A stretch of DNA of 37,039 nucleotides from a virus. Shown here piece after piece: positions 1 through 37,039 of the stretch (position 1 is its first letter; each line of letters starts with the position of its first letter). Under the pieces are notes generated by a model. It did not search any database. It was not told the origin of the DNA and saw only the letters and a list, made by a program, of their open reading frames with translations. The DNA is taken from positions 1 through 37,039 of IMG/VR virus record IMGVR_UViG_3300042518_000260. The stretch is one strand, 5' to 3'. The position numbers and the translations under genes are program-made.

Positions 1-68
1 TCGTAAACAAGCCAAAGCAAATCATGTGTGTTGTTAAACTCAGGATAATATGTGTATTGCTTCTTCAT
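1..68 (-). CDS. Start of an unidentified gene, cut by window edge
   Basis: An ATG at 68-66 overlaps the stop codon of the gp41 helicase gene (ATGA arrangement) and the frame stays open to the left edge. About 22 residues are visible, beginning MKKQYTYYPEFNNTHDLLWL. The overlap suggests translational coupling to gp41 and membership of the replication operon. The fragment is too short to assign a function. Its existence rests on the overlap and the open frame. Confidence 0.6.
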   Translation of the reverse strand, partial: MKKQYTYYPEFNNTHDLLWLVY

Positions 69-1453
69 ACTTTCAATCCTTTAAACTTGTTTGTCTTGTT
101 TTGCTGCTGTGATCGATCCATGACTGGTATCTCTTCCTGTCCTGAATCCGCTAAGTCCTGTGCTGATGCTTCAACATCATACAACTTCATTCTTGCTCTG
201 TCAACCCCTATGACAAATCTTTTATTCAATCCTGGATCATTATATCGGTTCTTCAACTGTTTGACCATGATCTGGTTGAGTTGTGATAGTTGTTCGGTAA
301 CGACAAGTGCAAAGAAGAAGTCGGCAGTTGCAGGAAGACCAAATGATTCTGAGGTATCTTCCATTCCAGGATCGGAACTGGAATACCCAGATCGAGTCAA
401 CTGTGTTGCTGACCAGATTGGCACATTCTGCTCAACTGCTAGTCCTCGTAACTCCTCGGCAATGGCTTTGACGTAGGTATACGAGTTAACACCATTACCT
501 GGCTTAATACGTGCAGATGCACAAATGTTAAGATAGTCAACCATGATAACATCGGGTACGAATCCTTTCTTGAGATTCAACTCATTAAGTAACGATCTAA
601 AATGAATAGTGGATGCCGAAGCGGTAGGATACTCTTTGATAATAAGTTTACCATGTGTCTTATGCTTCAAGTTATCGATACGTTTCTTATACAGGTCTTT
701 TGGCAATGCCAATAGATCGTCAAACGTAATGTTCATTAGATTGGCATCGATACGCTTTGCAACCTCTTCCTCTGCAAGTTCTAGGGTTATATAAAGAACG
801 TTCTTCCCCATAGCAAGATAACTAGAAGAAAAGTGACAGAGAGTAAGAGATTTACCACCACCGACACCACCCATAACGATATTAAGAGTTTTTCTTGGAA
901 CTCCATTCTTTGTAATCTTGTTAAAAAAGTCAAGATCAAATGCTAGCCTTTCTTGGACTCTGTGATAGTGTTCGTATCTTTCTTCGTATTGGTCGAGGTA
1001 GTCGTGACCGACATTTGGATCAAAAGAAATAGCCAAAGCATCATGCAACAAAGTAGGGATAGCACCTTTATCCAGTTTCCCTTTACCATTCATAATCTCC
1101 AGTGATTGTGTGATTGCATTATAGACTGCCTTCTCTTGACAGAACTTCTCGGTCGAGTCAACTAGCCAATCTTCGTTTGTCGAATCTGTGTCATCTTTAA
1201 GACCATTTAGTGTCTCTTTGATTGACTTGACGGTATCATCAGTCGTACCACGAATGTTGTCAACCTCGATCTCAAGTGCATCGAAGGTTGGCTGTTGATT
1301 ATACTTCATGATGAAGCCGGCCACTTCGGTAAAAAGCAGCCGGTCTTCCATACTGGAAAAGTATTCTTCTTTTAAGAACGGAAGAACTTTACGAGTGAAA
1401 TTCTCATTCTTGATCAGGTTCTTTAGGATTGTCTGTTCTAGTCTCAATTTCAC
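65..1453 (-). CDS. 41: Replicative DNA helicase gp41 (DnaB-like)
   Basis: This is the hexameric 5'-3' helicase of the T4-type replisome, which unwinds the lagging-strand template and works with the primase. The RecA-type core has Walker A GGVGGGKS near residue 195, followed by VLYITLELAEEEVAKRIDAN. Further on come FRSLLNELNLKKGFVPDVIMVDYLNIC (quoted as FRSLLNELNLKK and VIMVDYLNIC) with the Walker B Asp, and SFGLPATADFFFAL. All have close counterparts in T4 gp41. The frame is open to an ATG at 1522, but alignment with the T4 N-terminus favours the GTG at 1453 or the TTG at 1447. GTG gives 462 residues (T4: 475). The gene overlaps the preceding small gene by about 50 bases. Identity is secure; the exact start is not. 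Confidence 0.95.
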   Translation of the reverse strand: MKLRLEQTILKNLIKNENFTRKVLPFLKEEYFSSMEDRLLFTEVAGFIMKYNQQPTFDALEIEVDNIRGTTDDTVKSIKETLNGLKDDTDSTNEDWLVDSTEKFCQEKAVYNAITQSLEIMNGKGKLDKGAIPTLLHDALAISFDPNVGHDYLDQYEERYEHYHRVQERLAFDLDFFNKITKNGVPRKTLNIVMGGVGGGKSLTLCHFSSSYLAMGKNVLYITLELAEEEVAKRIDANLMNITFDDLLALPKDLYKKRIDNLKHKTHGKLIIKEYPTASASTIHFRSLLNELNLKKGFVPDVIMVDYLNICASARIKPGNGVNSYTYVKAIAEELRGLAVEQNVPIWSATQLTRSGYSSSDPGMEDTSESFGLPATADFFFALVVTEQLSQLNQIMVKQLKNRYNDPGLNKRFVIGVDRARMKLYDVEASAQDLADSGQEEIPVMDRSQQQNKTNKFKGLKV

Positions 1454-1742
1454 CTTCCATATCCGCCATATCCAATAGCATAGCATTAAGAATAAGTCCC
1501 AATGTAGTATTGAACTTTTCATTTTTCCGTAGGGTCATCATAGACAGATCATTTGTCTTGATAATCTCATAATCAAACTGGATACGAGGGATATCATCCT
1601 CACCCAATTTGAAACCAACAGTAGTATAACGATACACTATTCCAGCGAACGGGTCAAGTGTTAATTCAATCGGAACAGTAGTTCCTTCTTCTTTTGAATC
1701 GAAGAGGTCATCCCTAAACTTATAATCAGTCCCCAGTTCCAT
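1404..1742 (-). CDS. Conserved hypothetical protein between uvsX and gp41
   Basis: The protein is about 112 residues and starts MELGTDYKFRDDLF. The ATG at 1742 is chosen over upstream in-frame starts because it follows a strong GGAGG ribosome site about 7 bases away. It overlaps the end of uvsX by 17 bases, and its 3' end overlaps gp41. No membrane segment or catalytic motif is evident. The middle, around LTLDPFAGIVYRYTTVGFKL, looks like a beta-rich soluble domain. A small protein between UvsX and gp41 suggests a replication or recombination accessory role, but that rests on position only. Confidence 0.8.
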   Translation of the reverse strand: MELGTDYKFRDDLFDSKEEGTTVPIELTLDPFAGIVYRYTTVGFKLGEDDIPRIQFDYEIIKTNDLSMMTLRKNEKFNTTLGLILNAMLLDMADMEGEIETRTDNPKEPDQE

Positions 1743-2784
1743 CTTCAACCTCCTCAGGTGCATTGTATTTGCCATAGAGGAAGTCTGCTTGGCATCCTTC
1801 CTCAATCATTGTAAGAATACTATCTGTAAAGAACTTTTCTGGGTTCTTTTTAATCTGGCTCTCAAAAGCCTTGCTGCCGTCTGGGAACTCATACTTGTTC
1901 GATATCTTCTTAACAATACCATACTTTTCAGCAAGGTCGAGCAAACCGTAATAACGGTCTAGACCTTCCTGATAGTTAAGCCAAGTCTCAACTTTACGAT
2001 CCTCGATGGTCATACGAGACTTCTTAAGGTGTGCAGTAATAACAGCACCGGTACGTCCGTTATCATCGTCTAGTGTCTTATCCTTCTTCTTAGATAGAAA
2101 GATAATGGTTGATGCAGCATACTCTAGACCAGAGCCACCACCCATCTTCTTCATTGGTACATATGAACCAACGACATCGTAAACGTGATTGGTTACGATC
2201 AATGGAACTTTAGCCTTACCAAGTTTCAATGTAAGAACACGGAAAGCACCACGAACCAACTGGGCTCGTGTCATATCTCTTGTATCTTTACCGTCGGCAA
2301 TGTCCTGCATTTCTTTATCAGTTGAAAGATTGCCAAGCGAGTCAAGAACGAAAACCATTGGTGGCTTCTCCTTACCCTCTAGGTACTTGTCTAGGATCTT
2401 TACTGCCTGTGTGCGAAACTCTTGGACAGTAGCCACAGGAACAATGCCAACACGCTTTGCGTCAATGCCACGATCAGTAATGAATTGCTTGGAGATAGCG
2501 GACTCTGACTCAAAGTAAAATACAAATCCATCTGGATGATCCTCTAGAAACTGCTTGACTACATTGAGAGCATAGAAAGTTTTACCAACAGAAGGCTCAC
2601 CAGCAAATGCTGTAACCTTATTCTGTGGCAAGCCACCATAGATTGAACCAGATAGCAATGCGTTCATAACATAACTACCTGTACCTATGAAACCTGAAAC
2701 GTCACCAGCAGCAACACCGTCATCGACGACGCCTGCATATTCATTATCTGTTTCTGCTAATAGTTGATTAAAAATATCTGACAT
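1726..2784 (-). CDS. uvsX: UvsX RecA-like recombinase
   Basis: UvsX forms filaments on single-stranded DNA and catalyses strand exchange for recombination-dependent replication and repair. The 352-residue product has Walker A GEPSVGKT at about residues 62-69. VFVLDSLGNL carries the Walker B region, followed by the MTRAQ segment, and MGGGSGLEYAASTIIFLSKK resembles the T4 MGGGTGPMYSADTVFIIGKR block. T4 UvsX is about 390 residues, so this copy is shorter, mainly at the C-terminus. A good ribosome site (AAGGAG) precedes the ATG. It lies in the same operon as gp43 and gp41. Confidence 0.96.
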   Translation of the reverse strand: MSDIFNQLLAETDNEYAGVVDDGVAAGDVSGFIGTGSYVMNALLSGSIYGGLPQNKVTAFAGEPSVGKTFYALNVVKQFLEDHPDGFVFYFESESAISKQFITDRGIDAKRVGIVPVATVQEFRTQAVKILDKYLEGKEKPPMVFVLDSLGNLSTDKEMQDIADGKDTRDMTRAQLVRGAFRVLTLKLGKAKVPLIVTNHVYDVVGSYVPMKKMGGGSGLEYAASTIIFLSKKKDKTLDDDNGRTGAVITAHLKKSRMTIEDRKVETWLNYQEGLDRYYGLLDLAEKYGIVKKISNKYEFPDGSKAFESQIKKNPEKFFTDSILTMIEEGCQADFLYGKYNAPEEVEDGTGD

Positions 2785-2825
2785 TAAGATTCTCCTTATT
2801 TGTCAATTAGTTGATAACAATCTCG

Positions 2826-3014
2826 TTATGCAACTTCCTTGAAGTGTTTTTGTAGTTCTGGTGATAACTTCTCTAAGAGAGGTCCACCAATACCAACACG
2901 AACCAGTTGTGCTAGTTCGACTACATTGTTGGGAGTTATTGTTGATTCATCTGGCACAAACTCATACAAACGAGCCGGTGAATGTTTATACTTTTCGTCT
3001 TTCTTTTTCGTCAT
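2826..3014 (-). CDS. Small conserved protein between gp43 and uvsX
   Basis: A 62-residue, charged, soluble-looking protein beginning MTKKKDEKYKHSPARLYEFV. Its ATG overlaps the gp43 stop codon (ATGA), and GAGGA precedes it by about 9 bases. The C-terminal half, LAQLVRVGIGGPLLEKLSPE, looks helical. Small unassigned genes occupy this spot in other T4-like marine phages, but I recognise no domain. The function is unknown. Confidence 0.75.
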   Translation of the reverse strand: MTKKKDEKYKHSPARLYEFVPDESTITPNNVVELAQLVRVGIGGPLLEKLSPELQKHFKEVA

Positions 3015-5554
3015 GAGAAGAAGTCCTCTAGGCTAGATGATCGTTCAGATTTCCAATCAATCGCATCTAGAATGATCTTGAGAGGTTCTAGAAACGACTT
3101 ATCGAATTGTGTATTATAGTCGATATACTTATTTAAGTCAAACTCTTCCGGTATACCACCAGAAGGGAAACTAATGATGTTAGACTGGATATGGTTTGGC
3201 TCTTTCAGATAGATAAACTTTAGTTTCTCACCTGTCTGAATCAATGGATACTTAGTAGTAAGTTCATGATTAGATAGAAGGTGATTGTATATGATAGCAC
3301 CACGAACATGAATAGGAGTTCCGGATGCATATAGAGTCTTTTTATCTTTCCACTTAACGAGTGCATTGAGACCCCGAGGAAAAGCAATGTCCGCCAGAGG
3401 TAGACTTTTAAACTCAACACGAAAATCTTCAATGAAAGACTGGATAGCCGCTTCATCTGCGTCAAAGATAACATCAATCGCTTCCTTTAGTTTTGCTCTA
3501 CATGCTGTGGGTGTGGATGACTTGACCATTTCAAGACCCATAACCTTCTTCTTAGGTTGTGCGTATTGAACACCCTCATTGTTATGGACGTTTAGAATGT
3601 AACGCTTCTTGGCTGTCCAGATAGCCTTGTCACTCAACGCTTCACGCTTCATTACAATCTTTTGCTGAAAGACGTTAGTGTAATCACCAAGTTCTCCACA
3701 AGCCTTATCAATAACATGTTGCAGTTTACTTTCACATACTCTGTCCATGAAAGTGATGGCTTTCGTAGTATCTTTAGCATCACCAAGCAGCGTTTTATGT
3801 ACCAGTTCTCCAAGATTGAGGTAAACTGAATCAGTGTCGACCGCAATGACATAATCTTTCTCCGTCTTTAGTACCCTGGTAAGGTACGAGTTAATCTCGT
3901 TTTCAATCCAACGGATCGAAAGTTGGCCAGTCGTCGTGACGGCAATGGCATTACGAAGGTCGAAAAACCTAAAATATTTGGAACCCATAGCCCCATAGAG
4001 GGAATTGAGGGAGACCTTCTTTGATAACTGCAAGTTTTTAAACTTGGCAATTTCTTTCTTGAGTTCTGCTTTCTTCGCTTTGCTTGTTTCATTTTCGTAT
4101 TTCGTTTCTGCATCCAACATTGCCTTCTTATATACTTTACGGTCAGCAAACATCTTCTCGACCATTTCGGGCATGAAGCCTTGCTTGTCACGACGATAGA
4201 ACTGACCATTAGCGGTCAGACATACATTGTCATCCACAAGAGAACTTGTGTCAATCTTTCTGGCAAGTAAGGCATCCACACCAACATTGTTAGCAAGGAT
4301 AGAACGCATGCCGTCACTATAGGAATCAGGTTCCACAATAGTCTCTGGGCTGATGTTGCTGCCCATGATGACAGATGGGTACTCAGAATTAACGTCAAAA
4401 CTAGCAACCCAATCATGAAAGCCGATAATAGGATCCTTAACATAAGCACCAACATAGGCTGCTTCCTTTTCGTGTGTAACGTTAGGTGGGACTACAATGT
4501 TCTTAGACTTTAGATGATTGAAGCAAATGACATCCCACATGCGAACTTGGGTAAACACATCTTCAAAGTTACACTTATTGTCATATGACAAGGTAAGTGC
4601 CAACTCAATAAGTCTATGTTTTTCTTCAAGCCGTTCAACAATCTCAACGTCTTTGATGTTATAGTCGATGAACTTTTGATGGTTCTCTTTATACAGATTG
4701 TGGAGAGACCCATACTCTGCATAGGACAACTTACGATCACCTAACTCAACACTAGCAATGTTATCAAGACGATATGATTCCTGTGAACGACCATCAGGAG
4801 CATACCAGCGATAGAGTTTGATATAATCTAGAATTGCGATACCTAGAATACCATAACTACCAACTTTCTTCATACCAACGTCAGCAAGGCGTGAGGTTAC
4901 GGTGCGCCAAGGTGACAGTCTTTCTGCCACTTTGTCACCAGATACATTACGGATACGATTAACAAGATATGGAATATCGAACGCTTCAATGTTCCAGCCT
5001 GTGATTGCATCTGGATAATTACCTTGCCACCAACCAAGAAAGTTCATGATTAGATCATGCTCGTCCCCACATTTGACATAAGTAACATTCATATCGCTAG
5101 TCTGATAAGCACCACAACCGAATGTATAATAATGCCCCTTGACGCAAACTGTGATTGCAGTCAATGGTTCTTTAGCATCATCAGGTTCAGGGAAGCCGTT
5201 ATCAGAGCCAACTTCGATATCGATGTTAGCAATAGATATATCACTCATGTCCCAGTTGACTGTGCCTGGGTATTCATCAGCAATGAAACAATACTGATAA
5301 CGTTGCATACCGTAGATTTCAAAGTTATCAACTCCATCATATTGCTTCACAAAGTCACGACAATCACGGATGGTACCTGGGTTTACTTTCCCCAGGTACT
5401 CTCCATGGATCGTCTTATACTTTGTTGGGTCTTTAGAAGGCACAAAAAGGGAAGGGTGATAATCGACTTTCGACATCACCTGCTTCCCATTCTGTATTCC
5501 ACGGTACAGGATCTTACCACCCCATACCTCAACATTAGTATAAAATCTATTCAT
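3011..5554 (-). CDS. 43: DNA polymerase gp43 (family B)
   Basis: Replicative polymerase with 3'-5' proofreading. The exonuclease motifs are NIDIEVGSDNG, with the acidic pair at about D112/E114 (the same positions as in T4), YPDAITGWNIEAFDIPYL, and YNIKDVEIVERL. The polymerase motifs are SFDVNSEYPSVIMG (motif A), KKVSLNSLYGAMGSKY (motif B) and VIAVDTDSVYL (motif C, in place of the more usual YGDTDS). The product is 847 residues from the ATG at 5554; T4 gp43 is 898. A TTG one codon upstream is ignored because the ATG overlaps the preceding stop codon (TGATG). The gene is intact. Confidence 0.97.
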   Translation of the reverse strand: MNRFYTNVEVWGGKILYRGIQNGKQVMSKVDYHPSLFVPSKDPTKYKTIHGEYLGKVNPGTIRDCRDFVKQYDGVDNFEIYGMQRYQYCFIADEYPGTVNWDMSDISIANIDIEVGSDNGFPEPDDAKEPLTAITVCVKGHYYTFGCGAYQTSDMNVTYVKCGDEHDLIMNFLGWWQGNYPDAITGWNIEAFDIPYLVNRIRNVSGDKVAERLSPWRTVTSRLADVGMKKVGSYGILGIAILDYIKLYRWYAPDGRSQESYRLDNIASVELGDRKLSYAEYGSLHNLYKENHQKFIDYNIKDVEIVERLEEKHRLIELALTLSYDNKCNFEDVFTQVRMWDVICFNHLKSKNIVVPPNVTHEKEAAYVGAYVKDPIIGFHDWVASFDVNSEYPSVIMGSNISPETIVEPDSYSDGMRSILANNVGVDALLARKIDTSSLVDDNVCLTANGQFYRRDKQGFMPEMVEKMFADRKVYKKAMLDAETKYENETSKAKKAELKKEIAKFKNLQLSKKVSLNSLYGAMGSKYFRFFDLRNAIAVTTTGQLSIRWIENEINSYLTRVLKTEKDYVIAVDTDSVYLNLGELVHKTLLGDAKDTTKAITFMDRVCESKLQHVIDKACGELGDYTNVFQQKIVMKREALSDKAIWTAKKRYILNVHNNEGVQYAQPKKKVMGLEMVKSSTPTACRAKLKEAIDVIFDADEAAIQSFIEDFRVEFKSLPLADIAFPRGLNALVKWKDKKTLYASGTPIHVRGAIIYNHLLSNHELTTKYPLIQTGEKLKFIYLKEPNHIQSNIISFPSGGIPEEFDLNKYIDYNTQFDKSFLEPLKIILDAIDWKSERSSSLEDFFS

Positions 5555-5856
5555 CAAGGCTTGATAATCTTTGTGTCTGGAACTACGATACCGCCGAACT
5601 GTGAGTTATACTGGTTAACAAACAGTGTAATTGGTTCAGCAACATATACTAGCATATTTTTCGATAATGTCAAGGTCTTATCTGCAATCCATTCCGAGTA
5701 TGGTGCAAACCCAACATTAGGATTAGAAGGATCAGTCTTGTTAGGAATCACAACTACACGAAGTGGATTCTTTACCGTGACTGTTGTATCGGTTTGAGAT
5801 ACAACCTCTGCAATGATTTCCTCATTGATAAAACGTAAAATCTTAATATCTGCCAT
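5554..5856 (-). CDS. LSm-like small conserved phage protein
   Basis: A 100-residue protein starting MADIKILRFINEEIIAEVV. The ATG at 5856 overlaps the previous stop codon (TAATG), so a longer frame reading upstream is not used. The N-terminal pattern (gene product acts on 'NEEIIAEVV', then TVTVKNPLRVVVIP) resembles the strand pattern of Sm/LSm folds. The C-terminal QYNSQFGGIVVPDTKII is similar to a protein I recall from T4-like cyanophages. LSm proteins bind RNA, but RNA binding here is inference from the strand pattern. It sits directly upstream of gp43. Confidence 0.8.
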   Translation of the reverse strand: MADIKILRFINEEIIAEVVSQTDTTVTVKNPLRVVVIPNKTDPSNPNVGFAPYSEWIADKTLTLSKNMLVYVAEPITLFVNQYNSQFGGIVVPDTKIIKP

Positions 5857-6062
5857 TAACCTACAACCTCCATCATATAGTCGTATACCCCGACTGTTAC
5901 CCACTTCTCTGGAATTAGAGTAGTGCGGTTACCATTCTCATTCACGAATGAATAAGAGTTATCAAGATCCATAATCTTGACGATTCGTTCCCACTTGCCA
6001 TCAAAGGCTCGCTGCTTAAAGGAGGTCTCAAGGACCTGCATTTCACTTTCACTCTTTACCAT
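5856..6062 (-). CDS. Small hypothetical protein in replication operon
   Basis: A 68-residue protein from the ATG at 6062, starting MVKSESEMQVLETSFKQRAF. This start is preferred because AAGGAGA lies 7 bases upstream; earlier in-frame codons overlap the previous gene without a ribosome site. Its stop overlaps the next ATG (TAATG). It is mixed-charge and soluble, with no known domain recognised. Confidence 0.75.
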   Translation of the reverse strand: MVKSESEMQVLETSFKQRAFDGKWERIVKIMDLDNSYSFVNENGNRTTLIPEKWVTVGVYDYMMEVVG

Positions 6063-6073
6063 GTGTTTTCTCC

Positions 6074-6700
6074 TTAGTCCCATAGGTTCTGATAATATTT
6101 ACCAAATAGACGGGTACCATTCATAATACGAGCATTATACTCTTTAATGCCCTCATAGTCAACCCAGTAATCGGGATTTAGTTGTTCTTGCTTATATACG
6201 GCGGTGTCATCATCTTCATTACCAGAAATAGTTTCCCAGTTATATTCAGGCACACCATGCTGAAACTTTTCTTCCCATGAGTCATCAAGTATCTGCTCAA
6301 ATGCCCAAATCATTTCATTGAGAACCCAGTCCCACTTGTAGTGAACCCAGTTATCACCACCCCATGGATCTTCGGGTGTAAGATTAGTGTGTCGCATATG
6401 TGGTGGAAGATCCTCATCATCAACCATAGGAGAACCGTGTTTGGTATCTCTTAGTTGCTTGAGCATTGGTAGAATGATATATGCGAGAGTGTGATCCATA
6501 CTCCAAGTATCATACTTGTCGATATGCACTTTAACCTTACGCTTTTTCTTCGAATGATACCAGTTGCAAAGATCATTCACCCAGGTCTTAGACAACCAAT
6601 CACCGATTGACTCTCGTGTTTCTTCGCTTACGAATGGAATCTTATCTGCAATCTGATAAGGGCCGATCCAATTAACATACGGTCCGATTTTGACTTTCAT
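6074..6700 (-). CDS. Conserved T4-like phage protein, acidic and Trp-rich
   Basis: A 208-residue protein beginning MKVKIGPYVNWIGPYQIADK. It is rich in Trp, Asp and Glu, with a conserved-looking block DKYDTWSMDHTLAYIILPML and LPPHMRHTNLTPEDPWG. The MKVKI...WIGPYQIA opening recurs in many T4-like phage proteins as I recall them, but they have no assigned activity. An AAGGA ribosome site precedes the ATG. Its N-terminal MKV...NW.GP pattern is echoed by the unrelated-length gene at 11152-11430. No membrane segment is evident. The function is unknown. Confidence 0.85.
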   Translation of the reverse strand: MKVKIGPYVNWIGPYQIADKIPFVSEETRESIGDWLSKTWVNDLCNWYHSKKKRKVKVHIDKYDTWSMDHTLAYIILPMLKQLRDTKHGSPMVDDEDLPPHMRHTNLTPEDPWGGDNWVHYKWDWVLNEMIWAFEQILDDSWEEKFQHGVPEYNWETISGNEDDDTAVYKQEQLNPDYWVDYEGIKEYNARIMNGTRLFGKYYQNLWD

Positions 6701-6866
6701 AGTGTTTCCTTATTTCAACTTTGATATTGCGGGCACAGGTTGCACATTCAACGGAGCAACCATGCTTGTTCATGATATCCTGAACAGAAGGAATATCACC
6801 AGAGTGATTGTCCAGGAATTGTTTGACTGTGTTTGAGGATATGACATTACAGGAACATAAGATCAT
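6672..6866 (-). CDS. Bfd-like [2Fe-2S] ferredoxin
   Basis: A 64-residue protein with the bacterioferritin-associated ferredoxin pattern: an N-terminal CSC (MILCSCNVISS) and a distal CSVECATC, i.e. CxC then CxxC with one extra Cys. Cellular Bfd reduces iron in bacterioferritin and releases it; related domains act as [2Fe-2S] scaffolds or electron donors. The ATG at 6866 is chosen over one five codons upstream. It has an AAGGGA ribosome site about 7 bases before it, and it aligns with cellular Bfd, whose CxC lies within the first few residues. It is the first gene behind the promoter at 6890-6917 and overlaps the next gene. Iron mobilisation during infection is inference. Confidence 0.85.
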   Translation of the reverse strand: MILCSCNVISSNTVKQFLDNHSGDIPSVQDIMNKHGCSVECATCARNIKVEIRKHYESQNRTVC

Positions 6867-6889
6867 TTGCTTTCCCTTCATACATATAT

Positions 6890-6917
6890 ATTATAGCAGA
6901 TTGTTCGGAGGTGTCAA
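6890..6917 (-). promoter_or_regulatory. Consensus sigma70-type promoter of the replication operon
   Basis: On the minus strand, TTGACA (6917-6912) and TATAAT (6895-6890) are separated by 16 bases, and both hexamers are perfect. Transcription would enter the Bfd-like gene and run through gp43, uvsX and gp41. The -35 element overlaps the ribosome site of the divergent spanin gene on the plus strand. Perfect host-type hexamers suggest early expression by unmodified host polymerase. Confidence 0.85.
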
Positions 6918-6918
6918 G

Positions 6919-7254
6919 ATGTTAAATAATCTTTCTATAAGTTCCATTGCCGCTATCATACTCGCTGCTATGGTGGGTGGCGGAATCTATATCTGGAAAA
7001 AGAATGTAGAAGATCAAGCCGTTATTGAATACGTCCAGAAACAACAAGAACAGATTATCAAAGAACAAAAAGAACTGATCGATGATCTTACTGCTAACAA
7101 TAAAGAGAGTATTGAAATCATCGCTGATCTAAAGAACAAAGAGATTCGACTCAACGAGAAACTAAGAAACTTAGAATCATATCTTGATACCCACAAAGAC
7201 GATAAAGAATCATCAGAGGTTCTCAAAAGAACATTCAAGGAACTATCTCAATGA
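6919..7254 (+). CDS. Putative i-spanin (Rz-like)
   Basis: A 111-residue protein with one N-terminal membrane segment (SSIAAIILAAMVGGGIYIW, about residues 6-24) followed by a long charged coiled coil (QKQQEQIIKEQKELIDDL and onward). This is the architecture of the inner-membrane spanin, which fuses inner and outer membranes in the last step of Gram-negative lysis. The ATG at 6919 has GGAGG 7 bases upstream; longer frames lack this. The next gene is a lipoprotein overlapping by four bases (ATGA), the usual i-spanin/o-spanin arrangement. Function is inferred from topology and pairing. This gene and its partner are the only plus-strand genes in the window. Confidence 0.85.
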   Translation: MLNNLSISSIAAIILAAMVGGGIYIWKKNVEDQAVIEYVQKQQEQIIKEQKELIDDLTANNKESIEIIADLKNKEIRLNEKLRNLESYLDTHKDDKESSEVLKRTFKELSQ

Positions 7255-7511
7255 AGAAGTTAATAATCGCTTGTCTATTCTTAGCAGGATGCCAGTCTAC
7301 TGCTGTAAGCAGCAAACTAACAGTCGTTACACCACCTGATCAAATGTATGATTGTCCTATCAAGAAACAATGGCCAAACTGGCAAAAACTAAATGACACC
7401 GATGTTGCTAAAACAGTGGTAGAACTCTATAAGAATAATACACGCTGTAAAGCATCCATCGATGCCATTCAGAAATATCTAGCGGATGCTAAGACCCGCT
7501 TAGAGGATTAA
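7251..7511 (+). CDS. Putative o-spanin lipoprotein (Rz1-like)
   Basis: An 86-residue protein with a lipoprotein signal: MKKLIIACLFLAGC, lipobox LAGC with the lipid-modified Cys at residue 14. The mature part contains TPPDQMYDCPIKKQWPNW and a helical C-terminus, with two further Cys that could form a disulfide in the periplasm. It overlaps the i-spanin gene by four bases. Together they would form the complex spanning the periplasm. The stop codon overlaps the stop of the convergent holin-like gene, so no intergenic terminator exists. Confidence 0.85.
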   Translation: MKKLIIACLFLAGCQSTAVSSKLTVVTPPDQMYDCPIKKQWPNWQKLNDTDVAKTVVELYKNNTRCKASIDAIQKYLADAKTRLED

Positions 7512-7732
7512 AGTGTTGTTGGTGGGGATGGGGACTGTGCATTGGTAACATTGTTATCCTTTGCAGCAACACCAATACCAACGATTGAGATTAGGAAGGG
7601 CCATACTTCATCCAATGGTGGAAGAGGCATTGACTCTGGCCAAACTCCAGCGAACTTCAAACCATAAGCAACTAATGGGATTAGTGCCATGGCAGTTGTG
7701 CGCCAGTTAGCGGTTAGATTTGTGAGGTTCAT
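7508..7732 (-). CDS. Putative holin (small two-helix membrane protein)
   Basis: A 74-residue protein from the ATG at 7732, which has GGAG 6 bases upstream; an ATG four codons earlier has a poorer site. Two hydrophobic segments are visible: TTAMALIPLVAYGLKFAGVW and VWPFLISIVGIGVAA. The ending AAKDNNVTNAQ resembles the AKD.NVTG tail of many small phage holin-like proteins. Holins permeabilise the inner membrane at a timed moment, and position beside the spanins supports a lysis role. No endolysin is recognised in the window. It could also be a membrane protein of another function. Confidence 0.7.
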   Translation of the reverse strand: MNLTNLTANWRTTAMALIPLVAYGLKFAGVWPESMPLPPLDEVWPFLISIVGIGVAAKDNNVTNAQSPSPPTTL

Positions 7733-7748
7733 TAGAAACTCCATAATA

Positions 7749-7785
7749 ATGTCCGAGATTGGACATCACTATTTAGTTTTTAGTG
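7749..7785 (-). promoter_or_regulatory. Two adjacent hairpins before the holin-like gene
   Basis: ATGTCC at 7749-7754 pairs with GGACAT at 7761-7766 (six-base loop). CACTA at 7767-7771 pairs with TAGTG at 7781-7785. In the minus-strand RNA the first hairpin ends about 8 bases before the holin ribosome site. Such structures may modulate lysis-gene translation or act as a weak terminator. The loop of the second contains CTAAATA, one base from the T4-type late promoter core. Function is inference. Confidence 0.5.
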
Positions 7786-8028
7786 AATCTGATAAACCGC
7801 TGTGCCACAGGAAGACTTGATCACGGGAGATGTTTCCCATGAACGCAGCCAACCCTGATGCCAAGTTCCCTGAACACAATACATACCACGATGAACAGGA
7901 CCAGACCAATCACCTTGGAACGGAGGGTCCTGAACAGGATTGTAGTATGTGCCATAAGGCTCATGATTGTGTGCTAGTGCTGCCGTGCTAAAAAGCAATG
8001 CAGCAATCATAACGAAACGGCGAATCAT
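7780..8028 (-). CDS. Small secreted protein
   Basis: An 82-residue protein with a clear signal peptide (MIRRFVMIAALLFSTAALAH, likely cleavage after ALA). The mature part is rich in His, Trp, Gly and Pro and has two Cys (MYCVQGTWHQGW and SSCGTAVY) that could form a disulfide in the periplasm. Its ATG overlaps the stop of the upstream gene. No family is recognised. Exported phage proteins of this size may act in lysis, superinfection exclusion or envelope modification; none is shown here. Confidence 0.7.
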   Translation of the reverse strand: MIRRFVMIAALLFSTAALAHNHEPYGTYYNPVQDPPFQGDWSGPVHRGMYCVQGTWHQGWLRSWETSPVIKSSCGTAVYQIH

Positions 8029-8312
8029 AGTCCTAGAACTCCAAGACCTAGAACACCCTTCTTACCGGCTGGTGTAATGTCAATCGACACATCAGCACCA
8101 TCGTTATCAACGTCAACCTCTGCACCTGGAGGAGCAGTAACAACTAGACCGTGTGGGGTATACTGTGCTGCTGGAGCATAGACACCATGGCTCTTGGTAG
8201 CACCAGGAACTGCAACAGTCTTGCCGTTGTGGGTCTCGTCTAGGGTTGTTAGAGCGGAAGCGGAAACAGTTAGACCTAGAACTAGGGCTGCTGCTAGAAA
8301 TACCTTATTCAT
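8025..8312 (-). CDS. Small secreted protein, Gly/Ala/Asp-rich
   Basis: A 95-residue protein starting MNKVFLAAALVLGLTVSASA, a standard signal peptide. The ATG at 8312 is used because AAAGGTG lies 6 bases upstream; the earlier in-frame GTG is part of that ribosome site. The mature segment contains VDVDNDGADVSIDITPAGKK, a run of acidic residues, and ends with a Gly/Leu repeat GVLGLGVLGL. No family is recognised. It is translationally coupled to the next secreted protein. Confidence 0.7.
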   Translation of the reverse strand: MNKVFLAAALVLGLTVSASALTTLDETHNGKTVAVPGATKSHGVYAPAAQYTPHGLVVTAPPGAEVDVDNDGADVSIDITPAGKKGVLGLGVLGL

Positions 8313-8326
8313 AATTATCACCTTTC

Positions 8327-8584
8327 TTATGCTAGACCTGTACCATCGTGATCTAATAGGACAGGATGTTTAAGCGATCCGTCTGGATTACGCTCTTTAA
8401 ATGTATTATCTGCACCGATAAAGTTTTCAGGATGCTTCAAGATTTCTGAAACAAACTTGACAAACTCCAATAGATGCTCTTTGTCATAATTCGTGCCGAG
8501 TTTACCATCTTCTCGAATGTATGATGACAGGAGGCAATATGCCTCTGTCACCGCACTATGACTAACTTTATTACCTACTAACAT
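8327..8584 (-). CDS. Hypothetical soluble protein
   Basis: An 85-residue protein starting MLVGNKVSHSAVTEAYCLLS, preceded by GAGG 6 bases before the ATG. The N-terminal two thirds look helical and amphipathic; the C-terminus (HPVLLDHDGTGLA) looks unstructured. There is no signal peptide or known domain. It lies between the AAA+ ATPase and two secreted proteins in the same direction. Confidence 0.65.
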   Translation of the reverse strand: MLVGNKVSHSAVTEAYCLLSSYIREDGKLGTNYDKEHLLEFVKFVSEILKHPENFIGADNTFKERNPDGSLKHPVLLDHDGTGLA

Positions 8585-8620
8585 GGGAACCTCTTAGAAT
8601 GGGTTGAAACATATCTATAT

Positions 8621-9748
8621 TTAGAAGGCAATGTCAAAGAAGTTTACCTTCTTCGCAACAACCTTCGTTAGGACTAGTTCGTGGTTATCACGAACAAAAG
8701 TTATGGTACCAAGAGCCGGATCGAGAGCAACTAGATCCTCTGGACGGAATGAAATCGACACATAGTTTTCATCATCACCAGAATCGTCTGCAGGAACAGC
8801 AACAAGGGATGGAGAGATGCGTTCATTTACATATTTGTTCTTCACTTCACCAACACTCTTGTAAGAGTAATCAACATGAATGTTAGCAAGCAAAGGATTG
8901 CCGTGCCACATTTCATCAGCAGTATCAATGATGATGCCGTTCTTTTTCAGAGTGAGTTTGTAAGAAGCCTTGTTACCATACTCAACCTTAGCGTTAAGCA
9001 TCTCCAAAGCCTGCTCTGGAGTTTCGTCATAACGGTTCATTTCTTCGACAAGAGCCTTCATCATATCGAAGTTAAACTTGTCGAAAAGGGTAGACACCTT
9101 TACAACTCGACCAATATGCTTCTTGTTGAGAAGATTATCCTCACAATACTCTTTCACAAAGTCAGGAGAAAGACCAACAAACTCTAGTGCATAGAACAAG
9201 CGACCAGGACGGTTACGCATATGTTCATCAACACGCCACTTATCATTACAAGTAAGAATGAATAGTTTCTTGGAAGGAAACACACCATCAAGAAGTGTTA
9301 GCATAACTTCCTGCTGCTCACGATCATAGACCTTTTCAAATTCATCGAAAAGGACGATAGCAGGCTGAGCAATATCTTGGATATACTTATTAAACTTATC
9401 ACCATGCCATGGCTGATTGATGATAATGGTAGGAAGGTTATGCTGCTGGGCACCCTGCACAACTAGGTTCTTGGCAAGCATGGTCTTACCAGAACCCTTC
9501 TCACCAGAAAGAAGGATGCCAGTTGCATTAGGACGGTTTAGAAATGTATTGAGAATACGGTTGGTGTGACGCTGAGTATCACCGTATAGTTTACCCGGCT
9601 GGGCAAAGTCATCAACCCGGTTGAAAAACATCTGCTCAAACTGATCCAAGGCAATCGTGAAATTACCGGTAGGTAGTTCCTTATGTACCTGCATTGATGT
9701 TTCATCACTAGGACGAAACGATTTACCATTCTGTAAAAACTGCGTCAT
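8621..9748 (-). CDS. AAA+ ATPase
   Basis: A 375-residue AAA+ protein. The motifs are Walker A SGEKGSGKT (about 81-89), Walker B IVLFDEFEK (131-139), a sensor-1 Asn in LTCND (168) and an Arg-rich HMRNRPGR (177-183) that could supply the arginine finger. The C-terminal third shows no known domain. Most of the N-terminal 60 residues look like a linker. AAA+ proteins use ATP to remodel proteins or nucleoprotein; substrate and pathway are unknown here. It is not the gp44 clamp-loader large subunit, whose motifs differ. It follows the promoter at 9777-9805 with GAGGAAAG before the ATG. Confidence 0.85.
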   Translation of the reverse strand: MTQFLQNGKSFRPSDETSMQVHKELPTGNFTIALDQFEQMFFNRVDDFAQPGKLYGDTQRHTNRILNTFLNRPNATGILLSGEKGSGKTMLAKNLVVQGAQQHNLPTIIINQPWHGDKFNKYIQDIAQPAIVLFDEFEKVYDREQQEVMLTLLDGVFPSKKLFILTCNDKWRVDEHMRNRPGRLFYALEFVGLSPDFVKEYCEDNLLNKKHIGRVVKVSTLFDKFNFDMMKALVEEMNRYDETPEQALEMLNAKVEYGNKASYKLTLKKNGIIIDTADEMWHGNPLLANIHVDYSYKSVGEVKNKYVNERISPSLVAVPADDSGDDENYVSISFRPEDLVALDPALGTITFVRDNHELVLTKVVAKKVNFFDIAF

Positions 9749-9776
9749 CTTTCCTCACACATTCATTATGTGGCAT

Positions 9777-9805
9777 ATACTACACTATTCTTGACGGAAT
9801 GTCAA
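9777..9805 (-). promoter_or_regulatory. Sigma70-type promoter with embedded dyad
   Basis: On the minus strand TTGACA (9805-9800) and TAGTAT (9782-9777) are 17 bases apart. The -35 is part of a perfect inverted repeat, TTGAC-ATTCC-GTCAA, which could be an operator or a small hairpin. It lies in the 59-base gap between the small secreted gene and the AAA+ ATPase gene. Confidence 0.65.
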
Positions 9806-9807
9806 GT

Positions 9808-9972
9808 CTAGCATTTGAATCTTACCGTAGCATCTTTCCATTCACCAGCGACAGGAACTTGTGCCTGTGCGGTTTTCAACTGACAAACCTTGGGTTCAAT
9901 CTTGACCTGATGGGTTTCACACTCACCAGAATGTAGGCAAATGCTGATAACAGCAAAGACTAGTTCTTTCAT
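9808..9972 (-). CDS. Small exported protein, 54 residues
   Basis: The product starts MKELVFAVISICLHSGECET: a short hydrophobic N-terminus that may be a signal peptide, then a soluble part with Cys at three positions (GEC, KVC and the final C). The ATG at 9972 is preceded by GGAG about 6 bases upstream, inside the end of the previous gene. The stop is TAG at 9810-9808. The segment CQLKTAQAQVPVAGEWKDAT looks coding-like rather than random. No function is known. Confidence 0.65.
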   Translation of the reverse strand: MKELVFAVISICLHSGECETHQVKIEPKVCQLKTAQAQVPVAGEWKDATVRFKC

Positions 9973-9973
9973 A

Positions 9974-10201
9974 TTATGCTCCATATATTGTTAGTGCCGC
10001 AAAGTAGATCGTCAAAAGCATGACGATTGTTCCTAGCAATGCCCCAACAATTGCGGGCCATTCCTTCTTGTAATATTCTACTAACCTATTCCCCTTGCGA
10101 CTGGGAAACGGCTCGGTGGTAGTACCTTTCGAATATTGACAAACGATCTTCTTCCGAGTAGCATTCGGGAATTGGATAACCTTTGACTTTTTGCCAGACA
10201 T
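9974..10201 (-). CDS. Small membrane protein with basic N-terminus
   Basis: A 75-residue protein starting MSGKKSKVIQFPNATRKKIV, with one C-terminal membrane segment (AIVGALLGTIVMLLTIYFAA). The ATG at 10201 has GGAG about 10 bases upstream. The first half is encoded in a region shared, in another frame, with the gene at 10086-10295 (116 bases). The membrane half lies outside the overlap and is well supported. No family is recognised. Confidence 0.6.
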   Translation of the reverse strand: MSGKKSKVIQFPNATRKKIVCQYSKGTTTEPFPSRKGNRLVEYYKKEWPAIVGALLGTIVMLLTIYFAALTIYGA

Positions 10202-10295
10202 GTTCAGCCATCTCCAATGTAAATTCACGGTCTAGTTGTTCAGCGGTTTTGTTTAAAGGTACCCATATCGGTACACCAGGAATCTCATCAGTCAT
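10086..10295 (-). CDS. Small hypothetical soluble protein
   Basis: A 69-residue protein starting MTDEIPGVPIWVPLNKTAEQ, with AAGG 6 bases before the ATG at 10295. The C-terminal half (LEMAEHVWQKVKGYPIPECY) looks like an ordinary folded helix region. Its ATG overlaps the stop of the upstream gene by eight bases, and its 3' end overlaps the next gene by 116 bases in another frame. No domain is recognised. Confidence 0.6.
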   Translation of the reverse strand: MTDEIPGVPIWVPLNKTAEQLDREFTLEMAEHVWQKVKGYPIPECYSEEDRLSIFERYYHRAVSQSQGE

Positions 10296-10476
10296 ATTTA
10301 ACCTTGTTATGATAATACACCAACAGTTCACACATGTCAACCGTTTTCTGTATGTCTGATTTATCTATTCTGTTTTCCGCCAAAATCATTAATTGCTCGT
10401 TCTTGTTCTCGCAGGTACTCAGAAGGCGGAGTATCTCTATGCAATCTTCCAGGTCCTCGTTGATTAACTCGAACAT
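10288..10476 (-). CDS. Small hypothetical helical protein
   Basis: A 62-residue protein from the ATG at 10476 (MFELINEDLEDCIEILRLLS), chosen over an ATG 22 codons earlier because AAGGGA lies about 7 bases upstream. It is acidic and almost entirely helix-forming. It overlaps the upstream membrane-protein gene by 116 bases in a different frame. The function is unknown. Confidence 0.6.
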   Translation of the reverse strand: MFELINEDLEDCIEILRLLSTCENKNEQLMILAENRIDKSDIQKTVDMCELLVYYHNKVKYD

Positions 10477-10663
10477 GACTTGTTCCCTTTTTGCGGATCC
10501 AATCGGTACATGCTCTAGCTTGTTGATCCGTGATTTCTCCATTACAAACTGGTTTCATCTTCGGATATATCAAAAGTTGATCTAGTATAGGTATAGTCAT
10601 ATAAAGAAAAATGAAGACCGCCCCAAAAGTGAACGGTCTAGTTTCATACCATCTTTTGAGCAT
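10361..10663 (-). CDS. Small membrane protein
   Basis: A 100-residue protein starting MLKRWYETRPFTFGAVFIFL, with one membrane segment near the N-terminus (FTFGAVFIFLYMTIPILDQL). A soluble part follows with two Cys (KPVCNGEITDQQARACTDW) and a basic, Arg-rich tail. No good ribosome site precedes the ATG; initiation may depend on coupling to the gene ending at 10672. The last 116 bases are shared with the next gene. The function is unknown. Confidence 0.55.
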   Translation of the reverse strand: MLKRWYETRPFTFGAVFIFLYMTIPILDQLLIYPKMKPVCNGEITDQQARACTDWIRKKGTSHVRVNQRGPGRLHRDTPPSEYLREQERAINDFGGKQNR

Positions 10664-10671
10664 AGTATTAT

Positions 10672-10971
10672 TTATGCTTCTTGTTTTCGCTTGAAAATAA
10701 ACTCTTTCTTCTTCTCTACAGGCCATTCAGCAAAGTAAGGACCATTCATCTCATCAAACACTCGCAGGTATTCTTTCTCATCAACTACTCGATGGGAAAA
10801 GATTTCTTCGCTGATCCACTTCTGACCAACTTCACTCATATCAGGATCATCTTTGCTCATTTCAGAGATAACATCCTCAACAGCCCAATCATCAGGTGCA
10901 TCATCAGGCAACTCAACTGCATGAACATGACGAAAGGAACTTACGGTTTCAACCAATACGATCTTAGACAT
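10672..10971 (-). CDS. Conserved T4-like hypothetical protein
   Basis: A 99-residue acidic protein starting MSKIVLVETVSSFRHVHAVE. The pattern of an N-terminal beta strand, then DAPDDWAVEDVISEM and GQKWISEEIFSHRVVDE, resembles small unassigned proteins I recall from T4-like marine phages. AAGGAG lies 10 bases before the ATG. It has no membrane segment or catalytic motif. Confidence 0.75.
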   Translation of the reverse strand: MSKIVLVETVSSFRHVHAVELPDDAPDDWAVEDVISEMSKDDPDMSEVGQKWISEEIFSHRVVDEKEYLRVFDEMNGPYFAEWPVEKKKEFIFKRKQEA

Positions 10972-11155
10972 AGTTTAGTTTCTCCTTAACCCATTCTTGA
11001 TATTGCTCTTGACTAGAAAAGTAGTTTATCACAAGGTCAAGAGCGTTACGCATTTCATCATCATTCACATTCGCATGACGATATGCTTCTTTTAGATTTT
11101 GTCTAGTGATTTCATCCATAATGTCGTAGTCAATATCAAGTGTAAATTTGCTCAT
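10964..11155 (-). CDS. Small hypothetical protein
   Basis: A 63-residue acidic protein starting MSKFTLDIDYDIMDEITRQN. The ATG at 11155 overlaps the stop of the upstream gene (ATGA), which decides the start over an ATG five codons earlier. It is helical with no signal or membrane segment, and no family is recognised. Confidence 0.7.
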   Translation of the reverse strand: MSKFTLDIDYDIMDEITRQNLKEAYRHANVNDDEMRNALDLVINYFSSQEQYQEWVKEKLNYV

Positions 11156-11430
11156 TTCTTTTCCCACCATGTTATCTTTGGATTATGAAACTCATATGCC
11201 TGAACCAACTGCTCGGTCGTCCATATTTCAGGAGTAGTAAAGTTTCCTTCAAGCCACCTTGTAAACCGAACCCAGTCTTTGCCTTTCATAATATTGAGAC
11301 CTAACTCGGTATATTCTGGAACGTCATCACCATACACATCAATACGACCAGCACACCAGTCTTTACCGTTTTCATCAATCCACTTCTTGTTGACTGGACC
11401 CATCCAGTTTGTTGAGTATCTTACTTTCAT
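11152..11430 (-). CDS. Conserved phage protein, MKVRYSTNWMGP type
   Basis: A 92-residue protein starting MKVRYSTNWMGPVNKKWIDE. The ATG at 11430 has GGAG about 8 bases upstream and follows the previous stop by one base; a longer upstream reading is mostly a shadow. The order NWMGP, AGRIDVYG, then a W-rich C-terminus (PEIWTTEQLVQAYE and KITWW) matches a small protein widespread in tailed phages, as I recall it. No activity is established for that family. Confidence 0.8.
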   Translation of the reverse strand: MKVRYSTNWMGPVNKKWIDENGKDWCAGRIDVYGDDVPEYTELGLNIMKGKDWVRFTRWLEGNFTTPEIWTTEQLVQAYEFHNPKITWWEKK

Positions 11431-11431
11431 C

Positions 11432-11716
11432 TTACCACTCCGGTGCGAATGATTTGCCACGAGTAAAAACATACGATACATCCGATCCGTATGCAGGACA
11501 AATATGTATGCGTTCTGGAATACCGTTGCTATCTTTCTCGCCACTTTCTCCGCAAATGAAAAAGACACCAAATAGTTTCTCAGGAAAAACATTGTGACGA
11601 AGGAACTTACTCATTCGTTCAATGCGGTCAGCAGCCTCGTTATAGTCATCTTGGCTACAGATATCCCAATCACGGAGACGTTCCACAAGTTCTTCATTTG
11701 TCATTTTATCAGTCAT
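11432..11716 (-). CDS. Hypothetical protein with LVERLRD...EAADRIE motif
   Basis: A 94-residue protein starting MTDKMTNEELVERLRDWDIC; AGGTGA lies 6 bases before the ATG. The N-terminal helix pattern (NEELVERLRD then YNEAADRIERM) is a common opening of small phage proteins and recurs in the gene at 13474-13674 (DDLISRLRQ then HEAADALEVL). The C-terminal half has two Cys (FFICGESGEK and HICPAYG). The function is unknown. Confidence 0.7.
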   Translation of the reverse strand: MTDKMTNEELVERLRDWDICSQDDYNEAADRIERMSKFLRHNVFPEKLFGVFFICGESGEKDSNGIPERIHICPAYGSDVSYVFTRGKSFAPEW

Positions 11717-11756
11717 TTCTTCACCTGTAACATAATGTTAGTTTACTATGTCCTAA

Positions 11757-11807
11757 CTGCCATTCCCAAACTGATACTTATAAAGTAAAGAACAGAGGGA
11801 ACGGCAG
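11757..11807 (-). other. Long-range hairpin in an intergenic gap
   Basis: CTGCCATTCCC (11757-11767) pairs with GGGAACGGCAG (11797-11807): 11 base pairs including one G-T. The 29-base loop contains a smaller dyad, ACTTATAAAGT. No U-run follows on either strand, so a classical terminator is unlikely. A structured leader, processing site or small RNA is possible. The 111-base gap holds no convincing gene. Confidence 0.45.
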
Positions 11808-11827
11808 AAAGAAAGTTGGAATAGAAC

Positions 11828-12223
11828 CTAAACCTTTTTACCCAAAGTTGTCAAATCTTGATCATCAGTAATAAACATAAGACCACCTTTGTTCCATAAA
11901 GGTCCGACACGCTTTGCTTTTGCCAAGATTGCCTCTCTCACATGCTCGGGTTCCTTGTGAAGATTGGCCATAATGGAACGATTAGCGCAGGAGGACGCAT
12001 CACCTGACATGCCTACGGATTCGTATTGTGCCGATGACCGATCTACCTTCAAGGACTCGGCATACTGGGATTTCCAGCGAGTATCTTTTGTTTTCTTGGC
12101 TTTGATTTGTTTGGGAGTCAATCCCATCTTACTCAACCAAGCATCATGCTCGGAACGATCATGCTTGCGTTGCTTGCGCTTCCGTTGATTGGTGGTTGTG
12201 TAGTATGCAGGTAATAATGCCAT
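11828..12223 (-). CDS. Basic hypothetical protein behind a strong promoter
   Basis: A 131-residue, strongly basic protein starting MALLPAYYTTTNQRKRKQRK, with further Lys/Arg clusters (KQIKAKKTKDTRWK). The ATG at 12223 has GGAGG 4-5 bases upstream; an upstream in-frame ATG lies over the -10 region and is rejected. The middle (ESVGMSGDASSCANRSIM) and a C-terminal helix (VREAILAKAKRVGPLWNKGG) look ordinary. Basic small proteins made from strong early promoters often act on host nucleic acid or machinery, but nothing here proves that. Confidence 0.75.
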   Translation of the reverse strand: MALLPAYYTTTNQRKRKQRKHDRSEHDAWLSKMGLTPKQIKAKKTKDTRWKSQYAESLKVDRSSAQYESVGMSGDASSCANRSIMANLHKEPEHVREAILAKAKRVGPLWNKGGLMFITDDQDLTTLGKKV

Positions 12224-12246
12224 GATACCTCCGACAATTTGATTGG

Positions 12247-12275
12247 AGTATATCAAAAGTAATGGTTATTGTCAA
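12247..12275 (-). promoter_or_regulatory. Strong sigma70-type promoter
   Basis: On the minus strand TTGACA (12275-12270) and TATACT (12252-12247) are separated by exactly 17 bases. It sits about 24 bases before the ATG of the basic protein gene at 12223. It is the third near-consensus host-type promoter in the window and probably opens an early transcript through the small-gene block. Confidence 0.85.
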
Positions 12276-12284
12276 GAGAAAAGG

Positions 12285-12370
12285 GTGCGACATATTGTCA
12301 CATCTTGTTTACAATTAAATGATCTATAAACAGATCATAAGACCGCCTAATGATCTATTAATGAATCATT
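12285..12370. promoter_or_regulatory. Dyad-rich region upstream of the 12247 promoter
   Basis: GTGCGACA (12285-12292) and TGTCACAT (12296-12303) form an imperfect dyad (6 of 8) just upstream of the -35. Further out, ATGATCT (12319-12325) and AGATCAT (12332-12338) form a perfect inverted repeat. AATGATCTAT recurs at 12349, and a palindrome AATGAATCATT is at 12360-12370. These could be operator sites, or a terminator region for the gene ending at 12366. Function is inferred only from position. Confidence 0.45.
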
Positions 12371-12623
12371 CCTCAGGAACATCTGCCATAGTATTGGGTA
12401 GAGGAACAGTTCCTGTGGCACCACCATATGACATAGATACACCAGGCCTCGACGTTTGCCAACCTTTCGTATATCCACCAGATGGTGGTGACGCACCGTT
12501 GATTTGAGCCATGCTTTCTTCGTATGTACCAGGACCGAGTGAATGATTTTCGGTCGTCATTGGCACTTGAGCATTAGCCGTGTGGCACACCAGAGCAAAG
12601 ATCAAGATCAAATATTTCATCAT
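12366..12623 (-). CDS. Small secreted protein, Pro/Gly/Ser-rich
   Basis: An 85-residue protein with a signal peptide (MMKYLILIFALVCHTANAQ, likely cleavage after ANA). The mature part is rich in Gly, Pro, Ser and Thr (INGASPPSGGYTKGWQTS) and looks unfolded or surface-exposed. No strong ribosome site precedes the double ATG, and the gene follows the previous stop by three bases, suggesting coupling. No family is recognised. Confidence 0.65.
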   Translation of the reverse strand: MMKYLILIFALVCHTANAQVPMTTENHSLGPGTYEESMAQINGASPPSGGYTKGWQTSRPGVSMSYGGATGTVPLPNTMADVPEE

Positions 12624-12626
12624 ACA

Positions 12627-12869
12627 TTACTTTTTCTTTCTAAAGAGATACCATTGCAGTCTTATGTATCCAATGACACGGTTGATATAGTCTGTCAGAT
12701 ACACATCACGCTTGTTATTGAGCAACCATAATCTATCGTAGTCTGCTTGTAGAGCAGAGATTAGATAAGCAGCCTTGCGAGGAACAGACATACATTGAAC
12801 ATGATTGTTCTTTTCAATCCAGTCTGCTAACTCATGTAGTTGCTTGATTATTTCGTCGTGGTCATTCAT
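12627..12869 (-). CDS. Hypothetical helical protein
   Basis: An 80-residue protein starting MNDHDEIIKQLHELADWIEK and ending in a basic run FRKKK. The N-terminal helix resembles common small phage proteins of the 'LxxLADWIE' kind. The ATG overlaps the end of the previous gene by eight bases. No membrane segment or catalytic motif is evident. The function is unknown. Confidence 0.65.
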   Translation of the reverse strand: MNDHDEIIKQLHELADWIEKNNHVQCMSVPRKAAYLISALQADYDRLWLLNNKRDVYLTDYINRVIGYIRLQWYLFRKKK

Positions 12870-13053
12870 CTATTCTCTCGCCTATTTCATTAACGTGGAA
12901 ACCGGCACGGACTTCTAATTCATCCTGTGTTTGTTTATAGAACTTGAACACATGATTACAATACCATCTGTCCCAGTCTCCACCGTCAAACTTTTGTTCT
13001 TTCAAATAATCATCAAACAGTTTGTTATATTCTGCTTGAGTTATTGATTTCAT
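12862..13053 (-). CDS. Small hypothetical protein
   Basis: A 63-residue protein starting MKSITQAEYNKLFDDYLKEQ. It is rich in aromatic and charged residues (GGDWDRWYCNHVFKFYKQTQ). It overlaps its neighbours on both sides by 8 and 29 bases, fitting the compressed small-gene block. No domain is recognised. Confidence 0.6.
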   Translation of the reverse strand: MKSITQAEYNKLFDDYLKEQKFDGGDWDRWYCNHVFKFYKQTQDELEVRAGFHVNEIGERIDE

Positions 13054-13222
13054 CGTATTCTTCTAAGGCAGTTTGTAGTTCCTGATAGAACTTCACGAAT
13101 CCATCTTCCGCAACAATATCATTAGTGTCCATTGTAAGTTGCATAGGTATAGCAATAGTCAGAACACACTCTGGACGAAAAGTATCTTTATTCATTCTGA
13201 ATGTTTTGGATAATACTTTCAT
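13025..13222 (-). CDS. Small hypothetical protein
   Basis: A 65-residue protein starting MKVLSKTFRMNKDTFRPECV. The ATG at 13222 overlaps the stop of the dehydrogenase-tail mini-gene (ATGA). Its ribosome site GGAGG is encoded inside the last codons of that mini-gene. It has a beta-like N-terminus and a helical C-terminus; the function is unknown. Confidence 0.65.
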   Translation of the reverse strand: MKVLSKTFRMNKDTFRPECVLTIAIPMQLTMDTNDIVAEDGFVKFYQELQTALEEYDEINNSSRI

Positions 13223-13335
13223 AGTTCCGCCTCCATCATCGTCTCACTTCCAAAACGCATACGCTTCAATAGCATACTTGTTTCTGGTAGAATACGGTTC
13301 ATAAAGTATTCTGCGGTATTGTGTCTGTCCTTCAT
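13219..13335 (-). CDS. 38-residue copy of the acyl-CoA dehydrogenase C-terminus
   Basis: Translation gives MKDRHNTAEYFMNRILPETS followed by MLLKRMRFGSETMMEAEL. It matches the last 35 residues of the dehydrogenase at 13697-15358 with 25 of 35 identical, and within 54 bases of the core (starting CGCATACGCTTCAATA on the plus strand) 48 match. The frame is open with no internal stop, begins at an ATG overlapping the previous stop (TAATG) and ends overlapping the next ATG (ATGA). It is therefore integrated into a chain of coupled genes. An ATG four codons earlier is also in frame. It may be a functional peptide, perhaps binding the dehydrogenase or a host relative, or a gene remnant whose frame survives because it links its neighbours. 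Confidence 0.7.
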   Translation of the reverse strand: MKDRHNTAEYFMNRILPETSMLLKRMRFGSETMMEAEL

Positions 13336-13448
13336 TAGGGTATCCATTGTGCGATTGCGATGGCCAATACGCCGAGCCACATTGCTAATAAAGTATGATT
13401 TATTGTGTGTAATGCTTCTATCAACATGAGTGCGTCATCGTGTGTCAT
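13335..13448 (-). CDS. 37-residue single-span membrane peptide
   Basis: The product starts MTHDDALMLIEALHTINHTL and ends with a hydrophobic segment LLAMWLGVLAIAIAQWIP. The ATG at 13448 has a clear AAGGTGA site 3-6 bases upstream. Its stop overlaps the ATG of the dehydrogenase-tail mini-gene (TAATG). Single-span mini-proteins are common in phage accessory blocks; no function is assigned. Confidence 0.65.
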   Translation of the reverse strand: MTHDDALMLIEALHTINHTLLAMWLGVLAIAIAQWIP

Positions 13449-13473
13449 TATTCACCTTTTCATTTTAGTAGAT

Positions 13474-13674
13474 TCAAGCGCCTGCTACTTCTGAAATGTC
13501 ATTGATTGTTTCTTTTAGTTCTGTATTTTTTTGTTCCAGTTCTGCTATTATCTGCTCCAGCACTTCTAATGCGTCGGCGGCTTCATGGCAGTCAAAATAA
13601 TGCCGCTCATCGTCAGTTCCAAGCATACTGGCTCGTGTCTGGCGCAAACGTGAGATTAGGTCGTCAGTCATCAC
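13474..13674 (-). CDS. Small coiled-coil hypothetical protein
   Basis: A 66-residue protein starting MMTDDLISRLRQTRASMLGT, with a coiled-coil C-terminal half (LEVLEQIIAELEQKNTELKE). AAGGA lies about 7 bases before the first ATG. The opening shares the 'LxxRLR...HEAAD' pattern with the gene at 11432-11716. It lies immediately downstream of the acyl-CoA dehydrogenase gene. The function is unknown. Confidence 0.65.
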   Translation of the reverse strand: MMTDDLISRLRQTRASMLGTDDERHYFDCHEAADALEVLEQIIAELEQKNTELKETINDISEVAGA

Positions 13675-13696
13675 TTATTCCTTTTCAGATACAACA

Positions 13697-15358
13697 TCAG
13701 AACTCTATAGCCATCATTGCATTACTACCGCAGCGCATACGCTTCAATAAGAAACTTGTTTCAGGTAGAATACGATCCATAAAGTATCTTGCCGTAATAT
13801 GTCTTTGAATGTCATCTGTAGCAAGACAGATACGAACATGAGCAAGACCAAGCAATACAAGACCAAACATTTTCATATATGGATAACTTGCTGCACCAGC
13901 ATCATTTGGATTCTTCATACCATTTGCTGCTAACCATTCGGTAGCCTGTTTCAGTTCGCTTACGGCTTGTGTCATTGGCTGAACGATATGATTGATATCG
14001 TGTTCATAAGAACTTGTTAGGAACGATTCGGTATCTTTAAAGAAACGCATAACAGCACGGCCCATGTTCTTTGGCAACTTACGACCAACAAGATCAAGTG
14101 CCTGAATACCATTAGCACCTTCATAGATCATAGCGATTCTTGCGTCTCGGACAATCTGTTCCATGCCATTGTCACGGACATATCCATGACCACCCCATAC
14201 TTGCTGCATCTTGATAGCGTTCTCAACACCATAATCAGTAATAACACCTTTGAGAACAGGAGTCATAAGACCGAGACGATCTTCTGCTTCTTCGCCACCT
14301 TTATCAACTAAGGTTGCTGCTTCTAATACTAATAGACGGGCAGCCTCATTAATGCTGCGAACATCCATAAGCATACGCCTAACATCAGGATGTGTAATAA
14401 TAGGGACACTAGGACCGCTAAGATCGACGGCACTCTTACTCTGGATTCTGTCTTTTGCATATTGTAAGGCATTTTGATACGCTAACTCCGATTGTGATAG
14501 ACCGTGAATAGCACAGCCTAATCTAAGTTCATTCATCATAATAAACATTGCCTGTAGGCCCTTGCATCGTTCACCTACAAGATATCCAATAGCACCATCA
14601 AAGTTCATAACGCAAGTTGGTGAACCATGGATACCCATCTTGCTTTCAATAGAACCACAAGAGACGTTATTTCTCACTCTTGATTTTCTATGGATTTTTG
14701 GTACAGCAAACAAACTAATACCTTTGACACCTTCTGGATCACCTTCCACACGGGCTAGGACGAGGTGTAGAATGTTATCTGTTAGATCATGTTCACCACC
14801 AGAAATGAAAATCTTTTGTCCTGTGATCTTCCATTCAGCACCATGTTCAACGGCTTTGGTCTTGAGCAAACCAAGATCGGTTCCACAATGCGGTTCTGTT
14901 AGACACATTGTACCTGTATATTCACCACGCAACATTAGTTGGATGAATGTTTCTTTCAGTGCGTCAGAACCAGATACTAGTAGTGCCTGGATAGCACCAC
15001 GAGTAATGCCAGGAAACAAAGACCATGCCATATTAGAAGAAGAAACATATTCATTCGCTGCAACAGCAAGGGTGAATGGTAGACCTTGACCACCAAATCT
15101 CTCAGGTACCGAAAGACCGATCCAACCCCCTTCCGCAAACGCCTTGTAAGGCTCTTTGAACGCTTCTGGTGTTTTGACTTTACTTTCTTCTTTGACATAC
15201 TTACAACCTTCGATATCACCAATCGCATTAGTTGGTGCAATGCTTTCTTCTGATAGTTTTGCAATCTCTGTTAAGATTGGTTCTAGTAAATCGTTATCAA
15301 ACTTTAGAACATCACGAAGAAGAAACAGTGTGGAATCTACTGGTGCTTTGTATTGCAT
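13697..15358 (-). CDS. Acyl-CoA dehydrogenase, DmdC/FadE-like, full length
   Basis: A flavin enzyme family that oxidises acyl-CoA thioesters at the alpha-beta carbons and passes electrons to an electron-transfer flavoprotein. The 553-residue protein runs the complete length. An N-terminal extension (MQYKAPVDSTLFLLRDVL) is typical of the long bacterial branch that includes the methylmercaptopropionyl-CoA dehydrogenase DmdC. Then come GGWIGLSVPERFGGQGLP, the FAD/substrate block TGTMCLTEPHCGTDLG (148-163), ITGQKIFISGGEHD, SKMGIHGSPTCVM, the QVWGGHGYVRDNG loop and the catalytic base E413 in IYEGANGIQALDLVGRKL. The C-terminal helical domain of the long branch follows. AAGGA precedes the ATG. The substrate (fatty acyl-CoA or MMPA-CoA) cannot be decided from sequence. 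Every hallmark residue I can check is present, so it looks active. Confidence 0.95.
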   Translation of the reverse strand: MQYKAPVDSTLFLLRDVLKFDNDLLEPILTEIAKLSEESIAPTNAIGDIEGCKYVKEESKVKTPEAFKEPYKAFAEGGWIGLSVPERFGGQGLPFTLAVAANEYVSSSNMAWSLFPGITRGAIQALLVSGSDALKETFIQLMLRGEYTGTMCLTEPHCGTDLGLLKTKAVEHGAEWKITGQKIFISGGEHDLTDNILHLVLARVEGDPEGVKGISLFAVPKIHRKSRVRNNVSCGSIESKMGIHGSPTCVMNFDGAIGYLVGERCKGLQAMFIMMNELRLGCAIHGLSQSELAYQNALQYAKDRIQSKSAVDLSGPSVPIITHPDVRRMLMDVRSINEAARLLVLEAATLVDKGGEEAEDRLGLMTPVLKGVITDYGVENAIKMQQVWGGHGYVRDNGMEQIVRDARIAMIYEGANGIQALDLVGRKLPKNMGRAVMRFFKDTESFLTSSYEHDINHIVQPMTQAVSELKQATEWLAANGMKNPNDAGAASYPYMKMFGLVLLGLAHVRICLATDDIQRHITARYFMDRILPETSFLLKRMRCGSNAMMAIEF

Positions 15359-15504
15359 TGCTCTTTTTCCTTCTTCTCTAGGTATTCCATATACTCAAGA
15401 CAACGTTTCGTTACACCATGCTCATAATACTTGTCATGAGAATAATGGACAACATGCGACATGTCTGCTTGTAACAGCAGTTTCAATTCTTCCCATTTAT
15501 TCAT
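15337..15504 (-). CDS. 55-residue hypothetical protein
   Basis: The product starts MNKWEELKLLLQADMSHVVH and ends in a charged helix (CLEYMEYLEKKEKEQCNTKH). The ATG at 15504 overlaps the epimerase stop (ATGA) with AGGG about 5 bases upstream. The 3' end overlaps the dehydrogenase start by 22 bases. It therefore links the glycan block to the dehydrogenase in one coupled chain. It is probably helical and soluble, with function unknown. Confidence 0.65.
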   Translation of the reverse strand: MNKWEELKLLLQADMSHVVHYSHDKYYEHGVTKRCLEYMEYLEKKEKEQCNTKHQ

Positions 15505-16505
15505 TGATCCCTAAACTCCCGTGGGAATGTATGCTTCAAGCATTTGACGATACTTTCTTCAACCTTGTGATTAGACTCAAAGCCTAGAACTTGCTTTGCT
15601 TTTTCGTTTGAAGGTATGCGAACCATTACGTCATTCGGAATGTCCTTGACAGTTTCAAACTTCAATTCAATAGGGGCAAGCAATCCGATTTCAGATGCCT
15701 TTTTATGAATCAAACGAGCAAGATCAGCAACCATGATTGGTTCTGGGTTTGATAGATTGAAGATATCATTCTTAGTCTTTTCTTCAAATGACCAATCGAC
15801 AATAGCCTGTGCAACGTCATCGATCCATGTGAAGCAACGAACCTGTGTACCGTCACCAATAATAGGTAGTGGGTTCATCTTTTCTGCAACAAGGTTCTTA
15901 ATGTAATCTGAGAACACATGTGAGAATCCGATATCATCATACTCGGACTTTTCGTATGGGGTAATGATATTGAATGGACGCCAGATGGTATATTCTAGAC
16001 CATACTGTGTAAAGTATGCTTCTGATAGTTTCTCACCAACATACTTACTCTGCCCATACGATGTGATAGGCATAGGATTCTTCTCTGGTGCATCTTCTGT
16101 TAGGGGTTCATCAATACTGTTCGGGCAACTCTCATAAACCATTGATGATGAAATATAAACTACACGCTTGACCTTGTTAGCAACAGATGCCTTCAATACG
16201 TTTGTATGAAGGGAAGTATTCTCACCTAGAATGTCTGCACAATGCAGATTGAATCCTAGAATACCATAGATACGTGCTGCTGCTTGAATAACGTAATCAG
16301 GCTTAATATTTTCGAAGGTACGATTGACAAATGACGGATCACATAGATCACCATACAAGAACTCATAATCATTACCTGCATGTCCTAGTCGCTCACCATA
16401 ACGAACAAGATTATCAACACCAACAACCTCATGGCCTTTTTCAATCAACTTTGGGATCACTGCCTGCATTAGACTACCTTCTGATCCACATACCAAAACT
16501 TTCAT
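15501..16505 (-). CDS. NAD-dependent sugar epimerase/dehydratase (extended SDR)
   Basis: A 334-residue extended short-chain dehydrogenase acting on nucleotide sugars. The N-terminal nucleotide loop reads VLVCGSEGSLMQ, a variant of GxxGxxG. Also present are the GDLCDP region, AAARIYG, SSSMVYES, and catalytic Y150 and K154 in SYGQSKYVGEK, followed by WRPFNI and CFTWIDDVAQAI. The fold is that of GDP- or UDP-sugar epimerases; the exact substrate cannot be read. The altered glycine loop is worth noting but such variants occur. It overlaps the UDP-sugar dehydrogenase gene by four bases. Confidence 0.88.
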   Translation of the reverse strand: MKVLVCGSEGSLMQAVIPKLIEKGHEVVGVDNLVRYGERLGHAGNDYEFLYGDLCDPSFVNRTFENIKPDYVIQAAARIYGILGFNLHCADILGENTSLHTNVLKASVANKVKRVVYISSSMVYESCPNSIDEPLTEDAPEKNPMPITSYGQSKYVGEKLSEAYFTQYGLEYTIWRPFNIITPYEKSEYDDIGFSHVFSDYIKNLVAEKMNPLPIIGDGTQVRCFTWIDDVAQAIVDWSFEEKTKNDIFNLSNPEPIMVADLARLIHKKASEIGLLAPIELKFETVKDIPNDVMVRIPSNEKAKQVLGFESNHKVEESIVKCLKHTFPREFRDQ

Positions 16506-17734
16506 AGCATATCTCCCACTTTATAGATGCCCGTATTACTTAGTTTACTTTCTGGAAACATCTTCCAAACATCAGCAACAATACAATCTTTTCTAAACAT
16601 TCCAAGTGACCACTTCTTTGTGGTCTCTGTATGTGGTGTCATTACAATAACAGCGTCAACATCGCCGTATTTCATCCACAAGTCAGACTCAATAAATGGA
16701 TCCCACATATCAACTTCAACACCATGCTTTATACACACCTTACGCATCTTATATGAAAGACTGTTTCTTGTATCGTCACAGTCCTTTTTGAAAGTCGCAC
16801 CAAGGATAAGAACGTTGCTTATCTGAGGGTTGAGTTCTTTGACACGGTTAAAGACATACTCTGGCATGCCCTCATTGATAAGGAAGCCAGTTTGAATAAG
16901 ATCGCCGAAAGGAATATCAGAAAGAAGAAAACGACCATCTTTGAATAGGCAAGGACCTCCAACATTAGGACCAGGATGAGGAACAGACAGCCTAGGGTAA
17001 TCGTAGTTACATGCGTCAATAACCTTGTCAATGTTCACTCCATGCTTTTCACCAATCATCCACATTTCATTGGCAAACGCAAAAGTAACATAACGATACA
17101 TATTGGTCATCAACTTGCCAAGTTCTGCCTCTTTTGGAGTCAGTTGGAAGATTTGATTAGTAATGAAAGTGCTAAAGAAATCCTTAGCGAACTTATAAGA
17201 AAAATCATTGAACGCACCAACGATCTGTGGTAGTTTGGTTGTTTCAATGATAGACCTGCCTTGAAGCACACGCTCAGGACAGAATACTAGAAAGTAATCA
17301 ATGCCCTCGACCCACTGTTTAGCATTGTTAATATGCTTACGAAGAACCTCGGTTGTACCAGGTGATACAGTTGATCTAAGAACAATCAACTGGTGTTTCT
17401 TCATACGAGGAATAAGATTAATGTCAAGAAAATTAAAAAGATCATCAAGTCTTGCATTGCCTTCTCCATCTACGGGTGTACCGATCATAATGGCAACGAC
17501 ATCAACATCCTCAATAAAGTCAAAATCGGTTGTGAATAATAGTCGTTCTTTATTTAGATTGTCTCTGAGACAATCAGCAGCACCTTCTTCGATATATGGC
17601 ACAATACCTTTATTCAGTTTATCAACCGCAGATTGGTTGATATCAATCCCATATACAGTGTGGCCTGCATTGGCAATCACACAAGAGAATGGGAACCCAA
17701 CGTGCCCACCGGCACCAATAACCGCTACTTTCAT
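16502..17734 (-). CDS. UDP-glucose/GDP-mannose dehydrogenase family enzyme
   Basis: A 410-residue NAD-dependent enzyme that oxidises the C6 hydroxyl of a nucleotide sugar to a uronic acid in two steps. It has the Rossmann loop VIGAGGHVG (5-13), GTPVDGEGNARLD, STVSPGTTEV, K207 and N211 in EAELGKLMTNMYRY, the catalytic thiol C262 in GPNVGGPCLFKDGRFLL, and the C-terminal domain LILGATFKKDCDDTRNS. The GGPC form resembles the WecC/UDP-ManNAc branch more than UDP-glucose dehydrogenase. It is intact and coupled (ATGA) to the next gene. Confidence 0.92.
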   Translation of the reverse strand: MKVAVIGAGGHVGFPFSCVIANAGHTVYGIDINQSAVDKLNKGIVPYIEEGAADCLRDNLNKERLLFTTDFDFIEDVDVVAIMIGTPVDGEGNARLDDLFNFLDINLIPRMKKHQLIVLRSTVSPGTTEVLRKHINNAKQWVEGIDYFLVFCPERVLQGRSIIETTKLPQIVGAFNDFSYKFAKDFFSTFITNQIFQLTPKEAELGKLMTNMYRYVTFAFANEMWMIGEKHGVNIDKVIDACNYDYPRLSVPHPGPNVGGPCLFKDGRFLLSDIPFGDLIQTGFLINEGMPEYVFNRVKELNPQISNVLILGATFKKDCDDTRNSLSYKMRKVCIKHGVEVDMWDPFIESDLWMKYGDVDAVIVMTPHTETTKKWSLGMFRKDCIVADVWKMFPESKLSNTGIYKVGDML

Positions 17735-18513
17735 CGAAATAACCTTTCACAATCCAACTGTGTAATACAATCACTCACGGGACTTCTACCTTTTAAGTCA
17801 ATAACATTATATGCTTTGATGTTTTCTTTAGATCCTATCCAAAATTCATCATACATTCTAACTGGGGCTTGTTTGATCCATGGGTCTGTCGTCGTTTCTT
17901 GCAACTTATGCCACCATGTTTTATCTAGCGGATTGGGCAACTGTCTAATATGTTTAGATGTAGCCCACCAGAAGTTACCGCAGAAATGTGGTGATGGACT
18001 TTCTTTATAGTCACCACCAGCAATGTCATGGTTTTCTAATGCGTTTTCACACCATGCCCATTGATCTAAGACAGCCCAATTCATAAAGGAACGCCAATAA
18101 TAATATTCCTTATGCTTGGTTATGTTGACCAGATTAACATTAGTTGAGTATGAGGTTGATCCTTTAGAATGAAAGTATAGGACTTTCATGTCCTCATTCT
18201 TACAGTCTTCCCATACCCTATTAAGTGTGATACTTTCCGTAAATGAACTATCACTGTTTCTATTGTATAGCATATCCTTATCATTGTCAAATGGGTTTCT
18301 AACCATTTGTAGTTTGATAGGAATATCATATGTCTTACACAACTGCACAAACATTCCGATACGCTCGTCATCTTGTGCAATGCATGTAATATTCATTTCA
18401 TTGAGTTGAGCCTTTAATCCAGAATCTTCAATACATTTCATTTGTTCTAGAAAGATAGAAGTCCAGATTAAAGGATCGTCTGTGAGGTGTATGTGATAAT
18501 ATGCTTTAATCAA
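17731..18513 (-). CDS. Glycosyltransferase-like protein
   Basis: A 260-residue protein with a TTG start (MIKAYYHIHLTDDPLIWTSI). The motif order VLYFHSKGSTSY, then NHDIAGGDYKESPSPHFCGN and FWWATSKHIRQLPNP, then YDEFWIGS, matches a glycosyltransferase-like group I recall from viral and bacterial polysaccharide loci. It probably transfers a sugar to a glycan; donor and acceptor are unknown. The upstream methyltransferase overlaps it by eight bases, so coupling may compensate for the weak start. Confidence 0.7.
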   Translation of the reverse strand: MIKAYYHIHLTDDPLIWTSIFLEQMKCIEDSGLKAQLNEMNITCIAQDDERIGMFVQLCKTYDIPIKLQMVRNPFDNDKDMLYNRNSDSSFTESITLNRVWEDCKNEDMKVLYFHSKGSTSYSTNVNLVNITKHKEYYYWRSFMNWAVLDQWAWCENALENHDIAGGDYKESPSPHFCGNFWWATSKHIRQLPNPLDKTWWHKLQETTTDPWIKQAPVRMYDEFWIGSKENIKAYNVIDLKGRSPVSDCITQLDCERLFR

Positions 18514-19708
18514 CTTTAAACTCTGGGAAGTATCTTAGGAAGGCATCTTTGTAAGCACCACGACGAAACTTAATCTTATCAACAATTTCACCATAGAAGT
18601 TCCATGCTAGTGGAACCCAGAGTATCTTAGCATCTGGTGGAAACAACCATGCAGGCTGACGAATCTCAATCGACATGCCAGGTGTGTATAGATCCTGCTT
18701 CAATGGATTATCTTCAAAGATAAAGTCCGGTCCCTCATTAGCAAAGTTCATAAGAGTATTACCCTTTGCTGGTGCACCATAACCAATCACACAATAACCA
18801 TCTTTGCGATACTTACGAATGGCATCACCAAACTTACCAGCAACGTCATAGCACTTCTCGGTGTATTTGATATATGTCTTAGGATCATACAAGCCCATGA
18901 TATCTTCTTCATCGATAAGATTTTGAACAAGAACCTTGGCTTCTTTGACTTTAGATATAACAAAGATATAACTACCACCATGAATAGTATGTCTAATAAC
19001 ATCAACTAGATGCATACCAGCACGTTCACACAACGCTCTAGCAGACTTGATATTATAGAATGATAGATGCTCGTGGTAGATTGTATCAAACTCACCATTC
19101 AAAATCATATTAGCCTGAGACACGGAACAGAACAATAGACTGTCCTCATGCATACGCTTGCCAATATTCTTGAGCAATGATAACTGATCCGCATTATGAG
19201 CAAATGCATTTAAACAAGTGATAACATCAAACTTCTTATCACCAAACTCTTTACCGGTAAAGAAGCCACAATGAACACTATGGTTCTTAGATGATACATG
19301 ATGGAGGTTTTCAGCAGGATCAACACCATAAGTGCTTGCACCAGTTCCACCCCATGCATTTAGAAATGAACCATCGTTGCAGCCGATATCTAAAACGTTC
19401 TTCGGAGTCTTACCATATTGCTTGACGATTTGCTGCATCAACCAATCAAAGTATACCAATGATGTCTTAGCAGTACCAGACACATAGGCATAATCCTTAA
19501 ACATGAGTTCAGGATTAACCTGATGTGTCAACTGCACATGAAAGCAATGCTCACATCTATTGATAGCAAGAGGATACTCTGCCTGTGGTTCATTCTTATT
19601 TTTCTTATAAGAGTTTGCTAGTGGCTGAGAGTTAAGATCCAATACAGGAACCAGATCGCTTGAGCCACAGGCAATACACTTCTTAATAGGACGACATTCC
19701 CAATCCAT
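18506..19708 (-). CDS. SAM-dependent C-methyltransferase for a deoxysugar
   Basis: A 400-residue three-part methyltransferase. The N-terminal zinc knuckle has CIAC and CEHC (C11, C14, C52, C55). The central SAM fold has VLDIGCNDGSFLNAWG and YGVDPAENL. The C-terminal domain is related to the C-methyltransferase family, with GYGAPAKGNTLMNFA. Known relatives add a C-methyl group to keto-deoxysugars made by a 4,6-dehydratase, which is encoded nearby (20302-21348). The ATG at 19708 is chosen for its GGAG 7 bases upstream instead of a TTG four codons earlier. It is intact. Confidence 0.88.
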   Translation of the reverse strand: MDWECRPIKKCIACGSSDLVPVLDLNSQPLANSYKKNKNEPQAEYPLAINRCEHCFHVQLTHQVNPELMFKDYAYVSGTAKTSLVYFDWLMQQIVKQYGKTPKNVLDIGCNDGSFLNAWGGTGASTYGVDPAENLHHVSSKNHSVHCGFFTGKEFGDKKFDVITCLNAFAHNADQLSLLKNIGKRMHEDSLLFCSVSQANMILNGEFDTIYHEHLSFYNIKSARALCERAGMHLVDVIRHTIHGGSYIFVISKVKEAKVLVQNLIDEEDIMGLYDPKTYIKYTEKCYDVAGKFGDAIRKYRKDGYCVIGYGAPAKGNTLMNFANEGPDFIFEDNPLKQDLYTPGMSIEIRQPAWLFPPDAKILWVPLAWNFYGEIVDKIKFRRGAYKDAFLRYFPEFKVD

Positions 19709-19723
19709 AGCAAACTCCAATTA

Positions 19724-20305
19724 TTAAGGCTTAATCCAATACCAGGCGTCGTTGTCTGGTAGATAGTTAACCGTTGCTCCTACTTCAGCAGCAAATTCGT
19801 CAACTGCACGACCGACACCTTCAATTACTTTATAGTCATGTCCAGAAAAGACACCACCGCTCTTAATCTTAGACCAGTAGTTACGACAATCCTTTAGCAC
19901 TTGATCATACTCATGCAAGCCATCAATGAAGATAAAGTCATATGAATCATCCTGAAACAATGGCAATGCATCATCAGACGTTAGACGATAATGTTTCCAT
20001 CGATCACCAAATGGTGCAAGACGTTCACGCATCTTTTCATACTTCTGATTATTTGATTCCTGACTAATCCACCCACCAGGATACCAATCTTGATAGCCTA
20101 GATATGGGTCAACACCATATAGTCTTAGTCCTGGAATGCTCTTGAGTAGGTACCAACTAGTTGGTGCTTCATCAACACCGATCTCAATACCAACAGGGCT
20201 ATCAGTAGGAAGTGCCTCAATGAGAGGCATGACATCCCTACCAGATATCCAGGTGATTTCAGGATCTTTAATAGGATCTACGATAGTATATGTTACACCG
20301 TTCAT
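19724..20305 (-). CDS. SAM-dependent methyltransferase (class I)
   Basis: A 193-residue protein with a Rossmann-type methyltransferase core: VGIEIGVDEAPTSWYLL (motif I), LYGVDPYLGY, DSYDFIFIDGLHEYDQVL and SGGVFSGHDY. It resembles the group that modifies sugars or small molecules in polysaccharide loci. The acceptor is unknown. Its ATG overlaps the stop of the dehydratase gene (ATGA) with GAGG upstream. No truncation is visible. Confidence 0.82.
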   Translation of the reverse strand: MNGVTYTIVDPIKDPEITWISGRDVMPLIEALPTDSPVGIEIGVDEAPTSWYLLKSIPGLRLYGVDPYLGYQDWYPGGWISQESNNQKYEKMRERLAPFGDRWKHYRLTSDDALPLFQDDSYDFIFIDGLHEYDQVLKDCRNYWSKIKSGGVFSGHDYKVIEGVGRAVDEFAAEVGATVNYLPDNDAWYWIKP

Positions 20306-21348
20306 TCTGTTACCTCAATCCATTCTGGGTTAGCAAGTGACCAGTCGACCACTTCTTTAATACGTTCACGCAATGTATATTTTGGTTCCCAACCAAGTTC
20401 CTTCATATACTCACCAGATAGTCCATAACGAAGATCATGACCTGGTCGTGAAGAATGGAAGTCAACCATTTCATAGTTTAGTTCCTTGCCTTCTGCTCCG
20501 GCAACATACTTAGCAAGTTCTAGATTGTTGATTTCTTCTTTACCAACAACGTTAAACTTAGGACACTTGGCTCCACCATAATCAGGCACATGAACCTTTG
20601 CTTCCTGCTCTGGTGTTAGATGTAGCAAGAAATACATTGCATCAGCAACATCAGCAGCATGAATATAGAAACGTGAACCAGGAACAGTCTTGGATGGATC
20701 TGAGTGAATGGTGACTGTTTCTTCATTACGAACCTTACGAATACACATTGGTAGAAACTTCTCTGGATGCTGACGCTGGCCAAAGACATTCATTGTATGT
20801 GTAATGAAGATTGGTAACTTATATGTGTTCTCGAACGATACACACATTTCTTCGCCGGCAGCCTTAGATGCTGAATAAGGATTAGTAGAGTTATAACGAT
20901 CACGTTCTGCATATGTGATAGTACCAGGAGCAGGACCGAATACTTCGTCTGTGGAGAAATAGATGAAACGTTTTAGGTTCTTACACTTACGAGCATAGTT
21001 TAGAATGTTGACTGTACCCACAACGTTATCCATAACGAATGACATAGGATCTTCGATAGAACGGTCAACGTGTGAAGATGCAGCCATATGGAGAATGTAA
21101 TCAACATCACCAATAAAGTTTCTTTGTAGATCGGATACCTCTGCACGAAGGTCACCATAGACAACCTTCACTCGCTTTCGTGTCTCAGGATCATGACGAC
21201 GGACAACATCATCAAGACGATTTAGATTACCTGAATAATCTAGACGATCAATAGAGACAATGTTCCAATCAGTTTTCTTGAGGAACAAGTCAATAACATG
21301 GTGACCGATAAAGCCTGCACCACCAGTAACCAATAGTGTTTTAGTCAT
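20302..21348 (-). CDS. rfbB: dTDP-glucose 4,6-dehydratase-like enzyme
   Basis: A 348-residue extended SDR enzyme that removes water from a nucleotide-glucose to give the 4-keto-6-deoxy sugar, the entry to rhamnose- or fucose-like sugars. It has TGGAGFIGHH (8-17), HMAASSHVDRSIEDP, the TDE triad T133-D134-E135 in FSTDEVFG, and Y158/K162 in NPYSASKAAGEE, followed by HTMNVFGQRQHPEKFLPM. All catalytic residues of the RfbB class are present. The nucleotide (dTDP or other) is not proven. AAGGAG precedes the ATG. It probably supplies the methyltransferase and transferases of this block. Confidence 0.9.
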   Translation of the reverse strand: MTKTLLVTGGAGFIGHHVIDLFLKKTDWNIVSIDRLDYSGNLNRLDDVVRRHDPETRKRVKVVYGDLRAEVSDLQRNFIGDVDYILHMAASSHVDRSIEDPMSFVMDNVVGTVNILNYARKCKNLKRFIYFSTDEVFGPAPGTITYAERDRYNSTNPYSASKAAGEEMCVSFENTYKLPIFITHTMNVFGQRQHPEKFLPMCIRKVRNEETVTIHSDPSKTVPGSRFYIHAADVADAMYFLLHLTPEQEAKVHVPDYGGAKCPKFNVVGKEEINNLELAKYVAGAEGKELNYEMVDFHSSRPGHDLRYGLSGEYMKELGWEPKYTLRERIKEVVDWSLANPEWIEVTE

Positions 21349-21359
21349 TCATACTCTCC

Positions 21360-22154
21360 TTAATTCTTTTCACCAGCATGGTATTGTTCAGCAGTATATA
21401 TGTCGGCACGTTTACGAATCAGTTCCTCTACTGCTGGATCATTCTTTTGATCTTCACGTGGTGCGAACAATGCTTTACCACGAGGATCAGATCCTTCTGG
21501 AGCAGGACGGACATAATAAGCGGCCAAACTCTTTCTATACACACCTTCAGGACAAGTCAGATGCTTTGGTAATCCGTGCCATGAATTTTGTGTTGTATCG
21601 AATATAACAGCACGATTATAGACATTATCTACGAGTTTGTCAAGTGCTTTTGGCCGTTTTGTTTCAGGATCATGTGTCCACAGTTCCAGACCACCACCCC
21701 ATGCATTGTTCCATTCTGGTGTCATGTATATAATAATGTTTAGTTTTCTCTGCTCACCTAACTTAGGATGAATGTTATAATCTAGATGAACATTAAGATT
21801 ACCTGCTGGACCATGCATATGCCATCCACCACCATTCAATCCATAATCAATCCATAGATTGGGTTCATCAATCATATAACGCATCTTGCTTAGGAAACTT
21901 TCACGACCCAACATCGTGAAAGCCTGATATGTTGTCTTGGGGAACTTATCCCACTTGTTATAACACTTCTTCTGCTCAATAGCATTGTTATAATGACCGA
22001 GCGATGGGTCATCAAAGGATGGGAACTCTGATGAAATCTGTGCTGCCACTTCTGGCAGGAAGAAGTTGTCAATCGCAACGTGGTTGAACGGAGTTGCGTT
22101 TACGAAACTTTGCTTTACTTCCGCCCAGTCAATTTCACGAATTAGATTATCCAC
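21360..22154 (-). CDS. 2-oxoglutarate/Fe(II) dioxygenase
   Basis: A 264-residue protein with a double-stranded beta-helix oxygenase pattern: HLDYN gives iron ligands H123 and D125, SWHGLP gives H193, and R207 in YRKSLAAYYVRP would bind 2-oxoglutarate. LNIIIYMTPEWNNAWGGGLE is typical of prolyl-hydroxylase-like phage enzymes. Such enzymes hydroxylate proteins or small molecules; here the context suggests a sugar or surface-protein substrate. The start is GTG at 22154, with GAGAGG 8 bases upstream, overlapping the preceding gene by eight bases. Confidence 0.88.
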   Translation of the reverse strand: MDNLIREIDWAEVKQSFVNATPFNHVAIDNFFLPEVAAQISSEFPSFDDPSLGHYNNAIEQKKCYNKWDKFPKTTYQAFTMLGRESFLSKMRYMIDEPNLWIDYGLNGGGWHMHGPAGNLNVHLDYNIHPKLGEQRKLNIIIYMTPEWNNAWGGGLELWTHDPETKRPKALDKLVDNVYNRAVIFDTTQNSWHGLPKHLTCPEGVYRKSLAAYYVRPAPEGSDPRGKALFAPREDQKNDPAVEELIRKRADIYTAEQYHAGEKN

Positions 22155-22887
22155 GTTTGTATCCTCTCAATGTTTGCTGGATATCCGAATACTGATAATC
22201 GATGTCAAAATGTTTCTTCATATACTTAGGGAAGAAATCACGCATCAATAATTCCATTTCATGATGTGCATTTGTCTTATCATACCAACTTTCAGGACGC
22301 ATATGTCTAACAGTTGTTTCATGAACAACGTGTGCTGTTCCTTGAAACAGATGACATAGGATCTTATCGATGCCCCATTCTGATTCGACATAATCATATT
22401 CATTTAGAAAATGTAGAAACTTTCTAAAGATATCATTTCTAAAGAAAGGAACACCAGACTCAATGAAGTTTGTTTCCGTGAACACATATTCTGGGTTGTG
22501 CTTTAGACAATCAAAGAACTGATAAGATGTGGTTGCCTGCTGAAAGAAACGGAAGTCAAACTGTCTAGCAAGTTCTAGTGAACGATTAACAGAACGAATG
22601 TCAGTAGCATAGTCATCATCCCAACATCCGATATAGTCATAGTTTTCCCACTTGATCATGTCAGCAATTTGTGGTATCAGTTTATACTTATAACCCTTCT
22701 TACGAATGATCATGTCATACGTACCAGGTTCTGGTTCAAAATCTTCATTGAATACTACAACACAGGTATCATATGTGCGTTCTGGATGTGCCATACGCCA
22801 ATGCTTACCCTTCTCATAATCTTCATGCTCTAGTATATTACACCCGGTAGGTGAAATGATCAGGGCTCTGTTGGCTGTGCTGGACAT
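22147..22887 (-). CDS. Putative glycosyltransferase-like protein
   Basis: A 246-residue protein starting MSSTANRALIISPTGCNILE. The ATG at 22887 has AAAGGAG 7-8 bases upstream and is preferred to one ten codons earlier. An acidic motif NYDYIGCWDDDYATD resembles the DxD metal site of GT-A folds, followed by RFFQQATTSYQFF, ESGVPFFRNDIF and WGIDKILCHLF. A GT-A-like family is plausible, but I cannot name it. It overlaps the fucosyltransferase-like gene by 50 bases. Confidence 0.65.
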   Translation of the reverse strand: MSSTANRALIISPTGCNILEHEDYEKGKHWRMAHPERTYDTCVVVFNEDFEPEPGTYDMIIRKKGYKYKLIPQIADMIKWENYDYIGCWDDDYATDIRSVNRSLELARQFDFRFFQQATTSYQFFDCLKHNPEYVFTETNFIESGVPFFRNDIFRKFLHFLNEYDYVESEWGIDKILCHLFQGTAHVVHETTVRHMRPESWYDKTNAHHEMELLMRDFFPKYMKKHFDIDYQYSDIQQTLRGYKRG

Positions 22888-23737
22888 TAATCGCTCCTTT
22901 ATATACGTGTCTATCAAACCAATTCAAAAAACGTTCTCTATCAAAGAACTTAGTAATTTCATCATTAGGGAATACAGGTTGCATATACATTTCTTCATAC
23001 AACTTAGGGTTGTTATCTAGTTCAACAACCGCTTCCCAAAAAGCATCATCATCTTGAAAGTCATGCCAGTTAAGGAATGCTTTGCGATTAAACTCCATAG
23101 GAGCAGTAGGGCTGCCCCAATACAGTGGGATTGTCTTAGCACATAGGGCTTCCATCAACTTCTCTGTTGCATAGCCTGGGTAACTAGAGTTTTCGAATGT
23201 GATATTGAACTTATATCCATTCATAAAGTTTACCTTATCAACTGGAGTACCACCTAGTGGACCACCAATGTTGTTAAGATACTTACCAGCAGAACCAGAG
23301 TCCTTATAGTTTAGGCAACGCTGATAGAAAGCATTACGCTTTTCACAACGAGGGTTATTTACAAGAAAGGAAGCGAACTTCTTTTCTTCGGTCAAGTCCT
23401 CAAGAGAACGATTGCGATTCTCAATCAACTTATGATCAAAGTTATAGAGAACATAGATCGGAAGTCGGAAGCAACGTTCATCTTCAATATGATCAAACGA
23501 TATAGCATAGTGACAATGATAGTCCCATGGACGTTCATTCTCACCGGTGAAGAAAATCTTGATACAATTCTTGTCATTAAAACTATTATTGTTGTTACCG
23601 AAGTTCTTATCACCAAAGATTAGATAGTCAGGCTGATCATTATCGATATGAATCTCATATCGAGTTTTCAATGCTTCAACAAAGTAGTTAGCAATGCTAG
23701 GGAGGGTATCTGTGAATCCGAGTTTTAACAGTCTCAT
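22838..23737 (-). CDS. GT10 alpha-1,3-fucosyltransferase-like protein
   Basis: A 299-residue protein with the GT10 hallmark in the C-terminal half: YKFNITFENSSYPGYATEKL (175-194) and then ALCAKTIPLYWGSPTAPMEF and FLNWHDFQDDDAF. The N-terminal part has FFTGENERPW, a region near the acceptor site in this family. GT10 enzymes transfer fucose from GDP-fucose. GDP-fucose synthesis genes are not seen, so the donor may come from the host or be another 6-deoxy sugar. The ATG is at 23737. It is one of the clearest transferases in the block. Confidence 0.88.
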   Translation of the reverse strand: MRLLKLGFTDTLPSIANYFVEALKTRYEIHIDNDQPDYLIFGDKNFGNNNNSFNDKNCIKIFFTGENERPWDYHCHYAISFDHIEDERCFRLPIYVLYNFDHKLIENRNRSLEDLTEEKKFASFLVNNPRCEKRNAFYQRCLNYKDSGSAGKYLNNIGGPLGGTPVDKVNFMNGYKFNITFENSSYPGYATEKLMEALCAKTIPLYWGSPTAPMEFNRKAFLNWHDFQDDDAFWEAVVELDNNPKLYEEMYMQPVFPNDEITKFFDRERFLNWFDRHVYKGAINVQHSQQSPDHFTYRV

Positions 23738-23743
23738 AATATA

Positions 23744-24454
23744 TCAGTCCTTTTCAAAAATACCAAGAGGTGCAATCCATCCTTCAACACCGATCTTAGG
23801 GAGATCGACGTTCTTATAAGTATGTAGATGTTTCCAATAAGCATGTTCAGCATCAATACCTAAGGTAACACAATCATTAAACATCTTAGGAAGAGCCTCG
23901 CAATAAGTGTCCATTAGATTATAATCCCAATGAACCAGACGAGTACCATATGCCTTAAACGCTCCAGTTTGAATACGTCTTTCTTGTGGCATATATGAAT
24001 CGACAGTCATATTGTGAACAAAGGCATCCTTGAAACGATCATCTTGTAAGATGAACTCATCATTTAACCTATATCTACCAGAAATCTTATATGCTCTTAA
24101 AGAGGTATACTTTCCCTTGATATTATCATGATACCAAGTCATTGCTATCATGGTTGACAGCAATTCAGCAGCACTAGTCATACCATGACTGGTTAGTTCT
24201 TTAATATCTCGATTCTCACCAGTATAGATCACAACAATACCATTTGCAGCGAGTGAATCAAAATAACCTTGGTCAGGCTTTTCAACTGAGGAGTCATGTA
24301 GAATTTTTATATTTTTTGGACAATGCTTGTTGATAGATTCAATCGTCTCTATCGTGTGGGCAAAACGTTGTTCTAGTGTATATACATTCTTTATCTTAGC
24401 GTTTAGACAACTACTAATAAAGAATATACCATCAACCTGCTCAATTGTTTCCAT
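23744..24454 (-). CDS. Unassigned protein of the glycan block
   Basis: A 236-residue protein starting METIEQVDGIFFISSCLNAK. The ATG at 24454 is preferred over a TTG four codons earlier. The segments RAYKISGRYRLNDEFILQDD and RRIQTGAFKAYGTRLVHWDY resemble parts of glycosyltransferase-like proteins from viral loci, but no catalytic signature is decisive. It overlaps the next upstream gene by 14 bases. A role in glycan transfer is inferred mainly from the neighbours. Confidence 0.6.
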   Translation of the reverse strand: METIEQVDGIFFISSCLNAKIKNVYTLEQRFAHTIETIESINKHCPKNIKILHDSSVEKPDQGYFDSLAANGIVVIYTGENRDIKELTSHGMTSAAELLSTMIAMTWYHDNIKGKYTSLRAYKISGRYRLNDEFILQDDRFKDAFVHNMTVDSYMPQERRIQTGAFKAYGTRLVHWDYNLMDTYCEALPKMFNDCVTLGIDAEHAYWKHLHTYKNVDLPKIGVEGWIAPLGIFEKD

Positions 24455-25331
24455 ATTTTCTCTCAATCTCTGCTTTCAATGATGGGATGCGATCCCATTG
24501 ATGCACAATACAAAACTCATTATGTTCTGTTCTGACTGTAGCACCATCGATGATAGGCTGTTCGTCTTGGTATAACTTTATATATTCATCAAGTAAAGCA
24601 GGATTCTGTCTAACGGATAGTCCGATATCACCTGCACCTGCTTCGATTGCTTGCTTGGTAACACCTAGTTGGGCAGCCCATGCTAGACTGTTTCTTGCTA
24701 CTAGCACTTCATCCTTGAACGGGCACTGGTTGATAAGAAAGTTAAAGACTGCCTGATCAACGATAGGAATCGGACGATTGATTGACTGCTGAAATAGCAG
24801 CAACATAAAGTCTCTAACATCTTCGTGGTAACCAGATATGACACCCACGTTACAGATTAGATATTCTTTGAACGTCTCGTATAGATAGTCACCAAACGTT
24901 TCTCTCATATTCTGTTTGCCCCATGGCTCGTCCTTATACAGTAAGCCTTCTGAGGATGCAATGAGTGTTCTACCGAATAGATGCTTTTCTAGAAAGGGTG
25001 AAGGATCATTCTGAAAGATAACGTCACGAGTATCAGTAACAGTAACAAAACGATAGTCAGGATTCTTTTGCAAGTAATCCCAGATGTAAATAAAACGTTC
25101 TACGTGTGGTGCGTTCTTTGTATCATTGACAAAGCCTGTGTCAGTCTTACGACCATACCCATGAACCTTGACACCGTTCTCTGCTAGTTTTTGTAATGTC
25201 TCAACCGTAATATTTGTTGCAACTAGAACAATGTCACCTTTGAAACCAGTTGCTTTGATTGAGTTAACCCAATACTTAACTTTGTCCCAATCGTAGCCGC
25301 TTGCTCCACCTATAATTAAGTCTTTCGCCAT
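24441..25331 (-). CDS. Putative GT-A glycosyltransferase
   Basis: A 296-residue protein starting MAKDLIIGGASGYDWDKVKY. A metal-site-like motif, FVTVTDTRDVIFQNDPSPFL (DxxD near residue 100), is followed by CNVGVISGYHEDVRDFMLLL and PIVDQAVFNFLINQ. This order is typical of nucleotide-diphospho-sugar transferases with a GT-A fold. Sugar specificity is not readable. A GAGGAAA site precedes the ATG, which overlaps the GT2 gene by 16 bases. Confidence 0.7.
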   Translation of the reverse strand: MAKDLIIGGASGYDWDKVKYWVNSIKATGFKGDIVLVATNITVETLQKLAENGVKVHGYGRKTDTGFVNDTKNAPHVERFIYIWDYLQKNPDYRFVTVTDTRDVIFQNDPSPFLEKHLFGRTLIASSEGLLYKDEPWGKQNMRETFGDYLYETFKEYLICNVGVISGYHEDVRDFMLLLFQQSINRPIPIVDQAVFNFLINQCPFKDEVLVARNSLAWAAQLGVTKQAIEAGAGDIGLSVRQNPALLDEYIKLYQDEQPIIDGATVRTEHNEFCIVHQWDRIPSLKAEIERKYGNN

Positions 25332-26059
25332 GGAAAGTTTCCTCCATAATATGCTTCTTGTGTTTTGTTACCTTCGATAAAAAATTCTCTAGATACTGAT
25401 TTAGGGTTACCATCTAGACGGTAACATAGTGTATAATCACCATTCGTATCATACTTAGCATGGTCCTTAACCGCATAGTAGTAACGACGATCTTCACCCC
25501 ATGCACCAGAATGCCATAGATGACAAGTTTTCTGGATGAACTCTCTCTTGAACAGATAGGCAGATGTGTCGATTAGAAATTGATTACCATACTGTGAGCC
25601 ACGTGACAAAAAGATTGGCCACTTACCTAGGCTTTCACATTCATCATTACATTCATACTTCTTAGTGGGAGAGAATATTTTGCGAAGTGAGTATGCAAAG
25701 TCTAGGTTCTTACGTTCAATCGTTTCGACTAGTGACTGAATATGATTCGGTTCGAACCAGTTATCTTCATCAAGGAAAGCAATGTAATCCGAATTGACTA
25801 GGTGAGGATATGCAGCATAGATACGCTGACCATTGAATCCATTAGCACCTGTGTTCTCTGGTGTCTTTACGATGTGACAGTTCTCATAACCATTATATGC
25901 CCAAGGCAATCTATCGGCCTTAACATCAGGACCATCTAGAACAATAAGATGCTTACAAGGATAAGTTTGTGCTTTAACGCTTTCAATAGCGTCCCAAAGT
26001 TTAGGAGAGCCAACTGTAGGAGTAATAACTGTAATGGGTTTTGTAATCACGAGTTCCAT
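25316..26059 (-). CDS. Family 2 glycosyltransferase
   Basis: A 247-residue GT-A protein: ITVITPTVGSPKLWDAIESV, AQTYPCKHLIVLDGP, the GT2-type acidic motif YIAFLDEDNWFEPNHIQSLV, then HSGAWGEDRRYYYAV. GT2 enzymes use a nucleotide-sugar donor and invert the linkage. The ATG has GAGG 7 bases upstream and is the first gene after the terminator at 26083-26114. Transcription must come from readthrough or an unrecognised promoter. Donor and acceptor are unknown. Confidence 0.88.
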   Translation of the reverse strand: MELVITKPITVITPTVGSPKLWDAIESVKAQTYPCKHLIVLDGPDVKADRLPWAYNGYENCHIVKTPENTGANGFNGQRIYAAYPHLVNSDYIAFLDEDNWFEPNHIQSLVETIERKNLDFAYSLRKIFSPTKKYECNDECESLGKWPIFLSRGSQYGNQFLIDTSAYLFKREFIQKTCHLWHSGAWGEDRRYYYAVKDHAKYDTNGDYTLCYRLDGNPKSVSREFFIEGNKTQEAYYGGNFPWRKT

Positions 26060-26082
26060 AATATAACCTCATAATAAAAGTA

Positions 26083-26114
26083 GGGCGGGTTTTAGACTCC
26101 GCAGAGACCCGCCC
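26083..26114 (-). terminator. Strong hairpin after HSP20
   Basis: GGGCGGGT (26083-26090) pairs perfectly with ACCCGCCC (26107-26114) around a 16-base loop. On the minus strand the stem is followed by TACTTTTATT, a weak U-rich tail. It is much more GC-rich than its surroundings and separates HSP20 from the glycan block. A terminator or attenuator fits best. Confidence 0.7.
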
Positions 26115-26124
26115 CTTGTTAGAC

Positions 26125-26673
26125 TTATTTAGTCTTTGTTTTGGTGTTAGTGCCCATCATGGTAGACATTGTATCTGTCCAGGCTTTAGCACCTTCAGTC
26201 AGTAGTGTCTTAGTCGTTTCCTGAACACCGAACGGATCCATGATGTCGATTTTCTTCGCTTTCTTTTCCTCGGGGACATAACGTTCAAGAGCGACTTTAA
26301 GTAGACCATTGACTAACTCCGCATTTTTTACAACAACAGTGTCAGCAAGAGTGAACTTGCGAGTAAAGGCACGATTGGCAATGCCTTGATAGATGTAATC
26401 ACCTTCTTCAGCATCATGTGAACCAGTGATTGTTAGTTCACCATCCTTCAACTCAATATCAAGATTGGACTTGCCGAAACCAGCAACAGCCATCTCAATC
26501 ACGAAATGTTCTTCATCAATCTTTTTGATATTATAAGGAGGATAGTTAGATGCTTTAGCCAGTTGCTCATTAGCACGACGGAAGTTTTCCAGCATGGTAT
26601 CGAATCCGATTAGATTACGGGCTAGGGATTCTGGGATACCGAAGTTTTCTGTGTTCCATTTAATGTTTGACAT
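26125..26673 (-). CDS. hsp20: Small heat-shock protein HSP20
   Basis: A 182-residue alpha-crystallin-domain chaperone: EHFVIEMAVAGFGKSNLDIE, then LTITGSHDAEEGDYIYQGIA, the AFTRKFTLADTVVVKNAELV strand region, GLLKVALERYVPEEKKAKKI (the conserved NGLLxVxL element). Such proteins bind unfolding proteins without ATP and are common in T4-like cyanophages, near tail genes. The C-terminus is extended beyond the IbpA length by about 30 residues. It has its own promoter (26731-26760) and GGAG before the ATG. Confidence 0.92.
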   Translation of the reverse strand: MSNIKWNTENFGIPESLARNLIGFDTMLENFRRANEQLAKASNYPPYNIKKIDEEHFVIEMAVAGFGKSNLDIELKDGELTITGSHDAEEGDYIYQGIANRAFTRKFTLADTVVVKNAELVNGLLKVALERYVPEEKKAKKIDIMDPFGVQETTKTLLTEGAKAWTDTMSTMMGTNTKTKTK

Positions 26674-26697
26674 TGTGTTCTCCTATTAAGCGAGATT

Positions 26698-26723
26698 AAA
26701 AAACCGATACCTTTCGGCTATCG
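26698..26723 (-). terminator. Hairpin plus U-run at the start of the HSP20 leader
   Basis: On the minus strand CGATA-G-CC-GAAA-GG-TATCG forms a hairpin with a GNRA-type loop (26723-26705), followed by G and six U (26703-26698). It looks like an intrinsic terminator for the fibre/chaperone transcript. It also lies directly downstream of the HSP20 promoter, whose start site would fall at about the foot of the stem. It could therefore also cap or attenuate the HSP20 transcript. Confidence 0.7.
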
Positions 26724-26730
26724 ATGTATC

Positions 26731-26760
26731 ATTATATAGTGATTGTCACATAATTGTCAA
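26731..26760 (-). promoter_or_regulatory. Sigma70-type promoter of HSP20
   Basis: On the minus strand TTGACA (26760-26755) and TATAAT (26736-26731) are 18 bases apart; an overlapping TATATA gives a 16-base option. The -35 overlaps the stop codon of the tail-assembly-chaperone gene. It would drive HSP20 separately from the tail genes. Confidence 0.75.
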
Positions 26761-27248
26761 GCACTATTTGCGGTATTAGCCGCCGTATTGGCCGCTGCGG
26801 TCGCAGATTGATATTCCTGTAATGTTATCAATCTTCTAAATCTTCCGAATGGGTCATTACCTGTCGGATCTCTTTCAGGAAGAGCCAATACTATTTGGAC
26901 AAAATCTGGTTTGTTATATGCTTCACGCAAAACTCTACGATAATCTCTATATTCTGCTATAGCCGATTCTGTAATATGTTCTGATGCGTCTGTAGCCTGT
27001 GTATAATCTGTTCTTAGCAATTCATCACGAATCGCAGCCTTTACAGCAGGTTCACGAGTTGGGTCAACAGGATCAACAACTATCTGCTTTGTTTCTAGAT
27101 CAACCTTATATCCGATAACAGGATATAGTCTCTCTCCAGTCTTAATAACTGCATAACCCTGTTCAATCATACTGTCCAAATTAGATTCTTGCATTTCTCC
27201 GGCTGATAGTATTGCACCATTTGCAGGATTATAGAATACATACTTCAT
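26757..27248 (-). CDS. Tail fibre assembly chaperone-like protein
   Basis: A 163-residue protein starting MKYVFYNPANGAILSAGEMQ. The segment RDELLRTDYTQATDASEHIT followed by EYRDYRRVLREAY matches the pattern of phage tail-assembly-chaperone proteins (R..LL..SDWTQ..D.....AW..YRQALR). The C-terminus is an Ala/Asn-rich tail similar in style to the fibre's repeats. It follows the fibre gene by 12 bases with GGAG upstream. A role in folding or attaching the fibre is inferred from family and position. Confidence 0.75.
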   Translation of the reverse strand: MKYVFYNPANGAILSAGEMQESNLDSMIEQGYAVIKTGERLYPVIGYKVDLETKQIVVDPVDPTREPAVKAAIRDELLRTDYTQATDASEHITESAIAEYRDYRRVLREAYNKPDFVQIVLALPERDPTGNDPFGRFRRLITLQEYQSATAAANTAANTANSA

Positions 27249-27260
27249 ATCACACTCCGT

Positions 27261-30200
27261 TTATTTTGATAGTTCTACTATATATACTGTTGTAGATCCA
27301 GTTGGTGTTGATGCGGCACCTTCAACATCAGCGTAAAACTGAACTTGTCTTGGGAATGTCAGCACAGGTGTATATATCATAAATCCGATTTCTGCCATGT
27401 TGAGATATGTTTCTGCGCCCGATACAACTGAAGTTACATTAACTCTCCAATTGTTATATGAATTTGAAGTTGCTGTTGGTAAATATCTGATTTCTTGATC
27501 ACCCCAGTTGATCAAATTGTTGATAGTGTTCAGAACAACCCAAGAAGTTCTATTATTAGATCCTTCAATAGTCAACGATTTTGGCGCTCTTGCAGCCGTA
27601 CCACCAGCAGCACTTGAGTATGCCATCAACGTAACATTACTGACTTGTTGTTGTGTTGTGAATTGATATTGAATCCAGGCCTTTGCAGTATTTGACCAAT
27701 TTGCTATCCATGTTGATGTAACACTACCATCAAAGGCCCATGCACCGACATAGTTAGTGGTATAACCACGTGTGACAGGCAACCAGGCACAACCATACGC
27801 ACAGACATATTCCCAGTTTGTTTGCTCATAATAATATGAATAATAATTTGATTGATCTACGCTACCTGCTAGAGCAATCTTACCTGTAGGATACACACCA
27901 GAGAATACAGTCATAGTCGTAACTGGAGTAGTAAGGGCTCCTGATGTCTGTAATGGTGTGATTAGTGCTTTATATCCGTCAGCATAAACAGTCAATTTAC
28001 CACCAGACAGATTCAAATCGTTTGATCCAGAATAAGAAGCAAATATACCTACACGAGAATTTGCACGAATATCAACAGATGCAATACCAGAATTTTTTGT
28101 TCCGGATGTCATAGCAGAGTGACTGGCTGCGAAATCAGCCAACTGTGCATTGTCAATAGTACCAGCAACAACAAGATTGCCGTAAATATTAACATTAGAA
28201 TTAATATCTAGAGTATAGACTTCACCCGATCCATCTGCTTTTTGTAGTCCTGTAAATACCAATCCACCACTAGTACCCCCAACACTGGCTTGAACCGCCC
28301 ACTGGGCAGATAGTCCATTAGCGGTAGAAAAGACTTGTGAGATCGAAGCCTCACCAGTAGATCCAGAACCCGGAAGTCCAGTTACATATCCATCTCTAAT
28401 AGAGAATGATACTTCCGCAATGCTTTCATTACTAGAATCAGCGGGTCCAACATATCTCTCAAGACCTGTTCCTTCACCTAGACCAGGGATACCGACAAGA
28501 ACATATGCTGATCTAAACTTCCACTGTTGAACTCTTGTATCAGATAGATTTGCTAATAGCCATGTAGTATCACCCCATGCTGCTGGTGGAAAATATGTAC
28601 CAGCAAATGTGCTTCTAGATCCACCGCAGCGATAAACAGCATTTGCAACACCATAAGTTAAATGATAATAACTAGGTTCATCGAATGTTGTTAGAACGAT
28701 GACGTTATTACTATCCAACGAGTTCAACTTACTTGCTAGTAATGGACCGTATGTAGATGCTGCTGAGAACAAATCATAGTAGTTACTAAACACAACATTA
28801 CCATTTGCTCTATTAATAACATATAGATTATAACTTGTTTGAACTGATGTAGCGGCACCAGGAGCAACAGGCGTGGATGATCCGTCAATATACAAACCAC
28901 CCTTACCATTAACTGGGTAACCACGACTAGTCCAAGCATTAAGTCCAAGACTTCTGGCAACATAGTTTCTAACATTACCGACTCTGGTTGTTAGTGTGGT
29001 AATACTTGATGCTAGTGCTGAATTACTCGTTGTATAAGCAGCAGTCAACGTTGATACATTAGCAGCCAATGATCGAGCATTAGCATTTGAATATGCACCA
29101 AGGTTATCAATTCTTGTTGCTAAGGCAGTATTACCACTTACATAAGAAGCAGCCAAGGTATTGATGTTAGCAGCCATGGTTTGGTTATTGTTATTACTAA
29201 AGACACCTAGGTTATCAATTCTTGTTGCTAAGGCAGTATTACCACTTACATAAGAAGCAGCCAAGGTATTGATGTTAGCAGCCATGGTTTGATTATTGGT
29301 ATTACTAAATGTAGATAGTGTATCAATTCTAGTTGCTAAGGCAGTATTACCACTAACATATGAAGCAGCCAAGGTGTTAATGTTGGCAGCCATAGTCTGG
29401 TTATTAGTATTACTAAATGTAGATAGTGTATCAATTCTTGTTGCTAGAGCAGTATTACCACTTACGTAAGAAGCAGCCAAGGTATTGATGTTAGCAGCCA
29501 TGGTTTGGTTATTGTTATTACTAAAGACACCTAGGTTATCAATTCTTGTTGCTAAGGCAGTATTACCACTTACATAAGAAGCAGCCAAGGTATTGATGTT
29601 AGCAGCCATGGTTTGATTATTGGTATTACTAAATGTAGATAGTGTATCAATTCTAGTTGCTAAGGCAGTATTACCACTAACATATGAAGCAGCCAAGGTG
29701 TTAATGTTGGCAGCCATGGTTTGGTTATTGCTATTGCTAAAGACACCAAGGTTGTCGATACGTGTAGCAAGAGCAGTATTACCACTAACATATGAAGCAG
29801 CCAAAGTGTTAATGTTGGCAGCCAGGGTCTGACTATTAGTATTACCATATGATGATAGTCCATCAATTCTTATTGACATAGCAGAATTGCTACTGACATA
29901 AGAAGCAGCCAAGGTGTTAATGTTGGCTGCCATGGTTTGGTTGTTAGTGTTGCTGAATACACCAAGGTTGTCAATTCTAGTTGCTAGGGCAGTATTACCG
30001 CTAACATATGATGATGCTAGAGTATTGACATTGGCAGCCAATGTTTGAGAATTAGTATTTGAATATGATCCAAGATTATCAATTCTTACCGCAAGAGCAG
30101 AGTTGCCAGTAACATAAGAAGCAGCCAAGGTGTTAATGTTGGCAGCCATTGTTTGGTTGTTAGTGTTACCAAATGCACTTAGGTTATCAATACGTGTTGC

Positions 30201-33200
30201 TAGTGCAGAGTTACCCGTAACAACTGTAGATGCAAGTGTTGAAATATTTGCACCTAGAGAGGCAGCATTAGTGTTAGCATATGACGAAAGGTTGTCAAGT
30301 CTCAAAGACAACGCACTGTTAGAAGTTACAACAGTTGTTGCAAGAGAAGATATATTAGCAGATGTTAATGCAATACCGCTAAGACCAACAGGGAATCCAT
30401 CACGAATAGAGAATGAGAATGTAGAATATGCATTAGCATCATTATTAACTGCACCAGAATATGTTTCAACACCAGAACCTTCACCAAGTCCAGGAATACC
30501 AACAAGAATATATGCTGATCGTAGTTTGAAGTCGGCACTACCAAATACGATTCTAGATGCACCACAACGATACATAGCACTATCAAGACCGTTTGTTAGT
30601 CTGTTTGTTAGAGGTTCATCATAGGTTGAAATAGCAACAAGTTTAGTGCTATCAAGACCATTTAGGTATAGTGCCATATTTGATGCATTAACACCAGATG
30701 AATAAACGTCGAACGTGCTAAATGCTACAACTGCTGCATTTGATCTTTCAATCGTCCAAACATTATAACTGCGTGAAGGAGAGTTTGCACTTACTTGGGA
30801 TCCATTAATGAACAATCCTGGTGTACCAGGTATAGTAGATTGGAATCCTTCAGATACTACAGTGAATGATCTAACATTACCGATTGAGTTATTAAAACTT
30901 GCACTCAGAGTATCAAGTTTTAAACTGAAAGCACTATTGCTGCTAGTATATGTTGCAGCCAAGGTGCTAATGTTTGCGCTTAGTGCCTGAGCATTAGTAT
31001 TACTATAAGATGATAGGTTATCAATACGGGTTGCTAGGGCCGAGTTGCCGGTAACATAAGAAGCAGCCAATGTATTGATATTGGCAGCCATTAACTGATT
31101 ATTAGTATTACCGTATGACGATAGATTGTCAATTCTGGTCGATAGGGCTGAGTTACCACTTACATATGTAGCAGCCAATGTATTGATATTGGCAGACATT
31201 AACTGATTATTAGTATTGCCATATGCAGATAAGTTATCAATACGTGTGGCAAGAGCGGTATTGCCAGATACAACTGTGGTTGCCAAGGTAGCAATGTTAG
31301 CACCTAGTGAGGCTGCATTAGTATTGCTATAAGATGACATACCGTCAATTCTAAGTGTTATAGAACTGTTAGCATTTGTAAACGCAGAAACCAGAGAAGT
31401 TACATTAGCAGACTGCTGTGCAGAGTTATTATTTGAATATGCGGATAAGTTGTCAATACGGATCGCTAATGCTGAGTTACCACTAACATATGAAGCAGCC
31501 AAGGTATTGACATTGGCAGCCATAGTCTGGTTATTGTTGTTTGAGTATGTGCTAAGATTGTCGATTCTGGTTGCTAGGGCAGTATTACCACTTACATAAG
31601 AAGCCGCCAATGTGTTAACGTTAGCAGATAAAACTTGTGCATTTGTGTTAGAATATGCAGAAAGCGAATCGATTCTATTTGATAGTGCAGTATTACTATT
31701 AGAAAATGCCTGAACCAATGTCTGAACATTAGCACTAATTAAGTTATTGTTAGCACTATTATTTGCAAATGTTGAGAACGAATCAATTCTTATTGCGATT
31801 GCAGTATTGTCACTAGTATAAGCAGATGCAAGAGAAGATATGTTTGCTGCTAATGATGCAGCATTAGTGTTTGTATATGCCCCAAGGTTATCAATTCTCA
31901 ATGAGAGTGCTGAGTTACCTGTAACATATGTGGCAGCCAAAGTGGAAATGTTAGCAGACTGTTGTGCAGCATTAGTGTTTGAATACACACTAAGACTATC
32001 AATTCTGGTAGCAAGAGCAGAGTTACCACTTACATAAGAAGCAGCCAAGGTGTTAACATTAGCAGCCAAAGTCTGTGCGTTAGTGTTAGAATATGATGAT
32101 ATACCGTCAATTCTAGTTGCTAGAGCAGTATTACCAGCAACAACTGTGGTTGCCAAGGTAGCAATGTTAGCCCCTAGTGAGGCTGCATTAGTATTGCTAT
32201 AAGATGACATACCGTCAATTCTTAAAGTGATAGCAGAGTTACTACTAACATATGAAGCAGCCAAGGTGTTAACATTAGCAGCCATGGTTTGGTTATTAGT
32301 GTTGCTAAATGTTCCTAGGTTATCAATTCTAGTTGCTAGTGCGGAGTTACCGCTGACATATGAAGATGCTAGTGTATTAACATTTGCGCTTAGTGTTTGT
32401 GCATTTGTATTAGAATATGTTCCTAGGTTATCAATTCTAGTTGCTAGAGCAGAGTTACCTGTAACATATGATGCAGCCAAGGTATTGATATTGGCAGCCA
32501 AAGATTGGTTGTTAGTATTACTGAATACACCAAGGTTATCAATTCTAGTTGCTAGAGCAGTATTACCAGATGTATAAGCAGCAGTTAATGAAGATACATT
32601 CGCAGCCAATGACTGTGAGTTAGTATTACTATAAGATGATAGTCCATCAATTCTAAGAGCCAAGGAACTATTTGCAGTAGTAAAGGTTGATGCTAATGTT
32701 GAAATATTAGCAGACTGCTGACTTGAATTGGTATTGCTGTATGATGATAGATTGTCGATTCTTACCGCAAGAGCAGAGTTGCCTGTAACATAAGAGGCAG
32801 CCAAGGTGTTAACATTAGCAGCCAAAGAAGCGGCATTGGTATTGCTGTATGCGGAAAGATTGTCTACTCTTGTTGCTATTGCTGAATTACCAGTAGTATA
32901 AGCAGCAGTTAGTGTGGATACATTAGCAGCCAAAGATTGTGCATTAGTATTACTGTAAGATGATAGACTATCGATTCTAGATGCTAGTGCTGTATTACCT
33001 GTAACAACTGTGGTTGCTAGTGTAGATACGTTAGCAGCCAAAGAAGCAGCATTAGTGTTAGCATATGAGGCAAGTCCATCAATTCTAAGTGCTATAGAAC
33101 TGTTGGAATTTGTAAATGCTGATACTAACTGGAATACATTTGCGCTCTGTGTTGCAGAATTAGTATTGCTATATGCAGATAAGTTATCAATACGGATCGC

Positions 33201-34961
33201 TAGTGCAGAATTGCCTGAGGTATATGCCTGAGACAAAGTTGCAACATTAGCAGCCAATGTCTGAGCATTAGTATTGCTGTATGCAGATAGGTTATCAATA
33301 CGAGTAGCAAGAGCGGTATTGCCAGATGTATATGCTAGTGCTAATGTTGATACGTTAGCAGCCAATGATTGATTGTTGGTGTTTGTGTATGCACCCAGGT
33401 TGTCAATTCTTAGAGACAATGCGCTGTTAGCAGTTGTTACCGTAGTTGCTAGGGTAGCAATGTTTGCACCTTGTGATGCAGCATTAGTATTAGAATAAGA
33501 TGATAATGAATCCACTCTAGCAGAAACAGCAGTATTACCTGTAACATATGTCGCAGCAAGTGTTGAGATATTGGCGGCAATAGATGAAGCATTAGCATTT
33601 GAATATGCAGATAATGTATCTATTCTTGCTGTTATCGCAATATTAGTATTTGTAAGAGACTGTGTTTCACTCAAGAAGTAGGTATAGTTGTTACCTACAG
33701 TATTACTTACACCATTTGCATAAGTGAAGATTGAGTTTGCTAATGAGAATACATTATTTGTTAGACCAAGGGCACCAGCAATCTGTGCGTTTGCTACTTG
33801 TGATGCGGCATTTGTTGTGTTATAGATTGTTGATACAGCAGCGTTTGTTCTTTCAGAGATATCAACAATCTGTGCATATGCGTTGTTATAGTTCTGCCCG
33901 AAAACGTCAATCGAATTGTTAACGATACCATAGATTGTATTGGTTGTAGCATATACAGAGTTTGCGGCAGTATATACTGTTGTAATAGCAGAATTGGTAA
34001 TACCGTAGATAGTATTGACTTGGTTATATACAATGTTAGCCTGACCATAGATTAGGCTGGTAGATGTGTTAGTGATACCATAGATTGAGTTAACTGACTG
34101 ATAGACGCTGTTAGTCTGCTGGTTGATTGTTGAAACCGCAGTATTAACATATCCATATGAACTGTTAACAATACCATAGATTGAGTTAACCTGACCTGAG
34201 ATTACCTGAGTTACATTGTTAACAGTCTGTAGTGCAGTATTTGTAATACCATAGATGGTGTTGACCTGTCCATAAACCTGACTAATGCCAGTGTTAACTG
34301 TTTGGTAAATAGTATTAGTGATACCATAGATGGTGTTGACCTGTGTATTGATTATACCTGTATAAGTGTTAAGAGTATAGTAAATGTTATTTGCTGCGCC
34401 ATAAGCAGCGGCAATACCGATGTTTGATGCTTGATACGAAACATTGTATAGAGTATATACAATGTTCATCGTATTGCTATATGCGTTTATCGAATTTGCA
34501 AGATTGTTTGCTCGTGTATTAGCAGAAAAATATGCACCGTTAACTGAATGACTTAATCCGTTAGCAAGAGATTCTAGATATGCGAATCTAGCATTAGCGT
34601 TTTGTGATAGTGCAAGAATGTCAGCAGCAGCAGAATAGGTATTACTATTAGCGTTATAGATAGCGTCTAGTAGATCCTGAAAGTTTGTATTACCTACAGA
34701 AAGTGTGCTGAAGAGGCCAGAATTAGAAACAATTGAGTTAGCAACAAGAGAATTACTAATGGTGGAGTTTGAAACAGCACCACCACCATAGAATACATAT
34801 CCCGCAGTATCAACACTGAATACTGCGTTACCGTTTAGATTGAAATTTACAATCTTAGAGTTAGCACCATGTCCTGTGGACGTGATATTCATTCCTAGAC
34901 CAACAAGGTCTGTATTTGAGTTAGCCCAGATTCTTGTTAAGTTATCTATTCTTACTGTCAT
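27261..34961 (-). CDS. Giant repeat-containing tail fibre, 2,566 residues
   Basis: A very long fibre. The N-terminus (MTVRIDNLTRIWANSNTDLV) is followed by a VNTIYGITN-type repeat (about 190-360). Then come 25 units of a 36-residue repeat, of the form ATRIDNLSAYSNTN plus NVNTLAASYVSGN (about 440-1350). Next are a GG/ILEI-like domain (about 1361-1528), 12 more units (to about 1985) and a second GG/ILEI-like domain (about 1993-2197). A phage tip-fibre-like stretch follows (FSTANGLSAQWAVQASVGG to NVNIYGNLVVAGTIDNAQL). Last is an F5/8C-like sugar-binding module (about 2404-2529: AWAFDGSVTSTWIANW, KSLTIEGSNNRTSW). The GG domain is known from T4 gp35 and from eukaryotic FAM3 proteins. The ATG overlaps the PAAR gene stop. 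It is probably trimeric and receptor-binding. Confidence 0.9.
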   Translation of the reverse strand: MTVRIDNLTRIWANSNTDLVGLGMNITSTGHGANSKIVNFNLNGNAVFSVDTAGYVFYGGGAVSNSTISNSLVANSIVSNSGLFSTLSVGNTNFQDLLDAIYNANSNTYSAAADILALSQNANARFAYLESLANGLSHSVNGAYFSANTRANNLANSINAYSNTMNIVYTLYNVSYQASNIGIAAAYGAANNIYYTLNTYTGIINTQVNTIYGITNTIYQTVNTGISQVYGQVNTIYGITNTALQTVNNVTQVISGQVNSIYGIVNSSYGYVNTAVSTINQQTNSVYQSVNSIYGITNTSTSLIYGQANIVYNQVNTIYGITNSAITTVYTAANSVYATTNTIYGIVNNSIDVFGQNYNNAYAQIVDISERTNAAVSTIYNTTNAASQVANAQIAGALGLTNNVFSLANSIFTYANGVSNTVGNNYTYFLSETQSLTNTNIAITARIDTLSAYSNANASSIAANISTLAATYVTGNTAVSARVDSLSSYSNTNAASQGANIATLATTVTTANSALSLRIDNLGAYTNTNNQSLAANVSTLALAYTSGNTALATRIDNLSAYSNTNAQTLAANVATLSQAYTSGNSALAIRIDNLSAYSNTNSATQSANVFQLVSAFTNSNSSIALRIDGLASYANTNAASLAANVSTLATTVVTGNTALASRIDSLSSYSNTNAQSLAANVSTLTAAYTTGNSAIATRVDNLSAYSNTNAASLAANVNTLAASYVTGNSALAVRIDNLSSYSNTNSSQQSANISTLASTFTTANSSLALRIDGLSSYSNTNSQSLAANVSSLTAAYTSGNTALATRIDNLGVFSNTNNQSLAANINTLAASYVTGNSALATRIDNLGTYSNTNAQTLSANVNTLASSYVSGNSALATRIDNLGTFSNTNNQTMAANVNTLAASYVSSNSAITLRIDGMSSYSNTNAASLGANIATLATTVVAGNTALATRIDGISSYSNTNAQTLAANVNTLAASYVSGNSALATRIDSLSVYSNTNAAQQSANISTLAATYVTGNSALSLRIDNLGAYTNTNAASLAANISSLASAYTSDNTAIAIRIDSFSTFANNSANNNLISANVQTLVQAFSNSNTALSNRIDSLSAYSNTNAQVLSANVNTLAASYVSGNTALATRIDNLSTYSNNNNQTMAANVNTLAASYVSGNSALAIRIDNLSAYSNNNSAQQSANVTSLVSAFTNANSSITLRIDGMSSYSNTNAASLGANIATLATTVVSGNTALATRIDNLSAYGNTNNQLMSANINTLAATYVSGNSALSTRIDNLSSYGNTNNQLMAANINTLAASYVTGNSALATRIDNLSSYSNTNAQALSANISTLAATYTSSNSAFSLKLDTLSASFNNSIGNVRSFTVVSEGFQSTIPGTPGLFINGSQVSANSPSRSYNVWTIERSNAAVVAFSTFDVYSSGVNASNMALYLNGLDSTKLVAISTYDEPLTNRLTNGLDSAMYRCGASRIVFGSADFKLRSAYILVGIPGLGEGSGVETYSGAVNNDANAYSTFSFSIRDGFPVGLSGIALTSANISSLATTVVTSNSALSLRLDNLSSYANTNAASLGANISTLASTVVTGNSALATRIDNLSAFGNTNNQTMAANINTLAASYVTGNSALAVRIDNLGSYSNTNSQTLAANVNTLASSYVSGNTALATRIDNLGVFSNTNNQTMAANINTLAASYVSSNSAMSIRIDGLSSYGNTNSQTLAANINTLAASYVSGNTALATRIDNLGVFSNSNNQTMAANINTLAASYVSGNTALATRIDTLSTFSNTNNQTMAANINTLAASYVSGNTALATRIDNLGVFSNNNNQTMAANINTLAASYVSGNTALATRIDTLSTFSNTNNQTMAANINTLAASYVSGNTALATRIDTLSTFSNTNNQTMAANINTLAASYVSGNTALATRIDNLGVFSNNNNQTMAANINTLAASYVSGNTALATRIDNLGAYSNANARSLAANVSTLTAAYTTSNSALASSITTLTTRVGNVRNYVARSLGLNAWTSRGYPVNGKGGLYIDGSSTPVAPGAATSVQTSYNLYVINRANGNVVFSNYYDLFSAASTYGPLLASKLNSLDSNNVIVLTTFDEPSYYHLTYGVANAVYRCGGSRSTFAGTYFPPAAWGDTTWLLANLSDTRVQQWKFRSAYVLVGIPGLGEGTGLERYVGPADSSNESIAEVSFSIRDGYVTGLPGSGSTGEASISQVFSTANGLSAQWAVQASVGGTSGGLVFTGLQKADGSGEVYTLDINSNVNIYGNLVVAGTIDNAQLADFAASHSAMTSGTKNSGIASVDIRANSRVGIFASYSGSNDLNLSGGKLTVYADGYKALITPLQTSGALTTPVTTMTVFSGVYPTGKIALAGSVDQSNYYSYYYEQTNWEYVCAYGCAWLPVTRGYTTNYVGAWAFDGSVTSTWIANWSNTAKAWIQYQFTTQQQVSNVTLMAYSSAAGGTAARAPKSLTIEGSNNRTSWVVLNTINNLINWGDQEIRYLPTATSNSYNNWRVNVTSVVSGAETYLNMAEIGFMIYTPVLTFPRQVQFYADVEGAASTPTGSTTVYIVELSK
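28975..30360 (-). repeat. 108-bp tandem repeat array, second block
   Basis: Twelve in-frame 36-codon units of the fibre, each carrying a TRIDNL...NINTLAASYVS pattern. Units here are more alike than in the first block; some are nearly identical. The block lies between the two GG/ILEI-like domains. Confidence 0.9.
29143..29717 (-). repeat. 251-bp perfect direct repeat offset by 324 bp
   Basis: Bases 29143-29393 are identical to 29467-29717 by direct comparison. The offset of 324 equals three 108-bp units. The frame is preserved. It indicates recent duplication or gene conversion inside the fibre. Confidence 0.9.
30890..33640 (-). repeat. 108-bp tandem repeat array, first block
   Basis: Twenty-five 36-codon units by my count, more diverged than in the second block. 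Each unit has a core RIDxLxxYxNTN followed by a helix-like stretch ending in SYVxGN. One unit (near 31760, IRIDSFSTFANNSANNN) carries a small length variation. Confidence 0.88.
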
Positions 34962-35638
34962 TCAGATGTTACCACGTATCTTGAGTTGTAGTCCTGGCTT
35001 GGCTTACCAGTGAAATGTTGGTCAACTGCAATCACGCCTGCATCATCTGTAACGGCTACTATCATAACTTCTGTATAATCAACAGAAGTATTTGCAAGAT
35101 CATATGCATTGCTTCTTTCAAAATTTGTTAGGGTTAAACTGTTACCCGTATCCTGGCCAACTATAGTCTGTCCGGCTTGAGGTGTTTGGGATCCCATGTT
35201 TTGAATGACAGCAGATGCTTGACCGTTGCCAATGTTAATAAAATTCTTAACTTGTCCTACGACTTGACCATTGATAGAAACAAGTTCACCTATATTTAGA
35301 TCACCACCAGTAATGTTACCGAGGCCGCCGCCGGCCTTACCACCATATGCAAATACGCTAGATGAACCTTGTGCTGGATCTGTAGGGGAGAAAGGATGTT
35401 GAACGAGCCCTTGTGAATCGGGTGCGGCTCTGTCACCCATAGCAACGATTAACTTTTTACCACCAATGAAGATATTACCTGGACCATACTGCTGGATTAG
35501 ATCCCCACCATCATTGTGTGTATCTTTATCACCTTCAACAGCAGCGAGTTTACCATTCATAAAAACAGTGCTTTGACCCGTTACTTGAGTCAAAGCACCG
35601 CAATATCTTAGCATCTGATCAAGATGAACTGGTGGCAT
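34958..35638 (-). CDS. PAAR-like baseplate spike protein
   Basis: A 226-residue protein. Its first half has the repeating pattern of PAAR-type spike tips: GQSTVFMNGKLAAVEGDKDT, then NIFIGGKKLIVAMGDRAAPD. PAAR proteins sharpen the central spike of contractile tails and may carry effectors. The second half (NFINIGNGQASAVIQ and DYTEVMIVAVTDDAGVIAVD) is unrelated to that fold and may be an extension attaching the fibre or baseplate. Its start lies inside the 3' end of the dUTPase gene and its stop overlaps the fibre ATG, so the three genes are coupled. Confidence 0.75.
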   Translation of the reverse strand: MPPVHLDQMLRYCGALTQVTGQSTVFMNGKLAAVEGDKDTHNDGGDLIQQYGPGNIFIGGKKLIVAMGDRAAPDSQGLVQHPFSPTDPAQGSSSVFAYGGKAGGGLGNITGGDLNIGELVSINGQVVGQVKNFINIGNGQASAVIQNMGSQTPQAGQTIVGQDTGNSLTLTNFERSNAYDLANTSVDYTEVMIVAVTDDAGVIAVDQHFTGKPSQDYNSRYVVTSE

Positions 35639-36254
35639 TCTTTGGTGGTCTCCCTCTACCTCTCTTTACAGGAGGTGGCTCAATTTTCTTTAATGTATCA
35701 GGAATATTTATGACAACCATATCCTGCTTATTTGAAACTTCAGCAATTGTCGAAACGCCTGTTGATCCAAATCCACCTGCTCTATTAGACTTTGGCATAG
35801 GACGGACCGGGGTCTGTTCAATCACATACTCAACGTTCTTAACTAGTTCTGCTTGTGCAATTCTGTCACCTTCATTGATAGTGATAGAGTTCTCTGAAAT
35901 GTTATGTAGCAATACAAACAGTTCATCAGTGTAATCAGCATCGATAACACCTTCAGCATTAGCAAGAACCAAACCCTGCTTGAGAGACATACCAGAACGA
36001 GCATGAACACGAACCGAATATCCTTCAGGAATAATCAGAATCATTCCAGTAGGTACGAGGATTCTATCACCAGGACTAATAGTCAAAGCACCAGATGAAT
36101 ATAGTCTGGTGACTGGCTTGTTCTTACCCGAATAGCCTTTGATCTCTCTTTTACCAACACCCTGAAATGCTAGATCGAAACATGCAGCATGAGCAGTTTG
36201 ATGTGCCGGCATTCTAACGCTAGGATGGGTTCTAAAAACTTTCAATGTTTCCAT
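35619..36254 (-). CDS. dut: dUTPase with AT-hook-like C-terminal tail
   Basis: A 211-residue enzyme that hydrolyses dUTP to dUMP, keeping uracil out of DNA and feeding thymidylate synthesis. The conserved motifs are AHAACFDLAF (1), ARSGMSLKQGL (2), EGVIDADYTDELFVLL (3, catalytic Asp), EGDRIAQAEL (4) and NRAGGFGSTG (5, at 157-166). The trimeric dUTPase family usually ends just after motif 5; here about 45 residues follow, ending EPPPVKRGRGRPPKNATSSS, which contains an AT-hook-like GRGRP. The tail may bind AT-rich DNA or another replisome part; that is inference. The gene overlaps the PAAR gene by 20 bases. Confidence 0.93.
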   Translation of the reverse strand: METLKVFRTHPSVRMPAHQTAHAACFDLAFQGVGKREIKGYSGKNKPVTRLYSSGALTISPGDRILVPTGMILIIPEGYSVRVHARSGMSLKQGLVLANAEGVIDADYTDELFVLLHNISENSITINEGDRIAQAELVKNVEYVIEQTPVRPMPKSNRAGGFGSTGVSTIAEVSNKQDMVVINIPDTLKKIEPPPVKRGRGRPPKNATSSS

Positions 36255-36269
36255 AACAAACTCACTTTC

Positions 36270-36683
36270 TTATTCTGATTCTGTAAACTTCTTCTTGCCG
36301 AGAGAATACTTTTGAACAAGGTTCCACTCTGGCTTTTCGCTATATGAAATGATCTTAATTCTATTCAGAGGTGTAAGAGGATCAGCACTCTTGGCTGGTT
36401 CAACCAGAGTAACTAGTCCCCACTCTGCTAAAAGATTTGCAATCGTGTTACGACGACCTTTATCTTCATCTGAAAAATCTGTAGACTTACCATCAAGCAT
36501 GAACATTTCTTTGAAATGCACTAGGTAATAGTGACCTTGCTTGTGTAGTATGTGACATGACTGATACAGGGTTTTGTCTTTCTTAGACGCTACACCTATA
36601 CGTGTCAATGTCTCTTTAACCTTTAAAAAGGCCTGAGGGTCGGGGAGTTTAACTTCCACGAACTCGTCTAGGTTTACTGTCAT
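36270..36683 (-). CDS. regA: RegA translational repressor
   Basis: RegA binds the ribosome sites of many early phage mRNAs and blocks translation. The 137-residue protein closely follows T4 RegA: DPQAFLKVKETLTRIGVASK, DKTLYQSCHILHKQGHYYLV, HFKEMFMLDGKSTDFSDEDK, GRRNTIANLLAEWGLVTLVE, and the C-terminal RIKIISYSEKPEWNLVQKYS. The ATG at 36683 is chosen because the in-frame GTG three codons upstream is part of the AAGGTG ribosome site. It overlaps gp62 by 35 bases. Confidence 0.96.
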   Translation of the reverse strand: MTVNLDEFVEVKLPDPQAFLKVKETLTRIGVASKKDKTLYQSCHILHKQGHYYLVHFKEMFMLDGKSTDFSDEDKGRRNTIANLLAEWGLVTLVEPAKSADPLTPLNRIKIISYSEKPEWNLVQKYSLGKKKFTESE

Positions 36684-37039
36684 TTGTGCCACCTTTATGA
36701 ATACGTTTTCTTATTTCTTCTATCTGGTCGGCATTCAGTAAAACCATAACCTCTTTAGCCCTTTCATTTGAGTAGTTGTAATACTCTTTAATGGCCTCTA
36801 GATCATCGATGGTCTCACGTTTCTGCCATGGTCTAAATGGACGCTTATATCCACGTATGGTATTTAGTAAATAGTGGTATTGCATATCGGCTGGCAAACT
36901 TGGAAACCTATTCATTTCATTTGCTTGTAATGCACAATCGTAGTGAAACGAGAGAGCCCGGTTCACTACAAAAGCGGTATAGTCTTTTTCGTTTTCCAAG
37001 ACATCCTTCTTAGTTTGAAGGATGCTTGGAATGATATCT
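36649..37039 (-). CDS. 62: Clamp-loader small subunit gp62, 5' end beyond window
   Basis: The frame is open to the right edge, with about 13 residues (IIPSILQTKKDV) preceding the first in-window start codon, a TTG that is probably internal. The visible 130 residues include EKDYTAFVVNRALSFHYDC and RFPSLPADMQYHYLLNTIRG, then KEYYNYSNERAKEVMVLL. This is the pattern of gp62 in cyanophage-type T4 relatives, the partner of gp44 that loads the gp45 sliding clamp. Its position directly before regA fits the T4-like order 44-62-regA. The N-terminus is missing only because of the window edge. Confidence 0.88.
   Translation of the reverse strand, partial: DIIPSILQTKKDVLENEKDYTAFVVNRALSFHYDCALQANEMNRFPSLPADMQYHYLLNTIRGYKRPFRPWQKRETIDDLEAIKEYYNYSNERAKEVMVLLNADQIEEIRKRIHKGGTNDSKPRRVRGS

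Follow-up and report, generated by a model that had tools for sequence, protein, structure and literature searches.

The WHO elements of Torulaspora and Lachancea yeasts home into the gene FBA1, and the FBA1 fragment belonging to these elements has been proposed to serve as a homology arm (PMC7282813). Mobile open reading frames (ORFs) of fungal mitochondria are found in atp6 of Allomyces and in atp6, atp9, cox2 and nad3 of Glomus (PMC3630166). The locus analysed here lies in a window of 37,039 nucleotides of viral DNA, the whole stretch under study, in which a complete acyl-CoA dehydrogenase (ACAD) gene is followed on the same strand by a mini-gene resembling the ACAD C-terminus. From comparison with related phages we conclude that the mini-gene is very probably what was once the native 3' end of ACAD, displaced by a homing cassette which puts a substitute end on its target.

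Results

The ACAD gene and its surroundings

Reading downstream on the minus strand, the window contains ACAD, a 66-aa ORF, a 37-aa ORF, the mini-gene and ORFs of 65, 63 and 80 aa. The ACAD (13697..15358, minus strand) is a complete protein of 553 aa of the DmdC/FadE type with a PF12806 C-terminal domain. Its best solved relative is 6ijc (E = 2e-159), which we take to be DmdC, and its best cellular relatives are mostly alphaproteobacterial, with 45-54% identity. The phage is T4-like, its DNA polymerase matching Synechococcus myoviruses at about 48%; a complete ACAD in such a phage is an unusual metabolic gene and may hint at the host. In the predicted ACAD structure, a poor one from a 14-row alignment with a mean pLDDT of 49, the tail forms two short helices (residues 516-529 and 532-542).

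The small ORFs are all on the minus strand. The 66-aa cargo ORF (13474..13674, MMTDDLISRL..) has a start resembling that of a 123-aa ORF in the same place in contig L002, and the 37-aa ORF (13335..13448) is common to the window and contig L064. The place of the 65-aa ORF (13025..13222, MKVLSKTF..) is occupied by other genes in other phages. The 63-aa ORF (12862..13053, MKSITQAE..) is the gene that natively lies next to ACAD on the downstream side; after it comes the 80-aa ORF (12627..12869). A relative of the 65-aa gene (43%) sits upstream of ACAD in L082 and L083 (L082 4113-4274), and at the start of L091 a five-codon ORF (MKVLE and stop) ahead of the mini-gene resembles the start of the 65-aa gene; the small genes around ACAD are reshuffled often. 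Far from this locus (27261-34961, minus strand) the window encodes a 2566-aa protein with many near-identical SNTNAQSLAANVSTLAASYVSGNSALATRIDNL-like repeats, which is probably a tail fibre.

The mini-gene

The mini-gene (13219..13335, minus strand) reads from 13335 to 13219 as ATG, 37 codons and TGA, with the sequence MKDRHNTAEYFMNRILPETSMLLKRMRFGSETMMEAEL, in which KDRHNTAEYFMNRILPETSMLLKRMRFGSETMMEAEL and the stop codon, standing after a new ATG, make up what we regard as the displaced native ACAD end. The start is ambiguous, and the frame is open also from ATG at 13347 and GTG at 13380. An earlier sequence-only reading had described an open 38-codon frame resembling the dehydrogenase C-terminus, and this was confirmed: the mini-gene agrees with residues 519-552 of the window's ACAD in 25 of 34 residues (73.5%, E = 1e-8) and with its DNA at about 80% over 94 bp, the core of the match having 48 of 54 bases in common by an eye count. 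The two gene junctions in that reading are both real, the TAA of the 37-aa ORF overlapping the mini-gene start as TAATG and an ATGA overlap joining the mini-gene to the 65-aa ORF. The ribosome site of the next gene is likewise found inside the mini-gene codons, as a Shine-Dalgarno-like GGAGG (13230..13234, minus strand) 7 nt ahead of the ATG of the 65-aa ORF. This GGAGG is created by an AAG to GAG change (K to E) seen only in the window. The start of the window mini-gene corresponds to the ATG-ACTGACGAT-AAGGAC of relatives bearing an HNH endonuclease gene (see below) minus 9 bp, in frame. Genes flanking the mini-gene on both sides vary between phages, and at least five different sequences were found 3' of it among the phages compared.

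Relatives with an empty site

ACAD relatives were drawn from IMG/VR contigs. The mini-gene sequence is the true ACAD tail in L018 and L020; its DNA identity is 93.7% (111 bp) to L018 and 72.1% to the ACAD tail of the window itself. More distantly, L087, L094 and L006 also have a complete ACAD to which such a sequence is joined as the tail. The ACAD body of L018 has only 75-76% protein identity to that of the window. As in other elements that replace a 3' end, the old end is thus found displaced downstream and is nearest to uninvaded relatives. In L006 and L097 an intact ACAD leads directly into a homologue of the 63-aa gene, and in L001 it is the mini-gene that leads directly into such a homologue, which indicates that the mini-gene holds the place of the original ACAD end. 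Of the suggestions in the sequence-only reading, that of a remnant from a second dehydrogenase copy comes close. The finding which that reading had named as refuting it, a whole dehydrogenase at the site in related phages, was made in an instructive form: the relatives have the sequence as the tail of a complete ACAD. The mini-gene appears to be a last trace, not of a duplicated gene but of the former 3' end of the same gene, displaced by a homing element.

The same comparisons bear on a partial duplication, by which the resident ACAD tail would have been copied downstream through tandem duplication or replication slippage. Two copies on one strand, 370 bp apart, are in line with such an event, but the downstream copy resembles ACAD tails from other phages more closely than it does the resident one, and in L001 the mini-gene directly adjoins the native downstream gene. 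It is the resident tail which is the odd one out. Tandem duplication, also contradicted by the empty sites, was rejected, and we consider any copying of this kind very improbable. A copy of the adjacent tail is accordingly not the most fitting description of the mini-gene.

In the uninvaded L018 a 49-aa gene directly after ACAD is followed by a second copy of just the final ~24 bp of ACAD (ACAATGATGAAGGCAGACCTATG; 7669-7700 and 7832-7855). This is a far smaller version of the mini-gene pattern and perhaps represents a re-used ribosome-site module.

Relatives with an HNH cassette

An insertion of 1.5-1.6 kb at the ACAD end is present in ten IMG/VR contigs from different samples (L001, L002, L003, L004, L013, L015, L017, L022, L023 and L068, the last of which is cut inside the HNH gene). 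Their layout begins with an ACAD whose tail is different (..KARHTTATYFMENVLPEASFLLKKIRQGSQTMMALTPDEF) and goes on with a convergent HNH gene, small genes and the displaced tail 1.5-1.6 kb past the stop; in L001 the HNH gene is antisense to the ACAD 3' end with a 46-nt overlap. An endonuclease gene between the substitute and the displaced end is hence present in the ten related contigs and absent from the window. The HNH protein matches PF13392 (HNH_3) with E = 7e-14 and 51.6 bits (cut-off 24.8) and has an intact motif, IHHIDGNHSNNHIDNL; it also matches PHROG 12324, 'intron-like DNA endonuclease' (E = 1.7e-31), and its nearest annotated kin is I-TevIII (48% over 121 aa). In a domain search the protein gave no intein model match and a weak C2H2 zinc-finger match below the cut-off, so that the pairing of intein-like domain and zinc finger which would mark descent from the WHO family was not found in it. 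A group I intron was rejected, since there was no Rfam intron match in L001 3900-6100 or in window 12500-14200 and the ACAD ends with its own stop.

The L001 cassette has cargo ORFs of about 50, 140 (MGLDMYLYGNK..) and 53 aa (4966-5718), the 140-aa ORF having no clear family, and the L002 cassette holds different cargo between the same borders. In a further eighteen HNH relatives, which are more distant (L040-L057), the surroundings of the endonuclease showed no gene tail that could be recognised as displaced. The contig G002 (168,653 bases, the contig of L061), from a related phage that lacks ACAD, contains four HNH_3 matches at other places, three of them over the family cut-off; two share about 50-55% of 85 residues with the cassette endonuclease.

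A T4-like phage with an HNH gene inserted in one of its metabolic genes recalls split yet working enzymes such as that of Aeh1 nrdA/mobE (PMC2988022), and the mini-gene might by analogy be a separately translated part of a split dehydrogenase. A split gene would leave the main gene without the displaced part, however, and this was seen neither in the window nor in the HNH-bearing loci reaching the ACAD end: the window has a complete ACAD ending in a tail of its own, and so has every HNH-bearing relative in which the contig reaches the end of the gene. We regard a gene in pieces as hardly credible here.

Identical tracts and phylogeny

Starting 358 bp ahead of the ACAD stop and continuing to 1568 bp beyond it, the sequences of L001 and L003 agree at every base; they are diverged on both sides, with the ACAD body mostly 76-98% identical and lower in two indel-rich stretches. 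The corresponding identical runs around the stop are 387+1511 bp for L001/L022 and 603+1586 bp for L001/L015, both pairs diverging outside. Since the YFM codon of the mini-gene lies at +1510, the L001/L003 and L001/L015 runs end inside the mini-gene; the L001/L022 run is interrupted in the mini-gene by one mismatch, after which identity resumes to +1568. The identical runs, 1.9-2.2 kb in length, thus begin within ACAD, span the cassette and break off within the mini-gene, which we read as a footprint of homing and co-conversion. This is the pattern expected if an ACAD had been cut and then repaired off a cassette-bearing donor. The L093 mini-gene is a chimera, with a left half of the cassette type joined to a different ACAD tail (..YMLLNRIKAGSDTMMVAEL). 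Taken together, the empty sites and the identical runs ending in the mini-gene point to the latter as the displaced native end and as the right homology arm of the cassette.

In the tree of ACAD bodies the window nests among the HNH-bearing phages, with L001 and L002 (100/98). In the tree of tails one group (95/97) unites the window mini-gene, other mini-genes and the L018 tail, and the HNH-linked tails form a separate clade (100/98).

The window as a remnant

The substitute 3' end of the window's ACAD (13697..13810, minus strand; ending ..IQRHITARYFMDRILPETSFLLKRMRCGSNAMMAIEF) is more diverged than the ACAD body, again as in elements replacing a 3' end: compared with L001-L003 the identity is 95-98% at 180-240 bp before the stop and 63-66% over the last 120 bp. 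It is a third type of tail, unlike both the native-type and the HNH-linked tails. Adjoining the ACAD stop is a 24-bp relic (13674..13697, minus strand; ATGTTGTATCTGAAAAGGAATAAG). It stems from the 3' end of a small cassette gene (in L002 ending ..MLYRKRNK and stop), which in L002 sits between the HNH gene and the downstream cargo; the match runs on into the next gene with 88% over 43 bp (13655-13697). These traces indicate that the window descends from a cassette-bearing allele. In L001 and L002 the heptamer ATGTTGT is present both at the ACAD stop and where the small cassette gene ends, and a deletion between the two places would remove the endonuclease and yield the window arrangement. As the window tail is neither native nor HNH-linked, the invading cassette would have differed from those seen, or the tail was swapped again; the third tail type suggests either a different cassette lineage or a further swap.

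The exact arrangement of the window was found in only one other contig, L064 (98.6% over 439 bp). This recurrence, together with the layout being found in many separate samples, argues against an assembly artefact. In L064 the mini-gene has an E to G change and has lost its last residues, and is a visible step of decay. At L064 454-597 the shortened mini-gene runs into a partial copy of the start of the 63-aa gene (ATGAAATCAATAACTC).

Variation among mini-gene alleles

Among nine mini-gene alleles the first 27 codons have six synonymous and no amino-acid-changing variable codons, and dN/dS is about 0.12 overall. Despite different genes on either side the frame and an ATG are kept, and the 9-bp difference at the start preserves the frame. 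These features speak for a functional microprotein, a free C-terminal helix pair which modulates how the dehydrogenase of phage or host assembles and which selection on the peptide maintains. The comparison of synonymous and nonsynonymous change, envisaged in the sequence-only reading, does not separate the two explanations, because the alleles can stem from the old tails of different invaded ACAD genes, as the L093 chimera illustrates, and the synonymous variation may predate displacement; variation possibly inherited from intact ACAD genes means that the low ratio is no proof of selection on a free peptide. Moreover, the window-type loci alter the peptide (K to E in the window, E to G with loss of the last residues in L064), the phage G002, which has no ACAD, has no mini-gene either, and a need for this DNA to contain the next gene's ribosome site would lead one to expect an open frame. 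A microprotein therefore seems unlikely to us, if somewhat less so than the other two alternatives. The further suggestion that a free helix competes in dehydrogenase assembly or acts on a host homologue found no support, as the ACAD is complete, the L064 peptide truncated and the alleles explicable.

Discussion

What the contigs show directly is the architecture, the empty sites and the tracts of conversion, and these can be accommodated in the following scheme. An HNH endonuclease encoded just 3' of ACAD in a donor phage would cut the uninvaded ACAD end in a co-infecting phage, and repair would copy the divergent ACAD end of the donor, which is presumably resistant to cutting, into the recipient along with the endonuclease gene and a few cargo genes. 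The left crossover would fall in the ACAD body and the right crossover in the old tail of the recipient, so that the old tail would stay downstream as a remnant of 36-40 codons, still joined to its old neighbour and required as right homology arm in each later round. Where the endonuclease survives, the displaced tail is accordingly best read as the right homology arm in our analysis. In the lineage of the window the endonuclease and most of the neighbouring cassette gene would have been deleted, plausibly between the ATGTTGT repeats, leaving the substitute ACAD end, the 24-bp relic, two small ORFs and the old tail carrying the next ribosome site. The mini-gene of the window looks like a relic which is now a ribosome-site leader for the next gene. 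The remark that it is not simply debris is thus borne out as far as a leader, and a recombination arm in phages with a surviving endonuclease, are concerned, though a relic it appears to be.

In a wider sense, we incline, with more reserve than for the origin of the mini-gene, to the view that phages have a class of tail-swapping homing elements of their own, HNH cassettes which bring cargo and a replacement, cut-resistant end for a metabolic gene. These would have entered ACAD more than once and would drive chimeric evolution of its C-terminus, convergent with the yeast WHO elements. 'More than once' is counted from at least two substitute tails, the HNH-linked type and that of the window. 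A scan for C-terminal tails repeated at most 6 kb downstream on the same strand, covering the whole of T4 and ICP1, parts of SPO1 and S-SRM01 and the phages behind L004 and L061, gave no second displaced tail with a recognised endonuclease between the copies, and the ACAD case alone stood out. The remaining matches, which were partly inspected, look like repeats or tandem genes.

This reading would explain puzzling phage mini-genes, short ORFs copying the C-terminus of a neighbour, without invoking a function. It would also mean that phage homing endonucleases can replace the end of their target gene, beyond their placement in introns or between genes, and that displaced tails are a simple sequence signature of such elements which is usable even after loss of the endonuclease. 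For the tail-swapping form in phages we found no precedent in the open-access literature, where yeast and fungal cases were found; to our knowledge this mode of spread is known only from fungi and yeasts.

Among phage elements the nearest comparison is with the HNH endonucleases of T4-like phages (mob genes, I-TevIII), which share the HNH_3 nuclease type and the co-conversion of flanks with the ACAD cassette (PMC2988022). Those described lie between genes, in introns or where they split genes, whereas here a substitute end and a displaced tail are involved (PMC2988022). The Aeh1 nrdA/mobE locus is similar in having an HNH endonuclease in a coding region of a T4-like phage with a C-terminal piece left downstream, but as described there Aeh1 needs both nrdA pieces, while in our case the main gene is whole and the piece redundant (PMC2988022).

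The WHO elements have a substitute end, an endonuclease and a displaced native end, and cause chimeric gene evolution, as we propose for ACAD (PMC7282813). They differ in that a WHO protein fuses an intein with a zinc finger and is encoded in the nuclear genome of a yeast, as compared with an HNH_3 endonuclease in phages, and the displaced fragment is 400 bp long as against about 120 bp (PMC7282813). The phage HNH gene is set further apart from WHO by being convergent with and overlapping its target, and by the small cargo genes added. Cutting has been demonstrated for WHO elements (PMC7282813) and is deduced from sequence for the phage cassette. The mitochondrial mobile ORFs likewise combine a foreign C-terminus, an endonuclease ORF and a displaced native C-terminus nearest to uninvaded relatives, but employ LAGLIDADG or GIY-YIG endonucleases in place of the HNH type of the phage cassette (PMC3630166). 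That the same logic is found in yeast WHO elements, in mitochondrial mobile ORFs and at the phage ACAD points to convergent evolution.
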